In this document: positions 1 through 64,000 of the stretch, in pieces
How the letters are laid out: every line of letters starts with the position of its first letter
Position numbering within the stretch: the stretch's first letter is position 1
From: Pyrinomonadaceae bacterium
GTDB lineage: Bacteria > Acidobacteriota > Blastocatellia > Pyrinomonadales > Pyrinomonadaceae
DNA length: 64,000 nucleotides
Direction: 5' to 3'
Assembly: GCA_021228405.1 (NCBI GenBank)
Contig: JAJQRF010000001.1
Span: forward strand, 62,001-126,000
Notes under the pieces: model-generated
What the model was told of the DNA's origin: nothing
The model's input: the letters and a program-made list of their open reading frames with translations, nothing else
The model's database searches: none
Translations under genes and position numbers: made by a program

Positions 1-675
1 GAGCTTCAGGTGTCGAAGCCCGAGGTCATCACGCGCAAGACGGAGAACGGTTTGGAAGAACCGATCGAACTGGTCGTGATCGACGTTCCCGAAGATTTTA
101 TCGGCGTTGTTACCGAAGCACTCGGTCGCCGCAAAGGTCAGATGACGAAGATGATAAATAACGGAACGGGTCGCGTTCGGCTCGAATACGAAGTTCCGTC
201 ACGCGGTCTGATCGGTTTTCGCGGTGAATTTTTGACCGAAACGAAAGGAACCGGACTTTTGAACACGATGTTTCTGCGTTTCGACAAATGGCAGGGCGAT
301 ATGAAGGGACGCGGCACGGGTTCGCTCGTCGCCGACCGCATGGGCGAAACGACGACTTACGCGCTTTATGCACTGCAAGAGCGCGGAACGCTGTTTGTCC
401 GCCCGCAAACAAAGGTTTACGAAGGAATGCTGGTCGGTGAAAACGCCCGCGCCGTCGATCTCGACGTGAACGCGATCAAGGAAAAGAAACTGACGAATAT
501 GCGCACGTCGTCGGCAGACGAAGCACTGCGCCTCGTTCCCGTCCGCGAAATGTCGCTGGAAAGAGCGTTGGAATTTATCGCCGACGATGAACTCGTCGAA
601 GTCACGCCGCAATCGATCCGCCTCCGAAAACGCGTTCTGAAACCCAACGAAAGACCGAAAAAACAAGCGTCTTAA
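1..675 (+). CDS. typA: Translational GTPase TypA/BipA, C-terminal part
   Basis: This is the 3' part of a ribosome-associated translational GTPase that acts in stress and low-temperature ribosome assembly. The reading frame is open from base 1 (ELQVSKPEV...), so the gene starts outside the window and the GTPase G domain is missing. What is visible matches the elongation-factor-V-like domain and the TypA-specific C-terminal domain: the stretches [37 protein letters not shown] and [14 protein letters not shown] are highly characteristic. The gene ends at TAA at 673-675 and is convergent with the large sensor kinase, separated by about 60 bases with a small TAACTGC/GCAGTTA dyad. Identity is confident; the 5' end cannot be judged. 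Confidence 0.96.
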
Positions 676-735
676 CGAATAATTAAAAGTCGATAACTGC
701 TGACTGTTTTTCATCGAAGGTTGGCAGTTAGCGCT

Positions 736-3700
736 TTATTTATCGAGAATTTCTCTCACTTTATCGAGCAAAGTTTCCAATGAAAAAGGCTTTTGCAGAA
801 AGTTTCTGCCTTCGTCGGTCACGCCGTGGCGAATGACGGAATCATCCGTGTAGCCGGACGTAAATAAAACCTTCAGCCCGGGATGCACAGCCGCCAGTTT
901 TGCGGCAAGTTCACTGCCGCCCATTTCCGGCATCACGACATCCGTCATCAGCAGGTCGATCACGATGCCGCCTTCGGAATAGATTTTCAAAGCTTCGACA
1001 CCGTTACGGGCTTCGATTACTTTATAACCGTAAGATTCGAGAATTTCGCGGTTGAGATTTCTGACAAGGTCTTCGTCTTCGACAAGAAGAATCGTTTCCG
1101 AACCCGTTTTTGAAGTTTCGTTGCTGCTTTCCATATTTTTTCTGACTTGGTCAATGATCGCAGGTAAATAAATTTTGAATGATGTGCCGTTTCCCGGCTC
1201 GCTGTAAACCCAAATGTAGCCGTCCGATTGTTTGACGAAACCGTAAACGGTCGCCAACCCTAAACCGGTTCCCTTGCCGACTTCCTTGGTCGTGTAGAAA
1301 GGCTCGAAGATATGTTCTTTTTCCTCGTCCGTCATCCCTATTCCCGTGTCGGAAACGGTCATCACGACATAATCTCCGGCTTTCGCGCCCATCACTCTTT
1401 CGGCGTAATATCTGTCTAAATAAATATTGTTCGTTTCGATGGTAATGATGCCGCCTTTCGGCATCGCATCACGCGAATTGACGGCGAGATTGACGATCAC
1501 CTGCGATAAATGCCCGGGATCGACCTTTACCTGGTTGATGTCGGAACGCAGAATGGTTTGCAAAATGACATCTTCACCGATCAGGCGTTTGAGCAACGCG
1601 CTCGTGTCGTTAATGACCGTGTTGAGATTGGTAATTTCGGGTTTGAGAACCTGTTTGCGGCTGAACGCCAGCAATTGCTGTGTCAGTTCCGCCGAACGCG
1701 CACCCGCTTTCCTGATCTCTTCGAGATTATGCCGAAAGGGGCTTTTACTGCCGATCTGTCGGAGCGTCAGATCGCTGTAGCCGTTGATGGCGGTGAGCAT
1801 ATTGTTGAAGTCGTGCGCGATGCCGCCCGCCAGCCGTCCGACCGATTCGAGTTTTTGCGACTGCAAAAGTTTTTCTTCGGTCTTGCGGAGTTCATCTTCG
1901 GCAAGCTTGCGGTCGCTGATGTCGTAAATAATCGAGAGCAGACATTCCTCGCCGTTGAGTTCGATCAGTTCGGTCGAAACCAGCGTATACATATCTCTGC
2001 CGGATTTCGTCCGCATTTTGACTTCCAGATTGCGAACGTTCCTGATTTCCCGCACATAACGGCTGATTTCCTCGCGGCTTGCGACCATAATATTGAGATC
2101 GAAGGCTTTTTGACCGAGCAATTCATCAGACGTAAAGCCGAACATTTTTTCAAAGCTCTTATTGACATCGATGACGACCGCATCGGAAAGCCGCAAAAAA
2201 ACGACCGCCGCCGGATTTGCCTCGAACGCTTTGACAAAACGTTCTTCCGATTCGCGCAAGGCTCTCTCGGCAAACTTTCGGTCGGTGATGTCGTCGATAA
2301 TGTTGAGCGTTTTAACCACCATCCCGTTCTCGTCGCGCTCGAAAACCGTATCCTGACTGAGAAAAACGCGCCATTCGCCCGACGGCTTTTGATAACGGTA
2401 TTCGTGTGTTAAAACTTCACCATCCCGCGTTTTCAAAAGTTTCATAATAAATTCCCAGACATTCTCAAGATCGTCACGGTGAATTCTTCCGAAAAGGTCT
2501 TCTTTTTTTAGTGCGAGAATGTCTTCGGGTTTGACTCCCAAAACCTGCGCCGCCGTGTAGTTGACATAGGAAACCGTTCCCGTTTTCACGTCCCACAAAA
2601 CGATCAGGCTCGGCGCGGTGTTGAAGATCGCCGTGATGAGCCGTTCGCGCTCGGCAAGTTCGTTTTCCTGCCGTTTGCGCTCGGTCACGTCCGTCAGAAC
2701 GCCGTGCCACGTTACACCGCCGTCGTCATCTTTGACGGGCGAAGAATGTCCTTCGACCCAAACTTCGCCCTTTTCGGGATGACAAATCCGCCAAATCTCA
2801 TTCCACGGCTGCATCGTTTGCTTTGAAACTTCGATCGAGTCTTCGATTCGCTTACGATCTTCGACGTAAAAGAGATTAAATGCCTTGAGCGCATCTTTTT
2901 TAAGCTCTTCGGGTTCTATTCCGTAAAGCCGGTAAATCGCACTACTCACGAAGGGAAATGAAAACTCGTTGGTCGGCGAAGCGCGAAACGAATGAATCAC
3001 ACTCGGCGAAACGGCAGCGATTTTTTCCAGTCTTTCCCTTTCGCGTTTCAATTCCGTTTCCGCCTTTTTCATTTCGGTAATGTCGAGAAACGAAGAATAG
3101 CTGTAATTTTTCCCTTCGACCTGAATGCCTGTCGAAACGACCAGCAGATTTTTGAAACCGCCCGACTTTGTTTTATTTATTGTTTCATACTGAACCTTAC
3201 CGCCGTGTCTGGTCGTTTCGCTGATCGCTCTGGATTCCTCAGCACTCTTGAAAGTGTCGATGTCGGCAACCTTGTATTTTGCAATTTCTTCGGACGTATA
3301 ACCGAGAATTTCGGTGGCAATGCTGTTACAGCCGACGAATTGGGAGGTGTCTAGATCGACGATGACCTTGCCGGCGGGCGAACGTTCAAATAAGATGCGG
3401 AATCTTTCTTCGGATTCACGCAGGGCGACCTCGGCTTCGTTTCTGGTCAACTCCGCACCGACCCACTGCCCCATCAGTTTCAAAAATTCCTTGTCGGCAT
3501 TAGTAATCGGATTTTTACTTTTTTCCCTCGAAACAAAACACAACGTCCCGAAAATCTTATTGGATTTTTCGATCGGCACGCCAAAATACGATCTTATGCC
3601 CAGTTCGATAAAAGCACTTTTTTTGTATAGTCTTGTTTTTTCGACGTTTTCGATATTTAGAGTTTTGTTCTTTTTGATCGTTTCATCGCAGATCGTCCCG

Positions 3701-5967
3701 GAAAGATCACATTCAAAGTTTTCAAATTCGTTACCGGGAGAAACCGATTGAACAACCTTGTATCTGTTGTCGATGACTTCGCCCAGCAAACCGCTTTCAA
3801 AACCGAACATTTCGGTTCCGAGCCTGATGATCTCATTTATCTTTTCGCGGTAATCCAGTTCAAAGTTTGAAACAATATGGTGAAACATCCGCAAACGGTC
3901 TTCGCTGAGGCGCAGACTTTCTTCCATCTGCTTGGCTTCGGTAATATCCAGAAAGACCAGAATCGCCTTTTGCGGAAACAGTTCTCCGTCTTTATCTTTG
4001 ACGAAAAACATCTGTTCTTTGACATTAAGCCAGCGAACTTCGCCGTCAAGCCGCAAAATCCGGTGCTGAACCTCGAAAAGCCGTTCGCCGTCGGGCTTCA
4101 TCGCATTTTCGACCAGACCGAACACTTTTTTTCTGTCTTCGGGATGAATCATTGCCCGAAGTTCGCCGCGTGTGATCTTGTTTTTTTCGGGCGGAAAACC
4201 GAAAAGTTCGATTGCCTCGGGACTGAGTTCGGCATTTCCGGCTTGCAGATCGATTTCGACGATCGCCATTTTTGCAACGCTGATGCCCAATTGCAGACGC
4301 GCCTGGCTTTGCTTGAGTTCGTTTTCGGCTCTCTTTCTTTGCAGAAACTCGCCGATCTGCGCAGCAACCATCGTCACCAAACGAATCCCGCGTTCGTCTT
4401 CGACCTGCGATTTTTTCGAGAAAAAGTTGAGCACCGCGATCAGTTTATCCTGCATTAAAACCGGGATTCCGATAGCGGTTTTGATGCCGGCTTTTTCGGC
4501 AATCTCGCGCCTCAGAAACCGTTCGTCCGACTCCAAATCCTTTATCCAGATATGTTGTCCCGATTCCCACACTTTTCCGGGCAAGCCTTCGCCGAAGGCA
4601 AAAGATATTTCACTGCTTTTTCGACTGAATTCTCCGAGAGATGCGTCAGTGCCGAATGCCGATTTTATCAAATGCAAACTGTTTTCCCCTTCGTCCGGTG
4701 CCCAGATTTCGCCCAAATTCCAATGCGTCAAAACTCTGAATTCTTCGATGATTTCCTTGAGCGCAGATTCCAGATTTTCCGATTTGTTAACCTTGACCGA
4801 CAAATCTTTCAGCAAAAGCATCGTTTGCTCGTTCAGTTTGCGGTCGTCGATGTCAACGTTCGTTCCAAACCATTTAATGATCTTTCCATTCGCATCTTTG
4901 AGCGGCAAAGCCCGCGTCTGAAACCAGCGATAAACTCCATCATAACGGCGGATTCTGAATTCGATCTCGAAAAGTTCGCCTTTGTTGGTATGGTTTTTCC
5001 AATATTCGCGAGTCCTTTCGCGGTCGTCGGGATGAACTTGTTCGAGCCAATCGAAACCGAGCTGAACGTCGTCGGCAAGCCCGGTATACTCAACCCATTG
5101 CGGGCTTAAATAATCGCATTTTCCGTCCTCGCCGCGGCTTGTCCAGACCAGCAAGGGCAAACTTTCCGATAGTTGGCGAAAATAAGCCTCGCTCTGACGG
5201 ACTTCCTTGGTTTTTTCCAGAACTCTCTGCTCAAGCTGTGAATTGAGTTTGTAGAGAGCTTCTTCGGCAAGTTTTTGCTGGGTGATATTGATGTGAGTTC
5301 CGACCATTCTGACGAATTCGCCCTTCTCGTTTTTCAGGGCAACACCACGGCAGATCACCCACACGGTCGAACCGTTCTTATGACGAAAACGAAGCTGGAT
5401 GTTATAAGGTTTGTCTTCATTGAGATGCTCGTAAATGGCTTGTTCAGACCGTTCCAGATCGTCGGGAAAAACAAGGCTTCTCCAGGTGTCGGCGTGATTC
5501 GGTAATTCGTGATCTTCATAACCGAACAACTTCTTGAAACTCGGACTCATATATTCTTCGTCCGTCAGCAGATTCCAATCCCAGAAACCGTCCGTCCCGT
5601 AATCTCCGATCAGACGCATTCTTTCTTCCGACTCCCGAAGTTCTCTGGTGCGTTCGAGAAGGCGGTTTTCCAGTTCTTCGTTTATTTTTTTTAGTTCCGA
5701 TTCGGCTGAATCTTCCCTATCTTTTTCGTGTTCCGTAATATCGGTGACGGCTCCGACCGCAATTCTCTTTATTAGAACGTAGAGAAAACCCGCCGTGACG
5801 AGCAGATAGAACCAATCTTTGTAAATTTGAAACTGCGTTAAGGTGTCCACGTCCGTGACGATCCGCTTTAATAAACTGTCGGACAGCAAAATCCAAAGAA
5901 AACCGAAAATAATGTAAATTAAAATTATTTTGAACGGTGTCCGTTTATTCGGGAGATTTTCGCTCAC
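736..5967 (-). CDS. Hybrid sensor histidine kinase with seven PAS, two GAF and a receiver domain
   Basis: A very large (about 1745 aa) membrane-anchored hybrid kinase. Two N-terminal membrane segments (roughly residues 18-37 and 58-75) are followed by a coiled coil, two PAS domains (130-385), a GAF (395-555), a PAS (570-690), a second GAF (700-860), four more PAS (870-1370), HisKA with the phospho-acceptor in GRLAGGIAHDFNN, HATPase_c with DTGIGM and GTGLGLATVYG, and a C-terminal receiver with LLVEDEDLVR, the acceptor Asp in LLMTDVVMPEMGG, and LQKPFS. The reading frame is open to a TTG at 5985. I prefer GTG at 5967 because GGAGG lies about 11 bases upstream of it. No partner regulator is adjacent. 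The small membrane-exposed part suggests mostly cytoplasmic sensing; ligands cannot be inferred. Confidence 0.93.
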   Translation of the reverse strand: MSENLPNKRTPFKIILIYIIFGFLWILLSDSLLKRIVTDVDTLTQFQIYKDWFYLLVTAGFLYVLIKRIAVGAVTDITEHEKDREDSAESELKKINEELENRLLERTRELRESEERMRLIGDYGTDGFWDWNLLTDEEYMSPSFKKLFGYEDHELPNHADTWRSLVFPDDLERSEQAIYEHLNEDKPYNIQLRFRHKNGSTVWVICRGVALKNEKGEFVRMVGTHINITQQKLAEEALYKLNSQLEQRVLEKTKEVRQSEAYFRQLSESLPLLVWTSRGEDGKCDYLSPQWVEYTGLADDVQLGFDWLEQVHPDDRERTREYWKNHTNKGELFEIEFRIRRYDGVYRWFQTRALPLKDANGKIIKWFGTNVDIDDRKLNEQTMLLLKDLSVKVNKSENLESALKEIIEEFRVLTHWNLGEIWAPDEGENSLHLIKSAFGTDASLGEFSRKSSEISFAFGEGLPGKVWESGQHIWIKDLESDERFLRREIAEKAGIKTAIGIPVLMQDKLIAVLNFFSKKSQVEDERGIRLVTMVAAQIGEFLQRKRAENELKQSQARLQLGISVAKMAIVEIDLQAGNAELSPEAIELFGFPPEKNKITRGELRAMIHPEDRKKVFGLVENAMKPDGERLFEVQHRILRLDGEVRWLNVKEQMFFVKDKDGELFPQKAILVFLDITEAKQMEESLRLSEDRLRMFHHIVSNFELDYREKINEIIRLGTEMFGFESGLLGEVIDNRYKVVQSVSPGNEFENFECDLSGTICDETIKKNKTLNIENVEKTRLYKKSAFIELGIRSYFGVPIEKSNKIFGTLCFVSREKSKNPITNADKEFLKLMGQWVGAELTRNEAEVALRESEERFRILFERSPAGKVIVDLDTSQFVGCNSIATEILGYTSEEIAKYKVADIDTFKSAEESRAISETTRHGGKVQYETINKTKSGGFKNLLVVSTGIQVEGKNYSYSSFLDITEMKKAETELKRERERLEKIAAVSPSVIHSFRASPTNEFSFPFVSSAIYRLYGIEPEELKKDALKAFNLFYVEDRKRIEDSIEVSKQTMQPWNEIWRICHPEKGEVWVEGHSSPVKDDDGGVTWHGVLTDVTERKRQENELAERERLITAIFNTAPSLIVLWDVKTGTVSYVNYTAAQVLGVKPEDILALKKEDLFGRIHRDDLENVWEFIMKLLKTRDGEVLTHEYRYQKPSGEWRVFLSQDTVFERDENGMVVKTLNIIDDITDRKFAERALRESEERFVKAFEANPAAVVFLRLSDAVVIDVNKSFEKMFGFTSDELLGQKAFDLNIMVASREEISRYVREIRNVRNLEVKMRTKSGRDMYTLVSTELIELNGEECLLSIIYDISDRKLAEDELRKTEEKLLQSQKLESVGRLAGGIAHDFNNMLTAINGYSDLTLRQIGSKSPFRHNLEEIRKAGARSAELTQQLLAFSRKQVLKPEITNLNTVINDTSALLKRLIGEDVILQTILRSDINQVKVDPGHLSQVIVNLAVNSRDAMPKGGIITIETNNIYLDRYYAERVMGAKAGDYVVMTVSDTGIGMTDEEKEHIFEPFYTTKEVGKGTGLGLATVYGFVKQSDGYIWVYSEPGNGTSFKIYLPAIIDQVRKNMESSNETSKTGSETILLVEDEDLVRNLNREILESYGYKVIEARNGVEALKIYSEGGIVIDLLMTDVVMPEMGGSELAAKLAAVHPGLKVLFTSGYTDDSVIRHGVTDEGRNFLQKPFSLETLLDKVREILDK

Positions 5968-5985
5968 TTGAAACAATGCCTCCAA

Positions 5986-6293
5986 TTCAAGGATGAATCG
6001 TTTGAAACGCCGATATTCAACTTCTTCGTCAGACTTGTTTTATTAGAAATCTGCTAATCTAACGCCATTATTATACAACCGTTCGCTGAAAATAAGCGAA
6101 AAATATCGTATCCGCAATCTTAACTTTTGTGTTTTTTTAAATAATTTACTTTATCAATCCCGACCGAAGCCCGTGCCCCGACAATCGCGAAAATTCAAGA
6201 TAAAGCGACAGATACAACGGTGAAACGATGGAAAAATTCGCCTCATCGTGCCGTCACATTTGTGTTTTCGTCTATTATAAATCGACGAAAAAA
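5986..6293. other. Intergenic region without a recognised gene
   Basis: This AT-rich spacer separates the start of the hybrid kinase from the terminator of the next minus-strand gene. It should hold the kinase promoter, but no convincing -35/-10 pair was recognised. The ORFs here are short and lack coding character. Confidence 0.5.
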
Positions 6294-6329
6294 GGAACTG
6301 AAACCGCATTTTTCAACGGTTTCAGTTCC
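6294..6329. terminator. Bidirectional-looking intrinsic terminator
   Basis: A perfect 13-bp stem, GGAACTGAAACCG at 6294-6306 and CGGTTTCAGTTCC at 6317-6329, is flanked by A-rich sequence on the left and T6 on the right. On the minus strand it follows the stop of the 6349 gene and is followed by T6, so it most likely ends that transcript. Confidence 0.85.
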
Positions 6330-6348
6330 TTTTTTGCTTTTCTGTTTT

Positions 6349-7266
6349 TTATTTCATTACGTCGCCGAAGGCAATCACTTCTTCCTTTTCCGAACCGTCG
6401 AATTTTACCCAGACACGACCTATCTTCGCGTCAACTTTTGCGACTTTTCCCGCGCTGAATTTGCCGTATCTTTTGGCTTTTACGCTGTCGCCTTCCCTGA
6501 CCTCAGGCACGAGCGGCACAGGTTGACAGCGGCTTTTGTCAAAAACTCCGACTTTGCCTGCAAACATCTGCACGAAAACCTTTTCGCCTGCCGCACGAAT
6601 CACTTGTCCGTGTTTCAGATCGGCACCATCCTGAATCGCCGTCGCGCTTCCCGGCTCCATCGGCGCATTTATTTTAACGAACGTGTTCGGCTTCAGTTTT
6701 TCGTCCATTTGCCCGATTGATGTTGTGCCGTCCTTCGCTTTGGCAGGGTTATCGTATTCGATGTCGAGATAACGGACAATCGGCTCGGACGGGTTTGCGT
6801 CGTCAACCACGATCGCTCTTTGCATTCCCGAGCCCGATTGCCACCACGTCAGCAGAATATCGCCTTTTTTCGCTTTTCCGTTCGGCGCGATCGGGATGAT
6901 ATAAGCGTTCGGAACCTTGTGCGTATTGCTCATAAACTTAACTTCCGACATTTCCTTGCCCGGATTCGCCATCGTTTGGTTATACCAGATAAAAGTCACC
7001 TGATCGCCGCCTTTTTCGGTCGCGTCCATAATCCAGTTAAACGACGGAACAAGCACGACATCGCCCGCTTTTGCCGTCGTTTCAACCGCCGGAAAATCCG
7101 GAAAAGGAAACTTTGCTTCTCCGACTGGCGTGGCGGTATTCGCCGCTTTCTCGTTCGTTGCGCCCGAATTTGCCGTCGTTTTATTTGCTTCATTGGTTGC
7201 CGCCGAACTGCCGCAAGCAGACAAAACCAATGCACTCATCAAAAATAAACTCAATTTTAATTTCAT
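6349..7266 (-). CDS. Lipoprotein with C-terminal Tudor/SH3-like module
   Basis: Predicted lipoprotein of about 305 aa with no recognised family. It has a signal peptide with lipobox LSAC, then an Asn/Thr/Ala-rich linker, then two beta-rich parts. The middle part has phrases such as GDVVLVPSFNWIMDAT and KKGDILLTWWQSGSGMQRAIVVDD. The last 50 residues (EGDSVKAKRYGKFSAGKVAKVD...VWVKFDGSEKEEV) look like a Tudor/Agenet barrel. ATG at 7266 is chosen over an upstream TTG because GAGG stands 8-9 bases before it and the signal peptide then begins MKLKLSLFLM. A terminator upstream (7292-7332) makes this a separate transcription unit. Function unknown. Confidence 0.8.
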   Translation of the reverse strand: MKLKLSLFLMSALVLSACGSSAATNEANKTTANSGATNEKAANTATPVGEAKFPFPDFPAVETTAKAGDVVLVPSFNWIMDATEKGGDQVTFIWYNQTMANPGKEMSEVKFMSNTHKVPNAYIIPIAPNGKAKKGDILLTWWQSGSGMQRAIVVDDANPSEPIVRYLDIEYDNPAKAKDGTTSIGQMDEKLKPNTFVKINAPMEPGSATAIQDGADLKHGQVIRAAGEKVFVQMFAGKVGVFDKSRCQPVPLVPEVREGDSVKAKRYGKFSAGKVAKVDAKIGRVWVKFDGSEKEEVIAFGDVMK

Positions 7267-7291
7267 ATTCTTTATCCTCAATTTTGAAAAA

Positions 7292-7332
7292 GCCTGTTTG
7301 AATTTTTATAAAAAAGGGAAATCCAAACAGGC
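7292..7332 (-). terminator. Intrinsic terminator after the 7393 lipoprotein gene
   Basis: GCCTGTTTG at 7292-7300 pairs with CAAACAGGC at 7324-7332, extended by ATTT/AAAT past one mismatch. Read on the minus strand it is followed by TTTTTC, so it should end the 9846-7393 transcript. Confidence 0.7.
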
Positions 7333-7392
7333 GCAGAAAGCTGTAAGACATTTGTTTCGACAGGGTTTCGCTTACAGCAGGGGAAGTAAATT

Positions 7393-7971
7393 TTATTTCG
7401 ACTTAAAAATCTTCGCCGTGAACGGTCCTTTGATTATCAATTCCTTATCCTTCGCTTTCACGTTGATGTTTACTTCGCCCGTGATCTCGCTGTCCGTCAC
7501 GGTCAAAATTTTCACTTCCGAATCTTTGCGATTCGACTGCGCACCGAGCGAAACGGCGTAAGATTCTTCTTTCCCGCCCGTAAAAACGGTCAGATTAAGG
7601 AACTCGAACGACATCGGACCGTCATTTGCACCACTGAATACGGAAGGTTTGAGCGGCGTTTCGGGTTTCGTTCCCGGCTCTTCGTGGAGTGAAAGAAAAA
7701 GTTTTACCTGCCCGTCAGCCGTCGGTTTTCCGCCCGTGTCGAGCGCGTTTTGCACTTGATAATCAAAATTCCGCAAAGTTATCCAACGCAGTGCGTGGCG
7801 TTCGTCCGCGACTTTCACGCTCGAACCGTAAAGCGCACCTTGCGACGTAATCCAAGCCGATTTCGTTTCAAACGGAATATCCTTTCCGTCGTATCTGATC
7901 GAAATTCCCGCCTTACTTCCGCAAGCCGTAAAAACCAGAGCCGCGCATAAAATCAATAAAAGTTTCTTCAT
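7393..7971 (-). CDS. Small lipoprotein, unknown function
   Basis: A 192-aa predicted lipoprotein: MKKLLLILCAALVFTAC gives a signal peptide with lipobox FTAC. The mature part is beta-rich (GISIRYDGKDIPFETKSAW; EVKILTVTDSEITGEVNINVKAKD) with no family I recognise. The start ATG at 7971 lies inside the last codons of the upstream membrane-protein gene (stop at 7968-7970), a short overlap typical of translational coupling. The longer frame reaching 8058 has no signal-like start and is rejected. It is the distal gene of a run of closely spaced exported-protein genes. Confidence 0.8.
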   Translation of the reverse strand: MKKLLLILCAALVFTACGSKAGISIRYDGKDIPFETKSAWITSQGALYGSSVKVADERHALRWITLRNFDYQVQNALDTGGKPTADGQVKLFLSLHEEPGTKPETPLKPSVFSGANDGPMSFEFLNLTVFTGGKEESYAVSLGAQSNRKDSEVKILTVTDSEITGEVNINVKAKDKELIIKGPFTAKIFKSK

Positions 7972-8237
7972 TTTTTTTCTCCTTTCCAGAAAACTAAAAG
8001 CAATCCCCAAACAAAAACGAGCACACCGAGCACGACCGGAATCGCAACGATCGTCCAAAATTTGGTCGGTTCGTCCGCCATATAAATTCGTTTCTGATGT
8101 CCCGTTCTTCCGCCGAGCGCGAAGCCGAGCAATATCTGTAAAATTGCAATAGCGAACATCAGAAACGCCAGACCGAAAACGACGATTTTTGAAATTATTT
8201 CCTTCACGAAATGTAGTGATTTTTCTCGAAAAAACAT
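7968..8237 (-). CDS. Small two-helix membrane protein
   Basis: An 89-aa protein with two clear hydrophobic helices (VVFGLAFLMFAIAILQILLGFAL and FWTIVAIPVVLGVLVFVWGLLLVFW) joined by a polar loop, ending in a lysine-rich tail. It overlaps the downstream lipoprotein start by four bases and lies 18 bases below the 8256 gene, so it is probably co-transcribed with both. No family recognised; the reading frame is supported by its composition and the coupled overlap. Confidence 0.65.
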   Translation of the reverse strand: MFFREKSLHFVKEIISKIVVFGLAFLMFAIAILQILLGFALGGRTGHQKRIYMADEPTKFWTIVAIPVVLGVLVFVWGLLLVFWKGEKK

Positions 8238-8255
8238 TTCAAACGCCGCCGAAAA

Positions 8256-8672
8256 TTATTTTCCCGGCATATTTTTCTTCGGTTTCTTGGTCGGTTCGCC
8301 GATCAGAACGCCAAGCTCGCAAGCCTCGCAAGGCGGTGTTTCACCGTTCGGATTGCAATGGATAAAATTTGTCGTAATCAAGACAACACAGCCGCCTTCA
8401 AACAGGCAATAGCACCAGAATTTTCCTAAAACGCTGTTTCCCGCCGTCGCTTTTTTCAGAATCGCTTTGTTGTCTTCGCCTTTTTCAAATCGGTAGCCTT
8501 TTTTCGCGTAAATTTTGTTGTCTTTGACATAAACACCTTCGGGTAAACGGTCGGAATTCATTATTTTTATCTTCAATGCCGAAGGCGGATTCGTTTTCTT
8601 TTTCCCTCTTTGAGCAAATGCCGCGCTCGCCGTCAAAAACATAATCGCCGATAAAACAAGTATTTTTTTCAT
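8256..8672 (-). CDS. Secreted cysteine-containing small protein
   Basis: A 138-aa exported protein of unknown function. The first 20 residues are a clean signal peptide (MKKILVLSAIMFLTASAAFAQ, cleavage after AFA). The mature protein is basic at its start, then carries a cysteine-rich segment (FWCYCLFEGGC, IHCNPNGETPPCEACELG) with six cysteines that could form disulphides or bind metal outside the cytoplasm. GGAGAAAG sits just upstream of ATG. It is 16 bases downstream of the 8689 gene, within the same minus-strand run. Confidence 0.75.
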   Translation of the reverse strand: MKKILVLSAIMFLTASAAFAQRGKKKTNPPSALKIKIMNSDRLPEGVYVKDNKIYAKKGYRFEKGEDNKAILKKATAGNSVLGKFWCYCLFEGGCVVLITTNFIHCNPNGETPPCEACELGVLIGEPTKKPKKNMPGK

Positions 8673-8688
8673 TTTTCTTTCTCCTTTT

Positions 8689-9846
8689 TTAATTACAACT
8701 CATAAACATTCCCGCGCCGCCGACGTTTCCCTGAAGCTTCATCGTGCCGTATCTGCCGCCGCCCGTATATACTTTTTCGACGACGAATTCCTGTTCCTGA
8801 CAAAACGGACGATTCGGAACTTTCACGAGCGCACGTCCGCGTTTTGTCTGGTGAGTCGGAATACCGAGCGAATTTTTCCAGATTTTCCAAGTCGTATAAT
8901 CCATTCCCATCTTGATGATCTGCACTCCTTTCAAGCCCGTCGCGTAGCGTCCGCGCACGAAGTTTTCGACCGTTGCATCTTTATACGGCGGCATTTTAAA
9001 TGTCCGACCCGGCGCGTCCTGATCGATAAATTCCTTGACTTCGGCGGCTTTCGCTTCCAATTCCCTAAAAAAACTTTCGGGCAATTTCGCACCCGTTCCT
9101 TTTTGTGCGGTTTGCGATTTATTCGTAAAATCGACGCGCCATTTCGCCGGTTCAAAAACCAAAAGTTGATAATCGTCAGATAAAACAGGCTCCGAATCGT
9201 TCAGGATTTCATTCATCTTGCTGAGATACATCTGTTTTGTCGGTCCGATCTGAAAACTGAGAGCCAAACCGCGCGCACCTTGTTCGTATTCGGCACGGCG
9301 CGCCGCAATTTCGCACCACGTCGCGGGAAGATGTCCGAGGTCGTCCTTCCAAACCGAATTCGGATCGTTTGTCATTCCGGCATATTTCGTTTTGCAGAGA
9401 TTATCGAGCGCGGCAAGATCGCTCATCGTTTTTTTCCAATCTTCGGCGCGAACCGGCGGTGTGTATTTGTTGTTGCCGACGCGCAAATTCTCATCGTGAA
9501 CCATCATCAATGAAAAAACCGATTCACGATACGGTGCGGCTTCATCCAGAAACTGATACCGCAACGCGTTTTGATTCGCAATTTTTGCCGTCTGTCCGGG
9601 TTTTCTGATGCGGGTCGTGCCGACTCCGTTCTGATAATCGTAACGCCCGTTTCCAAACCGCACGCGATAGGTGTTGCCGCCCTGATCTTCTTCGATCGTG
9701 CCCTTGACCCATTGCGTCGGACCGAAACAATTGCACTCGAATTCGACTTTTTCGCCGACACGGTAAGAATCCTGTGCTAAAACCGTCAGACTCGAAACCG
9801 CCAACACCAAACTCAAAAACAAACTTTTCAACCAAAATCTTTTCAT
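8689..9846 (-). CDS. Secreted protein with N-terminal Tudor/Agenet-like module
   Basis: A 385-aa exported protein. After a signal peptide (cleavage near VLAQ) comes a module of about 60 residues, VGEKVEFECNCFGPTQWVKGTIEED...YRVRFGNGRYD, which resembles Tudor/Agenet beta-barrels. The remaining 300 residues are largely alpha/beta, with AEDWKKTMSDLAALDNLCKTKYAG and a C-terminal basic half, and match nothing I recognise. AGGAGCAGAAAG precedes the ATG. It is the first gene of the run down to 7393. The similarity of its N-terminus to the C-terminus of the 6349 lipoprotein suggests related binding modules in the cluster. Confidence 0.75.
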   Translation of the reverse strand: MKRFWLKSLFLSLVLAVSSLTVLAQDSYRVGEKVEFECNCFGPTQWVKGTIEEDQGGNTYRVRFGNGRYDYQNGVGTTRIRKPGQTAKIANQNALRYQFLDEAAPYRESVFSLMMVHDENLRVGNNKYTPPVRAEDWKKTMSDLAALDNLCKTKYAGMTNDPNSVWKDDLGHLPATWCEIAARRAEYEQGARGLALSFQIGPTKQMYLSKMNEILNDSEPVLSDDYQLLVFEPAKWRVDFTNKSQTAQKGTGAKLPESFFRELEAKAAEVKEFIDQDAPGRTFKMPPYKDATVENFVRGRYATGLKGVQIIKMGMDYTTWKIWKNSLGIPTHQTKRGRALVKVPNRPFCQEQEFVVEKVYTGGGRYGTMKLQGNVGGAGMFMSCN

Positions 9847-9960
9847 CTTTCTGCTCCTTAAATCTCAAGAATTTTCGGAAATCAACTTTCCTTTTGCTTC
9901 TAGTGATTTTCGGCAAAAAAACATTTCATTTTTTTTGAAAAAAATTCCGAAATAAAAAAC

Positions 9961-9987
9961 GCGGACGTTTGCAAAGCAAACGTCCGC
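9961..9987 (-). terminator. Intrinsic terminator after the anti-sigma-like gene
   Basis: A 12-bp perfect stem (GCGGACGTTTGC, loop AAA, GCAAACGTCCGC) is followed on the minus strand by GTTTTTTATT. It lies 26 bases below the stop of the 10014 gene. Confidence 0.85.
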
Positions 9988-10013
9988 GCCTAAAAGCGTT
10001 GATTTATAACAAT

Positions 10014-10955
10014 TTATCTATTTACCCGAAACTGAAAATCAGCGGCGGATTCTTCCGCATTTTCGGCGTTTATTCCGTAAACCTTCACTATATAATCGCC
10101 TTTCTTCAATTTTGCCGACGGAATAAATGTATTCAATCTCGCGCCTTGCGCCGTAATTTTTCCGCTCTTAAAAATCAATTTTCCGTCCTGATCCACCAAC
10201 CCCGCACGATAGCTTTTGTAATCGCGGCTTTCGAGATTCAACTGCAAACTCAAACCTTTCGCCTCGTTCGGAATCGTCACCGAATTCATTTTTCCGTTGC
10301 CGCGAACCGTTCCCGCAAACAGCGCGAGCACGGGATTCGGCACAAACGTTTTTTCTTTCGGCGTTTCGGTCGCTTTCGGAATCGGTTTCGGCTCGGAATT
10401 CGTGTTTGCAATTTCTTTATTTGAATTATTTACAGGAATTGCGACCGCCGAATTTTGATTTGTTGACACATTCAAATTAGTTACAGTCTTAACGGTCGGA
10501 GTCGGCGTAATGGTTGCGGCGACTTCGGATTCGTTCGTTTCTTTCAGCAAAAACCAGCTCGTAAAAGCGATCAATAAAAGCACGAAACCTGCGCCGAAAG
10601 CTAATTTCGGAGTCGTGAAAAAAGCGATCAGAGATTTCCAAACGGATGTCTTTTCTTCGGTTTCAACTTCATTTTTTGCCGTCTGCAACTCTTCCAGCAT
10701 CGAACGCGTGAAAGCTAATTTTTCGGCACCTTTTTTCGTTTTCAGATAATGAGTTTCAAATCTTCTTTTCGTTTCAAAATCGAGCGTTCCGCGAATGTAA
10801 GATTCGACCAATTCATCTTCCGCGACGCATATTTCGTCAAAAATATCTGCGTCTGCGAAAAATTCCGCTTCAAATTTCTCACGTTCTTCTTCCGTCATTT
10901 CGCCAAATAAAAAGCGGCGATAAACGGTTTCATTTGTAAATTTTCCGTTTGACAC
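10014..10955 (-). CDS. Anti-sigma-factor-like single-pass membrane protein
   Basis: A 313-aa protein that probably restrains the sigma factor encoded just upstream. The cytoplasmic N-terminus (about 1-90) has a helical acidic pattern (YRRFLFGEMTEEEREKFEAEFF...EDELVESYIRG...RRFETHYL) seen also in the paralogue at 43439. One membrane helix follows (FGAGFVLLLIAFTSWFLL), then a Thr/Asn/Pro-rich linker, and a C-terminal beta-sandwich of about 105 residues ending in DFQFRVNR, presumably extracytoplasmic. The start is GTG with GGGAAAGGG upstream. It lies 45 bases after the sigma gene. No zinc-finger HxxxCxxC is visible, so the anti-sigma role is inferred from architecture and context. Confidence 0.75.
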   Translation of the reverse strand: MSNGKFTNETVYRRFLFGEMTEEEREKFEAEFFADADIFDEICVAEDELVESYIRGTLDFETKRRFETHYLKTKKGAEKLAFTRSMLEELQTAKNEVETEEKTSVWKSLIAFFTTPKLAFGAGFVLLLIAFTSWFLLKETNESEVAATITPTPTVKTVTNLNVSTNQNSAVAIPVNNSNKEIANTNSEPKPIPKATETPKEKTFVPNPVLALFAGTVRGNGKMNSVTIPNEAKGLSLQLNLESRDYKSYRAGLVDQDGKLIFKSGKITAQGARLNTFIPSAKLKKGDYIVKVYGINAENAEESAADFQFRVNR

Positions 10956-11000
10956 AGTTTCCCTTTCCCGCTTTTTAGTGACGAAAATCTAAAAAACGTT

Positions 11001-11585
11001 TCACTTTTTCTCCTCACAGCATTTTCGCGTGCAATCTTCCAACTTCGATTTATAACGGCAAATCTTGATCCGCAAAGTGTTCAGATTCAAATTCATCGAT
11101 TCCGCCAGTTTTTTCCGCGCCGAGATCATCGTCGCTTCATCCGTGTCGTGATACGCGATGAGCAATTTGCGGGTTTCGGCATCCATTTTTTGCAGACAAT
11201 TTACAAAACAAATCTCCCGAATGTCTGCTGTTTCTTCCAGTTTTTCGGTAAAATTTTCGCGTGTTTCAAGCTGTTCAAGGTTCGGATTATCTTCGATCGA
11301 TTGATGTTTGCGTTCTTTGCGGCGGCAGTATTCTTTAAAAACAAATTGCGCGACGGTCGCGGTGTAGGCGTTTATGTTTTGAATTTCTTCACCCTCTACG
11401 AGTTTTTTGATAACGCGGTCGAAAACTTCGTCGGCGAGTTCTTCGGAACTGACACAATCGCGCCAATCGAAAAACTTTATCAACCGCACACGCAAATTTT
11501 CGTAACTCAAACCTGCTTGTTCGCGTTCTTCGCCGAGCAGATTCAAAAGTTTTTCAAAACCTGTTTGTGTTAGGCTGTCGGGCAT
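11001..11585 (-). CDS. ECF-type RNA polymerase sigma factor
   Basis: A 194-aa sigma-70 family factor of ECF size. Region 2 is seen around 25-95 (LSYENLRVRLIKFFDWRD...EELADEVFDRVIKKL...INAYTATVAQFVFKEYCRRKERK) and region 4 around 135-185 with a helix-turn-helix reading KKLAESMNLNLNTLRIKICRYKSKLE. The C-terminus is cysteine-rich (CTRKCCEEKK). It lies between a TPR-CHAT gene upstream and its likely anti-sigma protein downstream, all on minus. A paralogue with the same layout is at 44446-45006. Class is confident; regulon unknown. Confidence 0.85.
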   Translation of the reverse strand: MPDSLTQTGFEKLLNLLGEEREQAGLSYENLRVRLIKFFDWRDCVSSEELADEVFDRVIKKLVEGEEIQNINAYTATVAQFVFKEYCRRKERKHQSIEDNPNLEQLETRENFTEKLEETADIREICFVNCLQKMDAETRKLLIAYHDTDEATMISARKKLAESMNLNLNTLRIKICRYKSKLEDCTRKCCEEKK

Positions 11586-11752
11586 TTTTGCTTAATTTAT
11601 TAAAAATCAGAACTCCGATGCCGGCAAGGGCGAAAATTAATTTTATTGAACAAACATTTAGCTGATTTTCAAGATTTCACAGATTTATTTTATAAAATCA
11701 ATCCGCATTCATTCGCCTAATCAGTCCAATCCGCGTTCGATCCGATTTTCGA

Positions 11753-14569
11753 TCAACGCCAATCTCCCTGAATCGAAAAACCTGCCCAGAAATAAGGCGC
11801 ACGAAAACGCGGAATCTTTTTCATCTCGTTCTGCGCGGCAAACAAAGCGGCGGACGGTTTTAAGTTTTTCTGTAAAAGATTTTGGTAAAAACGCTTCATA
11901 AATTCGGCGGTCGCGGCATCGTCAACTTTCCAAAGGCTCGCCACGACGCGATTTGCGCCGGCATACATAAAACCGCGCGTCAGTCCGATCAAACCTTCGC
12001 CGCGAACGTCTTTGCCGAGCGCGGTTTGACACGCCGAAAGCACGACCAGCTCACTGTTTAGTTTCAAATTGTAAACTTGATTCAAGCGTAGAAATCCGTC
12101 TTGCGCTTTGCCGTTTTTGTCGTAAAGCGAGAGAACCAAACCCGAAAGTTCGGGATGCGAAGTGTCAAGCAAACCGTGTGTGGCAAAATGCAGAATCTTG
12201 TAATCGGCAAGTTCGTCCTTCGTCGCATTTTCGCGGTTTGCGTCGAAATCCATATTGACGGTAACTTGATCTTTCGGCGCAAACGCGGAAACGTTTCGCG
12301 CTTCGACACGCGACGAAAGCAGACGCGGAAGATTTTCGCCGAACCGAAAATCGCGCAAAATTCGTTTTACTTCGTCGCTTTTTTCCGCCGTTTTCGAGAT
12401 TTGCGAAAACCGCGTATCGTTTGCTTCAAAGATCGGATCGGCAAAGATTGCGAGCGTTTTTTTCGGCGCAATCCCTTGTTTGGAGTTTTCCCGCAATTCC
12501 GTCAAAACATTTGCCGACGGCAAAACGACGACCTCATTATTTTCCGTCAAAGCCGAAAAAGGAATGAATTGCAAAAGTCCGTCCGTGACGATGGCAAGAC
12601 GTTTGTTTTTAATGTTTCCGGCAACGGGAAAGATCAAAATTTCATTCAGTTTTTTGGAAAGTTCGGCGGTTTTCGCCTCGTTTTTCCTGTCGCGTGAGAT
12701 TATCGAATCATAGAATTCACGCGCCGTTTTTTCGATTTCCTTTCTTGCGGGAAGTTGAAAAAACTTCACCGAATCTTTCGTGACAAACCATAAAAAACTG
12801 CGCGTTTCACCCAATTTATATTCGAGCAAAACGGTTTCGTCGTCCAAAAGTTCTTTGATTTCTTTTGCCGAAACATTCGTGTCTTGCGTCAGATTCGCAT
12901 AATGCGGACTTTCACGCCGGATTTTTTCTTTTAGTTTGTCGAGTTCGTTTGCAAGCGTCGTGATTTCGAGATTGATCCTGGAAATCTGTTCGGGCGTGTT
13001 CTTTCCGCTTAAAAGCGTCGTTCGCTGGCGATATTTGGCGTTGAGCGAATCCTGTAAATCCTGAAAATTTTCGAGCATTTTTTCGTCGATTCCCTGTTTT
13101 ATGTTTATTCGCGCTTCCTGTAAAAGTTCGACCAGATTGCGCGTCCGCGTTTTTTCGCTCGTTTCGAGTGCGGCTAAAATGTCGTTTTCGTTTTTCGTCT
13201 TTTCAAAGCGCGAAACGTAAAGTTCGGTGTAAAGCTCGTAAAATTGCTGAACGGTCGAAAAATATGAAATTCTCAAGTCGGGACTCAATAATTCACCGCG
13301 TGTTTGTTCGATCAAACTCAAACCTTTCTCGATGTTTTCAAACGATTTCGGCAGATTTCCGCGTTCCTTTTCCAAAACCGCAAGCCAGTAAAAAGAATCG
13401 GCTTCGATGCGCCGTTCGCCCAAAAGATTGGAAAGTTCGTTCGCTTTCGTGAAATATTCAAAGGATTTTTCGGTTTCACCCAGACGGTAATAAGTTTTGG
13501 CGAGATTTCGCAAAGAGTTTGCTTCGCCGCGACGGTCGCCGATGCGTTTTCTAAGGTCGAAAGATTGCTGTAAAAACTCTAACGATTTCTGATAACTCGC
13601 CGCTTTTTCATACGCCAGACCGAGATTGTTGAGCGTATTTCCTTCGCCGCGTTCGTCTTTGATTTGTCTGCGCAAAACCAATGATTTTTCAAAAAATTCC
13701 AATGCTCTCGGAATGTTTTCGAGAAATAAATAAGCCGTTCCGACGTTGTTCAAACTGATTGCTTCGCCGCGCACATTGCCGACTTCGCGTTCCAGAACGA
13801 GCGATTGATCGTAATAATTTATCGCGTTTTCATAATTTCCGGTCTGGCTTTGGATGTAACCGATATTGTTGACCGCCGAGCCTTCATATTGCCGATTCCC
13901 GATCTCACGCGTGACCTTCAAACCGCTCACATAATATTCGAGAGCCTTTTGCAATTCGCCGAGTTGTTCGTAAACCAAACCCGTCGAAATCAATCCGACG
14001 ACTTCCCAAACCCGGTCTTGTTTGACTTTTGAAAGTTCGATTATCTGCTGAAAATTTGCGATTGCTTTGCGGCGATTTTCGCGTGTTCCGCTTTGCCGCA
14101 AAACGACGGTTTCATTTGCCAACGTGAGAATTTTTTTTGTCGCTTCATTGATCTCGAAATCCTTCGGAACGGTTGCGCGGATTTCGGTTAATTTTATTTC
14201 ATATTTTGCCTTCGGCGAACGCGGATCGGCGGGCGAAACTTCGATCTTGTAAGTTCCGCTTTCTTTTGCCGTGACAAAAATGGAATCGTTTCCGAGAAAT
14301 CCGCTCGGACTTTCGGATTCGATAAATCTTTCGTTTTTCGGATTGTAAGCGGCAAGCGACACGTCGATTCCCTTTTGAATAACTTCGATTTTTGCGGTCT
14401 GATCTTCGGCAAGCTGAACCGAAAAAGGATGCGTTTCGCCGCCTTTTATTTCCATTTCGAGATTTTGGTTTAAAGCAAGACTTTGCGTTTCCTGTGAAAA
14501 AGCGGCGGAATCGAAGAGCAGGAGAAAATAAATGATTGAAAGAAAACTCAAAATTGATCGTTTCGGCAT
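11753..14569 (-). CDS. Exported TPR-CHAT protease (CHAT 1)
   Basis: A 938-aa protein with a signal peptide (ends FDSAAFSQ), a beta-sandwich of about 100 residues resembling a pre-peptidase/PPC domain (GGETHPFSVQL...GTYKIEVSP), six or more tetratricopeptide repeats (about 160-420; GNRQYEGSAVNNIGYIQSQTG, RGEGNTLNNLGLAYEK), a coiled-coil linker, and a C-terminal CHAT domain (caspase clan). Catalytic His798 (HFATHG) and Cys847 (LSACQT) are both present, so it should be an active cysteine peptidase, predicted periplasmic. The gene is 167 bases upstream of the ECF sigma gene on the same strand; co-transcription is possible but unproven. Substrate unknown. Confidence 0.9.
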   Translation of the reverse strand: MPKRSILSFLSIIYFLLLFDSAAFSQETQSLALNQNLEMEIKGGETHPFSVQLAEDQTAKIEVIQKGIDVSLAAYNPKNERFIESESPSGFLGNDSIFVTAKESGTYKIEVSPADPRSPKAKYEIKLTEIRATVPKDFEINEATKKILTLANETVVLRQSGTRENRRKAIANFQQIIELSKVKQDRVWEVVGLISTGLVYEQLGELQKALEYYVSGLKVTREIGNRQYEGSAVNNIGYIQSQTGNYENAINYYDQSLVLEREVGNVRGEAISLNNVGTAYLFLENIPRALEFFEKSLVLRRQIKDERGEGNTLNNLGLAYEKAASYQKSLEFLQQSFDLRKRIGDRRGEANSLRNLAKTYYRLGETEKSFEYFTKANELSNLLGERRIEADSFYWLAVLEKERGNLPKSFENIEKGLSLIEQTRGELLSPDLRISYFSTVQQFYELYTELYVSRFEKTKNENDILAALETSEKTRTRNLVELLQEARINIKQGIDEKMLENFQDLQDSLNAKYRQRTTLLSGKNTPEQISRINLEITTLANELDKLKEKIRRESPHYANLTQDTNVSAKEIKELLDDETVLLEYKLGETRSFLWFVTKDSVKFFQLPARKEIEKTAREFYDSIISRDRKNEAKTAELSKKLNEILIFPVAGNIKNKRLAIVTDGLLQFIPFSALTENNEVVVLPSANVLTELRENSKQGIAPKKTLAIFADPIFEANDTRFSQISKTAEKSDEVKRILRDFRFGENLPRLLSSRVEARNVSAFAPKDQVTVNMDFDANRENATKDELADYKILHFATHGLLDTSHPELSGLVLSLYDKNGKAQDGFLRLNQVYNLKLNSELVVLSACQTALGKDVRGEGLIGLTRGFMYAGANRVVASLWKVDDAATAEFMKRFYQNLLQKNLKPSAALFAAQNEMKKIPRFRAPYFWAGFSIQGDWR

Positions 14570-14658
14570 ATTTTCCTCAAAAAGTTTAGCAGATGTGTCA
14601 ATAAAAATTCTAAATTATTATTTCCCATTTTTCTCTGTGAAGAAAAGCCCTGAAAAGT

Positions 14659-14664
14659 TATAAT
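14659..14664 (+). promoter_or_regulatory. Probable -10 box for the 14695 lipoprotein gene
   Basis: A perfect TATAAT lies 31 bases before the ATG, in the short divergent spacer between CHAT 1 and the lipoprotein gene. No good -35 was seen, so this is tentative. Confidence 0.3.
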
Positions 14665-14694
14665 TGAAAGAAAGCTTTTTTCAAGGAGGGTTTT

Positions 14695-15153
14695 ATGTTC
14701 AAAAATTTATTTATTGCCGCTTTCTGCGGTGTATCTTTCGTCTTTACCGCTTGCACCGTCAACGTCAATCAACCGAATACGAACTCGAATGCGAACACGT
14801 TTGCGCCGACTCCGCAAGCGACAACTGCCGCCGCAAATCCGCGTTGGAGCGTGGTGGTTTGTTCGTCACGCGCGAAAACCGTAACGCTTTCAGCCGGACC
14901 GGGCGAAACCGACAGCGAAGTTTTTGCAACTTGGAAAGCTGATTCGCCGCAGAGAGTTTTTAATTTCCCGCAACGGGTTCAAAACTTGACGAGCGTTTAT
15001 TTCAAAGCGAGCGGTTCGGAAAATAATCAGGTCGAAACGTGCGTTTTGTTTGACGGCAAAGCAAAAAAGCGCGTCGAATTTGACGATCAGGAAGATGCGA
15101 TTATAAATTCGACCGACTCCGACGAATTGGATAAATGCCGTTGTGTAAATTAG
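14695..15153 (+). CDS. Lipoprotein with Asn-rich linker, unknown function
   Basis: A 152-aa predicted lipoprotein (MFKNLFIAAFCGVSFVFTAC, lipobox FTAC) followed by an Asn/Thr-rich linker (NQPNTNSNANTF) and a compact domain with two further cysteines (VVVCSSRAKTVTL and QVETCVLFDG) that may pair, ending in DSDELDKCRCVN. A strong ribosome site, AAGGAGGG, stands 5-6 bases before ATG. It is divergent from CHAT 1 and convergent with the small acidic gene at 15158. Family not recognised. Confidence 0.78.
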   Translation: MFKNLFIAAFCGVSFVFTACTVNVNQPNTNSNANTFAPTPQATTAAANPRWSVVVCSSRAKTVTLSAGPGETDSEVFATWKADSPQRVFNFPQRVQNLTSVYFKASGSENNQVETCVLFDGKAKKRVEFDDQEDAIINSTDSDELDKCRCVN

Positions 15154-15157
15154 ATTT

Positions 15158-15322
15158 CTAATTTTCTTCTTCGGTTTCGTCATCGTCTTCGTCGGTAAAA
15201 ACTTCATAGCCGTGCGCGTCGTCGTAATAATAACTGCGGCGTTCTTCTTTTTTAGTCAGCGGTTCGTGTTTTGGCGAATCGCTTTTTTGTTTTTCGTCGT
15301 CTTGTTTCGTCTTTTCGCACAT
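15158..15322 (-). CDS. Small acidic protein (54 aa)
   Basis: This short frame reads MCEKTKQDDEKQKSD... and ends ...YEVFTDEDDDETEEEN. It is strongly charged, with a basic/acidic first half, an aromatic centre (RRSYYYDDAHGYEVF) and a very acidic tail. The pattern is far from random for this GC content. A GGGG stretch lies about 14 bases before the ATG. It is convergent with the 14695 lipoprotein gene and divergent from the acid phosphatase. No function can be given. Confidence 0.6.
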   Translation of the reverse strand: MCEKTKQDDEKQKSDSPKHEPLTKKEERRSYYYDDAHGYEVFTDEDDDETEEEN

Positions 15323-15366
15323 AATTCGTTTATAATTTCCCCAAAATCTGCATCTTAAAAAAAGCT

Positions 15367-16215
15367 ATGAAACCCAAAAATTATCTACTGACATTCGGAT
15401 TAATTGTAACATCGGTCGTTTCGACATATTTTGCGACCGTTTCGACCGCACAGCAAGGAGCACAACCTGCGATTGCGACGGCGGACACGGAATATCAGGT
15501 TGCATCCATTCTTTATATGCAAAAAGCCGCCGAATTTCGCGCGCTTTGCTATCAGGCATTTAATCTTGCCAAAATGCAGATCGACAACGACGGCGACAAA
15601 AAATCTCAGAAAACCTTAACAAAAGCCGAACGTAAAATGCCGCGCGCAATCGTCGTCGATATTGACGAAACGATGCTCGACAATTCGCCCGCGCAAGCCT
15701 TCGGCGCGAAAAATCGGCAAGGTTTTAATTTGAAAAGCTGGTATGATTGGGGCGAAATGCGCAAAGCAAAAGCGATTCCCGGCGCGGTCGATTTTGCGAA
15801 TTATGCGAAATCGAAAAATGTCAGAATTTTCTACGTTTCAAACCGCGACGAAGTGCAGAAAAAAGCCACGATGGACAATTTAACAGCCGTCGGTTTTCCC
15901 GATGTTTCGGACGAAAACGTGCTTCTGCGTCAAAAAGATTCGACCAAAGAACCGCGCCGCCAATCGATTGCCGCAAAATACCGAATCATCGCTTTAATCG
16001 GCGATAATCTGAACGATCACGCGCAGGTTTTCGAGCGCAAATCCGTCGCCGACCGTTTCGCCGAAACCGACAAAGTAAAAAATCTGTGGGGAACAAAATA
16101 CATCGTCCTGCCGAACGCAATGTATGGCGATTGGGAAAGCGCGATCTACGAATATCAACGCCTGACCGAAGCGCAAAAAAGCGAAAAACGCATAAACGCG
16201 CTTGAATTACCGTAA
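15367..16215 (+). CDS. Class C acid phosphatase / 5'-nucleotidase (HAD, lipoprotein e(P4)-like)
   Basis: A 282-aa exported HAD phosphatase that would release phosphate from nucleotides or other monoesters outside the cytoplasm. The N-terminus has a membrane or signal segment (YLLTFGLIVTSVVSTYFATVSTAQ). Family hallmarks are visible: the helical lead QVASILYMQKAAEFRALCYQAFNLA, motif I VVDIDETMLDNS (nucleophile and acid Asp), the Trp/Tyr-rich SWYDWGEMRKAKAIPGAVDF, motif II FYVSNRDE, and motif IV ALIGDNLNDH. There is no lipobox cysteine, unlike classical e(P4). A TATAAT occurs 31 bases before the ATG. A long structured, repeat-bearing spacer follows. Confidence 0.9.
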   Translation: MKPKNYLLTFGLIVTSVVSTYFATVSTAQQGAQPAIATADTEYQVASILYMQKAAEFRALCYQAFNLAKMQIDNDGDKKSQKTLTKAERKMPRAIVVDIDETMLDNSPAQAFGAKNRQGFNLKSWYDWGEMRKAKAIPGAVDFANYAKSKNVRIFYVSNRDEVQKKATMDNLTAVGFPDVSDENVLLRQKDSTKEPRRQSIAAKYRIIALIGDNLNDHAQVFERKSVADRFAETDKVKNLWGTKYIVLPNAMYGDWESAIYEYQRLTEAQKSEKRINALELP

Positions 16216-16236
16216 CTTTATTTTTTTGGAAAAAAG

Positions 16237-16315
16237 TTTTCAGCGAAATGTTCAGAGTTTCAAACTTTAGTTTGAGTTTCGCTGAAAAGTCCAAACTAAA
16301 GTTTGAACTCTGAAC
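16237..16315 (+). repeat. Two interleaved long inverted repeats (A-B-A'-B')
   Basis: TTTTCAGCGAAA (16237-16248) pairs with TTTCGCTGAAAA (16277-16288). A 25-base arm at 16250-16274 pairs with the 24-base arm at 16292-16315, with a single bulged T. The two pairs interleave, so the RNA could form either hairpin or a pseudoknot. They lie 21 bases after the phosphatase stop codon and may act as its terminator or 3' stabiliser. Confidence 0.75.
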
Positions 16316-16324
16316 GGAGAGAAA

Positions 16325-16639
16325 AACCTTTAAATCATAGAATTCAACTCTTAAATTTTAGGGAAAAACTTTTGAATTATAGAATTTAACTTTTGAATGA
16401 TAGAGAAAAATAGTTTTTCGCTAAGTTTTAACTCTTGAATTTTGGAGAAAAACTCTTGCAGCTTAGGGAAAAACTTATTTTCTCTATCATTTAACTTCTA
16501 AAACCTAGCGAAAAACTCTTGCGGTTTGGAGAAAAACTTATTTTCTCTACCGAAAAACTATTTCCGCTTATATTTTAGAGATACATTTTCGGCTTTTAAT
16601 CTCTCAAATTCGGCGAAAAATCGTTATAATTCGTTAAGT
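16325..16639. repeat. 21-bp-period degenerate tandem array 1 (about 15 units)
   Basis: Units start every 21 bases from 16325 (16346, 16367, ... 16598, 16619). A typical unit is AACTCTTGAATTTTGGAGAAA-like; nearly every unit begins AA and many end GAAA or TTT. Examples begin at 16430, 16451, 16472, 16493 and 16514. Units differ at many places but the phase is kept through the whole stretch. It fills the spacer between the acid phosphatase and the S9 peptidase genes. No coding sense is evident. Confidence 0.8.
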
Positions 16640-16683
16640 TCCAAAACTTCGTTCAAATTACACTATCAACACTTTGTTTAGAT

Positions 16684-18993
16684 ATGAAAAAAAGACAATT
16701 TTCGTTATTGATTTCACTATTTTTTCTTTTTGCGTTTGCCGTTTACGCGCAAAATCTGACCGTTCGGGAGATAATGCGCGAACCTTCAATGGCGGGAATG
16801 CGACCCGATTCGGAAAGACTTTCACCTGACGGGAATTTCGTTATTTTTGCGTGGAATACCGAAGGAAAAGAGCCGCGAAATCTTTATATCGTCGGCTCCG
16901 ATGGTGCGAATCCGCGCATTTTGGTCAATGCCGAAGAGAATTTTGAAGCGCGAACGCCTGCGCCTGAAAGCAAATTGAATTACGGTTTGATCGTCCGCGA
17001 CGATTTCGTTAAAGCGCGTGAGAAAAATCTCGGCGGCGTTGATATTTCGCCCGATTCAAAGAAGATTTTATTTTCGCAAAATACGGATATTTACGTGCTC
17101 GACCTTGAAAAAACTAACGAAAAACCGCGTCGAATCACGCGAACGCAATCGTTTGAAGGCGCGGCGCGTTGGCTGACGAACGATTCGATTCTTTATAATT
17201 CGGGCGGAAATTATTTTGTTTTGAATTTAAAGGAAACTTCGCTCATTCAGGTCACGAAAGAAGCAAATTCGGCGGCTTTTATTTCGGTTTTCAACGTTAA
17301 TCCGACGAAGGATGCGAATTTAATTGCTTATGTCGTTTCTGACGGTTCGCGTCAGCGCGCGCTTTTTACGCCTAATTATCTGGATGAATTCGTGCAAACG
17401 CCTTCGTCGCGGCGCGGGTTTACCGATCAGAAGGTTTATGTTTCCAAGCTCGACGGAAGCCTCGAAAAACCTTTTGAAATGAAACTGCCGAAAGCGGAAG
17501 GGGTCGGCTATATTCGCGGTTTGGATTGGGCGGCGGACAATCGGAGTTTATTAATCGACCGCATCGACAAGGATTTGAAACGCCGACAGCTTTTTTATGT
17601 TTACAATGCGGGAAGCAAGGACGAAAAGATAATTCAAATCACCGAAGAAACCGATGAAAAATGGGTTGCGGGACTTTCGCGCATTATCGAACCGAACCCG
17701 AAGGACGCTTCGCAGTTGTTTTTCGCTTCCGAGCGCGACGGTTTTAATCATTTGTATCTGGTGACGCTCGAAAAAGCGCAGAAAGAACCAAATCCGACGG
17801 GCGAAATTCGGCAGGAAAACCCAACCGATGCGGGTTTTACTTCAAATGTGAAAGCCGAACAGATAACGAAAGGAAAATTTGAGGTCGATTGGGCAAAATG
17901 GACGGCGGACGGCAAGCAGATCATTTTCAGTTCGACCGAGCAGAACACGGCTGAACGTGAATTTTTCTCCTATTCGATTGACGGCAAGCAAAAGGTCAAA
18001 GTTTTTTCGGGCGAAAAAGGAATTAAGAACTCCGCGCAATTGGATGAAACGAATTCTCAGCCGACTTTGCTTTACGAATATTCGACCTGGAAAAATCCGA
18101 CGGAAATCTACACGGTCAAAGTCTGCACAGACTGCCGCGGATTGTCAGCACCGGCGCAATTAACCAAATCCGCGCCTGAAAGCTTCTTAAAAACAAAATG
18201 GAATGAGCCGAAATTCGTCGATATTCCGACGCGCGACGGCAAAGTTGTCAAAACAAAGGTTTATTTTCCTGCCGATTTCGACAAATCGAAGAAATATCCG
18301 GCGGTTTTCTTCGTTCACGGCGCGGGTTATCTGCAAAATACGATCAACGGCTGGAACAATTACTACCGCGAATTTATGTTCAATCAGATGTTGACGCAGA
18401 AGGGCTACGTCGTTCTGGACATCGATTATCGCGGTTCGGCAGGTTACGGCAGAGATTGGCGCACGGACGTTCACGATTTCTTAGGCGGTAAGGATTACGA
18501 AGATCACTTGGACGCAATCGATTTTGCGGTGAAAAATTATGCGGTCGATGCGAAGCGCGTCGGCGTTTACGGCGGCAGTTACGGCGGATTTATGGCGGGA
18601 ATGCTGATTACGCGCGCGCCTGAAAAGGTTGCCGCCGCCGCCGCGCTTCGTCCCGTTTTCGACTGGAAGAATTATTTCGCTTCGTCGCCCGTTTACACGC
18701 TGGAAAGATTGGGTTTTCCCGAAAAAAATGCGGAAGCCTACAAACGTTCGTCGCCGATCGCTTACGCGGAAAACTTGCAGAAGCCGCTTTTGATCCTGCA
18801 CGGCTTGGTCGATGACAACGTGCCCGCGCAGGATTCGATTCAGATGATCGAAAAGCTGATTCGGCTCGAAAAAACTCAATATTTCGACGCGATGCTTTAT
18901 CCTTCGGAAAACCACGGTTTCGTTCGTCCGTCGAGCTGGGCGGACGAATACGAGCGCATTTATTATTTCTTTGAAAAACACTTAAAGAATTGA
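16684..18993 (+). CDS. Exported S9-family prolyl oligopeptidase
   Basis: A 769-aa serine peptidase of the S9 (DPP-IV/acylaminoacyl peptidase) type, likely degrading peptides in the periplasm or outside. It has a signal peptide (ends FAVYAQ), an N-terminal beta-propeller of WD-like/TolB-like blades (about 40-480; LSPDGNFVIFAWN, ISPDSKKILFS, WTADGKQIIFSS) and a C-terminal alpha/beta hydrolase (about 510-769). The catalytic triad is visible: Ser632 in GGSYGGF, Asp710 region in HGLVDDNVP, and His744 in SENHGF. The 21-bp array precedes it; its promoter would lie in or beside that array. Confidence 0.93.
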   Translation: MKKRQFSLLISLFFLFAFAVYAQNLTVREIMREPSMAGMRPDSERLSPDGNFVIFAWNTEGKEPRNLYIVGSDGANPRILVNAEENFEARTPAPESKLNYGLIVRDDFVKAREKNLGGVDISPDSKKILFSQNTDIYVLDLEKTNEKPRRITRTQSFEGAARWLTNDSILYNSGGNYFVLNLKETSLIQVTKEANSAAFISVFNVNPTKDANLIAYVVSDGSRQRALFTPNYLDEFVQTPSSRRGFTDQKVYVSKLDGSLEKPFEMKLPKAEGVGYIRGLDWAADNRSLLIDRIDKDLKRRQLFYVYNAGSKDEKIIQITEETDEKWVAGLSRIIEPNPKDASQLFFASERDGFNHLYLVTLEKAQKEPNPTGEIRQENPTDAGFTSNVKAEQITKGKFEVDWAKWTADGKQIIFSSTEQNTAEREFFSYSIDGKQKVKVFSGEKGIKNSAQLDETNSQPTLLYEYSTWKNPTEIYTVKVCTDCRGLSAPAQLTKSAPESFLKTKWNEPKFVDIPTRDGKVVKTKVYFPADFDKSKKYPAVFFVHGAGYLQNTINGWNNYYREFMFNQMLTQKGYVVLDIDYRGSAGYGRDWRTDVHDFLGGKDYEDHLDAIDFAVKNYAVDAKRVGVYGGSYGGFMAGMLITRAPEKVAAAAALRPVFDWKNYFASSPVYTLERLGFPEKNAEAYKRSSPIAYAENLQKPLLILHGLVDDNVPAQDSIQMIEKLIRLEKTQYFDAMLYPSENHGFVRPSSWADEYERIYYFFEKHLKN

Positions 18994-19056
18994 TAATTGT
19001 AAATGGTTAATGGATAATTGATTGAATTTTCAATTCTTTAAGCCTTATAAAAATTT

Positions 19057-19302
19057 ATGGATGTCGAAAAAAGAGTAAAGCTGATGGAAGAAGCGATAAT
19101 GATGTTGAAAGATTTAATCATTCGCCACGACGAAAGATTAGACACTTTTCAAGCCGAGATACGCGAATCAAGAGAAGATTTTAATTTTAAGATGAATGCT
19201 TTGATTGATTCTCAAATACGAAATGAAGCTGAAATATCTCAACTTCGTGAAGTGACCAAATCAGCATTGCAAAGAATTGAAAATCTCGAAAACCAAAAGT
19301 GA
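19057..19302 (+). CDS. Small coiled-coil protein
   Basis: An 81-aa, highly charged helical protein (MDVEKRVKLMEEAIMMLKDLIIRHDERLDTF...) that should form a coiled coil along most of its length. There is no signal peptide and no membrane segment. It lies between the S9 peptidase and the epimerase gene, 26 bases before the latter, and may be co-transcribed with it. No family recognised. Confidence 0.6.
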   Translation: MDVEKRVKLMEEAIMMLKDLIIRHDERLDTFQAEIRESREDFNFKMNALIDSQIRNEAEISQLREVTKSALQRIENLENQK

Positions 19303-19328
19303 ATTTACACAAATAAGCAGAAAATATA

Positions 19329-20315
19329 ATGAAAATATTAATTACCGGCGGCGCGGGCTTTGTCGGTTCGCATCTTGCCGATAAATTGATCGGAGAAGGA
19401 CACGAAATCACGGTCATCGACGACCTTTCGACGGGACGTTACGCCAACGTCGAGCATCTCGAAGGCAATCCGAACTTTCGTTTGATTATCGACACGGTTT
19501 TGAACGATAAATTGATGGAAGAACTTATCCGCGAAACGGACAGAGTTTTTCATATGGCATCGGCGGTCGGCGTTCGGCTGATTATGGAACAGCCCGTCAA
19601 GACCATCGAAACTATTTTTCACGGCACGGATGTGGTTTTGAAGTTCTGTTCGCGCTACCGCAAGCGCGTGCTCGTGCCTTCGACCTCGGAAGTTTATGGA
19701 AAAGGCGTTTCGGTTCCCTTTAAGGAAGAGGACGATCTTTTAACGGGTTCGACCGATAAGCACCGTTGGGCGTATGCCTGCGCCAAGACGCTCGACGAGT
19801 TTCTTGCGATCGCGCACTGGAAGGAAACGCGTCTGCCCGTGATCGTCGTGCGCCTGTTTAATACGGTCGGACCGCGCCAGACGGGTCAATATGGAATGGT
19901 CGTGCCTAATTTCGTTAAATCAGCCTTGAATAATCAGCCGATCACGGTTCACGGCGACGGCAATCAACAACGATGTTTCGGTCACGTTTTCGATGTCGTC
20001 GAAGGTTTGACGAAAGCCATCGAAACTCCCGAATGTTTCGGTCAGGTCATCAATTTCGGCAACGACGAAGAAATCTCCATTAAAGGATTAGCCGAAAAAG
20101 CGATCGAGATGACGGGCAGTAAGAGCGAAATCAAATATCTTTCTTACGACGAAGTTTACGGCGAGGGCTTTGAAGATATGCAAAGACGCGTGCCGAGCCT
20201 CGAAAAGGCGAAAAGATTGGTCGGCTATCAGCCAACCCGAACGCTCGATGACATCATCAATGATGTAGCAAATCAATTCCGCGAAGAATTGAAAACCGAT
20301 TCCGCTAATGCTTGA
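19329..20315 (+). CDS. NAD-dependent sugar-nucleotide epimerase/dehydratase (extended SDR)
   Basis: A 328-aa cytosolic enzyme of the extended short-chain dehydrogenase family acting on nucleotide sugars. The N-terminal NAD site is GGAGFVGSHL, with the acidic partner in VIDDLSTG. The active site has VPSTSEVYG (Ser/Thr) and YACAK (YxxxK), and the substrate part shows FNTVGPRQTGQYGMVVPNF and the basic QQRCFGHVFDVVEG. The sequence is close in style to GalE/UDP-glucuronate decarboxylase-like enzymes, but the exact substrate is not decidable from sequence alone. It is followed by a terminator (20338-20371). A product for cell-surface polysaccharide is inferred. Confidence 0.88.
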   Translation: MKILITGGAGFVGSHLADKLIGEGHEITVIDDLSTGRYANVEHLEGNPNFRLIIDTVLNDKLMEELIRETDRVFHMASAVGVRLIMEQPVKTIETIFHGTDVVLKFCSRYRKRVLVPSTSEVYGKGVSVPFKEEDDLLTGSTDKHRWAYACAKTLDEFLAIAHWKETRLPVIVVRLFNTVGPRQTGQYGMVVPNFVKSALNNQPITVHGDGNQQRCFGHVFDVVEGLTKAIETPECFGQVINFGNDEEISIKGLAEKAIEMTGSKSEIKYLSYDEVYGEGFEDMQRRVPSLEKAKRLVGYQPTRTLDDIINDVANQFREELKTDSANA

Positions 20316-20337
20316 GTTTTAGTTTTAGAAAGATGAC

Positions 20338-20371
20338 GAACCGTTTTGCTCTTCGCAAGACGGTTCTTTTT
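20338..20371 (+). terminator. Intrinsic terminator after the epimerase, abutting the next start codon
   Basis: GAACCGTTTTGC (20338-20349) pairs with GCAAGACGGTTC (20355-20366), 11 of 12, followed by T5. The next gene's ATG is at 20378, only 7 bases beyond, so this hairpin occupies that gene's ribosome-binding region. Confidence 0.75.
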
Positions 20372-20377
20372 ATGTTT

Positions 20378-20989
20378 ATGAAGAAAATTTTTATTGCCGT
20401 TGCTCTCGTGATATTTTCCGCCGCCGCCGCTTTCGCACAGACGGGCGTGAAGGGAAAAGTCAAAAATAATAAGGGAAAAGGCATCCCGAATGCTTCGGTC
20501 ACGGCGCGTCAGGACGGAAAAGACATCAAAACCGTGCAAACCGATGCGAAGGGAAACTTTGTTCTGGACGGTTTGAAATCGGGAAAATACAATTTCGTTT
20601 TTGAAGCCGCCGGTTACGGTTCGGGTTTGCTTGCGAATGTCGAAGTAGTGACGGGAAATGTCAGAGAACTTTCCGACCGTTTGATACTTTCGCCCGATAA
20701 AGGAACTTTCGTGATCGTGATGGGAAGCGTGTTCAATCAGGACGGCAGAAGCGTGACGGGCGCGAAGATCGAAGCCGAAAAAGTCTTTTCCGACGGTTCG
20801 ACGAAAAAGATCGGAAGCTATTATTCAAACTCGGCGGGCGAATTTTCCTTTCGTCAGCCCGAAGGCGCGGCAAAAATCCGCGTCACGGCTTCATTAAAGG
20901 GCGCAAAAGCCAGCAAAGATGTCGAAGTCGAAATGGCGGCAATCTACCGTTTGGCTTTAACGTTGGAGATGCAGAAAGACGACCAATAA
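20378..20989 (+). CDS. Exported carboxypeptidase-regulatory-like domain protein
   Basis: A 203-aa exported protein: signal peptide MKKIFIAVALVIFSAAAAFAQ, then a CarboxypepD_reg/Ig-like beta-sandwich (GVKGKVKNNKGKGIPNASVTAR...DAKGNFVLDGLKSGKYNFVFEA) and a second related unit (GSVFNQDGRSVTGAKIEAEK...SAGEFSFRQPEGAAKIRVTAS). Such domains bind partners or sugars outside the cell. ATG at 20378 gives the clean signal peptide; longer starts overlap the terminator hairpin. No Shine-Dalgarno is visible because the preceding bases are the T-run of that hairpin. Confidence 0.8.
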   Translation: MKKIFIAVALVIFSAAAAFAQTGVKGKVKNNKGKGIPNASVTARQDGKDIKTVQTDAKGNFVLDGLKSGKYNFVFEAAGYGSGLLANVEVVTGNVRELSDRLILSPDKGTFVIVMGSVFNQDGRSVTGAKIEAEKVFSDGSTKKIGSYYSNSAGEFSFRQPEGAAKIRVTASLKGAKASKDVEVEMAAIYRLALTLEMQKDDQ

Positions 20990-21048
20990 AAAGCCGTTTT
21001 CGAGCCTTCAATATTTGAAAAAAACCATCAATTAATCTCTTTAAACCT
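20990..21048. other. Spacer before array 2
   Basis: Short AT-rich stretch between the stop of the 20378 gene and the first 21-bp unit. No gene or site recognised. Confidence 0.4.
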
Positions 21049-21240
21049 GCAAGTAATTAAAAGAAATTCGCAGGTTTTTCCTTAAAAGTTGCAAGTTTTC
21101 CTTAATTACTTGCAACTTTTCCTTAATGACCTGCAAGTTTGAAAGCAATAGTTGCAGGTTTTCCTTAATTACCTGCAACTCTGAAAGGAATAGTTGCAGG
21201 TTTTCTTTAATTACTTGCAAGTTTTTCTTAATTATCCGCA
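21049..21240. repeat. 21-bp-period palindromic tandem array 2 (about 9 units)
   Basis: Units start with GCA at 21049, 21070, 21091, 21112, 21133, 21154, 21175, 21196 and 21217, with GCA again at 21238. Each junction carries a near-palindrome of the form A[GC][CT]TGCA[AG][GC]T; several neighbours are exact reverse complements (AGTTGCAAGT then ACTTGCAACT; AGTTGCAGGT then ACCTGCAACT), so adjacent junctions can pair. The apparent LQVIKENLQLL-rich frame on minus is a by-product of the 21-base period. Confidence 0.9.
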
Positions 21241-21293
21241 CGCTAAAAAAGTAAATTTCAGGATTTTTTGTAAAAACGGACGCATTAAAAACA

Positions 21294-21328
21294 AAGAAAG
21301 CGCGATGTTTGATCGTTCGCGCCTTCTT
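21294..21328. terminator. Intrinsic terminator between convergent genes
   Basis: AAGAAAGCGCGA (21294-21305) pairs 11 of 12 with TCGCGCCTTCTT (21317-21328), followed by TATTTTTTTC on plus and by an A/T-rich tail on minus. It lies between array 2 and the stop of the 21356 gene. Confidence 0.65.
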
Positions 21329-21355
21329 TATTTTTTTCTTTACTTAATTGTTTCT

Positions 21356-21790
21356 TTAATTGACCGTTTCCGTGATTTCTTCCGCCGGTGCCATTTCGTT
21401 GACCGTGCCCGCATCGGTGACGATCAGCGGAAATTCTTCCAGAATGATCGCATTTGCAAGCGTTTGAATCCAGTAAGTCCCCGGTTTCGGGAACACGACG
21501 TTCACGAAAAAGCTCACGTTATCGGTAAACCCGCCCGGCGCAAGCTCGATCTCGGTCGGTTGCGAGGTAACGACGAGATTTCCCTTGTCGGGTGATAAAA
21601 TGCGCACTTCGGTTTGATGATTTCCGCTTCCGCGCCAATGGTTGACGACCGCGAATTTAATCAGAGAAATGGGAAGTTTCTCGACCATTATGTTTTGGAA
21701 GATTCCCATTAAAGAAATCTTGTTGCCCATCTCAAGACGGACATCATCGCACAGAAGCGTGTAAACGAGTTGTAAATTGTCAGTAGTCAT
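21356..21790 (-). CDS. Conserved cytosolic beta-sandwich protein, unknown function (possibly DUF6941-like)
   Basis: A 144-aa protein without signal peptide. It begins MTTDNLQLVYTLLCDDVRLEMGNKISLMGIFQNI, the kind of start seen in a small conserved family I associate with DUF6941, and continues as a beta-rich domain (HQTEVRILSPDKGNLVVTSQPTEIEL; VSFFVNVVFPKPGTYWIQTLANAIIL). The acidic C-terminus is disordered. The gene stands alone between the array 2 region and the dienelactone hydrolase gene. No role can be assigned. Confidence 0.75.
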   Translation of the reverse strand: MTTDNLQLVYTLLCDDVRLEMGNKISLMGIFQNIMVEKLPISLIKFAVVNHWRGSGNHQTEVRILSPDKGNLVVTSQPTEIELAPGGFTDNVSFFVNVVFPKPGTYWIQTLANAIILEEFPLIVTDAGTVNEMAPAEEITETVN

Positions 21791-21877
21791 ATCTTCGACA
21801 CCGGTTTCTTTTCAGTAAAAATTAAAATACTTTTCTACAAACTGCTAATCCGTTTCGATTTTCAAACTTTTGACAAA

Positions 21878-22774
21878 TTAAATCGCTTTGTATTTTTTGA
21901 ACCAATCCTGCACTTTTTTCCACGCATCTTCCGCCGATTCCCTGTTGTAGCTCGGTCGGTAATCAGCCAGAAAGCCGTGATCGGCATTCGGGAAAACAAC
22001 GATTTCAGACTTTGAAGTTCCCTTTTTCAATTCGTCCTGCATCTGCTGAACCGAATCGAGCGGAATGCTTTTGTCCAACCCGCCGTAAAGCCCGATCACG
22101 GGAACCTTCAAATCTTTCGCCAGATCGATCGGAAAGGTCGGCTGATTCGGATTTTTCGGAGCATTTGCCGACGGAACTAAGCCGCCATACCACGCCGCAC
22201 CCGCATCGACGTTCTTATTGTGCGCCGCATAAAGCCACGTCTGCCGTCCGCCCCAGCAAAAGCCCGTCACGGAAAGTTTCTTCGTGTTGCCGCTATTCTT
22301 TCCCGCCCACACGACGGTCGAATCGAGGTCGCTCATCACCTGCGAGTCGGGAACTTTGGCGACTACCTTCGAGATAATGTCGCGGATTTCCTTCATCTGC
22401 GAAACATCGCCCTGACGCGAATAAAGCGACGGCGCGATCGCCAGATAACCGAGCTTTGCAAAGCGTCGCACAACGTCCTGAATCCATTCGTGAACGCCGA
22501 AAATCTCGTGAATGACGAGCACGACGGGAAATTTCTTACCTTTTTTGTCGGGCATCGCACGATAAGCGGGAATTTCTCCGTCCGAAACGGGAATTTTAAC
22601 TTCGCCCGCGACCAAACCGTTTGCGTCGGTCGTGATCTTCGTCTGCGCCGCGATCGGCTGAACCGCCATTGCAAACACTCCCGCCAGGATCGACGTGACA
22701 AAAAACTCGCGTCTGCCGAGATCGGGCGCGGCAGGAATCAGATCGATAATACTTTCCTTCATTTTTTTCTCCAT
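21878..22774 (-). CDS. Dienelactone hydrolase family protein, exported (Tat-like signal)
   Basis: A 298-aa alpha/beta hydrolase. The N-terminus has a twin-arginine-like signal ([26 protein letters not shown]), so it is likely exported folded. The hydrolase domain shows [27 protein letters not shown], the nucleophile Cys in GFCWGGRQ, Asp in GGLDKSIP and His in [10 protein letters not shown], the Cys-Asp-His triad of carboxymethylenebutenolidase-like enzymes. The natural substrate may be any small ester or lactone. ATG at 22774 or, five codons later, MKESI are both possible starts; GGAGAAAAA favours the latter. Confidence 0.9.
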
Positions 22775-22925
22775 AATGTTTTGTATTTATAGATTTTTAC
22801 TTTTCCTTTGGCGCAGGTCAAGAGTATAATTTGAATTTAGTTTCCTGATTTGAGAACGCCGAAATTAAATCGTCACAGGTTTGATCGGCATTTTCCACGC
22901 TAATTTTCCGGCTTTAGAAGTGTTT

Positions 22926-23192
22926 ATGATGTCTTTTATCTTGATTGGAGTTTCGCTGACCTTAGCTAGTTTTGCAGGCTTGCAGTTTTTTTACCTGTTC
23001 TATCTCGAACGTGTTTCAAACGAACATAAGAAGCGCATCAAAGAACTCGAACATCATTGCAAATACCTTTCAAAACGACTCAACGAAGCCGAATCGCAAC
23101 TCGTCGATCAAAACGAATTACTCGAAACTTTCTACGAAGAATTTGAAGACGACGAAGAAGAAGTTTGGGCAGATGTGATCGACGAACGGTAA
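22926..23192 (+). CDS. Small membrane-anchored coiled-coil protein
   Basis: About 88 aa: one N-terminal membrane helix (FILIGVSLTLASFAGLQFFYLFYL), a charged coiled coil (EHKKRIKELEHHCKYLSKRLNEAESQLVDQNELL) and a very acidic tail (EEFEDDEEEVWADVIDER). An upstream in-frame TTG at 22881 would put polar residues before the helix and is disfavoured; ATG at 22926 or 22929 is chosen. It is convergent with the Smr gene by 11 bases. Function unknown. Confidence 0.65.
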   Translation: MMSFILIGVSLTLASFAGLQFFYLFYLERVSNEHKKRIKELEHHCKYLSKRLNEAESQLVDQNELLETFYEEFEDDEEEVWADVIDER

Positions 23193-23203
23193 ATTTTTAT
23201 TAT

Positions 23204-23500
23204 TTATTCGTGAAAATAAACGATTGTTGCGCCCCAACCGCCTGAAAATTCGTCGCCTGACTTAAAAGATCGCACGAAATCCGTTTCGCTCAAAACTTTT
23301 CTGACGATTTCCCTCTGCACGCCGATACCTTTGCCGTGAATGATCCGCACCAGCCGAAAACCTTTTTTCCGCGCTTCGGCAAGATAGGCTACGGTCACGG
23401 CTTTGACATCCTTCGGACTAAAGGCGTGCAGGTCGAGCGAATCGGTGATTTCGAGTTCGACGGGTTCGGGAAAAGGATTTTCAAGGTTTTCTTCATTCAT
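23204..23500 (-). CDS. Smr-domain protein
   Basis: About 98 aa, a stand-alone Smr (small MutS-related) domain of the type found at the C-terminus of MutS2. Visible hallmarks are SLDLHAFSPKDVKAVTVAYLAEARKKGF (the DLHG-like motif with Asp-Leu-His), VRIIHGKGIGVQREIVRKVL (the HGKG motif) and GGWGATIVYF. Smr domains cleave nicked or branched DNA or RNA on stalled ribosomes; which applies here is not known. ATG at 23500 is chosen; the longer frame has an unusual start and a poor N-terminus. A terminator of the next minus-strand gene lies immediately upstream. Confidence 0.88.
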   Translation of the reverse strand: MNEENLENPFPEPVELEITDSLDLHAFSPKDVKAVTVAYLAEARKKGFRLVRIIHGKGIGVQREIVRKVLSETDFVRSFKSGDEFSGGWGATIVYFHE

Positions 23501-23518
23501 CGTTTTAAACTTAAAAAA

Positions 23519-23555
23519 GCGGAATATCAATTAAAACAAAACCTCGATATTCCGC
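23519..23555 (-). terminator. Terminator after the SH3-like lipoprotein gene
   Basis: GCGGAATATC (23519-23528) pairs with GATATTCCGC (23546-23555). On the minus strand it is followed by TTTTTTAAG. It lies 14 bases after the stop of the 23570 gene. Confidence 0.75.
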
Positions 23556-23569
23556 CTATATTTCTCTAA

Positions 23570-24724
23570 TTATTTGGCGGGTTTCACGTCAAATTTCGCC
23601 ATATCTTCCGGCGGAGTAAGCCGCATTCGCGCCTTGTCTTTGAAAACGACGAAGCGTTTTTCCTGCATCGTGCCGTCGGAACTCCGCAGTTGAAAGGAAA
23701 AGGTTTTGTTGTCGCCCGAACCTTCGACCTTGAGCGGCAATCTGCCCCAAACTTCGCCCTGCGTTCGATAAACCGTGTAATGCTGTTGATCGTATTTATC
23801 GAAACCGAGAACCAGGATTCCGTCAAAATCAGGTTCAACGCCATCGATCGCTTTAACTGCATTCGTGCGCGTCAGAATCACCCAGCTTCCGGGCGTTGCA
23901 ATCTTATCTTTCCCGCTCGGATTGGTGTCGTTGTCGAGCCGATACCAGGTCACGAACTTTTTGTTATTCGCCTGAAAGAAAGCGATCTCGTTGGGCAATT
24001 GCAGTTCGACCTGTCTGCCGAAAAGCCATCCCGCCGGCGCAGGCGAAACCGAAGGATCGAGCCTGACCTGATACCAGATGTCGTATTTGTCTTCGATCTT
24101 TTCGGGTTCGTTATCTTCTTTCGCCGCTTCTATCTCTTCGTTTCTGGTTCGGCTTACCTGTTTCTGTTCGCCTTTTTTCGCGTCGTCAACGTCCGCCGCT
24201 TCCTGAAGCTTCGGCACGAAACGCCAAGCCATAATGTCGAAGGTCGAGCCGTTTGCAAGCTTGAAAAGAGTGGTTTCGCCTTTCAGATCGGGCGTTAGAC
24301 GCAAATTTGACGCGGCGCGCAGTTGTCCGGTCGCTTGCGGCTGTAAATCCCTGTATTCTTCCGCGAGCTTTTTCGATTTTTCCAGCAATTCGCCCGTGAT
24401 AATGTTCTGTGCTTCGATCCAGCCTTCGGTGCTGTCTTCGTCGTGCGCACGAACGCGATACCAGAGAACTTTTTCAAATTCCATCTGGTCTAAAATATCC
24501 AGCGTCTGCCCGCGTTTTACTTCGAGCAGATCAGCCGCGACAACCGCGTAAGAACTGCGAATCTGCGCCGTATTTGCTATCACGGTCGCCGTTTGCCCCA
24601 AACCGACAATGCTGGTCACATTGTTGTATGCGTCGCCGACAAAACCACAGCCGTTCAGCAAAAAAGAGGCGGATAAAATCGTGCAAATTAAAAGAAACTT
24701 TATCTTTAATTGTTTATTACTCAT
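23570..24724 (-). CDS. SH3-like (SH3b) domain lipoprotein
   Basis: A 384-aa predicted lipoprotein (MSNKQLKIKFLLICTILSASFLLNGC, lipobox LLNGC). Two bacterial SH3-like modules are suggested: ATVIANTAQIRSSYAVVAADLLEVKRGQTLDILD...WYRVRA...GWIEAQNI and RAASNLRLTPDLKGETTLFKLANGSTFDIMAW...WYQVRLD...GWLFGRQVEL. The C-terminal half has another beta-rich domain. Such proteins bind cell-wall peptides or glycans. Its ATG overlaps the stop of the M61-like gene (ATGA), so the two are translationally coupled and may act together at the envelope. Confidence 0.82.
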   Translation of the reverse strand: MSNKQLKIKFLLICTILSASFLLNGCGFVGDAYNNVTSIVGLGQTATVIANTAQIRSSYAVVAADLLEVKRGQTLDILDQMEFEKVLWYRVRAHDEDSTEGWIEAQNIITGELLEKSKKLAEEYRDLQPQATGQLRAASNLRLTPDLKGETTLFKLANGSTFDIMAWRFVPKLQEAADVDDAKKGEQKQVSRTRNEEIEAAKEDNEPEKIEDKYDIWYQVRLDPSVSPAPAGWLFGRQVELQLPNEIAFFQANNKKFVTWYRLDNDTNPSGKDKIATPGSWVILTRTNAVKAIDGVEPDFDGILVLGFDKYDQQHYTVYRTQGEVWGRLPLKVEGSGDNKTFSFQLRSSDGTMQEKRFVVFKDKARMRLTPPEDMAKFDVKPAK

Positions 24725-26214
24725 TTTGAACTTTCCGAAAGTTTGCGCCAATTATTATAACCCAACTTGTCCAATAAATCCTTTTGACGACCGTTCAGTT
24801 TCGGTTTCACAAGGAGTTTGGTCATAAAATTTTCTTCCTTCGATTCGATTCCGAAAGCGTCCAATTCGGTTTGCCAGGCAATTTTTTCGGTTCCTTTGAT
24901 GTATTTTTCGATGATCGGACGAATCTCGGGATAATTTTGCAAAATACTCAAAATCGCCATATTGCCCTCTTGACGCGCATTTGGCAAGCTGTGAGCCTGA
25001 TAAATCTGCCGTAAAACTTCCGAAAGCGAACGGTTTCCCTTCGATTTCCGCAAGACCGCCAGATCGCATAAAAAAGCGACGAGCATTCCGCGTGCGTAAA
25101 TTTGGGTGTTTGCGCCGTTCCAACGATTTTTCGATGATTCGATCAGGGAACTTTTCTGCGTCTGCAAAGAATCGATGCCGTGCGCGCGTGAAAGCGTATC
25201 GAGAAAATTGTCAAAACTCAGCATATTAATGCCAACCCCCGTCCGCAACGATTGATAAAGCGCGAAACCTTCGTAAAACCAATCGTAATTCCCGCTCAGA
25301 TTCAAGCCGTTCGGCATCCAGAGATGAAATATTTCGTGTCGAAGCTGTTCGTGCAAACGCTGTAAAGATTGCTTTTTGAACGGCATATCCGTCGAAAGAA
25401 TCGTGACGTTTGCGCCGCGTGTTTCGGCTTCCCAATTTCCCGTTGTATTAGTATTCGGAAATTTGACCAGAAAAATCTGCGCTCTTTCATTCGGAACTGC
25501 GCCGAGAAGATTTTTGTAACTCGTAAAAATCTCTTTCGCCATTTCAGCCGCCTCCGCATCTGTAAAAAGCCATTCGCCCGAAAAGGTGAGATCAAGTTTG
25601 TAATCATCAATATTTACCGTTTTTTCGCGTTGCTTTTTCCCGACATAAAAGATCGCTTTTTCGACATTCTCAACTCGAAAACTGTTTTCATTCAGACGAT
25701 TTTCGATACTCGAAACTTTTAAGCCGTTCGGCATTTCAAATGTTACTTTTGCGAAATCGGTTTGATTCGCTTCAAATTGTGGGAAAAGATCGTCCGCCAT
25801 CAAAATTCCCTGCTCACCCGAAAACCACGAAAGATGCGCCATCGCCGACGGATTTTTCGGCAACGACGTTTTGATCTCGTATTCCCAAGCCGAAAATTCC
25901 TTTTCCGCCAGATATTCGCCGTCGATCAATTTTTTATAGCCGATCTTTTCGCCTCTTTCATCGAATAAATTGACGTTTGAGATTCTCGCACCGAGATTGT
26001 CGAATCCGGCGTAGGAAAGCATAAATGAAAGATTTTTCGTCTTTTTGAGAGGTTCGGCTTGCAGAAATTTTCCCTTTATTTTGAAGATTTCGGATTTGGA
26101 ATTTTCAAGTTTTACGAGAGTTTCGACGGCTTGCGCCGATGAATTGTAATAACTTTGTAAAATCAGGGCGATTGCGGCGATAAAATAGAAAATACTTCGG
26201 CAAGGTTTTGACAT
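24721..26214 (-). CDS. M61-like gluzincin metallopeptidase, exported
   Basis: A 497-aa exported protein with a signal segment (SIFYFIAAIALILQSYYNSSAQ), an N-terminal beta domain and a central peptidase domain with the zinc motif HEIFH followed, after about 20 residues, by the third ligand in YEGFALYQ, as in the M1/M61 gluzincins (known also as glycyl aminopeptidases). A helical C-terminal domain follows. It is the first gene of a two-gene unit with the SH3-like lipoprotein. Substrate not known; the HExxH and Glu are intact so activity is likely. Confidence 0.82.
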   Translation of the reverse strand: MSKPCRSIFYFIAAIALILQSYYNSSAQAVETLVKLENSKSEIFKIKGKFLQAEPLKKTKNLSFMLSYAGFDNLGARISNVNLFDERGEKIGYKKLIDGEYLAEKEFSAWEYEIKTSLPKNPSAMAHLSWFSGEQGILMADDLFPQFEANQTDFAKVTFEMPNGLKVSSIENRLNENSFRVENVEKAIFYVGKKQREKTVNIDDYKLDLTFSGEWLFTDAEAAEMAKEIFTSYKNLLGAVPNERAQIFLVKFPNTNTTGNWEAETRGANVTILSTDMPFKKQSLQRLHEQLRHEIFHLWMPNGLNLSGNYDWFYEGFALYQSLRTGVGINMLSFDNFLDTLSRAHGIDSLQTQKSSLIESSKNRWNGANTQIYARGMLVAFLCDLAVLRKSKGNRSLSEVLRQIYQAHSLPNARQEGNMAILSILQNYPEIRPIIEKYIKGTEKIAWQTELDAFGIESKEENFMTKLLVKPKLNGRQKDLLDKLGYNNWRKLSESSK

Positions 26215-26293
26215 CGAATTAAACGCGGAACTAAAATAATAATTTGCTCGTAAGCGGTTTTGGGTTTTCTTTCATCTAAGCATAAGAAATATT

Positions 26294-26371
26294 ATGAGTC
26301 TTATCAAAGTCGTAATTTATACGGTCGCCTTTCTTTTGAGTCTTTTATTTTTGGGACGCTTTTTTTTCTAA
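26294..26371 (+). CDS. Possible 25-aa single-helix membrane peptide
   Basis: ATG at 26294 opens a 25-codon frame (MSLIKVVIYTVAFLLSLLFLGRFFF) that is one hydrophobic helix with a positive N-terminal end. It lies divergent from the M61-like gene and upstream of purH. Because the region is T-rich, a hydrophobic frame can arise by chance and no strong ribosome site is visible. Confidence 0.3.
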   Translation: MSLIKVVIYTVAFLLSLLFLGRFFF

Positions 26372-26464
26372 GTAAATGATTCGGCGAAAATATCTTATCG
26401 AAGCTGTTTTTTCAGAGAACACAGCCTGTTCGCGGCTTACGTTTGCAGCAAATTTTTAGCACAA

Positions 26465-26496
26465 AAAGCGGTCAAATCTGACCGCTTTCGTTTTTT
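26465..26496 (+). terminator. Terminator-like hairpin in the purH leader
   Basis: AAAGCGGTCA (26465-26474), loop AATC, TGACCGCTTT (26479-26488), then CG and T6. It lies 12 bases before the purH ATG. It either ends an upstream transcript or acts as an attenuator of purH; no riboswitch consensus (purine, ZTP) was recognised in front of it. Confidence 0.75.
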
Positions 26497-26508
26497 AAAT
26501 CAAATTAT

Positions 26509-28161
26509 ATGAGCGAATTAAGAAGAATAAAAAAAGCACTTATCAGCGTTTCGGACAAAACGGGCATTATCGAATTTGCCAGAGAATTATCAAATTTCAG
26601 AGTTCAGATCGTTTCGACCGGCGGAACGGCAAAATCGATACGCGAAGCAGGTTTGCAAGTAACGGAAGTTTCGGAAATCACGAATTTTCCCGAAATGATG
26701 GATGGACGCGTGAAAACTTTACATCCGAAAATTCACGGCGCATTTCTGGCTTTGCGCGACAATGAAAACCACGTCGCGTCGATGAAAGAACACGGCATCG
26801 AACCGATCGATCTCGTCGTCGTCAACCTTTATCCTTTTGAGCAGACTATTGCAAAAGAAGACGTTGAGCTTGCCGAAGCCGTCGAAAACATCGACATCGG
26901 CGGTCCGGCGATGATTCGCTCGGCATCGAAAAACTGGCGCGATGTCGCCGTCGTTACCGACGCAAATCTTTACGAAAGCGTCGTTGCGGAAATGAAGGAA
27001 AACGAAGGCGGTTTGCATCTTGAAACCCGCCAGCGTCTTGCCGCGCTTGCCTACACCCGCACCGCAAGTTACGATCTCGCAATTTCTTCCTATCTTGCTA
27101 AACAGCTTTCAAACGATGATTTAGCGTTTCTCGAACCGCTCAATCCTTTGAAAGATTTGATAATCATAAATTCAAACGAGATTTTCGAGGAAGAGATCGT
27201 GGAAGACGAAAACCTTCTACCCGAATACGCCTCAATCGAATTAACTAAAGTTACGGATTTGCGCTACGGCGAAAACCCGCATCAGAAAGCCGCGATCTAT
27301 GAAACCGAAGAATCGGGCGGAATTGCCAAGGCAGATCAACTTCACGGCAAGGAAATGTCTTTTAATAACTACGTCGATGCCGAAGCCGCCTGGAATTTGG
27401 TGCAGGATTTTGACGAATTGGCGGTGACGATCATCAAACACACGAATCCGTCCGGTGTCGGCATCGGTACGAACAATCTCGAAGCCTACAAACGCGCTCT
27501 TTCGACCGACCCGGTTTCGGCTTTCGGCGGAATCGTCGCGTTTAACCGAAGAGTCGATGCCGATACCGCCAAAGCCGTCAACGAAGTTTTTACCGAAGTC
27601 GTCGTCGCACCCGAATTTGACGATGAAGCCCTGAAAATTTTCAAAAGTAAGAAAAACTTGCGCGTTTTAAAAGTTCAGCCGAATGAAACTGAAGAAAACC
27701 TTGAATACAAACAAATCTCAGGCGGTTTTCTGGTGCAATCTAAAGATATTTATAAAGTTTCACAAAGCGATCTGAAATTTGTGACGGAACGAAAACCGAC
27801 CGAAGAAGAAGTTCGCGCGCTTTTACTGGCTTGGAAAGTTTGCAAACACGTCAAATCCAACGCGATCGTTTTCGCTAACAAAGATCAGACGATAGGTGTC
27901 GGCGCAGGACAGATGAACCGGGTCGATTCGGTCAGAATCGCGGCAATGCGTGCCGCAAGATTTGAATTACCGTTAAAAAATTCGGTTTTGGCATCCGACG
28001 CATTTTTCCCTTTCCGCGATAATGTCGATGAAGCCGCCGGATTTGGCATTTCGGCGATTATTCAACCGGGCGGTTCGATCAAGGATGAAGAATCTATCCA
28101 AGCCGCGAACGAACACGGAATTGCGATGGTGTTTACGGGTTACAGGCATTTTAAGCATTGA
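26509..28161 (+). CDS. purH: Bifunctional AICAR formyltransferase / IMP cyclohydrolase
   Basis: A 550-aa cytosolic enzyme for the last two steps of purine synthesis (AICAR to FAICAR to IMP). The N-terminal cyclohydrolase domain (about 1-150) begins RRIKKALISVSDKTGI and has VSTGGTAKSIREAGL, GRVKTLHPKIHG and GPAMIRSASKN. The transformylase domain contains LRYGENPHQKAAIY, the catalytic Lys-His in IIKHTNPSGVG, and SDAFFPFRDNVDEAAGFGISAIIQPGGSIKDE. Length is typical of the family. A terminator-like hairpin is just upstream and a strong terminator just downstream, so it is probably monocistronic. Confidence 0.98.
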   Translation: MSELRRIKKALISVSDKTGIIEFARELSNFRVQIVSTGGTAKSIREAGLQVTEVSEITNFPEMMDGRVKTLHPKIHGAFLALRDNENHVASMKEHGIEPIDLVVVNLYPFEQTIAKEDVELAEAVENIDIGGPAMIRSASKNWRDVAVVTDANLYESVVAEMKENEGGLHLETRQRLAALAYTRTASYDLAISSYLAKQLSNDDLAFLEPLNPLKDLIIINSNEIFEEEIVEDENLLPEYASIELTKVTDLRYGENPHQKAAIYETEESGGIAKADQLHGKEMSFNNYVDAEAAWNLVQDFDELAVTIIKHTNPSGVGIGTNNLEAYKRALSTDPVSAFGGIVAFNRRVDADTAKAVNEVFTEVVVAPEFDDEALKIFKSKKNLRVLKVQPNETEENLEYKQISGGFLVQSKDIYKVSQSDLKFVTERKPTEEEVRALLLAWKVCKHVKSNAIVFANKDQTIGVGAGQMNRVDSVRIAAMRAARFELPLKNSVLASDAFFPFRDNVDEAAGFGISAIIQPGGSIKDEESIQAANEHGIAMVFTGYRHFKH

Positions 28162-28170
28162 TTCAGACTG

Positions 28171-28220
28171 AAAAGTTTTACCTTATTTGCGCTTGTCTTA
28201 CGAAATAAGGTAAAACTTTT
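28171..28220. terminator. Strong intrinsic terminator after purH
   Basis: An 18-bp perfect stem, AAAAGTTTTACCTTATTT (28171-28188) with AAATAAGGTAAAACTTTT (28203-28220), followed by TTAACTTTT. It begins 10 bases after the purH stop and, being symmetric with flanking A/T runs, could work on both strands. Confidence 0.88.
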
Positions 28221-28299
28221 TTAACTTTTCTAATAATTTTATTTCTATAATAAGGCTGAATTAAACACCGTTAGTTAAAGAATTACTTTAATTTTTTTC

Positions 28300-28400
28300 T
28301 TGACTTTTTTACAAGAAAAGGATTAAACTAAGAATCAATTAGGAAACAGATGGAACGCTCGAAGGTTTTTAATGAAAATCTTTCGGGTTTTCTCTTTTAA
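28300..28400 (+). ncRNA. Candidate small RNA with its own promoter and terminator
   Basis: TTGACT at 28300-28305 and TTAAAC/TAAACT at 28323-28329 (17-18 spacing) form a plausible sigma-70 promoter with a start near 28335. About 25 bases on is a hairpin, CGAAGGTTTTT (28360-28370) with AAAATCTTTCG (28375-28385), followed by GGGTTTTCTCTTTT. The RNA would be about 65 bases, between purH and the convergent comEC 3' end. No open frame of note is inside. Family not recognised. Confidence 0.4.
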
Positions 28401-28403
28401 AGT

Positions 28404-31130
28404 TCATTCCTTTAGAAATGTTTGAACTTCTAAATCCTTCCCGTTTGTCGAGATCGTGACCGTTCCGCGCTCGCCGGTCGTATAAACTTTTGCACCTGAA
28501 TTTTTCCAACGTGCCACAACTTCTTTATGCGGATGCCCGAACTGCGATCTTTTGCCGACCGGAATTATCACATATTCGGCTCTCGTCGCTTCAACGAATG
28601 TTTGCGTGGACGAAGTGCGTGAGCCGTGATGAGCGGCTTTCACGACATCAGCCTGCAAATATGATGGATTTTTAACCAGAAAAGCTTCCGCTCCCTTTTC
28701 AATATCGCCTGTAAATAGAAATTTCTTCGTCCCGAAAGTAATTCGCAAAACCAACGAATGATCGTTATCCGAAACGGCAAAGTCCGACGTATCTTTTTCA
28801 GGATACAAAACTTCGACAAAAACCTTTTCAAATTCCATAATATCGCCGCGTGACAAAATTATTTCAGGGATTTTCTTTTTTCTTAAAATATTTGAAAGCT
28901 CGATAAAATCTTCGTCTTTGGCGGGAGTTCTGCCGAAAAAAGCGGCTTTTACTTTGAAGTTTTCAGCAACATCGATCAGACCTTGGATATGATCGGTGTC
29001 GGCGTGTGTTGCCAAAATATAGTCAATTTTTGAGTAGCCTTTTTCCCATAAAAATTCGGAAACGACCGATTCCCCGATAGTTTGGGTGTCGGGTTCAAAT
29101 ATTTCGACTTCTTCCGAATCTTCGCTTTTCGCGTAATTTTTCTTGAAATTTATCTTCCCGCCGCCGTCAACCAACATTGTTTCGCCATTCGGAAAAGTAA
29201 CCAAAGCCGAATCGCCTTGCCCGACATCGAGAAAATCGATCTTTAATCTTCCGTTTTCCCGGGGCGCGCTAAACGGGTGAAAAACGACCAATGACAGGCA
29301 GGTTATCAATAGAATTGCGGAGCTAAAAATCGCACTTTTGTAAAACTTTACGGTTTTTAGTTTATCATCAGGATCGACCTCAAACGGTTTCCAACGATCC
29401 AGACTTACACCCAAAAAGATGAGCGGAATGAAATATACATAATAAATTGAACGCATCGCGCCCGAATAAATCGGAACACGCATCGAAGCCAGATCGTTTT
29501 CAACGAAAATATTCGGAACCGCCAGTAGTAAATAATTGAAGATTTCCGTCAACTTTATCAAAGGCAACGCCAATGTTTGACTGAATTCGGCGAATAAAAG
29601 CGCAATGACCGCTGAAAAACTTTCCAGCGTGATAAAAAATCCAACCCACAGATTGAGCCAGATCGACGAAAAAGAAACTCTGTGAAAATAAATGACCAAA
29701 AACGGCAAAAGGGAAACTTGAACGATCAATGAAACTAAAACGCCTTCAAACAAATAAGCCGAAACGCTCTGCCAAATATTTTTACCTAACTTAGGCAAAT
29801 ACGGCGTTTTGAAAATTTTCGCCGACCAGATTCGTTGCTTACTTTCCCTTTCCCAAACCTCTTCACGCCAGTAAAGCATTTCGCAAAATCTTTTCACAAA
29901 TACGGAAACATCGGGCGGAAATGGATTTTCGGCAGTCGGTGTCCAACTTCCGATCTTTCGCAAATTTTCGATCAGTGGAAAAGCAAAGACAATGATTGCG
30001 GCAACACTCGCAAAAGTCAGTTGGAACGAAGACGTAAAAAGGTCGGCGGGTCGCCAAACGAGCAAGGTCAGAATGCAAAGCCCGAAAGAATTAAGTAAAC
30101 TCCCGTTGCGATAAATGACCTGCGAAAAAAGCAGAATCGTAAACATTATGCTTGCGCGCACAACCGGAACTTCTGCCCCGACCGCAAGCGAATATGACCA
30201 CAAAAAAACTACGGCAAAAATAAACTGCCAGAATTTCTGATTTGTAAAAAAACGTAATAATAACAGAATCAACCCGCCGATAAATGTGATGTGCAAACCT
30301 GAGATTACGAGAACGTGAAACGTGCCGCCTTCCCGAAATATCTCAGCCGTTCCTTGGTCGAGAAAATTTTTGTTTCCAAGTAAGGAAGCAATCATAATAC
30401 CGGCAGTTTTTGAATTAAAATTATCTCTAAATCCGATGATAAGATTTTGCCTTTGCTCATAAATCCAACCCAAGAGTGGAAAAGTTTCTTTATCACCGAG
30501 TTTTTCGACCAAAAAAGGACTTTTGATAACTCCGGTCGCATCGACATTCTGTTGATCGAGCATTTCCAGACGTGAAAAACCGCCCGGATTTAGATAACTT
30601 TCCTCGCGTTGCAGACGGCAAGCCACGCGAATCTTCGAGCCGTATTGCAGATTCAACTTTTCGTATTCCGCTTTATTTTCCGCTTCGGAAGTTGAGGCAA
30701 ATAATTTTACTTTTCCCGAAACTGCAAGCTCTTCGCCCTTAAAATATATTTTTTCGCCGCTCAAAACTAACGAAAAACCTTCAAAACCGATTTCAGGACT
30801 ATCGTGTAAAATGCCTTCAAACTCAATCGGTTCGTTTGAAATAATCCGTCGTTCGTCATAAATCCGCTTGATTCTGTTGGGTGAAATTTGAGTTTGATCG
30901 ACTTGCAAATAAAACCCGCCAAGAAAGAGAAAGGCTAATAAAATAAGCCAATTACGTGCGCTGAATTTTGAATTTACAAAAGAAAAAGCCGCACTTATCA
31001 AAGAAATTGTCAGCCAGACGCGCCAATCGATTGAAATATGCTTTGAAATGAAAATCCCGCAACCAAACGAAAGCGACATCCACATAAATGGAAAATGTGA
31101 AAATTTTGCAGAAGAAATAAATTTTGACAT
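28404..31130 (-). CDS. comEC: DNA internalization protein ComEC/Rec2
   Basis: A 908-aa inner-membrane channel for single-stranded DNA uptake in natural transformation. The N-terminus has hydrophobic helices and a DUF4131-like region, the centre holds the Competence domain (LLGNKNFLDQGTAEIFREGGTFHVLVISGLHITFIGGL is characteristic) with many membrane helices, and the C-terminus (about 625-908) is a metallo-beta-lactamase-like nuclease with VGQGDSALVTFPNGETMLVDGGG, HADTDHIQGL and AAHHGSRTSSTQTF. The gene starts 8 bases after comEA. Together with comEA it implies competence, though pilus genes are not in this window. Confidence 0.95.
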   Translation of the reverse strand: MSKFISSAKFSHFPFMWMSLSFGCGIFISKHISIDWRVWLTISLISAAFSFVNSKFSARNWLILLAFLFLGGFYLQVDQTQISPNRIKRIYDERRIISNEPIEFEGILHDSPEIGFEGFSLVLSGEKIYFKGEELAVSGKVKLFASTSEAENKAEYEKLNLQYGSKIRVACRLQREESYLNPGGFSRLEMLDQQNVDATGVIKSPFLVEKLGDKETFPLLGWIYEQRQNLIIGFRDNFNSKTAGIMIASLLGNKNFLDQGTAEIFREGGTFHVLVISGLHITFIGGLILLLLRFFTNQKFWQFIFAVVFLWSYSLAVGAEVPVVRASIMFTILLFSQVIYRNGSLLNSFGLCILTLLVWRPADLFTSSFQLTFASVAAIIVFAFPLIENLRKIGSWTPTAENPFPPDVSVFVKRFCEMLYWREEVWERESKQRIWSAKIFKTPYLPKLGKNIWQSVSAYLFEGVLVSLIVQVSLLPFLVIYFHRVSFSSIWLNLWVGFFITLESFSAVIALLFAEFSQTLALPLIKLTEIFNYLLLAVPNIFVENDLASMRVPIYSGAMRSIYYVYFIPLIFLGVSLDRWKPFEVDPDDKLKTVKFYKSAIFSSAILLITCLSLVVFHPFSAPRENGRLKIDFLDVGQGDSALVTFPNGETMLVDGGGKINFKKNYAKSEDSEEVEIFEPDTQTIGESVVSEFLWEKGYSKIDYILATHADTDHIQGLIDVAENFKVKAAFFGRTPAKDEDFIELSNILRKKKIPEIILSRGDIMEFEKVFVEVLYPEKDTSDFAVSDNDHSLVLRITFGTKKFLFTGDIEKGAEAFLVKNPSYLQADVVKAAHHGSRTSSTQTFVEATRAEYVIIPVGKRSQFGHPHKEVVARWKNSGAKVYTTGERGTVTISTNGKDLEVQTFLKE

Positions 31131-31138
31131 CTCGGGAG

Positions 31139-31483
31139 TTATTCCGTTCTAATCAGATTTTTTATTTCACGAAACTTTTTCTCGCTTATTCCGGGCACCA
31201 AAAGAAGGTGTTCGGATTTACGAAATCTGCCGTATTTTTCCCTGTGTTCGATTATGTTTTCGACTGTTTTTTTGCCAATATTAGGAAGTGTTGCAAGCTG
31301 TTCTTTGGTAGCTTGATTGATATTTATTAAATTTTCGGAGAAAAGTTTTCCACTGTTTTGTGCAAAAACTTGTTTACTTTGTTTTCCGTCACAACAAACA
31401 GCCAAAAAGCAAAAAACAATTAAAAGCAAAAACTTAAGTAAAATCTTGTAAATGTTGAAATAATGTGACTTCTCTATTTTCAT
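31139..31483 (-). CDS. comEA: ComEA-like helix-hairpin-helix DNA-binding protein
   Basis: A 114-aa exported protein. The N-terminus is a membrane/lipoprotein-like signal (YKILLKFLLLIVFCFLAVCC), the C-terminal 65 residues are a double helix-hairpin-helix (LININQATKEQLATLPNIGKKTVENIIEHREKYGRF...LLLVPGISEKKFREIKNLI) typical of ComEA, which binds incoming double-stranded DNA and ratchets it to ComEC. It lies directly upstream of comEC with an 8-base gap. The pairing of the two genes supports the assignment over other HhH proteins. Confidence 0.88.
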   Translation of the reverse strand: MKIEKSHYFNIYKILLKFLLLIVFCFLAVCCDGKQSKQVFAQNSGKLFSENLININQATKEQLATLPNIGKKTVENIIEHREKYGRFRKSEHLLLVPGISEKKFREIKNLIRTE

Positions 31484-31554
31484 ACTTTTAGTGCAACTGA
31501 AATGTGCAAAATGCTAAAAGTGTAGATAACATAAAGATTTGTGCGTTTTTTTTT

Positions 31555-31593
31555 TGTGGAAAAGCAGGGGTTTTCCACAGTTTCTGTGGAAAA
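31555..31593. promoter_or_regulatory. Cluster of three DnaA-box-like 9-mers
   Basis: TTTTCCACA or its complement occurs three times in 39 bases: TGTGGAAAA at 31555-31563, TTTTCCACA at 31571-31579 and TGTGGAAAA at 31585-31593, next to a T-run. All fit the relaxed DnaA box TTWTNCACA. They also make overlapping hairpins, but the 3' side lacks a U-tract, so a simple terminator is less likely. They lie between ftsK and comEA. Confidence 0.45.
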
Positions 31594-31605
31594 CTTAACA
31601 ACCTG

Positions 31606-34218
31606 TTAATTTTCCATTTCATACATATCCTGCAAATCGTCGTATGCCTTTTGCAGAATCGGGCGGGCACGCGTTCCGCCGTCCATTTCACCGATGTAGC
31701 CTTCCCGAACCATTGCATCCAAAATCGCCGCTGCGCGCCCGTAACCGATGCGCAAATGGCGTTGTAAAAGCGAGGTCGAAGCGCGTTTGGCACTGACCAC
31801 GCTTTTCACGGCATCCCAGAACAGAGGGTCTTTTCTTCCCGGAAGCTCGCCCGAATCGTCCATTTCGTCCTCTGTTTTCGTGATAGTTGTGTCGTATTCG
31901 GGATTTCCCTGCGCTTTGATGTAGTCCACGATCCTGGCAATTTCCTTTTCGTCGACAAACGCGCCGTGAACGCGCACAAGGTTTGAAGTGCCGGGCGGCA
32001 GAAATAACATATCGCCTTTTCCTAAAAGACTCTCTGCACCGTTTGAGTCAATGATCGTGCGCGAATCGACCTTTGACGAAACACGAAACGAAATGCGCGA
32101 CGGGAAATTAGCCTTGATTAATCCCGTAATGACATCGACCGAAGGTCTTTGTGTAGCCAAAACAAGATGAATGCCGACGGCACGAGCCATTTGAGCAAGG
32201 CGCGTGATCGATTCTTCGACTTCCTTGCCCGAAACCATCATCAGATCGGCTAACTCGTCAATGATGACAACAATATACGGCAAAACGCGAAACGGTTCGC
32301 CGTTGTCGTTTAGCTGTCCGAGCGAATTTTTTCGTTTAACCTCCGCGTTGTAACCGTCGATGTTGCGAACGCCCCAGCCGGCAAGGTCTTTGTAGCGTTT
32401 TTCCATCTCGGAAACCGTCCATTTCAGCGCAACCGAAGCGCGTTTCGGGTCTTTGATGATCGGCGTGGCAAGATGCGGAATATCGGCATAAATTCCGAGT
32501 TCGACCTGTTTCGGATCGACCATAATGAATTTCACTTCATCGGGTTTGGCTTTATAAAGAATCGAAACGATGAGCGAATTTACGCCGACAGATTTTCCCG
32601 CGCCGGTTTGTCCAGCCATCAAAAGGTGCGGCATCTTTGAGAGATCGGCGACGTAATTCAAACCGTCGATCGTTTTTCCGAGCGCGATCGAAAGCAACGA
32701 ATTGGATTCCTTAAATTTTTTTGATTCGATAACTTCGCGCAGTTGAATAGTTTCGCGTTGTTGATTCGGAACTTCGATACCGACAAATGCTTTGCCCGGA
32801 ATGCGGTCGATACGAATGGATTCAGCTTTCAAAGCCAGACAAAGATCATCGACCAAACCCGTTACACGCGAATATTTTACGCCCGGATCGGGTTTGAATT
32901 CGTAAGTCGTCACGACCGGACCTTGGCAGATGTGAACGACGCGACCCGTAACGTTAAATTCTTTGGTTTTCTCGGTCAATTCCTGCGCCGTGGCGAGCAA
33001 ATCGTCCTCTTTCTGTTCGATTCGCGCCATTGCGGGAGTCAGAAATTCGGAAGCAGGCAAAATGTAATCCTCAAAATTTTGCGGCTTTTTCGGTTTTTCC
33101 GGTTCGAGTTCGACAGCTTCTTCAATTTCCTCGATAAAATCTTCGCTCAATTCGCCCGTTTCCTGAATCGGTGTGATCGGGATTTTATTATTTTCCGCGA
33201 CCAGATCATTTAGCGAATCAAAATCCGATTCCCTCGAAAAATCCGAATCTTCGACATATTTTTCCTCCGAATCCGAAGCTGAAATGGTCGGCGCGGGAAT
33301 TTCTTCCACGACCTCATTTTCCAAAGGCATTTCGAGTTTGACCTCTTCGTTTTCTACAGGTTTTAAGCTGTCGAGAATCGAAACTTTACCCTTTCCGTTT
33401 TTGGCTGATTCTTTCTCGCTGACGGCAACTTTGTCACCGAGAGAGATCGTCGGACTATCCTTTCCGTTTTTCTCGACGCGTTTTTCCGTGCGTTTTTCGG
33501 CTTTTTCAGGATTTAAGGCGAGTTGGGCTTCGTGCCGCAGACGGCGTTTTTCGCGCCATTCGTTGAAATGAATCCGAAAATTTTGTGAAGCGATGTCAAA
33601 ATTCTCAAAAAATCCGAAAAAGGAAAAGTTCGTCAAAAGCAGGATCGAAGCAGTCAGAAAGGTGAAAAGCAAAATGCCTGCACCGATCGGGCTTAGAAGA
33701 TAACTGAAAAACCTTGCGAAAATTGCGCCGACGATGCCGCCGCTAAAGTCGAAAAGATTGGTTAATGCCGAAACCGAAATGATAAAAAGAAATATTCCGA
33801 AAATGCGGCTGAATCTCGGAATCAGGCTTTCCGAACGGAAAATGCGCCACGCGATCAATAAGATCAGGGCAGGAAAAATGTAAGCCGATAAACCGATTGC
33901 CTGAAACATCAGATCGGAGATGACCGCGCCGAAAACGCCTATCAGATTTTGAGTTTTCTCGGAAGTTCGCGTGTTCAGCGACCAGTCGTAAGGGTTATAT
34001 GTGACCAGACTGAGAAACAAAAGCAGGGCGATAGCCGCCAAGCCCAACGCCGTTACTTCTTTATAATGCGAATTCGGCTTAATCTCAGTTTGATTTTTTT
34101 CTTTTCGTATCAATGTAGTTCCATTTGAACGGCTCTTTAACAAAGCCGTTCCGTCAGACAAACAAAAATTTATCTCGTTGTCTTCATACTCCACTTTACA
34201 TTTCGGGCAATATTTCAT
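31606..34218 (-). CDS. ftsK: DNA translocase FtsK/SpoIIIE with N-terminal zinc-ribbon-like segment
   Basis: An 870-aa membrane-anchored DNA pump for chromosome segregation at division. The first 45 residues (MKYCPKCKVEYEDNEINFCLSDGTAL) look like a zinc ribbon, CxxC plus a third Cys, unusual for FtsK. Four or so membrane helices follow (about 52-220), then an acidic linker, the alpha/beta motor with Walker A in MAGQTGAGKSVGVN, Walker B around VVIIDELADLMM, and RPSVDVITGLIKANFPSRISF, and a C-terminal gamma winged helix (SLLQRHLRIGYGRAAAILDAMVREGYIG). The gene lies 36 bases below prfB, in the lnt-to-comEC run. Confidence 0.96.
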   Translation of the reverse strand: MKYCPKCKVEYEDNEINFCLSDGTALLKSRSNGTTLIRKEKNQTEIKPNSHYKEVTALGLAAIALLLFLSLVTYNPYDWSLNTRTSEKTQNLIGVFGAVISDLMFQAIGLSAYIFPALILLIAWRIFRSESLIPRFSRIFGIFLFIISVSALTNLFDFSGGIVGAIFARFFSYLLSPIGAGILLFTFLTASILLLTNFSFFGFFENFDIASQNFRIHFNEWREKRRLRHEAQLALNPEKAEKRTEKRVEKNGKDSPTISLGDKVAVSEKESAKNGKGKVSILDSLKPVENEEVKLEMPLENEVVEEIPAPTISASDSEEKYVEDSDFSRESDFDSLNDLVAENNKIPITPIQETGELSEDFIEEIEEAVELEPEKPKKPQNFEDYILPASEFLTPAMARIEQKEDDLLATAQELTEKTKEFNVTGRVVHICQGPVVTTYEFKPDPGVKYSRVTGLVDDLCLALKAESIRIDRIPGKAFVGIEVPNQQRETIQLREVIESKKFKESNSLLSIALGKTIDGLNYVADLSKMPHLLMAGQTGAGKSVGVNSLIVSILYKAKPDEVKFIMVDPKQVELGIYADIPHLATPIIKDPKRASVALKWTVSEMEKRYKDLAGWGVRNIDGYNAEVKRKNSLGQLNDNGEPFRVLPYIVVIIDELADLMMVSGKEVEESITRLAQMARAVGIHLVLATQRPSVDVITGLIKANFPSRISFRVSSKVDSRTIIDSNGAESLLGKGDMLFLPPGTSNLVRVHGAFVDEKEIARIVDYIKAQGNPEYDTTITKTEDEMDDSGELPGRKDPLFWDAVKSVVSAKRASTSLLQRHLRIGYGRAAAILDAMVREGYIGEMDGGTRARPILQKAYDDLQDMYEMEN

Positions 34219-34254
34219 GAGTTCTAAAGAACCGTTTAGCGAACAGATCGCAAA

Positions 34255-35356
34255 TTATTCGCGACTTTTCTTAAACAGCAAAAATTCTTTAATAAAATCG
34301 TCAATATCACCATCTAAAACCGCTTCGACATCCGTTACTTCAAACTTTGTGCGCGTGTCTTTGACCAAACGATACGGATGAAGAACGTAGTTGCGAATCT
34401 GCGAGCCGAAGGAAATATCCTGTTTATTGGCTTCGAGTTCTGCGGTTTCGGCTCTTCGTTTTTCAAGCTCCAGTTCGTAAAGTTTGGAACGCAAAACCTG
34501 CATCGCAACGGCACGATTCTGAATCTGCGAACGCTGATTTTGACAAGTTACGACAATTCCCGTCGGCAAATGCGTAATGCGGACGGCTGAATCGGTCGTG
34601 TTGACGTGCTGACCGCCCGCGCCGGTCGAGCGATACGTGTCAACGCGCAAATCCTTATCCTGAATGTCAACTTCGATGTTTTCATCGATTTCCGGCGAAA
34701 CGAAAAGCGACGCAAAACTCGTTTCACGGCTTCCGCCCGAATTGAACGGAGAAATTCTGACGAGGCGATGAACGCCTGCTTCCGACGCAAGAAGCCCGTA
34801 GGCATAATCGCCTTCGACGCGGAAAGTCGCCGATTTCAAACCCGCCTCGCTTCCTGCTTGTTCATCGATCACGTCGGTTTTGAAACCGCGTTTTTCAGCC
34901 CAACGCAGATACATTCTGAGAAGCATCTGCGCCCAATCCTGCGCATCCGTGCCGCCCGCGCCCGCCTGAATCGAACAAATCGCATTGTTGGCATCGGTTT
35001 CGCCCGCCAGAAGACTCTGCGTTTCGGCTTCGGAAACTTCTTTTTCCAAACGATTAATCAGCGTGATAAGTTCCGCGACGGAATTTTCGTCCGTCGCGGC
35101 AAATTCAAATAACACTTCGGCATCGGAAACGCCTGTTTCAAAATTTTCCTGACGCTGTAAGGCTTTCTCGATCCGGCTTCGCTGTTGAACCGTTTTCTGC
35201 GCTTTTTCCTGATCGTTCCAAAAATCGGGTTCGGAAATCTTTTTTTCTAATTCATCGAGCTCGGCACGTTTCTTCGGTGCGTCAAAGAAACCTCCCAAGT
35301 TGTTCAACTTTAACTTTTATTTCGTCGTATTTTGTTTGTAGTTCGGTTAATTCCAT
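34255..35356 (-). CDS. prfB: Peptide chain release factor 2, programmed +1 frameshift
   Basis: RF2 recognises UAA and UGA stop codons. The main frame holds the family domains, with the anticodon-like SPF replaced by the RF2-specific tripeptide region and the catalytic GGQ in STGAGGQHVN. The first 24 codons are in another frame: ATG at 35356 reads MELTELQTKYDEIKVKVEQLGRFL and meets TGA at 35284-35282. The junction is GGGAGG TTT CTT TGA C, the classical slippery CTT-TGA-C with an SD-like element, so ribosomes shift +1 at CTT and continue LDAPKKRAEL. Total about 366 aa. This gives the usual autoregulation of RF2 level. Confidence 0.96.
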
Positions 35357-35357
35357 T

Positions 35358-35579
35358 TTATCTGTGTTGTCCGATGTGAAACTGCATATTCGTTAATTTT
35401 CCGTCGATTAAAAGCAGCGGTCTAAAAAGATAATAAAACACCTTACTTTCGGGAAAAATCACGTATTTCCGATTATCCTTTTCCCAAATTTCAATGTGCA
35501 TTCGTCTGAAAGTAAAATAACTTCCGATATAGATCAAAATTAAAAATGCGATCGATAAGATTATCTGTTTAAGCTTCAC
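35358..35579 (-). CDS. Small membrane protein between lnt and prfB
   Basis: A 73-aa protein with one N-terminal hydrophobic helix (LKQIILSIAFLILIYIGSYFTF) and a basic, aromatic tail (EIWEKDNRKYVIFPESKVFYYLFRPLLLIDGKL). Its start overlaps the end of lnt by 11 bases and its stop lies one base before the prfB ATG, so it is embedded in the operon and very likely translated. No family recognised. Confidence 0.68.
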   Translation of the reverse strand: MKLKQIILSIAFLILIYIGSYFTFRRMHIEIWEKDNRKYVIFPESKVFYYLFRPLLLIDGKLTNMQFHIGQHR

Positions 35580-37155
35580 TTCGCTTCTTTCTAAAACTTA
35601 AAAATAATAACGCCAAAGTCACGATGATACCAACCCAAGCCGCCCAATCGCCGTATGCGACGTAAAAAGTTCGGCTTCCGTCCGATTTCGAGATCGTCCA
35701 GACTCTCGTGGCTTCCGCGTAATTCTCCGCCGCATCAAAGATTTCGCCGCGCTGATTGATATAACCCGTCACGCCGACGTTCGTGGTTCGCAAAACCGGG
35801 CGATTCGTTTCGACGGCGCGAAAGACCGCGCTTGCCAGATGTTGCCGCAAAACCGCCGTATTGCCCAGATAACCGTCGTTCGTCATCTCGATGAGAACAT
35901 CTGCGCCGTTGCGTGCAAACTCGCGCGAAAGCGTCGGAAAATTGGATTCAAAACAGATCATAATGCCGGCTTTCGCTTTGCCGATCTCAAAAATATCGTA
36001 TTCGCTTCCTGTCACGAAACTGCTCACCAAAGAAGGAATAATCCCTTTGACGAGCGGCGGAACGGTTTCGCCGAACGGGACGAGATACATTTTATCGTAT
36101 TGCGCGATCTTGTCGCCTTTTTTATCGAGCAGAACGGCGGAATTGTAATAACCTTTTGTTGCAGAATCGGGTTCGAGCGAATTGATTAAAACCAATGAAT
36201 TATGTTTGACGGCAAACTTACGGATGAAATCCTGAAACTCCACATCGTCCGAATACATAAAATTCATTGGATTTTCAGGGAAAATCACGAGCGTCGGGAT
36301 TTGTTCGTTCAAATCCTTGCTTTCTTTTATTTGCGCCAAACCTTTTTCGGCTAATTCGATATGTTTGCGGCGAAGCTCGTAATATTTTTCCATCCCGAAA
36401 CCGCTCATCGGCACGTTCGGCTGAATCGCAACGACATTTGCGGCTAAAGCATCGGATTTATCGGGAACGGAAGTTTTAATTTCGGTTTTTGCAGGATTTG
36501 CCGCCCACGCCAGCAAAAAAGGCACCAGAAACAAAAATGAAAGCGACGCAAATATCTTTCGCTTATCTCCGAATTTTACAAACAGAAAATAGATGAGCGC
36601 ATTCCAAAACAAAATCAACGTTCCGAGAAAATAAATCCCGCCCGTTCTGATCGGAAAATAATAAATGTCGGCATAAGCAAAAGCCTGCGAATAAGCGATC
36701 GAGTTCCAGGTGTTTCCGATTGTCCAAAATCTCAGATACTCGATTGCCGTCCACAAAAATGGTGCGGAGAAAATCGCATAACTGCGAAAATTTCTCAGGC
36801 AAAATCCTAAAAGTGTTCCAAAAATCCCCGTAAGAATTCCCACTGTGGCAGAAAGCCCGAACATTAGGAAATATGCAAGCGCGGCAGGAAATCCGGCATA
36901 GTTTATCGGTGCGTATGTCAGCCACGAACAAGTCCCGAAAAAAAAGAAAACGCCCCACAACCAACCGAGAAAAAACGACTTCGGCAACGAACTTTTTTCG
37001 TTATCAATTGCGAGAAATAAAGGCACTAACCCGATCCATGCAAGAAACCACAACTCAAAATCGGGAAATGAAAAGACAAGCAACAACGCCGAGATGATTG
37101 CTAACGCAATATTCAACGGTGCCGGAAAACCTCTTTTCAATCGCGAAATTTTCAT
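35569..37155 (-). CDS. lnt: Apolipoprotein N-acyltransferase
   Basis: A 528-aa inner-membrane enzyme that adds the third acyl chain to lipoproteins. The N-terminal half has seven or eight membrane helices; the nitrilase-like domain (about 225-490) has the expected catalytic residues: Glu in VIFPENPMNF, Lys in YDKMYLVPFGE and Cys in MICFESNFP. A last membrane helix is at the C-terminus (WAAWVGIIVTLALLFLSF). Its presence marks a diderm that matures many lipoproteins, in keeping with the lipoproteins seen in this window. It is the first gene of the run toward comEC. Confidence 0.95.
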   Translation of the reverse strand: MKISRLKRGFPAPLNIALAIISALLLVFSFPDFELWFLAWIGLVPLFLAIDNEKSSLPKSFFLGWLWGVFFFFGTCSWLTYAPINYAGFPAALAYFLMFGLSATVGILTGIFGTLLGFCLRNFRSYAIFSAPFLWTAIEYLRFWTIGNTWNSIAYSQAFAYADIYYFPIRTGGIYFLGTLILFWNALIYFLFVKFGDKRKIFASLSFLFLVPFLLAWAANPAKTEIKTSVPDKSDALAANVVAIQPNVPMSGFGMEKYYELRRKHIELAEKGLAQIKESKDLNEQIPTLVIFPENPMNFMYSDDVEFQDFIRKFAVKHNSLVLINSLEPDSATKGYYNSAVLLDKKGDKIAQYDKMYLVPFGETVPPLVKGIIPSLVSSFVTGSEYDIFEIGKAKAGIMICFESNFPTLSREFARNGADVLIEMTNDGYLGNTAVLRQHLASAVFRAVETNRPVLRTTNVGVTGYINQRGEIFDAAENYAEATRVWTISKSDGSRTFYVAYGDWAAWVGIIVTLALLFLSFRKKRSEA

Positions 37156-37252
37156 TCGCCTATTTTAACAGATTAAGACCTTATTTGTGAGTTGGAAATC
37201 GATTCGTTTTGTCAGAAAAAGTCACCTTTCACAGACTAAGTCGTTGAATCAA

Positions 37253-37399
37253 TTCAATTTGAAAGATATTCATTCAAATTGAACTGTCAATCTGAATGAA
37301 TGCACAAAATTTGTCAGCACTAAAATGACGATTTTTGTCATTTTGTTGACTTTTTGGTGCAGTGTCTGTCAATTTGATGACATTATGATCTCAAGTTAA
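37253..37399. repeat. Possible 21-bp-phase inverted repeat array (weaker)
   Basis: TTCAATTTGAA (37253) and TTCAAATTGAA (37274) are 21 bases apart and largely complementary; ATTCATTCA and TGAATGAAT form an overlapping alternative pair. Further on AAAATGAC (37323-37330) pairs with GTCATTTT (37337-37344), and gtca/tgac words recur. The phase is less regular than in arrays 1-3, so this is tentative. Confidence 0.4.
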
Positions 37400-37466
37400 A
37401 CGAATAAACGAAAAAAATCCGCGATTTTCCCAATTTACATAAAACATAATAAATATAAGGTTTAAA

Positions 37467-37640
37467 AGCGGGTGAGCCCAGTCTTTTCAGACTGGGCTCA
37501 TAATCGGAAGGACAACTGAAGGAACGCTCGGAAGGTGGTCAAGCACAGTGGCAAACCGCGCTCGGAGAAGTGTTGGCGGCGGGGTCTTGATTAACTTCAT
37601 CAAGCTAGCCGCTTTACACTAAAGCACATACCGTGCCAGA
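37467..37640. ncRNA. Structured intergenic element led by a REP-like hairpin
   Basis: TGAGCCCAGTC (37473-37483) pairs perfectly with GACTGGGCTCA (37490-37500). After about 70 bases a second nested structure appears: AGTGT (37569-37573) with ACACT (37616-37620), GCGGC (37576-37580) with GCCGC (37608-37612), and CTTGAT (37586-37591) with ATCAAG (37599-37604). It is more GC-rich than its surroundings. It is neither tmRNA, SRP, RNase P nor 6S RNA as far as I can tell. It may be a REP/MITE-type element or an RNA gene; strand unknown. Confidence 0.45.
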
Positions 37641-37785
37641 AGATTTTCAAACTCGATTTTTTTTCTCTCAGCCGCTAATTTTATCGCTAGACCTCAATAA
37701 CCATCGAGATAAAAAATATTTTTCAAAAGTTTTCGGCAACCTTTAACCTGAATTTGATTGCCTCAATTATAAACCTAAAGTTACA

Positions 37786-39555
37786 CTATTTGGAACATCG
37801 CTCGACTAACCGCTGTAAACCGAGCGCGTCGGCGTTTTCAGATTGAATTTCCAGAGCCGAAGCGGAATAATTTTTCGCTTGCAGACAATCTCCTTTATCC
37901 AGATAGATTCTGCCCAGATAAACGTGCGCTTCGATCAATCTGTTATCCCAAAAAAGTGCCGTTTTGAAAGAACTGACTGCTTGTTCGATGTCGGCGCGGC
38001 GCAAGTGAATCTTGCCGAGCAGTAAATAGCTTTCCGCGTTCATCGGTTCACTCGACAAAATTCGCCGTAGAACCGCCATTGCCTCGTCGTCGTTGCCGTT
38101 AGAGTAAAACGTTCGCGCTTGTGCCAACATTCCGTCAGTTTCATTGACGGGCAAAGGACCGTTTGCCGTTGCTTGTTTCTTGGTCAAGACGACACTAACA
38201 AAATCCTTTCTGGCAGGTTGTTCGACGCGTAAGCCGATCTCGTTGACGGTTCTCGAACGCTGCCATTCGGTTTCAAATTTCGCGTATTTATTGTTTTCAA
38301 CTAAAAATCGCTTTGCCTGGTTGTCAAAATCGGCGGCGGTCGTGTCTTTCAGTAAATCCAAACCTTTCGCCAGCAAATAATAAGATTCGCCGTCACGCGG
38401 ATTCGATGCCAAAACCGGACGCAACTGGCTGACGGCTTCGACATAATTCGTATTCAAAAACAGAGCCAAGCCGTAATTGAAACGCGCATTCGGTTCGTCG
38501 GGCTCGGATTCGGAAGCTTTCTTCAAAAGTTCCAAACCTTCGGTTAAAAGCGCGGCTGATTTACCTTGATTTTTCTTTTCAGCCCGTGAAGCCTGGACCG
38601 CGATCGCGCCGATGGTGTTGTAAACACTCGTTAATTTCAAATCTTCCGCCAACGGCTTCAAAACCGCCAGAGCCTGTTCATAATTATTCTGTTGCCAATG
38701 AATCAATCCCGTGTAAAAAGCGGCTTCGGCATATTGCGGCGAATTTTGCGGAACTCTCGAAAAATATTCAATCGAATCGGTAAAACGCTTTTGATTCAGA
38801 TAAAAATGTCCGAGTTCCAGAGCCGCATTCGCGTAAGTTTCACCGCTTTTCGCTTCCGCGTAAAGCCGTAAAGCGTTTTTGAAATAATTTTCGCGTGCCT
38901 GCAAGTCCGTCGACCCAACGAGCAATCCTTTGATATAAGCCTCAAATGCGCGCGCCGGAACTTTGCTTGCCGATTCAATGAACTGATTTTGCGAAAAAGG
39001 CAACGCTTTATCACGTTGATACAAAATCTGATAAGCAACTTGTCCCTGAACGGTTTGCAGATTTCCAAGCGCATCGTTCAAATTGATGTCGCGGGTAATT
39101 CTTCTGCCGTCGGAAAGTTCTTCGTTCAAAAATCTGCCTTCGTTGACACGGATTATTTTCGCCGTCACATTCAGCGTCGCCGCCGTGTCGCCCTGTGCCG
39201 GAACGATGCTATATTTTCCGGCTATTAAAATCGTCGCATTACTTTCACGCGCCAATTTCAGGGAAGTTGCCAAACTTGGCAAAATCGTCAAAGGAATCCT
39301 TAATTTTTGCTGAATCAACTTACGTTCATCGTTTGAAACCACTTCCAAACGCGTCGCCCTGACTTCCTTCAGGCTGAAAAGTTCCGCTAAAGAATCGGCA
39401 AAACTCTCTCCGACCCAGTTAAACTCGGCTTTGTCGGAAGTGTTTTCAAACGGCAGAACCAAAACCGTATCTGCTGCTTGCTGAACCGTTTGCGCGTTTA
39501 TCGAGATAACGGCAAACGAAACGAAAAAGAACGTAAATAAAACTTTTTTCAGCAT
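37786..39555 (-). CDS. Exported TPR protein with FlgO/TolB-like N-terminal domain
   Basis: A 589-aa exported protein (signal peptide ends VISINAQ). Residues about 30-160 form an alpha/beta domain (VLVLPFENTSDKAEFNWVGESFADSLAELF...ILIAGKYSIV) like the FlgO/TolB-N-type domains often fused to TPRs. From about 190 to the end are tetratricopeptide repeats (AYIKGLLVGSTDLQARENYFKNALRLY; AAFYTGLIHWQQNNYEQALAVLKPL; AESYLLLGKIHLRRADIEQAVSSFKTAL). It probably acts as a periplasmic scaffold. It stands alone, upstream of the 630-base spacer and next to tRNA-Glu on the same strand. Confidence 0.82.
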   Translation of the reverse strand: MLKKVLFTFFFVSFAVISINAQTVQQAADTVLVLPFENTSDKAEFNWVGESFADSLAELFSLKEVRATRLEVVSNDERKLIQQKLRIPLTILPSLATSLKLARESNATILIAGKYSIVPAQGDTAATLNVTAKIIRVNEGRFLNEELSDGRRITRDINLNDALGNLQTVQGQVAYQILYQRDKALPFSQNQFIESASKVPARAFEAYIKGLLVGSTDLQARENYFKNALRLYAEAKSGETYANAALELGHFYLNQKRFTDSIEYFSRVPQNSPQYAEAAFYTGLIHWQQNNYEQALAVLKPLAEDLKLTSVYNTIGAIAVQASRAEKKNQGKSAALLTEGLELLKKASESEPDEPNARFNYGLALFLNTNYVEAVSQLRPVLASNPRDGESYYLLAKGLDLLKDTTAADFDNQAKRFLVENNKYAKFETEWQRSRTVNEIGLRVEQPARKDFVSVVLTKKQATANGPLPVNETDGMLAQARTFYSNGNDDEAMAVLRRILSSEPMNAESYLLLGKIHLRRADIEQAVSSFKTALFWDNRLIEAHVYLGRIYLDKGDCLQAKNYSASALEIQSENADALGLQRLVERCSK

Positions 39556-39635
39556 TTGTTCCCTATAAAATAAAAAATTCGCCCGATTAGAAGCGAATGA
39601 ATTTAAGGTTATGATGCAGGAAATTGTAAAAAAGA

Positions 39636-39711
<76 letters not shown>

Positions 39712-39790
39712 ACAAAAGTGGTTTGTGATTTGACTCAAACTGACTTTCAAAATCTCTCAAACAACCACATCGTTACGAAAACGAATGGTA

Positions 39791-39820
39791 AGAATATCGC
39801 ACAGACTTTTTTGTTGTCAA
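39791..39820 (-). promoter_or_regulatory. Promoter of tRNA-Glu
   Basis: On minus, TTGACA (39820-39815) and TATTCT (39796-39791) are 18 bases apart, about 80 bases upstream of the tRNA 5' end. A perfect -35 supports it. Confidence 0.5.
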
Positions 39821-39909
39821 ATCGGCAAATCGACTTTTTTAATTATTTCGGGAAAAATTAATCGAAAAAAAATTTCCTGAATAATTTCCATCTGGCAACT
39901 CTGCGTTTC

Positions 39910-39938
39910 TTGTCAACAATCATAGTAAATGATATTTT
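39910..39938 (+). promoter_or_regulatory. Possible promoter of CHAT 2
   Basis: TTGTCA (39910-39915), 17 bases, TATTTT (39933-39938), then 93 bases to the ATG. The match is moderate and the spacer region is AT-rich. Confidence 0.35.
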
Positions 39939-40031
39939 TCACTTACCGACAAATCTACCCTTTTATATTTGTTTTAATAAATTGCCTGTGATTGGGACAG
40001 GATTGTTAGGTTTCTGTATTTGCTGTAATTT

Positions 40032-43000
40032 ATGAAAAGAATAGCCGTTTGTTTTCCGCTTTTAACTTGTCTGTTTTTGTTACTGCATCAAATGAGTTTT
40101 GCTAATCCGTCAGGTGAAATTTTTCTGACCTTAAATGCCATTCATACAGCTAAACTGGGCACCGCCGAAACTCATATTTTTTTCGTCCGCGCCGCGGCAA
40201 ACGAATATTTCGAGATAATCTGCGAACGACAGGGTGCAGACAGCGGTTTAGGTGTCTTTTCACCGTCAAATTCACTGATCTCGCTTTCAAATTCTCCGGG
40301 CGGATTTGCCGGCAATGATTCCTTGATTTTCGTAGCTGAAGAACCGGGCAATTACAAGATCGAAATAAAATCCCGCCGACCGGGAAGTTTTGTCGGGAGT
40401 TATAAAATTTATCTCAAGGAAAAACGTGCCGCGACCGAAACCGACCGCCTCCGTGCCGAAGCGATGAGATTAACGGGTTTGAGCAGATATATGGTCAGAG
40501 GTTGGGAAAATCGGATTCAAAAAGCGGAAACAGCGATGGCAGATCAGAAAAAGTCGCTCGAATTATTTGAAAAGATCGGCGATCTTCGCGGACAGGCAAT
40601 CGCACTTTTTAATATTGCCGACCTTTACAGCGGTGAATTCGGCTTGGAACCGAAAGCGATCGAAAATTTTGAAAAATCTCTCGCACTTTGGGAAAAGCTC
40701 GATGAACCTTCCAATCTGGCGATTTGTCTGACGGGTTTGGCAAACGAATATCGGATGCGCGGTTTGAATGAAAAAAGCGAAGCGACGTTCAATAAAGCGA
40801 TTGAAGTAAACAGATCGATCAACAATCTTCACGGCGTTGCGGTTACGAATTCCTTTTTCTGCCGTTTGTATAACGATACGGGTTATTTTCAAAAAGGATT
40901 TGAAAAATGCCGTGAATCGCTGAAACTCACCAGAGATACCGACCCGCTGACCGACAGCTACACTTATCACGCGCTTTCCGCTCTTTCGGGCAACAGCGGC
41001 GATCACGTCAACGATGAAAAATACATTTATAAAGCCCTGGAACGCGTCAACGCGGTCAATGAAATCGTTAATCCGATCCGTTTCGCCAGAATAAAAGCCG
41101 GAATCGGCGGATTTTTTTTCGCTAAGAAAGATTACCAGAAAGCGATCGAATATTTCACCGAAGCCTACAATATCAGTGAAAATGTTCGCCGTCCCGTTTT
41201 TTCCGCCAATTTCTTGATCTTTTTGAGCGAATGTTATTTCACTCTGAAAGATTATGAAAAAGCGATCGAGTTCGGTGAAAAGAGTCTGGCGTTGATCCGA
41301 AAATATGATCCGCGCCGTCGGCAGGCGGCTTTAAAGTTTCTTGCCAAAACTTACGGCGAGCTTGGAAATAATGAAAAGGCACGTGACTATTTCTTTGAAG
41401 CGATTGCCGCAAACCGTCAAAACAAAGACCGCTACGCCGAGGCGGAATGTCTTTATGATCTTGCCGCCTTTGAAAAAAAGCTCGGTAATCTCGAAACCGC
41501 GCACACGCTTCTCCGGCAGGCGGTCGGTAATATGGAGATCATCCGCGCCGATCTTTTAGGGAAAAATCAGCGTTCCAGTTACAACTCGATTCTCAGAGTC
41601 TATTACGAAGCCGAGATCGAAATTCTCATAAAAAAATACGAACGCCATCCGAAAGCCGAATATCTCGAAGAAGCGTGGCAGAGGCAGGAAAAGATTCGCG
41701 CCCGCAGTTTGCTGGAAAATTTCATCGAAAACGGTCTGAACGTGAACGAACTCGGCTCGCAGGAATTTTTCGTCAAGGAAAAGGAATTGCTCGAACAGAT
41801 CGCCGCCGCCGAAAATAACCGGCTCGAAGCGGAACGAAGCAAAGATGGCGAAAAATTGAGAATTGCCGAACAAAACCTGCAAACCGCGCTCGACGATTTG
41901 CAGGTTTTGCAGGAAGATTTGCGCCGCAACAATCCGAAATTTTCCGCGATCAATCAGACGAAGGATTTCTCATTTGCCGACGTGCGGCAAACTCTTTCGG
42001 AAAACTCGGCATTGCTCGAATTTTCCGTCGGTGAAAACCAGACTTACCTCTGGCTCATCAAAAAAGATTCGGTCAAACTTTTCACGCTTCCCGCCCGCGA
42101 CGAATTGAAAAAGGTTTCGCTCGATTACTACACTTCACTGACCGATAAAACCGCAACCCTCGCTCAAACCGTCGAAAAATCCAAAGAATTGAGCCGCATA
42201 CTTTTTGAACCTTTGAAAAACGACCTTGCCAACATCAAAACTCTGCTGATCGTTCCAGACGGTTCACTCCAATTGATTCCTTTTGCGACCCTGACGCTCA
42301 ATCCCGATTCGGATTTTCGTCCGCTCATCGAACAGTTCGAGGTCGTCAGTTTTCCTTCGTTTTCAAGTTTTGCTTATCTGCGCGAAACGAAACGAACCGC
42401 GAAAGCCGAGAAACTTCTCGCCGTCATCGCCGACCCGATCTTTCAATTCGACGACGAACGTTTGAACCGCAAAGGAAGAAAGGCGGTTCGGAGTAAAATT
42501 TCCATCGCCGAATCGGATAAACTTGCCGAAACTTTGCGCGATTTCGGCATCGAACGACTTTCGCGCCTGCCTTTCACAAATATCGAAGCCCGCGAAATTC
42601 AGAAATTTGCGCCGGAAGAAACGACGCTCGCGCTCGGCGAAAACGCTTCGCGGCAACGATTTTTGAACGGCGATTTTGAAAGTTACAAAATCCTGCATTT
42701 TGCGACGCACGGTTTTTTGAATCAGAAAAACCCCGATCTTTCCGGTTTGGTGCTTTCGCTTTTCGACAAAAAACGTCAATCGCAAAACGGTTTTCTGCGT
42801 GTCATCGATCTTTATTCGATCCGTTTGAATGCCGATCTGGTCGTTTTGAGCGCGTGCCAGACGGGGTTGGGAAAAGATGTCGAGGGCGAAGGCATTGTCG
42901 GTTTGACGCACGGGTTTATGTATGCGGGCGCGTCGCGCGTCGTTTCGAGTTTGTGGAAGGTCGAAGACGCGGCGACGGCGGAATTGATGAAAAATTTCTA

Positions 43001-43133
43001 TCGTGAAATGCTCGTCAACAAACAAACCCCGGCGGCGGCTCTGCGTTCGGCGCAAAACGCCATGCGCAGGATAAATCGTTTCCAACACCCGCGCTATTGG
43101 GCTGGTTTCACGCTCAACGGCGACTGGCAATAA
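40032..43133 (+). CDS. Exported TPR-CHAT protease (CHAT 2)
   Basis: A 1033-aa protein with the same plan as CHAT 1: signal peptide (ends LHQMSFA), a PPC-like beta domain (AETHIFFVRAAANEYFEIICERQ...GNYKIEIKSR), tetratricopeptide repeats (about 170-490), a coiled-coil linker (EKELLEQIAAAENNRLEAERSKDGEKL) and a C-terminal CHAT domain with His893 (HFATHG) and Cys942 (LSACQT). It is predicted periplasmic and active. It is convergent with an anti-sigma-like gene and an ECF sigma gene (43439-45006), with array 3 in between. Paralogy to CHAT 1 is plain in the last 150 residues. Confidence 0.92.
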   Translation: MKRIAVCFPLLTCLFLLLHQMSFANPSGEIFLTLNAIHTAKLGTAETHIFFVRAAANEYFEIICERQGADSGLGVFSPSNSLISLSNSPGGFAGNDSLIFVAEEPGNYKIEIKSRRPGSFVGSYKIYLKEKRAATETDRLRAEAMRLTGLSRYMVRGWENRIQKAETAMADQKKSLELFEKIGDLRGQAIALFNIADLYSGEFGLEPKAIENFEKSLALWEKLDEPSNLAICLTGLANEYRMRGLNEKSEATFNKAIEVNRSINNLHGVAVTNSFFCRLYNDTGYFQKGFEKCRESLKLTRDTDPLTDSYTYHALSALSGNSGDHVNDEKYIYKALERVNAVNEIVNPIRFARIKAGIGGFFFAKKDYQKAIEYFTEAYNISENVRRPVFSANFLIFLSECYFTLKDYEKAIEFGEKSLALIRKYDPRRRQAALKFLAKTYGELGNNEKARDYFFEAIAANRQNKDRYAEAECLYDLAAFEKKLGNLETAHTLLRQAVGNMEIIRADLLGKNQRSSYNSILRVYYEAEIEILIKKYERHPKAEYLEEAWQRQEKIRARSLLENFIENGLNVNELGSQEFFVKEKELLEQIAAAENNRLEAERSKDGEKLRIAEQNLQTALDDLQVLQEDLRRNNPKFSAINQTKDFSFADVRQTLSENSALLEFSVGENQTYLWLIKKDSVKLFTLPARDELKKVSLDYYTSLTDKTATLAQTVEKSKELSRILFEPLKNDLANIKTLLIVPDGSLQLIPFATLTLNPDSDFRPLIEQFEVVSFPSFSSFAYLRETKRTAKAEKLLAVIADPIFQFDDERLNRKGRKAVRSKISIAESDKLAETLRDFGIERLSRLPFTNIEAREIQKFAPEETTLALGENASRQRFLNGDFESYKILHFATHGFLNQKNPDLSGLVLSLFDKKRQSQNGFLRVIDLYSIRLNADLVVLSACQTGLGKDVEGEGIVGLTHGFMYAGASRVVSSLWKVEDAATAELMKNFYREMLVNKQTPAAALRSAQNAMRRINRFQHPRYWAGFTLNGDWQ

Positions 43134-43162
43134 TCAATCCAGATATAAATACCGCATTTATT

Positions 43163-43209
43163 CGACGTTAAATCCGAATTTCACGCCGGAATATTCGGAT
43201 TTAACGTCG
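43163..43209 (+). repeat. 17-bp perfect inverted repeat after CHAT 2
   Basis: CGACGTTAAATCCGAAT (43163-43179) and ATTCGGATTTAACGTCG (43193-43209) with a 13-base loop. It lies 30 bases after the CHAT 2 stop and its right arm runs into the first unit of array 3. Without a T-run it is not a standard terminator. Confidence 0.85.
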
Positions 43210-43372
43210 TCAGATTCCGATCTGACCCGGTTAGATTCCAATTCAACGTCGTCAGATTCCGATCTGACCCGGTTAGATTCCGATTCAACGTCGTCAAATT
43301 CCGATCTGACCCGGTTAGATTCCGATTTAACATCGTCAGATTCTGATTTGACCTGGTTAGATTCCGATTTAA
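43205..43372. repeat. 21/42-bp-period tandem array 3 (8 half-units)
   Basis: A 42-base unit starts at 43205, 43247, 43289 and 43331 and splits into two related 21-base halves, one with CGTCGTCAGATTCCGAT and one with CCCGGTTAGATTCCGAT. GATTCCGAT sits at the centre of nearly every half-unit and is the tip of a hairpin: at 43209-43226 GTCAGAT-TCCG-ATCTGAC pairs perfectly. Later copies have compensating changes in part (GGTTAGAT...ATTTAACC). It fills the spacer between CHAT 2 and the anti-sigma-like gene. Confidence 0.9.
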
Positions 43373-43438
43373 CCGGGTGCGATCTGCTTATTTTTTAGTT
43401 TTTGGGAGATTATTTTGAGTTTTATCCCGATTTTTCGC

Positions 43439-44386
43439 TTAACGACGCACACGGAACGTGAATTCGGCGATCGATTCAGGCGAGTTTTTCGCTTTTTTTC
43501 CTTCAAGATAAATAACGTAAGTTTGTTTTTGAAGTTTTTCGGTCGGCAAAGTTATGTTCGGGGTTTTCAGATCGGTTTGCTGAGAGATCGTGTCGCCTTC
43601 GGCATTTTTCAGCGTTACCTGATACGATTCGTATTTTTCGGACTCCTGTGGAAGCTGGAGTTTTAATTTTACTTTGGAGGTCTTTCGCGGAAATTTGATA
43701 AACTGTTCGCCTTCGCTCCGTAAGGTTCCGGGAAGCAAGACAAAACCGAGCATTTTTCCGCCCTTTGATTTGATCTTTTTTGCCGAAACTGTCGGTTTAT
43801 CCGCGGGATCGTTTTTTGAATGCTCCCTGCTTACAGGTCGTTTTTCTTCGACGGCGGAAGGTCGCTCGTTATCTTCGTCCGGAGTTACAGGCGGAGAAAC
43901 GGTTTCGGGGCGTTTGTTTTTATTTTCGCCTCCGATTTGTTTGACAGGTTCTTCTAATTTGGAAATCTCGGATTTTTTATCTTTGTAATTGATGAAATAA
44001 ACGAAACAGACGAACAAAACGAGAACCGACAAGCCGCCCAGAGCAAAACGCCACAATAATTGATTTTCCAGAAACGTAAAAAATCCGCCGCGATGTTTTT
44101 CCGCTTTTTCCGCTTTTCCGGATCGAATTTCCTCAATTCCCGCCAGAAAGATACGCGCCGCTTCGATTTTTTCGCGCCGTGCGTCGGTTTTCAGGTAATT
44201 GTTTTCAAAGGATTTTCTATCAGCGGGTGAGAGCCTGTAGGATAGATAATCGTCGATCAGTTCGCTTTCGGTCAGGCAAACTTCTTCAAATAATTGTTCA
44301 TTCAGAGAACTTTCTTCCTCAAAGCGTTCGGCTTCGGATTCGCTTAATTCTCCTAATAAATATTTTTTAATGTTATCTTTTATCAC
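43439..44386 (-). CDS. Anti-sigma-factor-like single-pass membrane protein (paralogue)
   Basis: A 315-aa protein with the same layout as the one at 10014: a helical N-terminus (IKKYLLGELSESEAERFEEESS...ESELIDDYLSYRLSPADRKSFENNYL), a single membrane helix (FALGGLSVLVLFVCFVYFI), a Pro/Glu/Lys-rich linker, and a C-terminal beta domain ending in AEFTFRVRR. The C-terminal domains of the two share GTLR/GTVR...SY...L...G...Y...G...ES.A.F.FRV.R. It follows the sigma gene by 59 bases. No zinc site is visible; the anti-sigma role is inferred. Confidence 0.75.
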   Translation of the reverse strand: MIKDNIKKYLLGELSESEAERFEEESSLNEQLFEEVCLTESELIDDYLSYRLSPADRKSFENNYLKTDARREKIEAARIFLAGIEEIRSGKAEKAEKHRGGFFTFLENQLLWRFALGGLSVLVLFVCFVYFINYKDKKSEISKLEEPVKQIGGENKNKRPETVSPPVTPDEDNERPSAVEEKRPVSREHSKNDPADKPTVSAKKIKSKGGKMLGFVLLPGTLRSEGEQFIKFPRKTSKVKLKLQLPQESEKYESYQVTLKNAEGDTISQQTDLKTPNITLPTEKLQKQTYVIYLEGKKAKNSPESIAEFTFRVRR

Positions 44387-44445
44387 AGTTTTTTGCTGCT
44401 TCTCATTATCAAGTGTCGATAATCGGCAGAAAATTTCAATATTTT

Positions 44446-45006
44446 TTAATTTTTATCGTTTTTTTTCTTAACACACTGCTCCAGCTTTTCACGCAAACGG
44501 TAAACCGTCATCCGCAGTCTGTTCGGAGAAACGCCCATTTCACGGCACATTTCCTCGCGGTGCCGGCTCAATTCACTAAAGGGTTTATCGGCAAAATAAG
44601 ATTTCAACAAAGCCTTATCTGCATCGCTTAAGGATTCAAAACAAGTGCGGAAATTCTCTAAAGGATCGGATTTATCGAACTCGAATTGATGCCCGTTCTT
44701 CTGGTAAAAAGCGTTCGCGGCATCTTTTTCTTTGTCTTTGCGGCGAAGTCTTTCGAGAAAAACCAATCTTGCCACGCCGAAACCGTATTTTTTCAAATCC
44801 CTGATCTCTTCGCTCTGCTTGATTTTTTCCGAAAGGCGGTCGATGGTCAGATCGGCGGCTTCTTCGGGCGCGAAATCGCCTCTCAAACGGAAAAATCTGA
44901 CCAGCGCATCGTATAATTCGGTATAAGATGAAACAGCTTCGGCTTCATTTTTAGAGAACGCCTGAAGTAGAAAAGTGAAAGGTTCCGCGGTTTTATCTCG
45001 TGCCAC
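44446..45006 (-). CDS. ECF-type RNA polymerase sigma factor (paralogue)
   Basis: A 186-aa ECF-size sigma factor similar to that at 11001. Region 2: YTELYDALVRFFRLRGDFAPEEAADLTIDRLSEKI...KKYGFGVARLVFLERLRRKDK. Region 4: CREMGVSPNRLRMTVYRLREKLEQCVKK, with a helix-turn-helix. It is divergent from polA (111-base spacer) and directly upstream of its likely anti-sigma gene, both convergent with CHAT 2. Regulon unknown. Confidence 0.82.
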   Translation of the reverse strand: MARDKTAEPFTFLLQAFSKNEAEAVSSYTELYDALVRFFRLRGDFAPEEAADLTIDRLSEKIKQSEEIRDLKKYGFGVARLVFLERLRRKDKEKDAANAFYQKNGHQFEFDKSDPLENFRTCFESLSDADKALLKSYFADKPFSELSRHREEMCREMGVSPNRLRMTVYRLREKLEQCVKKKNDKN

Positions 45007-45117
45007 AAAATTAAAAAAAAATTAAGATTCAACTCATTATAAGCAAATTTCGTTTTTCGACAACTTTTCAACTTATGAACTTGTAACCGTTTCCTACTTT
45101 TTTTATTATCAAGCCAA

Positions 45118-47841
45118 ATGTCGAAACAAACCGAAACAAAACCGAAAAGAGTATTTCTAATCGATACGATGTCGCATATTTTCCGCGCCTTTTTTGCACC
45201 GATGGGCGCACGTCAGGAGCCTCTGCGTAACTCGAAGGGACAAGTCACGCAAGCGGTTTTCGTCTTTACGAATATGCTCCGCAAGCTGCTTGCGGACGAA
45301 AATCCCGATTATATCGCCGCCGTTTTCGATTCGCCCGAAAAAACGTTCCGTCACGACTCCTTCGCCGATTACAAAGCTAACCGCGCCGAAATGCCCGAAG
45401 ATTTGTCGTCGCAAATGCCTTACATCATCCGCGTTTGCGAAGCCTTCAACATCCCGATCCTGCGTCATCCCGGCTATGAAGCCGATGATATTATCGGCAC
45501 TCTGGCGCAGAAAGTTGCCGAAAAAGAAATGCAGGCGGTCATCGTGTCGAACGATAAGGATTTGTGTCAGCTCGTGCGCGACCCGCTCATCGTCTGTATG
45601 CGCCAAAATTCGCAGAACGTGAAACGAAAGGTTGCCGTGCCGCCGATCGAATATTGCGACGAAGCGTGGGTTGAGAGCAAATTCGGCGTGCCGCCGCACA
45701 AGATCATCGATCTTCTCGGTTTGATGGGCGATGCAATCGACAACATTCCCGGCGCGCCCGGAATCGGTGAAAAAGGCGCGTTGAAACTAGTTCTGGAATT
45801 CGGTTCGGCGGAAGCGGCAATGGAAAATGCCGAAAAGGTAACGCATAAAACTTACCGCGAATCTTTGCAGAATAATCAGGACATCATCCGTCAATCGCTC
45901 GAACTTGCGACCATTCACACGACGATGGACATCGAGTTGGATCTGGAAAAGCTTAAACACCGCGAACCGGATCGGCAATTAGCTTACGCGCTTTTCCGCG
46001 AACTCGAATTTACCGCTCTGACCCGCGAATTCGCCGATACGATGCCGCTTTTTTCGGGTTTGGACGACGGGCAGAAACTCGAAACGACACGCAATTACAA
46101 GCTCGTCCGAACACAGGAAGACTTGGATAAACTGATTCGCCGCCTGTGGGAATCGGAGCATTGGTCGTTTGAGGTCGATGCGTCGAATTCGCCCGTAAAA
46201 TCGAGCAGTTTCGACAAGCTTCCGCCGCTCGGCGTGGCTATTGCGACCGCCGCCGGTGCTTCCTACTACGTCGATCTCGCAAATTTCCAGAACGGCAACG
46301 AAAGCGCGATTGCTTCTTTGAAAGATATTTTATCGAACGGTTTTCTGGAAAAAGTCACCTACGATCTGAAAGGCGATCTGGCGGTTCTGCATAAGCTCGG
46401 AATCACGCCCGAAGCCGTCGCTGACGATGTTTGCATCGCCGCTTATCTGATCGATTCGGGGCGCAAGAACGATCTCAACACGCTTTCGCAGGTGATGTTG
46501 GGCGAAGATGCGTTTCACGAAGTTCCCGAAGGCTGGACGGAATCGCAGTATCGCACCGCCGAACGTGCCGATTTTATCGTCCAACTCGCCCCGATGATGC
46601 GGAGAAAGATCGAAGAGGACGGGCTCGGAATGATCTACGACGAGATCGAAATGCCGATGATTTCCCTGCTCTATAAGATCGAAATGGCGGGAATGAAGGT
46701 TGACGAAGTTGCGCTGAAAGGCTTTTCGGATTTCGTTTCAACCGAACTCGACACTTTGAAGGAAAAGATTTTTGCGATCTCGGGCGAGGAATTTAATATC
46801 AATTCACCGAAGCAGGTCGGCGAAATTTTGCAAAAACTGAACATCGAAACTGGACGCAAAACCGCGACGGGACAGATTTCGACGAGCAAAGACATTCTTA
46901 CCGAACTCGCGCAAACTTACGAGATCGCGCAGTTTATCATCGATTACCGCGAACTCGATAAGCTGAAAGCGACTTATTCGGACACGCTTCCCGCGCAGAT
47001 TGCCTCGGACGGCAGGATTCACGGCAAGCTCAATCAAACCGTTGCCGCGACGGGACGTTTGAGTTCGACCGACCCGAACCTGCAAAACATTCCGATCCGC
47101 ACCGAACTCGGTCAGCACATCCGCCGCGCATTTATTCCCGAGAGCGGAAACAAGCTGATCTCCGCCGATTACTCGCAACTCGAACTGCGTCTTTTGGCTT
47201 ATGTAACGCGTGACGAACGAATGCTCGAAGCGTTCAAAAATAACGAGGACATTCACTCGCAAACCGCCAAATTGGTATTCGGCGCGAAAACCGATGCCGA
47301 AATGAAAGTTGCGCGCCGCAACGCAAAGATCGTTAATTTTGCGATCGCTTACGCCGTCGAAGCGTTCGGACTTTCGCAACGCGTCGGGATTTCCCGCGCC
47401 GAAGCGAAAAAGGTCATCGAGGATTATTACGAAACCTACAAAGGCGTGAAAAAATTTATGGACGAAACGCCCGAAATCGCGCGCGAGAAAGGCTATGTAA
47501 CCTCGATCTATGGCAGACGGCGTTATTTTCCGTCGATCAACGACCGCAATTTCAATCTGCGTTCACGCGCCGAACGCGAAGCCATCAATATGCCGCTTCA
47601 GGGAACGGCTTCGGACATCGTAAAACTTGCGATGCTCAAGGTCGATGAAGTCTTAACGCGTGAAAAAATGCAGACAAAAATGATTATGCAGGTTCACGAC
47701 GAATTGTTGTTTGAGGCACCTGAAACGGAAGTCGAAAAGGCAATGGAAATCATCAAAACCGCGATGGAATCGGCTGTCGAATTGGACGTTCCGCTCACGG
47801 TCGAGATCGGCGCAGGCGATAATTGGATGAGCGTCAAATAA
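45118..47841 (+). CDS. polA: DNA polymerase I, proofreading domain apparently degenerate
   Basis: A 907-aa DNA repair and Okazaki-fragment polymerase. The 5'-3' exonuclease domain (about 1-295) is intact (LIDTMSHIFRAFFAP, DYKANRAEMPEDL, GYEADDIIGTLA, NDKDLCQL). The polymerase domain (about 500-907) has all motifs: SADYSQLELRLLAY, RRNAKIVNFAIAY, IYGRRR and QVHDELLFEAP. The middle 3'-5' exonuclease fold remains but its motifs differ: EVD replaces the DxE of motif I and ERAD stands where EDAD is usual in motif III. Proofreading is therefore probably lost, as in some other bacteria. A terminator follows at 47913. Confidence 0.96.
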   Translation: MSKQTETKPKRVFLIDTMSHIFRAFFAPMGARQEPLRNSKGQVTQAVFVFTNMLRKLLADENPDYIAAVFDSPEKTFRHDSFADYKANRAEMPEDLSSQMPYIIRVCEAFNIPILRHPGYEADDIIGTLAQKVAEKEMQAVIVSNDKDLCQLVRDPLIVCMRQNSQNVKRKVAVPPIEYCDEAWVESKFGVPPHKIIDLLGLMGDAIDNIPGAPGIGEKGALKLVLEFGSAEAAMENAEKVTHKTYRESLQNNQDIIRQSLELATIHTTMDIELDLEKLKHREPDRQLAYALFRELEFTALTREFADTMPLFSGLDDGQKLETTRNYKLVRTQEDLDKLIRRLWESEHWSFEVDASNSPVKSSSFDKLPPLGVAIATAAGASYYVDLANFQNGNESAIASLKDILSNGFLEKVTYDLKGDLAVLHKLGITPEAVADDVCIAAYLIDSGRKNDLNTLSQVMLGEDAFHEVPEGWTESQYRTAERADFIVQLAPMMRRKIEEDGLGMIYDEIEMPMISLLYKIEMAGMKVDEVALKGFSDFVSTELDTLKEKIFAISGEEFNINSPKQVGEILQKLNIETGRKTATGQISTSKDILTELAQTYEIAQFIIDYRELDKLKATYSDTLPAQIASDGRIHGKLNQTVAATGRLSSTDPNLQNIPIRTELGQHIRRAFIPESGNKLISADYSQLELRLLAYVTRDERMLEAFKNNEDIHSQTAKLVFGAKTDAEMKVARRNAKIVNFAIAYAVEAFGLSQRVGISRAEAKKVIEDYYETYKGVKKFMDETPEIAREKGYVTSIYGRRRYFPSINDRNFNLRSRAEREAINMPLQGTASDIVKLAMLKVDEVLTREKMQTKMIMQVHDELLFEAPETEVEKAMEIIKTAMESAVELDVPLTVEIGAGDNWMSVK

Positions 47842-47912
47842 TTATCGTGTCTTTGCCCGTATGACGGCAAGACGAATTGACCGACAACACCGCTTAAAAC
47901 TTTCAACCAAAA

Positions 47913-47952
47913 AAGACCGCCGCGTTATTCAAAGCGCGGCGGTCTTTTTTTT
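47913..47952. terminator. Bidirectional terminator between polA and the delta-60 gene
   Basis: AAGACCGCCGCG (47913-47924) pairs with CGCGGCGGTCTT (47935-47946), followed by T-runs on plus and by A/T on minus. It serves both convergent genes. Confidence 0.9.
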
Positions 47953-47983
47953 ATCCAAGCCGAAAGGTTCGGCTTAAGTTTTC

Positions 47984-50900
47984 CTAACGAACGAAGGTGT
48001 TGGCAAGCGGCTGATCGCTTCCGACACCGAAAGCTTGCGCCGTAAATCCGCTCCCCGATTGCAGGATATACCAACTGCCGTTTCTGAACACGGCGACATC
48101 CGCTTTGCCGTCGCCGTCGTAATCCGCCGGAACCGCCAGATCATTTGCAATCCCGAACGGCACCGCGACAAATTGATTGTTCGATGAATTCAAACGATAC
48201 CAGTTGCCGTCACGGTAAACGGCGATGTCGGTTTTCCCGTCACCGTCATAGTCCGCCGCCACGAGCTTGTCGGTCGCGATGCCGAACTGCACGGCTTTCA
48301 CGCCTTGCGCAGAAGTGTTCAGATACCAGTAGCCTTCCGCGGCACGAAAGACGGCTTGATCGGCTTTACCGTCGCCGTCGAAATCTCCGACCACCGGCTT
48401 GTCCGTCGCATTACCGAAAGGAGTTGCGACAAAACCTGCCTGTGATTGGAGTATATACCATATTCCGTTACGGTAAACCGCTTGATCGGATTTACCGTCG
48501 CCGTCATAATCAGCCGGAACGGGAATATCTCCGCTGATACCGAACTGCAAACTTGAAAAATTGCCGTTCGAGCTGTTTAGCCAATACCAATTACCGTCCC
48601 TGAACACGGCAACATCCGATCTTCCGTCGCCGTCGAAATCGGCGGCAATAACCTTGTCCGTTTGGATTCCGAACTGGGTCGCGGAAAATCCGTTCTGGGA
48701 ATTTTGGATATACCAGTTTGCGTTGGCGGGGCGAAAAACCGCCAGATCGTCGCGCCCGTCGCCGTCATAATCGAAGAAAGGCTGGCGCATAACGTTATTA
48801 ATCTGCAATCGTGCAATACCGGAAACAAAATTATCCCCGATTCGGCTGAAGGCTCCGGCGACGATCAATTTGTTGTTGGCAGTTTGATTAAGAGTAAAAA
48901 CAATCGGGACGGAGCTGGTATTTTCACTGCGGAATTGAGGCGTGTTGAACGAAAAATCCAGTGCGCCGTTATCGGTCAAACGCACAACCCCGGAACGCTG
49001 GATAGTGCCAACGATCGAAAAAGAACCGCCGATCACGACTTTGCCGTTCGGCTGAACAACGATCGAATAAATTCTGTCTGAAGTGAAACCGAAACCGATT
49101 CGCGGAACGTTGAAAGTCGTGTCGCGGCTACCGTCCGTATTTAACCTGATTACCAGTGGACGGTTGGTAAAATCCCACGAACCGCCAAGGAGAATTTTAC
49201 CGTCAGCCTGTTTCACGATTGACCAGATAAGATACGGAGTCGTGTTAGGATTGACCGAATTATTGAACGCGGTATCAAGACTGCCGTCGCTATTTAACTG
49301 GACAAGGCTCAACGTCGTATTACTGCCCGTAAATTTAAAGTCGCCGCCGATTAAGATTTTCCCGTTCGGCTGGGTCAGAATCGCATTAACTGACGGGGCA
49401 TATGATTGTTCAATGGGAGTATTGAAAGCGGTGTCGAGAGTGCCGTCCGAATTTAGACGGGCAAATCCGAGGCGCGCGGTGCCGTTTACGGTCTGAAACG
49501 CACCGCCGATGATGATTTTGCCGTCGGCTTGAACGCTGATCGCAAAAATGTTGCCGCCGCCGCTGCCCTGAAACGTCAGAACAGGATTAAAACTCGAATC
49601 CACCGAACCGTCGGCATTGAGCCGTGCAAGAAATCGGCGCGTTTCACCATTGACCTGTGAAAAGTTTCCGCCGATGATAATTTTGCCGTCAGCCTGCAAA
49701 CCGATCTTGTTAACTCTTTCATCCTGTGTTCCCTGATTGCTTGTAATCGTGGCATTGAACGATTGGTCAAGCGTTCCGTCCGGATTGAAACGGGCGATTC
49801 TGCCGCTCAAAACACCGTTGGCGCGATTAAACTCGCCCGCAACCACTATTTTGCCGTCAGGCTGGATGAATGAATCTACTAAAACTCCGAGTCCGGCGAA
49901 ATATGGTCTGAATGTCGCATCAATGTTTCCGCTGTTATCGAGTTTCGCTAAATTTTCAAAAGTTATGCCGTTGATATTTGTAAAAGCACCGTAAATAAGC
50001 GAATTTCCGTCATCCAGCGGCGTAAAACCGAGTATATCTCCGGTTACGGTAAGCGACGGATTAAATGACTGGTCTAAACTGCCGTCCGTATTCAATCGTG
50101 CAAGTCTGTTTCGGGCGACTCCATTGACAGTTTGAAAACTGCCTTTAATGGATAATTTCCCGTTGTTTTGGATCCTGAGCACATCGACGTTTGTGTTTGA
50201 GTTAAAAGTCGCGGTTAAGGTCGGATCGTAAGTTCCGTCGCTGTTGAGGCGGACTAAATTTTGATTAACTACCTGATTGTTAACCCTGAGTTCAAATGAA
50301 CCGCCGATCACGAGTTTTCCGTCCGTTTGTAAAGCCGCCGTGCTGATATTGTTGAAAACCGTAAAAGACGGCAAACCGAAACTGTTATCAAGGCTTCCGT
50401 CAGCATTGAGTTTTGCGAAACCCTGCCGGGAAGCCCCGCTTACCTGATAAAATCTGCCCTGAACAAAATATTTTCCGTCGGCAGTCGGTAAGATCGAAAC
50501 TATCGGAAATGTGATGAACGTGGCAATTACCGGATTAAAACTCGTGTCGAGGGTGCCGTTTGCGTCGATACGCGCGAGATAAGATTTACTGACTCCGTTG
50601 ACGATAGTGAAATTTCCGCCAGCCAGAATTTTACCGTCCGACTGTAAAGCGAGTGCATTTACCGAATCGCTGAAACCAGTCCCGATATTAAACGTCGTGT
50701 CAATACTTCCATCACTGTTCAGACGCGCCAGATTGTTTGCCGGAACATTGTTGACGATGTTGAAAGTTCCGCCGATCAGAATCTTACCGTCGGGTTGAAC
50801 CAATACTTTGCGGATTATTGTTTCGGGGAAAATATTATTAGTGCTGAAAAGCGTGACACTGAATGAGTTATCCACTGTTCCGTCAGTATTGATACGCGCG

Positions 50901-51208
50901 AGATTTGTTTTGATAATGCCGTTTACTACCTTAAAGCCTCCGGCAACCAAAATTTTGCCGTCCGGCAAAGGATAAACATCACTAACGCCCGGACTGAAGC
51001 GATTTTGCGATACAACCGCCGCAAAATTCGTGTCGGGTAAACCGTCGCGCAAATCAGCATTTATCTGCGTTTGCGGCGAGAAACTCTGTGATTTGGTTAT
51101 GATTGAAAGTAAAAGAAAAATAGTCGTTAAAACCATCAGGCTTTTAGCACTTGAAAGTAACGAATGATGATTGAAAAGAGCGAATGATTTTTTTATTTGA
51201 TACAACAT
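47984..51208 (-). CDS. Exported delta-60 repeat / FG-GAP-like giant protein
   Basis: About 1074 aa. After an N-terminal signal/membrane segment ([19 protein letters not shown]) come 14 delta-60 repeats of about 55 residues (pattern DGKILxGGxFxxVNGxxxxxLARLNxDGxxDxSF), predicted to form one or two beta-propellers. The last 280 residues hold six FG-GAP/VCBS-like repeats with calcium-binding DxDGDGxxDxAVxR. Such proteins are usually surface-exposed and adhesive. The start ATG at 51208 is chosen; the frame is open to 51244 without a better start. Its spacing from CHAT 3 (276 bases) suggests a separate unit. Confidence 0.9.
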
Positions 51209-51483
51209 AATTCTAAGGGTTTGATAGTAAGACTTGGGAGGCAAAAATATTCAGTTTTTATTATCAATAGAAACGATAGCGTATCCCGATTTTGAAAGTC
51301 AACTAATTCCTGAAAACAAGAAAAACTTTTGAATACCGATATTTGATCGAACGGTAATTGAAATCGGAAATTTAAAGCTACGTTTTCGCCGTCCGTTATC
51401 TCAAGCGGCATTACGTAAAAGAATTTAAATCGGACGAGCGCGGGGTATCCGGCGACGAACAATTTGCATCGGCTAAGTTTTTT

Positions 51484-53973
51484 CTAAAGACATTGATCTG
51501 GCGCACCTATTAAAAGAAATGCTGCCCAATTTCGCGGCGATTTATGAGTTTTCATAGTTTCCAACATTGCCCGGCGAAGTGATTGCGCTTTATTTTTGGA
51601 GATTTTGAGTTCTTCGTAAAAATTAATCATAAGCTCGGCAGTTGGAGCGTCAGGAATGCTCCATAATGAAACGATCACGCTCGGAACGCCCGAAAGAATA
51701 AAAGCGCGGAAAAGTCCGATAATGCCGTCGGAAGCAAATCTGCCTTGTGCGGTATTGCAAGCACTTAAGACAACCAGATCGGCATTTATTTTAAGTCGGG
51801 CGATTTCTTCGGCAGTCAATAAGCCGTCGTCGGATTCGGACGGAGCCAACGCCAGTTCGCCGGGGGTTTTGCTCCTGTTCAAATCATTAAATACGCCGTG
51901 GGTCGCCAGATGAACGATTTTTTGTTCAGCAATTTGCGAGAGAACGAATTTCTTGGTTGCTTTACTTCCGACACAGGCTTTCGTGTCGAACAGTTTTGCG
52001 ATCTTAATTGCTTCCTGTTCGGCATAACGCAGTGGCGGAAGCTGTTCCGGTTTGCTGTCAATACTGAAAGTAATTTTCGGCATTTTCGGGTTGCCGATAA
52101 TCAGCACAGAATCTTTTCCGATATTTTTAACCCGCTCACGTTGTTTCTCCGTCAATTCTAAAAGTTGAATTGACGGAGAAATAGAGATCGTATGCCGCTG
52201 AATTAAAAATTCTTCTTTTTCCTTATCGATCAAAGCGGCAAAAGGAATCGAAAAAAGAGTCGAGTCAGGAATAAACGTAACCAGAGAGTTTTCATCTGCG
52301 GGAAGGAATTCTTTGATCGGTTCGATCAGTAACTTATATAAAGAAGAAAGGTCTTCTTCGTTCGAGTAATTTTGTTCAGGGTTATATATGGCTTCGCGCA
52401 TTTGATTTTGATCTGCAACCGTCAAAGCATTACGGTTAAAATCGGAAATCAAATTGTTAGAAATTAAAGCTTCTGTCCGGCGAAACTCAATTTTTCCGTT
52501 TGGCAGAACCACCCATATAAAAATTTCAAAATCTTCAGCTTTTTCCAGAGAATTCGACTCCAGAACCGGGATAAAAGAATAAACGACCAATGTGATTTTC
52601 CGCTGACGGGCAATTTCCTTGATCCGATTTATATCTGGTGAATCAGCTAATTCCCGCGCTTTATCCTCACTGCTTAATTGCGATGCTAAAATTTCCACCA
52701 ATACACGTGCTTTTGCTCTCTCGGAAATCTCCAAAGCTTCCTCATACTTTTCCTGTTTAACTAAAATATACTGGAGATGCCGATAATCGATTGATTGATT
52801 TTCAAAGAATGATACTTTAAATTCGTCCTTATTTCCCAGGTGATTTTGGATAGTTTCAGAGATCAAACAGGACTTTCGTATCAAATCCTCGGCTTTTGTA
52901 TAATCTTTTTTTCGAGCGGCAAGGTATGCCAAACGCTGATAAATTGCACTTGTGTCGGTATTAACCATTTCCGAATTAATTGTGTCTAAGGCTTCTTCCT
53001 GATATTTTTGCGCTTTTTCGAGGTCCCCGATGTTTACATAATAAAGTCCGATTTCGCTGAGATTTATTGAAGTAAGATCACCGAATTGAATTTTTTTTGA
53101 AAGCGCAAGACTTTCCTGTAAAACTTCAAAAGCTTCGGCATATCTTTTTATTTTTTGATAACACTTGGCAATGTATGTCAAAATCTCGGCTTGTCCTCTC
53201 AGATCGCCTATTTCTCTTTTAATTTTCAATCCGGCTTTTGATTCTGCAATCGCCTTTTCAAAATCACCTTTAATGTAAGAGATACTCGCTAACTTGGCTA
53301 ATGCTTCAGCTTCTCTGACTTGATTGAATGTCGCCCGCGATTCTTCCAAAGCTTGAGTAAAAAGTGTTTCGGCATATTCCTGTTCTCCGATTGCGCGATA
53401 AACTACTCCCTTTGAAATCAAAAGATTTATGCGGTTAAGCCGATTGCTTTTTTTATTATTTTTTTTGTCGATAATATCAAATGATTTGTCTATATATGCT
53501 ATGGAATCGACATATCTTCCTAAAAATATCAGTGCTGCGCCGATGTTGCTGAGTGCGAACAAGTGCGCTTGTGGATCATTTAATTTTTTCGCTAACTCAT
53601 AACTCTTTTTGTCAATCGAAAATGCTTTTTCGTAAGCTCCCCGGAGTTGATAGGCTGAACTCAAATAAGCGTAGGCATACGCCATTCCTTTTTTGTCAGA
53701 AATTTCGGTAGTGATTTTCAGGCTGTATTTCGCGTAAAATAGTGCTTCCTGAGCATCACTGATCTGATAATAGCTTAGTGACAGATTACCTGAAGCCGCT
53801 CCGATACCCCACTTAAAACCAATCTCTTCAAATAATTCAAGTGCTTCCTTATTTACCTGTATCGCTTCTTTAAATCGACCTGCTGACAAAAGCCAGTCTG
53901 TTTTATTTAACAGCAAGCCGCCTCTAATCTGTTTGATACCTTTATTAATCGAATTAAAGAAACCCATAATCAT
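51484..53973 (-). CDS. Cytoplasmic TPR-CHAT protease (CHAT 3)
   Basis: An 829-aa protein with no signal peptide, so unlike CHAT 1 and 2 it should be cytoplasmic. Tetratricopeptide repeats fill about 20-410 (FKWGIGAASGNLSLSYYQI; DLRGQAEILTYIAKCYQK) and a CHAT domain the C-terminal 350 residues, with His692 (HLATHG) and Cys739 (LSACNT). It lacks the PPC-like domain. ATG at 53973 or 53967 are equally good. It follows, by 40 bases, the small ORF at 54013-54222, probably in one operon. The stretch looks AT-richer than its surroundings, which may indicate transfer. Confidence 0.88.
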   Translation of the reverse strand: MIMGFFNSINKGIKQIRGGLLLNKTDWLLSAGRFKEAIQVNKEALELFEEIGFKWGIGAASGNLSLSYYQISDAQEALFYAKYSLKITTEISDKKGMAYAYAYLSSAYQLRGAYEKAFSIDKKSYELAKKLNDPQAHLFALSNIGAALIFLGRYVDSIAYIDKSFDIIDKKNNKKSNRLNRINLLISKGVVYRAIGEQEYAETLFTQALEESRATFNQVREAEALAKLASISYIKGDFEKAIAESKAGLKIKREIGDLRGQAEILTYIAKCYQKIKRYAEAFEVLQESLALSKKIQFGDLTSINLSEIGLYYVNIGDLEKAQKYQEEALDTINSEMVNTDTSAIYQRLAYLAARKKDYTKAEDLIRKSCLISETIQNHLGNKDEFKVSFFENQSIDYRHLQYILVKQEKYEEALEISERAKARVLVEILASQLSSEDKARELADSPDINRIKEIARQRKITLVVYSFIPVLESNSLEKAEDFEIFIWVVLPNGKIEFRRTEALISNNLISDFNRNALTVADQNQMREAIYNPEQNYSNEEDLSSLYKLLIEPIKEFLPADENSLVTFIPDSTLFSIPFAALIDKEKEEFLIQRHTISISPSIQLLELTEKQRERVKNIGKDSVLIIGNPKMPKITFSIDSKPEQLPPLRYAEQEAIKIAKLFDTKACVGSKATKKFVLSQIAEQKIVHLATHGVFNDLNRSKTPGELALAPSESDDGLLTAEEIARLKINADLVVLSACNTAQGRFASDGIIGLFRAFILSGVPSVIVSLWSIPDAPTAELMINFYEELKISKNKAQSLRRAMLETMKTHKSPRNWAAFLLIGAPDQCL

Positions 53974-54012
53974 TTTGCCTCAAATTGTCCTTATCCAATC
54001 GAATTTGAGATT

Positions 54013-54222
54013 TTATTTCTTGAAAAGATAAAAACCGGACTCGATGTTAAACCAGTCCTTTAGTTTGTTTGTTTCGATCCGCGCTTCTGCGGTTGGACAT
54101 TCACTCAAATATTTGTATAACAATTCTTCAAATTTTGTGTTAAATTTTTTTCCGGCGATCATATATTCCTGCTCAAGCCAATTTAAACCCTTCTGTTCGG
54201 TCGTCGCAATTAAATTAAAAAT
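54013..54222 (-). CDS. Small ORF upstream of CHAT 3, possible AUU start
   Basis: A 69-codon frame (FNLIATTEQKGLNWLEQEYM..., ending ...WFNIESGFYLFKK) with good coding look but no ATG, GTG or TTG near its start. AAGGAGGG ends 7 bases before an ATT at 54222-54220, the ideal distance, so ATT may be the initiation codon, as is known for infC. An internal ATG (54195) would leave only about 49 residues without a ribosome site. The frame also stays open upstream to 54255 (IIDLDEKGGFRI), so a broken or frameshifted gene is the alternative. It lies 40 bases before CHAT 3. Confidence 0.45.
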   Translation of the reverse strand: MFNLIATTEQKGLNWLEQEYMIAGKKFNTKFEELLYKYLSECPTAEARIETNKLKDWFNIESGFYLFKK

Positions 54223-54420
54223 CCGAAACCCTCCTTTTTCATCAAGATCGATAATTTAGGGTTTACCTGAGATTAACACTTGAATTAATTAGTCAACTAA
54301 AATAACTTATGATAATGATAGTTCTCAAAAGCTATTTACAGAAGGGAAGCGGATATGCTAAATTTTAGCTGATTTCACGAAGTTTATTTATTTTACCGAT
54401 TTTTATGCCTTTGGTTATTT
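54223..54420. other. Divergent spacer between the CHAT 3 unit and the recombinase gene
   Basis: AT-rich region containing a TTGACT on minus (about 54295) that could be a -35 for the CHAT 3 unit, without a clear -10. It also must contain the recombinase promoter. No gene recognised. Confidence 0.4.
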
Positions 54421-55353
54421 ATGGAAAAATCCGTTTCGATTGTAAAACCGAAAATCTCAACCGCTGAACAAAAAGTTATCGATATGGTGGTTGACGGTTT
54501 GCCGAGTGAAAATTCGCGGCGGGCTTATCAGAGGCATCTTGAAGAATTCTTTATTTGGCATCTGGAGCAAAACCGACCGGAATTGAATAAGGCTTTAATC
54601 AATCGATACGTCAAATCCTTGCGCGAACGGAAATTGTCGGCGGCGACGATCAATCAGAAACTTTCAGCCGTCCGGAAGTTTGCCACCGAATCCGAAGATA
54701 ACGGTCTGATCGATTCACAAGTTGCCAATGGAATCCGAGCGGTTAAGGGCGTTCCGTTTCGTGGTCGGCGCACCGGCAATTGGTTGAATAAAGAAGATGC
54801 CCAGCGTTGGCTCAACGCGCCTGATGAAAAAACTTTAAAGGGAGTTCGAGATCGGGCATTGCTTGCGGTTCTGATCGGATGCGGTTTGCGGCGGACAGAA
54901 GCGGCGATTCTTTCGTTTTCGCACATTCAACAGCGCGAAGGTCGCTGGGCGATCATCGACATTGTCGGTAAACGCGACAAGATGCGAACCGTGCCGATGC
55001 CTTCGTGGGCGAAAGCGTGTGTCGATGCCTGGAAAAGCGCGGCGCATCTTGAAGAAGGTTTCGTTTTTCGTCGGGTCAACAAGGGTGATAATCTGATGGG
55101 CGAATCGATCACGCCGCAGGCGATCCACGATATTGTCGTTTCTTATGCCAAAAAACTGGAAAACAAAGGCATTGCTCCGCACGATCTGAGAAGAACTTTT
55201 GCTAAACTCGCTCACAAAGGCGGCTCGCCAATCGACCAGATTCAATTGTCTTTAGGACACGATTCGATAAACACGACGGAAAAATATCTCGGTGTTGAGC
55301 AAGACCTGAGCGACGCGCCCTGCGATCATTTGGGACTTCGGATTTCTTCATAG
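54421..55353 (+). CDS. Tyrosine recombinase/integrase (XerC/D-like)
   Basis: A 310-aa site-specific recombinase. The N-terminal SAM-like core-binding domain (about 15-110; SENSRRAYQRHLEEFFIWHLEQ, SAATINQKLSAVRKFATES) is followed by the catalytic domain with Arg157 (GCGLRRTEA), a Lys in VGKRDKMRTVPMP, His254 and Arg257 (HDLRR), His280 (LGHDS) and the nucleophile Tyr289 (TEKYLGV); the set is complete. The size is typical of Xer-like and small integrases. It stands alone, with no dif-like site or phage genes recognised nearby; it may be an orphan integrase of an old island. Confidence 0.9.
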   Translation: MEKSVSIVKPKISTAEQKVIDMVVDGLPSENSRRAYQRHLEEFFIWHLEQNRPELNKALINRYVKSLRERKLSAATINQKLSAVRKFATESEDNGLIDSQVANGIRAVKGVPFRGRRTGNWLNKEDAQRWLNAPDEKTLKGVRDRALLAVLIGCGLRRTEAAILSFSHIQQREGRWAIIDIVGKRDKMRTVPMPSWAKACVDAWKSAAHLEEGFVFRRVNKGDNLMGESITPQAIHDIVVSYAKKLENKGIAPHDLRRTFAKLAHKGGSPIDQIQLSLGHDSINTTEKYLGVEQDLSDAPCDHLGLRISS

Positions 55354-55536
55354 GAATACTTCATTCTTTCCGGCATTAAACCTCAGGTTTTTCACTTAAA
55401 TTTGAAATCACATAACTGATCCGAAAACGCTCTAATACAATCTTTTTTAAACTGCTATGTATTGTGGCTGACAGTTTGCTCCTATTGTTTGCTATGTAAT
55501 TGAGAAATAAGGAAATTTATTTTGAAAGGAGCATTT

Positions 55537-56070
55537 ATGGCAACAGAAGCTGAACAAAAGAAAGAAAATACGGCACAGAATAATGAACAAAATACGAGCG
55601 GACAAGGCAGTGACCAATCAATCAGGCAGACGGGCGAAGCGATTCTGGGACAGGTAAAAGACAAAGCCGCCAATGTAATCGATGAGCAAAAAACCAATTT
55701 GACATCGGGCTTGTCAAGCGTTGCCGACAGCATCAGAAAAGTCGGCGAAAACCTGCGCGATACGGAAGAAGAAAACCGCGTCGGGCAAATGACCGCGCAA
55801 TACAGCGATCAACTGGCGAAAGGAATCGAGAGGGTCACGAGATACGTTGAAAACTCCGATCTGCGCGACATCGCGCACGACGTGGAAACATTTGCACGCC
55901 GACAGCCTGCTTTATTTATCGGCGGCGCGTTCGTTTTGGGATTGCTTGCGGCTCGTTTTCTAAAGTCTTCGGCACCGGGCGGAAACGGTGCGCGCCGTTC
56001 TTCAAAACGCCGGAACCGTTCAGGAAATTCCGAAATGTTTTACGACAACGAAGGAGTTCATCCGGTTTAA
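55537..56070 (+). CDS. Membrane-anchored DUF883/ElaB-like stress protein
   Basis: About 177 aa: a Gln/Asn/Glu-rich N-terminus, amphipathic helical middle (ILGQVKDKAANVIDEQKTNLTSGLSSVADSIRKVGENLRDTEEENRVGQMTAQYSDQLAKGIERVTRYVENSDL), one C-terminal membrane helix (ALFIGGAFVLGLLAARFL) and a basic tail. The layout resembles the DUF883/ElaB family of tail-anchored proteins known to be induced in stress. ATG at 55537 follows GAAAGGAG at good spacing. It is the first of three overlapping or closely spaced membrane-protein genes. Confidence 0.72.
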   Translation: MATEAEQKKENTAQNNEQNTSGQGSDQSIRQTGEAILGQVKDKAANVIDEQKTNLTSGLSSVADSIRKVGENLRDTEEENRVGQMTAQYSDQLAKGIERVTRYVENSDLRDIAHDVETFARRQPALFIGGAFVLGLLAARFLKSSAPGGNGARRSSKRRNRSGNSEMFYDNEGVHPV

Positions 56071-56092
56071 TCTGATGTAAAAGGAGAATTTT

Positions 56093-56491
56093 ATGGCACA
56101 ACAGCAAATTGCAAAAGACGACCGTTCGATCGGCGATCTGTTTTCCGAGCTTGCCGGAGAAACGACCACGCTGGTCAGGCAGGAAATCGCGCTGGCACAA
56201 ACCGAACTAACCCAAAAAGCCGTTAAGACGGGAAAAAACGTCGGCTTTCTGGTAGTCGGCGGGGCAATCGCTTATGCGGCACTTCTGGCAATTTTGGCGG
56301 CAGTCATTATCGGTTTAGGCAGTGTTATTCCGATGTGGCTTTCGGCATTGATCGTCGGAGTTGCGGTCGGCATCATTGCGGCGATTATGATTTTTTCATC
56401 GCTCAACAAGCTGAAAAACGCCGATCTTGCGCCGCGGCAAACCATTGAAACATTGAAGGAGGACGCACAATGGCTGAAGAAACAAGTTTGA
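56093..56491 (+). CDS. Phage holin family (holin-X, superfamily III) membrane protein
   Basis: A 132-aa protein with two long membrane helices (VGFLVVGGAIAYAALLAILAAVIIGLG and PMWLSALIVGVAVGIIAAIMIFSS), an N-terminal helical lead (SIGDLFSELAGETTTLVRQEIALAQTELTQKA) and a charged tail, the pattern of the 'putative actinobacterial holin-X' family (PF07332). Members are mostly chromosomal envelope proteins and not phage lysis genes. AAAGGAG precedes ATG by 8 bases. It is 22 bases below the DUF883-like gene and overlaps the next gene. Confidence 0.85.
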   Translation: MAQQQIAKDDRSIGDLFSELAGETTTLVRQEIALAQTELTQKAVKTGKNVGFLVVGGAIAYAALLAILAAVIIGLGSVIPMWLSALIVGVAVGIIAAIMIFSSLNKLKNADLAPRQTIETLKEDAQWLKKQV

Positions 56492-57432
56492 CACAAAATA
56501 ATGAAAAAACCGAGATGACGGAAGATGTAAATTCCGAAATTAACCGAACTGATTACAGTTTAGGCGAAATGGACGAAGAAACGGACGAAACTGAACAAAT
56601 CAGGGAACAGATCGAAGATACACGCGCCAAAATGAGCGAAACTATCGATGCGATTCAGGAAAAACTGAGTATTTCAAACATTTCCGAGCAAGTTACCGAA
56701 CAAGTGACGGAACAGGTTTCAAATTTATACCAGACGGCAAAAGAAACCGTTTATGATGCGACGATAAAAAGGGCAGGTAAATTTATGAGTGAAGTAAACA
56801 AAGAATTGAGAAAATCGGATTTTATCAAACAGGTCGGCGATAAACCGCTTCCTTTATTTTTTATTGCGCTCGGCGCAGGGCTTTTGCTTTTCGGCAATAA
56901 GAAAAACGGTCGCCGTTCAGCTCGCTACGGTGGAAACGGCAGATCGTTCCGGGGAAACGGCGGACGCGAGGTCGGCAATCGCGGTTCGATGCTGAGATCG
57001 GCAACCGATACCTTGAGCGGCGCGGCAAGTTCAACTTATGAAGCGGTCGGAAATACGGCTAATTCAGCCTACGAAAGCGTCGGTAACGCCGCAAGTTCGG
57101 TTTACGGAAGCGTTTCCGATCTGGCAAGCGGAACGATCGACAGAGCAGGAGAATTAGGCGGGCAAATCCAGGAAAAATACGAGTATTATCTCGAAGAAAA
57201 TCCGCTGGCGATCGGCGCAGTCGCTCTGGCAGTCGGCGCGGCGATCGGTTTCTCGATTCCTTCGACCAGTTACGAAAACGAATTGGTCGGCGAAGTCCGC
57301 GAAAATCTGATGTCGAAAGTCGGCGAACAATTGAGCGGAACGATCGATAAAGTAAAAAATATCGCGGGCGAAGCAAAAAATGTCATTGCCGAATCCGTTA
57401 CCGAAGAAGTGAAAAATCAAGGATTAGTGTAA
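56470..57432 (+). CDS. DUF3618-containing membrane protein
   Basis: A 320-aa protein. Near residue 40 it has IREQIEDTRAKMSETIDAIQEKLS, the DUF3618 signature that usually accompanies the holin-X family, then a membrane helix (PLPLFFIALGAGLLLFG), a Gly/Arg-rich stretch, repeats of EAVGNTANSAYESVGNAASSVYGSVSDLA, and a second helix (ALAVGAAIGFSIP). It overlaps the end of the holin-X gene by 22 bases, so the two are coupled. A strong terminator closes the operon. Function unknown; an envelope role is inferred. Confidence 0.85.
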   Translation: MAEETSLTQNNEKTEMTEDVNSEINRTDYSLGEMDEETDETEQIREQIEDTRAKMSETIDAIQEKLSISNISEQVTEQVTEQVSNLYQTAKETVYDATIKRAGKFMSEVNKELRKSDFIKQVGDKPLPLFFIALGAGLLLFGNKKNGRRSARYGGNGRSFRGNGGREVGNRGSMLRSATDTLSGAASSTYEAVGNTANSAYESVGNAASSVYGSVSDLASGTIDRAGELGGQIQEKYEYYLEENPLAIGAVALAVGAAIGFSIPSTSYENELVGEVRENLMSKVGEQLSGTIDKVKNIAGEAKNVIAESVTEEVKNQGLV

Positions 57433-57453
57433 TTAAAAGATAAAATGAAAAAA

Positions 57454-57489
57454 AGAGAAGGCGGACATTGATCCGCCTTCTCTTTTTTT
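57454..57489. terminator. Bidirectional terminator after the holin/DUF3618 operon
   Basis: AGAGAAGGCGGA (57454-57465) pairs with TCCGCCTTCTCT (57472-57483), then T-run; the left side has an A-run, so it serves the convergent 57503 gene as well. Confidence 0.9.
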
Positions 57490-57502
57490 CATTTTGATAA
57501 TT

Positions 57503-57892
57503 TTATTCGCGGTTGTTCGATGTTCCCGAATTGGTTCTCGACCCGGTTCCCGAAGTGTTGCCGTTTCCTGAGCCCGAATTGTTCATCGACATATTTCCGT
57601 TGCGCGACATACTGCCGTTTGACATATTCGAGTTCATCGAAGAACCGCCGTTGCCCATCGATGAATTGTTCGACATCGACGAATTTCCCATCGAAGAGTT
57701 GTTCGACATCGAAGTGTTTCCGCCCATCGAGGTATTTCCGCCCATCGACGAGTTTCCGTTTGTCATAGTCGTTGAACTGTTCGACATCATATTGGAATTT
57801 GTACGGTTCGTATTTGTGTTCGTATCGCCCGTGCAAGCTCCGAAAATAGCTGTCGAAACAACTAAACTACTGATTGCAATTAATTTTTTCAT
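57503..57892 (-). CDS. Asn/Ser/Met-rich repeat lipoprotein
   Basis: A 129-aa predicted lipoprotein (MKKLIAISSLVVSTAIFGAC, lipobox FGAC). Everything after the cysteine is low-complexity Asn/Ser/Thr/Met/Gly with recurring SSMGGNTSM and SSMSNNSSMGN units. No folded domain is likely; it may be a flexible surface coat or a metal-binding tail through Met. It precedes the DUF4142 gene product on the same strand but with a separate start, 53 bases downstream of it. Confidence 0.7.
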   Translation of the reverse strand: MKKLIAISSLVVSTAIFGACTGDTNTNTNRTNSNMMSNSSTTMTNGNSSMGGNTSMGGNTSMSNNSSMGNSSMSNNSSMGNGGSSMNSNMSNGSMSRNGNMSMNNSGSGNGNTSGTGSRTNSGTSNNRE

Positions 57893-57944
57893 ATTATGTT
57901 TCTGATCTTCTCCGTGTTTTTTGTGTTATCCAACGCCGATCCCG

Positions 57945-58640
57945 TTAGCGATTATCGTTAGAATTACTGTTGGAATTGCCGTTTGAATTTGTGTTTGAAT
58001 TTGTATTTCTGTTGCGGTTCGAGTCTGTGTTACGGCTCGAATTGGAATTCGTCATATTGGCGTTTGAATTCGAGTTCATCATATCCATATTGCCGTTTGA
58101 GTTTCCGCCGCTGTTTGAATTATTGTTATTGCGGTTCGAGTTTTTCATCGAATCATTCAATGTTTTTGCCATTTGCAGGTGCATCTGCAAGGTCGGAAGC
58201 GTTTTTGCAGCAAAGGCTTTGGCATCCGCGTCCTCACCTTTTTCAGATTGCTTCTGGAATAATTTAACGGCACTTTCGTGATCTTTGACCATCTGTTTCA
58301 TAAACGCCTTATCAAAATCCATCCCGTTCATTCCGTTAAGTTTGTCGTAAGCACTTTGCTGTTTGCTCGAAACCGATGCCGGCAGTGTAATGTTTTTGCT
58401 TTCCGCCAGCTGTTTCAATTCATTGTTCGCATTCGTATGATCCGTTACCATTTGCTGTGCAAACTGGCGAATCTGTTCGTTTTGCGTTTTTTGCAATGCC
58501 AGATTTCCAAGCATCACTTCCGCCATTCCGCTTTCGGCGGCTTGTGTATAAAAACTATTCTGAAAAACAATCGATCCGTAAACCAAAGTTGCCATTGCGA
58601 CTATTGCCAGTGCCGCGTATGCGCCAATATATTTTTTCAT
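57945..58640 (-). CDS. DUF4142 (ferritin-like fold) exported protein with Asn-rich tail
   Basis: About 231 aa. An N-terminal membrane helix or signal (MKKYIGAYAALAIVAMATLVYG) is followed by a DUF4142 helical bundle (about 40-160; AAESGMAEVMLGNLALQKTQNEQIRQFAQQMVTDHTNANNELKQLAESKNI...DKAFMKQMVKDHESAVKLFQKQSEKGED) and an Asn/Ser-rich tail of 60 residues. DUF4142 proteins are exported and linked to stress resistance in some bacteria; the mechanism is not known. ATG at 58640 is chosen since AAGGGGGA lies just before it. Confidence 0.85.
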   Translation of the reverse strand: MKKYIGAYAALAIVAMATLVYGSIVFQNSFYTQAAESGMAEVMLGNLALQKTQNEQIRQFAQQMVTDHTNANNELKQLAESKNITLPASVSSKQQSAYDKLNGMNGMDFDKAFMKQMVKDHESAVKLFQKQSEKGEDADAKAFAAKTLPTLQMHLQMAKTLNDSMKNSNRNNNNSNSGGNSNGNMDMMNSNSNANMTNSNSSRNTDSNRNRNTNSNTNSNGNSNSNSNDNR

Positions 58641-59058
58641 AAATCCCCCTTGTTCCAAGTCAAAAAAAAATTGAAGTCCGAAAGTCAATTCAGCAATCCA
58701 AACTTCAAAACAAATCATTTCGTTTTCACTGACGATTTTATTGATTTAAGTCGGAAAACATTGTCAGCTATCCTACATAAGCCCAAAATAATCAGTTAAT
58801 GCGTCAAAAATCTTCCTAAACGGGTAAACTCGTCGACATTTTCATAAAAAGAAAGCGTTGCATCATTTGAGATACAACGCCCCTCTGAAGATCAGAGTTA
58901 TCGAAGTTTAAACACAGGAAAATTTATTAAATTTACACTTCAACTAAAGAGAAACACCTTGTCACCGGTTAGTCCGAAACTGTTCCGAAACAATTTATCA
59001 ACTCTTGTCATCAACAGTAATTTTATTAAAACATTCCTTGTAACTTCTTAACTGTAAC
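58641..59058. other. Intergenic region between DUF4142 and Crp/Fnr genes
   Basis: The 418 bases contain the Crp/Fnr gene terminator (58855-58880), the promoter of the DUF4142 gene (not resolved), and no open frame of note. Confidence 0.5.
58855..58880 (-). terminator. Terminator of the Crp/Fnr gene
   Basis: GCGTTGCATC pairs 9 of 10 with GATACAACGC; on minus it is followed by TTTCTTTTTATG. About 180 bases below the gene stop. Confidence 0.55.
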
Positions 59059-59068
59059 TTACATTACA
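59053..59068. promoter_or_regulatory. TGTAA-N6-TTACA dyad at the end of the Crp/Fnr gene
   Basis: TGTAACTTACATTACA, a symmetric half-site pair of Crp-family spacing, overlaps the stop codon of the Crp/Fnr gene. A nearly identical copy is at 61054-61069. Confidence 0.35.
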
Positions 59069-59916
59069 CTTTTGAAATTATTCGAGATATTTCTCAAATT
59101 CCCATCAATTTCCAGATAACAATCGCACGCAGTTTCCTTGAGTTTTTCAGGATCGCTGATAATAATTTTCCCGCGAATGTAGTCGATTATCTTTCTTTCA
59201 CGCAGATTTTGCGCGATGTGCGTGACGCTCGGACGATGAACACCCAACGACCGCGCGATCTGTTCCTGCGTCAAAGGCAGTCGATTACCGCCTTTGCGTG
59301 ACTGGATCATTAAAAGCCAGGTGCAAAACCTTTGCTCGATCGTGTGATAACTGTTGCAAACCGATCTCTGCGAAATCTGTTTGATATATTCGCCGATATA
59401 ATCGAAAATGATCGTCTGCAATTTCGGATTTTTGGCGATTTCCCTTTCAAAAATCTGCGCACTTAATCTGTAAGCTTTTCCGGGAACGAAAACCTGCGTC
59501 CAGTTGTTCGGCGAATAACTCTTTAAAAGCGGCATAAATCCCAAGATGCCTTCCTTACCCGTCATAGCGATTTCGACGGTTCTGCCGTCTTCGAGAATTT
59601 GAAATTCCGATATAACCGCCGTTTCGGGAAAATAGACATATTTGATAGTGTCGCCCGGATTGTAAAGATATTCGCTTCCCTTGAATGTCACGCTTTCCAT
59701 AAACGGCGACAGATTCATAATTATCTGATCGAACCCGGTGTTCAGCAGATAATTTTCATAATCGATCAGAATCGTTCGCTTCTTGTAAAGATGCTGCGAA
59801 TATATTGCATTTTTCTGATCGTTTTCCCTTGCTAATGCCGTTTGCGGATTGTTCGCTTCATTTCCGCTCCAATAGTTGTTCGTTTTATATTTCCCTTGTT
59901 CGATATACCTTCCCAT
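59059..59916 (-). CDS. Crp/Fnr family transcriptional regulator
   Basis: A 285-aa regulator. An N-terminal extension of about 45 residues precedes a cyclic-nucleotide-binding-like domain (about 60-175; MESVTFKGSEYLYNPGDTIKYVYFPETAVISEFQILEDGRTVEIAMTGKEGILGFMP) and a winged helix-turn-helix (about 205-265; LTQEQIARSLGVHRPSVTHIAQNLRERKIIDYIRGKIII). The cAMP-binding GE...R signature is not well kept, so it probably responds to another signal. It is downstream of the REC gene at 60093 on the same strand (176-base spacer). Candidate TGTAA-N6-TTACA operators lie at 59053 and 61054. Confidence 0.9.
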   Translation of the reverse strand: MGRYIEQGKYKTNNYWSGNEANNPQTALARENDQKNAIYSQHLYKKRTILIDYENYLLNTGFDQIIMNLSPFMESVTFKGSEYLYNPGDTIKYVYFPETAVISEFQILEDGRTVEIAMTGKEGILGFMPLLKSYSPNNWTQVFVPGKAYRLSAQIFEREIAKNPKLQTIIFDYIGEYIKQISQRSVCNSYHTIEQRFCTWLLMIQSRKGGNRLPLTQEQIARSLGVHRPSVTHIAQNLRERKIIDYIRGKIIISDPEKLKETACDCYLEIDGNLRNISNNFKSVM

Positions 59917-60092
59917 GCTGTTCTCCTTTCAAAAAATATTATTTAATTCAATATTTGTTGACAGTTAAAATTTTTATGTCCTGTGGTTTCAAACAGCTTA
60001 TGCTGTAAGTGTTTATTTGATTTCCTCAATTTCCTCTCAGAAAAGGTAAACAAATTTTGATTGCTTCATTATTTAACAGTCTGACCTGAAAT

Positions 60093-60590
60093 TTAATGCT
60101 TACCTCCCGAAAGCGGTTCGATAACTCCGATTTGTGCGTCCAAATCGAAATCGTTTTGTAAATGATCTTTGAGAAGCTCTTTCAGTTGATCGAAATCGAC
60201 CGGTTTAACCAGATATTCGTCCGCACCGCCGGCAATCGCCAAAGCTCTGTAGCCGGATTGGGCAAAGCCCGATATTCCGATGATCGGGACTTTAATAAAG
60301 ACAAGTTCCTTACGGATTTCGCTGATCGTTTTAAGATATTCATCAAAAGGAAAACTGAAATCGAAAATTATGAGGTCGGATTTTTCTCTTTCAAATCCCG
60401 CTGATAATCGCCTGACGCAATCAGCTTCGTCAACGACAAAACCCCATATTTCCAGTATCGTTTTAAGCAAAAGACGCGTATCGTCTTCCTTGCTGTAAAT
60501 AGTTATTTTAGGTTTAAAAGAGTTTCTTTCAGACTCTTTGATTTTTGACGGATTTAAGCTTTGCGCAAAATTAAATGACTTACTGCTCAT
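60093..60590 (-). CDS. Single-domain response regulator (REC)
   Basis: About 165 aa. A short basic N-terminus leads to a receiver domain (ITIYSKEDDTRLLLKTILEIWGFVVDEAD...DLIIFDFSFPFDEYLKTI...PIIGISGFAQSGYRALAIAGGADEYLVKPVDFDQLKELL). The acceptor Asp is likely the one in IIFDFSFP, the Lys is in VKPVD, and the first acidic pair is ED in KEDDT. There is no output domain, so it acts through a partner. ATG at 60590 is taken; a frame start at 60620 adds ten residues and cannot be excluded. Confidence 0.85.
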   Translation of the reverse strand: MSSKSFNFAQSLNPSKIKESERNSFKPKITIYSKEDDTRLLLKTILEIWGFVVDEADCVRRLSAGFEREKSDLIIFDFSFPFDEYLKTISEIRKELVFIKVPIIGISGFAQSGYRALAIAGGADEYLVKPVDFDQLKELLKDHLQNDFDLDAQIGVIEPLSGGKH

Positions 60591-60759
60591 AAATGAAAAA
60601 TGTCGAATCGGTATAACCATCTCATTCGTTTACTTTCACGAAAACCGCCAGGGGAGAACCTTTTATCCGATTCATCAACAATCTTCGCTCTTAACCAACT
60701 TAAATTTATAAAGGGGATTTAAAACTGATCTTTTTTAATTTTATTAAAATGGGCATTTC

Positions 60760-60968
60760 GATACGTCACGGTTTTTATATCTGCCGTGACATATCTTTGC
60801 CGATTACTATCAATATCAACCATTTTCAGCTAATCGGATAAAAAAAGAAATAGGGAACGTAGTCAAAATGAGTAGGGAAACTCCCTATTCATTTCTTGAT
60901 CCAATTACTTTGCTTCAAACTTTCGGACAGGAATCCACTATAAAAACAAGTTTTCTTTCCTGTTTGAA
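60760..60968. ncRNA. Three successive hairpins, possible structured RNA
   Basis: GATACGTCACGG (60760-60771) pairs with CCGTGACATATC (60784-60795), 11 of 12. AATGAGTAGGGA (60867-60878) pairs with TCCCTATTCATT (60882-60893), 11 of 12 with a three-base loop. TTCAAAC and ACAGGAA (60914-60933) pair with TTCCTGTTTGAA (60957-60968). None has a U-tract, so they are not ordinary terminators. Confidence 0.4.
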
Positions 60969-61053
60969 TAATCGACACTTTTAATTCTGCTGTGCGTGTA
61001 GTTAGCGATTTTTATGCCCAAAACTCCCCGGACGGTGATATTTTCCCGACTAA

Positions 61054-61069
61054 TGTAACGTAAATTACA
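61054..61069. promoter_or_regulatory. TGTAA-N6-TTACA operator candidate upstream of 61371
   Basis: TGTAACGTAAATTACA, about 300 bases before the 61371 gene and within the divergent spacer to the REC gene. It matches the site at 59053 in 14 of 16 positions and has Crp/Fnr-type symmetry and length. Confidence 0.45.
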
Positions 61070-61370
61070 TAGAAAAATTCTATAAACCGTTACAGTAGAA
61101 ATGATTTTCAAATTTGTGAAATTGCGCGTGTCTTTTTTTAACCGGGAGGTTCTAAAATTGGAGCTGAAATATTAGCGTATCAAATTCAAACATTAAAAAT
61201 TTATCTAAAATTTTAATGTTTATTAATGCTTGCATTTAATACAACAAACCCGGAAAGCATTGATTTTTCGGGTAAATTCAACCTTTACGGAGGCGTTTTC
61301 GTGGAACATCTATTGCACTTGCAAAGCTGACTATTTCGCGAATAAAAAAAAGAGAGATCGGAGGTTAATT

Positions 61371-61763
61371 ATGCACAACTGCAATTCGACGGTAATTTTG
61401 TTGATGAATCGTAAATCCGGCAAGGACGGAGAATTTATCAGAAACTGGCTTGAGAAAAGCCGTTTTTTATCGCAGGAAGTGATCGACATATTTCAAGCGA
61501 TCGAAACTATTTCTGATTTTACGAACATTCACCGACCCGAAGTCGTTCTGCTCGAAGTAGAATCCATTGCCGACGATCTGCCAATGCTTCAACAAATCGC
61601 CGACTGCACCGCCGGCGAAACCGAGATTCCGTTTATGACTGTTTCCGAAAAGAGTATAAAACCCGGCGGTAGTAAAAACTATTATGTCGGCAGTCTTCAG
61701 CAGGTGGAAACAAAACTCGATCAGATGTTCCCTGTCCATCTGCATTTTCAAGCCGTTGCTTAA
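61371..61763 (+). CDS. REC-like small protein, unknown function
   Basis: A 130-aa cytosolic protein that looks like a degenerate receiver: ILLMNRKSGKDGEFIRNWLEKSRF...IFQAIETISDF, VVLLEVESIADDLPMLQQIADC, EIPFMTVSEKS, then YYVGSLQQVETKLDQMF. The position of the acceptor Asp is occupied by Glu (LLEVES), which would prevent phosphorylation. GGAGG seven bases before ATG at 61371 decides the start; the longer frame to 61230 has no such site. It may be a pseudo-receiver of the nearby two-component group. Confidence 0.7.
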   Translation: MHNCNSTVILLMNRKSGKDGEFIRNWLEKSRFLSQEVIDIFQAIETISDFTNIHRPEVVLLEVESIADDLPMLQQIADCTAGETEIPFMTVSEKSIKPGGSKNYYVGSLQQVETKLDQMFPVHLHFQAVA

Positions 61764-61795
61764 AAGCTTCGTTTCGGAATTTTCTCTCTTCAAAA

Positions 61796-63754
61796 ATGAG
61801 TATTTCTTCAGAAACGTATCTAAATCCGGTCTATCAAAATTCTTTTCCCGATCCATTCGTCTTCAAATTTCGCGGCGAATATTACGCATACTGCACCGAT
61901 TTTTGGAAGGATGGAAAGGTTTTCGGCGTTTTAAAGTCGAGAGATTTGGTAGATTGGACGGAGATCGGCGGCGCGATGAAGCCGCTCGCACATAACCCGC
62001 CGTTTTACTGGGCACCCGAAGTTGTCTATTCAAACGGGAAATTTTATCTTTATTACAGCGTCGGAAACGAAACGTTGATGGAAATTCGCGTGGCGGTTTC
62101 CGACACTCCCGAAGGCAATTTTGAGGATTGCGGCAAACGCCTGACGTTTCAGGATTTTGCGATTGACGCGCACGTTTTTGTTGACGTGAACGGGCAAAAA
62201 TATCTTTTTTACGCGACCGATTTTCTGGCGCATTCGCATATCGGAACGGGAACGGTCGTCGATAAAATGAAGGATTTTTTTAGTCTGGAAGGAAATCCGC
62301 GACCTGTGACACGTGCCAGATTCGATTGGCAGATTTACGACGCAAACCGCATTGAAAAGGGCGGCGTTCGCTGGCATACCGTCGAAGGCGCGTTTATTCT
62401 TGAACGAAAAGGCGTTTACTACGAGATGTTCAGCGGCGGAAACTGGCAGAACGTTTCCTACGGCGTGAGCTTTGCGACAACCGACGACATCGAACGCGAC
62501 GAAGAATGGAAACAATTTTCCGACGGTGAAAAAACGCTCCCGATTTTGCGGACGATTCCCGGACAGGTTATCGGTCCCGGGCATAATTCCGTCATACGCG
62601 GACTAAATAACCGCGAAACTTTCTGCATTTATCATCGCTGGACGGAAAACGGGCGTGTTCTGGCAATCGACCGGATGGATTTCACAGGCGGCAAACGAAT
62701 TTTCATCAAAGGCGCAACGACCACGTCGCAACCGAAACCTTTCAAACCGAAAATTCTGGATTTTTTCGATTCTTTCGACGAAGCAAACTGGAAGACCGAT
62801 TCGGGAGATTGGACGGTTGAAAACAACGAAATATTTTCCGATACGAACGGGTTTTCAGAGCTTTTATGTCAAAAACAATCGCAATGTTTCCTGCTTGAAG
62901 CGAATTTCAGATTGATCGAAACACAGAACGGAAATTTTGGAGTTTCTTTCAGGAATAATGCAGAAGAAGTTATCAGAATCGGTTTTTTTCCGGCTGAAAG
63001 CAAGATTCACGTCAAAATCTATGGAAACGCCGATGAAAGAACAGAAGAAATACCGCTTCCACTCGATTTCGATTTTTCCGTTTTTCATCTTCTGCAAATT
63101 GAAAAAGACCATTTTACAGTAAAAATAAAACTCGATGATTTGGTTATCGGACAAATTTATTCAAGTAAAGAAGCCGGACAATTCTCTTTTTACTCCGAAA
63201 ACTGCCGCGTTGCATTTTCCGCAACGGCTTTGACCGCCGGATTTGAAAATTTGTTTGAAAAGAATGATCTGAGTCTGCGCGGCTGGAAACAGATTTCCGG
63301 CGCGGACACATTTACGATTCGGGAAAAAAATCTGATCCTGACCGAAAAAGAAGGAGAGAAAGCAATTTTTCAAAAGGCTCTGCCATTTCAGAATTATGAG
63401 TTGGTAGTTAATGTATGTTTTCGGGAAACCTTCAGCCAACAGTATAAATTCGGTTTTATTCTAAGCGTCGGAGATAAGAAAGTCACGCATACGATCTGGC
63501 TCGAAAAATTGAAAAGCGATTGGATAATGAATATCGAAGACAGCGAGAAGATCGATTATTTCCTTTTACCCGACAGTTTTTCGATCAATGCTTTTCATCA
63601 GTTCAGGTTCGTAAAGATCGAAAATAAAATGTCTATCAGCATGGAAGCCGAAGAAATCTGGACGATCGGAATTGCGGAAAACGCCGCGCATCTGAACGTC
63701 TTCGTTCAAAACGCTTCGGTCGCCCTCGATATGATTCGCGTCACGGAATTGTAA
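61796..63754 (+). CDS. Glycoside hydrolase family 43-like enzyme with two beta-sandwich domains
   Basis: A 652-aa protein without signal peptide. The N-terminal 300 residues form a five-bladed propeller of GH43 type with the usual acidic triad: Asp19 (SFPDPFVF, base), Asp in AIDAHVFVD (pKa modulator) and Glu in TVEGAFILE (acid), with WAPEVVY and GPGHNSVI also typical; these enzymes act on arabinosides or xylosides. The C-terminal 330 residues contain two related LamG/DUF1080-like sandwich domains (FFDSFDEANWKTDSGDWTVENNEIF and FEKNDLSLRGWKQISGADTFTIREKNL). Its cytosolic prediction suggests action on imported oligosaccharides. The next gene starts 164 bases on. Confidence 0.88.
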   Translation: MSISSETYLNPVYQNSFPDPFVFKFRGEYYAYCTDFWKDGKVFGVLKSRDLVDWTEIGGAMKPLAHNPPFYWAPEVVYSNGKFYLYYSVGNETLMEIRVAVSDTPEGNFEDCGKRLTFQDFAIDAHVFVDVNGQKYLFYATDFLAHSHIGTGTVVDKMKDFFSLEGNPRPVTRARFDWQIYDANRIEKGGVRWHTVEGAFILERKGVYYEMFSGGNWQNVSYGVSFATTDDIERDEEWKQFSDGEKTLPILRTIPGQVIGPGHNSVIRGLNNRETFCIYHRWTENGRVLAIDRMDFTGGKRIFIKGATTTSQPKPFKPKILDFFDSFDEANWKTDSGDWTVENNEIFSDTNGFSELLCQKQSQCFLLEANFRLIETQNGNFGVSFRNNAEEVIRIGFFPAESKIHVKIYGNADERTEEIPLPLDFDFSVFHLLQIEKDHFTVKIKLDDLVIGQIYSSKEAGQFSFYSENCRVAFSATALTAGFENLFEKNDLSLRGWKQISGADTFTIREKNLILTEKEGEKAIFQKALPFQNYELVVNVCFRETFSQQYKFGFILSVGDKKVTHTIWLEKLKSDWIMNIEDSEKIDYFLLPDSFSINAFHQFRFVKIENKMSISMEAEEIWTIGIAENAAHLNVFVQNASVALDMIRVTEL

Positions 63755-63917
63755 ATAGATTGCATCCTGCGGCAGGTTTCTCACGTCACACAAATACGCC
63801 GGAAAAATGATTTCCGCTCATAAGGTTGAAAATTAATATTTAAAATGTAGGATTTAGACAGCAGAGATCCATCCCGATTTTCAATCAATTTTATAATGTC
63901 AGTGAGGAAAGCTTCCT
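63755..63917. other. Spacer between the GH43-like gene and the truncated last gene
   Basis: AT-rich, with no recognised site apart from GAGGAAA at 63904-63910 that can serve as ribosome site for the next gene. Confidence 0.4.
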
Positions 63918-64000
63918 TTGAAAACAACGGATATTTATAATTCCGCCGCCGAAGACTTTTTATGGGCAGGCGGAATCGAAAACACATTTGTGCCGCAGGT
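63918..64000 (+). CDS. Start of a gene, truncated by the window end
   Basis: TTG at 63918 opens a frame (MKTTDIYNSAAEDFLWAGGIENTFVPQ) that runs to the window end. GAGGAAA lies 7-13 bases upstream, and an in-frame TGA at 63903-63905 excludes earlier starts. LWAGGIENTFVPQ recalls the opening of GH1-like glycosidase/sugar-nucleotide fusion proteins found near carbohydrate genes (there reading LWGGxECTxNR), but 27 codons are too few to decide. It is on the same strand as the GH43-like gene, which fits a sugar locus. Confidence 0.55.
   Translation, partial: MKTTDIYNSAAEDFLWAGGIENTFVPQ

Follow-up and report, generated by a model that had tools for sequence, protein, structure and literature searches.

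Intergenic repeats of bacteria are normally defined by a common sequence. Plasmid iterons are short direct repeats at a spacing of about two helical turns, heptameric short tandem repeats (STRR-like) have been described in cyanobacteria, and REP elements are known to avoid divergent spacers. REP/BIME elements, found in E. coli and other bacteria, resemble the arrays considered here in short palindromic units, regular spacing and an intergenic position, and perhaps in the alternating orientation of units, and REPs form one sequence family genome-wide (PMC2817692, PMC3733652). The tandem repeats of Borgs are comparable in that many locus-specific arrays occur in one lineage, with intergenic units of 20–21 nt and some predicted hairpins; they are near-perfect, lie in ORFs in about half of the cases, vary in unit length and are A-rich (PMC9879509). 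Our literature search found no account of a class such as ours in Acidobacteriota, the nearest descriptions being those of REP/BIME and the Borg repeats. The class reported here is defined instead by its unit length of two turns and by its position in gene 3' flanks.

The focal array belongs to a soil bacterium of the Pyrinomonadaceae (Acidobacteriota) with a 5.7-Mb genome, and lies in an analysed stretch of 64,000 nucleotides (the window) within a 1.19-Mb contig, C4. It occupies positions 21045..21243 (unstranded) in the spacer between two convergent genes, a plus-strand gene for a carboxypeptidase regulatory-like domain protein (PF13620; 20372..20989, the start being that of our in-house caller and 20312 in the ORF list) and a minus-strand gene for a DUF6941 protein (PF22091; 21356..21790). 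Ten junction boxes of 10 bp each, with the consensus A-SY-TGCA-RS-T, stand at 21045, 21066 and onward to 21234 in exact 21-bp steps, separated by 11-bp linkers. The first-pass annotation, made from the letters of the window, had described nine units in strict 21-base phase, and this is borne out both by the exact phasing of the ten boxes and by the lag-21 match, which over the best 160 bp reaches 0.60, whereas 2,000 dinucleotide shuffles of the spacer average 0.33 and never exceed 0.45. Its statement that TGCA centres each junction needs a small correction: the T is missing in the boxes at 21066 (ATTCGCAGGT) and 21234 (ATCCGCACGC); the full TGCA is present in the other eight. TRF reports a period of 21 (7.6 copies) and one of 42 (2.7 copies, 86% matches). 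Mean column identity is 74%, and the invariant positions of the nine-unit alignment are the core G, C and A together with one further A. The only Rfam match in the window was a tRNA, a plasmid collection gave no match to the array, and a family-wide DNA search with the array gave matches confined to its own genome.

Measured from box centre to box centre, units start with CA and end with TG or CG, so that their ends are inverted. The linkers are of two kinds, one TTTCCTTAATT-like and one TTGAAAGSAAT-like, and the latter may be read as a reverse-oriented unit: the linkers TTGAAAGCAAT and CTGAAAGGAAT are similar to the reverse complement of TTTCCTTAATT. Reversal is plain in the first unit, and +++-+-+ is the orientation string that best fits the seven units examined. 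Allowing for orientation improves the fit by 4 matches against a null mean of 0.4; since the null maximum is 5, mixed orientation in the focal array is likely, not proven. Inverted ends, together with the probable presence of both orientations, would therefore enable adjacent boxes to pair. The annotation had observed that neighbouring junctions are often exact reverse complements with matched changes, and both features exceed chance, with exact reverse-complement neighbours in 3/9 adjacent box pairs (permutation P = 0.006) and matching outer arms (left of box j against right of box j+1) in 6/9 steps (permutation P = 0.003), in tests that were post hoc, having been chosen with the data already in view.

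Many similar arrays surround this one. On contig C4 (1.19 Mb), TRF lists 53 arrays of 20–21-bp period; setting aside the three that lie within longer ORFs, 50 are non-coding. Extrapolated by count, this rate would give roughly 240 in the genome. Two further members lie in the window, both unstranded and with 21/42-bp periods, namely an array of different sequence in a convergent spacer (43193..43374) and one in a tandem spacer (16318..16410). The lag profile of the class peaks at 21, 42, 63, 84, 105 and 126 bp, identical 8-mers recur at 20–21 bp and almost never at 22, and the 21-bp arrays have no sub-period of 7 or 14 bp and sit in mid-spacer. Arrays of one or three turns were not seen on the contig, only those of two. 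Sequences are locus-specific across the class, the motif search yielded nothing common to it beyond A/T-rich words, and C-rich, rut-like composition was not found in the arrays. As for gene context, 31 of the 50 arrays lie in tandem, 17 in convergent and 2 in divergent spacers, where spacer length predicts 31.5, 6.2 and 12.3 (P ~1e-4 each way), counts that were based on our in-house hexamer gene caller after removal of short ORFs covering arrays. The divergent deficit persists with a promoter clearance of up to 150 bp.

The pairing proposed for the focal array is visible in RNA folding, where the spacer is far more stable than its shuffles on each strand (z -5.8 on the plus strand and z -8.4 on the minus strand). 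On the plus strand, successive pairs of boxes form four consecutive predicted 42-nt hairpins of -9.6 to -14.6 kcal/mol, spaced at 42 bp and each followed by a run of 4–5 T: a terminator-like hairpin of boxes 1–2 at 21044..21076 with a TTTTT tail, one of boxes 3–4 at 21087..21117 with a 13-bp stem in the fold, one of boxes 5–6 at 21129..21159, and one of boxes 7–8 at 21171..21201, the last three with TTTT tails. A strong, ordinary bidirectional terminator hairpin (21291..21331; unstranded) separates the array from the minus-strand gene. The array might have been selected as a terminator of several hairpins, or as a boundary of the transcription unit, with box pairs held complementary so that RNA from the plus gene runs into four U-tailed hairpins in succession and read-through into the convergent gene is stopped. 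We hold this to be rather unlikely. It would account for the strand bias of the terminator-like sites (a G+C stem, then a T run, in a custom scan allowing longer loops), of which the array holds four in the sense direction of the plus gene and one on the other strand, and for the outer-arm complementarity; across the class, moreover, arrays hold 32 such sites where column-permuted arrays predict 6.5, a fivefold excess, and the enrichment in convergent and depletion in divergent spacers fits as well. On the other hand, the focal spacer already has its normal bidirectional terminator, and relatives do with such a hairpin alone. The T-tails are short, and a stricter, simple scan with shorter loops gave zero sites. 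Only 16/50 arrays contain any terminator-like site, those in tandem spacers divide into 9 sense and 5 antisense, and hairpin potential is absent from about half of the arrays.

The last of these counts comes from a comparison with column-permuted copies, in which about half of the arrays form better hairpins and the other half do not, in a bimodal distribution. Significant dyad symmetry is found in only 7/53 unit consensuses; universal palindromes across the class were accordingly rejected. General compensatory covariation was likewise rejected as a class rule: in those arrays of the contig that are most palindromic, covariation beyond the column profile is absent (z ~0, with best-axis selection allowed for). 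These results bear on the earlier suggestion that covariation between neighbouring junctions reflects selection for pairing. The pairing itself is real in the folds and hairpins; the inference of selection is weaker, because units present in both orientations would by themselves yield reverse-complement neighbours, because the arrays of the class that are most palindromic lack covariation beyond the column profile, because about half of the class lacks any hairpin potential, and because a protein-bound TGCA motif is not common to the class. Selection for RNA pairing may act on the focal array, but it does not characterise the class in general. In 11/50 arrays, unit orientation is mixed to an extent beyond the null.

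Sequence is shared within the genome on a small scale, in families of 2–3 loci in unlinked spacers. The arrays at 694469 and 1053013 share 81% over 285 bp, the similarity setting in within ~40 bp of the array edge, and related arrays at unlinked loci have no common flanks beyond ~40 bp. Words of the focal array recur at one other locus of the genome only, C19:255571-255781, where they stand in both orientations and include a perfect 24-bp inverted pair in the sequence. The clearest case of mixed orientation was noted in two related arrays of contig C4 (855255-855434 and 914625-914837), built of the half-words AATCT and ACGCT with 7-bp linkers that occur both ways round. Elsewhere on the contig, the array at 826334-826538 (CATTGAATCTTTCGTTGCGAG, 89% matches) is near-perfect, with a short N stretch inside, and would seem far younger than the rest.

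Substitutions that separate two paralogous arrays tend not to fall in the conserved columns (6.7% vs 28%, P below 2e-4), a column-specific pattern that would point to constraint were conversion between units not an alternative source of it; for that reason the result is not proof of selection. It has a place in a second explanation, in which a protein of nucleoid, gyrase-like or boundary function binds the array DNA, requiring a motif on the same helix face at every second turn and recognising the locus-specific motifs loosely. Unit spacing of 20–21 bp and hardly ever 22, conserved core columns beside variable linkers, and a position between transcription units would all agree with such binding, as would the avoidance of conserved columns, were it not that inter-unit conversion could mimic it. 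Against it, the class-wide motif search gave no common motif beyond A/T-rich words, nor one of the TGCA kind that the first-pass annotation had proposed as a possible protein-bound site; modelled curvature does not exceed that of ordinary spacers; and arrays of two turns occur with no one-turn or three-turn counterparts. We regard such a protein as unlikely. DNA curvature as such was rejected as an explanation by the same modelling, which used a wedge model.

As 21 bp equal seven codons, the arrays could in principle be genes, or remnants of genes, for small heptad-repeat (coiled-coil) proteins, of LQVIKEN type on the minus strand of the focal array. A 66-aa open frame does cross the focal array on that strand, and longer ORFs that look real enclose three arrays of the contig. 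The focal ORF has no Pfam match, the frame is broken by 20-bp units in several arrays, and two paralogous arrays show no synonymous excess between them in any frame. Fully open frames number 34 against 22 under column permutation, an excess that is gone with the dinucleotide null (167 open frames in unit consensuses vs 174 in shuffles). Coding heptads were therefore rejected and appear highly improbable as an account of the class. Separately, the 21-bp repeats at 565253-565554 of contig C4 and at L222 500-796 lie inside ORFs and have similar units (TGTTTTTC...CATCTG...CAGT); their reverse strand is heptad-like, and a genuine coding role is thus possible for some 21-bp arrays.

The relatives sampled are Pyrinomonadaceae or Acidobacteria MAGs by name. 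They have the same convergent gene pair, and in most of the spacers read there is a terminator hairpin, accompanied in some by heptamer repeats; a 21-bp array was not found in the orthologous spacers. Among 43 relatives in which the two genes are close together, no lag-21 match came near the 0.46 of the window, in a scan for which spacer lengths are rough and some stops unresolved. In SZAS-13, three arrays of the window could be placed on syntenic spacers and all three (3/3) are absent there, the array-free spacers being shorter (268, 247 and 95 bp vs 573, 366 and 305). Because these spacers are both array-free and shorter, the comparison indicates that arrays are gained or lost on the lineage and are not ancestral spacer fixtures. 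In the 320 kb read from SZAS-13 (L104), arrays of similar period number about nine outside ORFs, in mixed context, and 3/9 of these non-coding arrays were called divergent, so that the context rule may fail outside the source genome. Other sampled relatives have few or no 20–21-bp arrays, some of the few being heptamer multiples or coding repeats. The class is thus common in the source genome, present in SZAS-13, and rare or absent in the other sampled relatives.

Taken together, these observations are best explained, with a probability of about one half, by a lineage-specific, BIME-like or minisatellite-like intergenic tandem repeat that has a unit of two helical turns and a sequence varying between loci, and resides mostly in gene 3' flanks. 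Arrays would arise and spread as units via slippage or template switching, and inverted unit ends, in the arrays that have them, would permit copying in either orientation without loss of phase. They would be tolerated mainly in 3' flanks, like REP/BIME elements. In the focal case, pairing of the inverted units would have produced the row of four T-tailed hairpins in the 3' untranslated part of the plus gene. These may act as redundant terminators of weak effect, or as barriers at the 3' end, upstream of a bidirectional terminator of conserved type. Such a local terminator effect is probably a by-product or an exaptation, not the reason for which the class exists, and selection on pairing or protein binding is possible. 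Several findings speak against a dynamic repeat of this kind. Ordinary slippage does not explain a two-turn period over arbitrary sequence; the decay of unit similarity is slight (from 0.60 at 21 bp to 0.55 at 126 bp), unlike that of continuous slippage; and the avoidance of conserved columns by substitutions, the divergent arrays of SZAS-13 and the focal orientation gain lying within the null maximum count on the same side. One might instead think of a private two-helical-turn motif at most array-carrying transcription-unit boundaries, kept up by a process that measures length and is indifferent to sequence, such that phase and not sequence is conserved; we consider this doubtful.

If unit length and position, with a sequence that differs at nearly every locus, are indeed what the arrays share, length or helical phase would be measured independently of sequence during the formation or upkeep of arrays. 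This can be tested by strain comparison, and it offers a handle, independent of sequence, on the evolution of transcription-unit boundaries.

Set beside the known systems, the class resembles plasmid iterons in its repeat spacing of about two turns and differs from them in that no replication gene adjoins the focal array, many arrays occur per chromosome, and sequence is locus-specific. STRR-like heptamers, which occur in the source genome and its relatives, are likewise intergenic tandem repeats, sometimes in forward and reverse-complement runs that give hairpins; their period is 7 and they often lie <10 bp from gene ends, whereas the 21-bp arrays lie in mid-spacer. Among heptamer arrays on contig C4 and in L007, L018, L026, L028 and L104 of relatives, 22/52 distances were <=10 bp after a stop and 26/46 were <=10 bp before the next start. 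In some spacers, reverse-complement heptamers occupy the opposite end, which would let the spacer fold as a single hairpin over its whole length. Compared with the near-perfect Borg repeats of varied unit length, the units of our class are diverged (74% identity in the focal array), almost all intergenic and of a single period.

The likeness to REP/BIME extends to gene context, the arrays being extragenic and scarce in divergent spacers (2/50 vs ~12 expected). The genome has nine Y1_Tnp (RAYT-type) matches, and most 21-bp arrays are not near one. At one of the nine, in L223, palindromic 22–25-bp tandem repeats built on TCGCC...GGCGA (1140-1363 and 1917-2240) lie on both sides of the Y1_Tnp (RAYT-type) gene and might be REP-like substrates of its own. 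Our class includes about as many non-palindromic as palindromic arrays, and nearly every locus has its own sequence; because it lacks the shared sequence by which REPs are recognised, the class is not REP/BIME, although it may behave like one.
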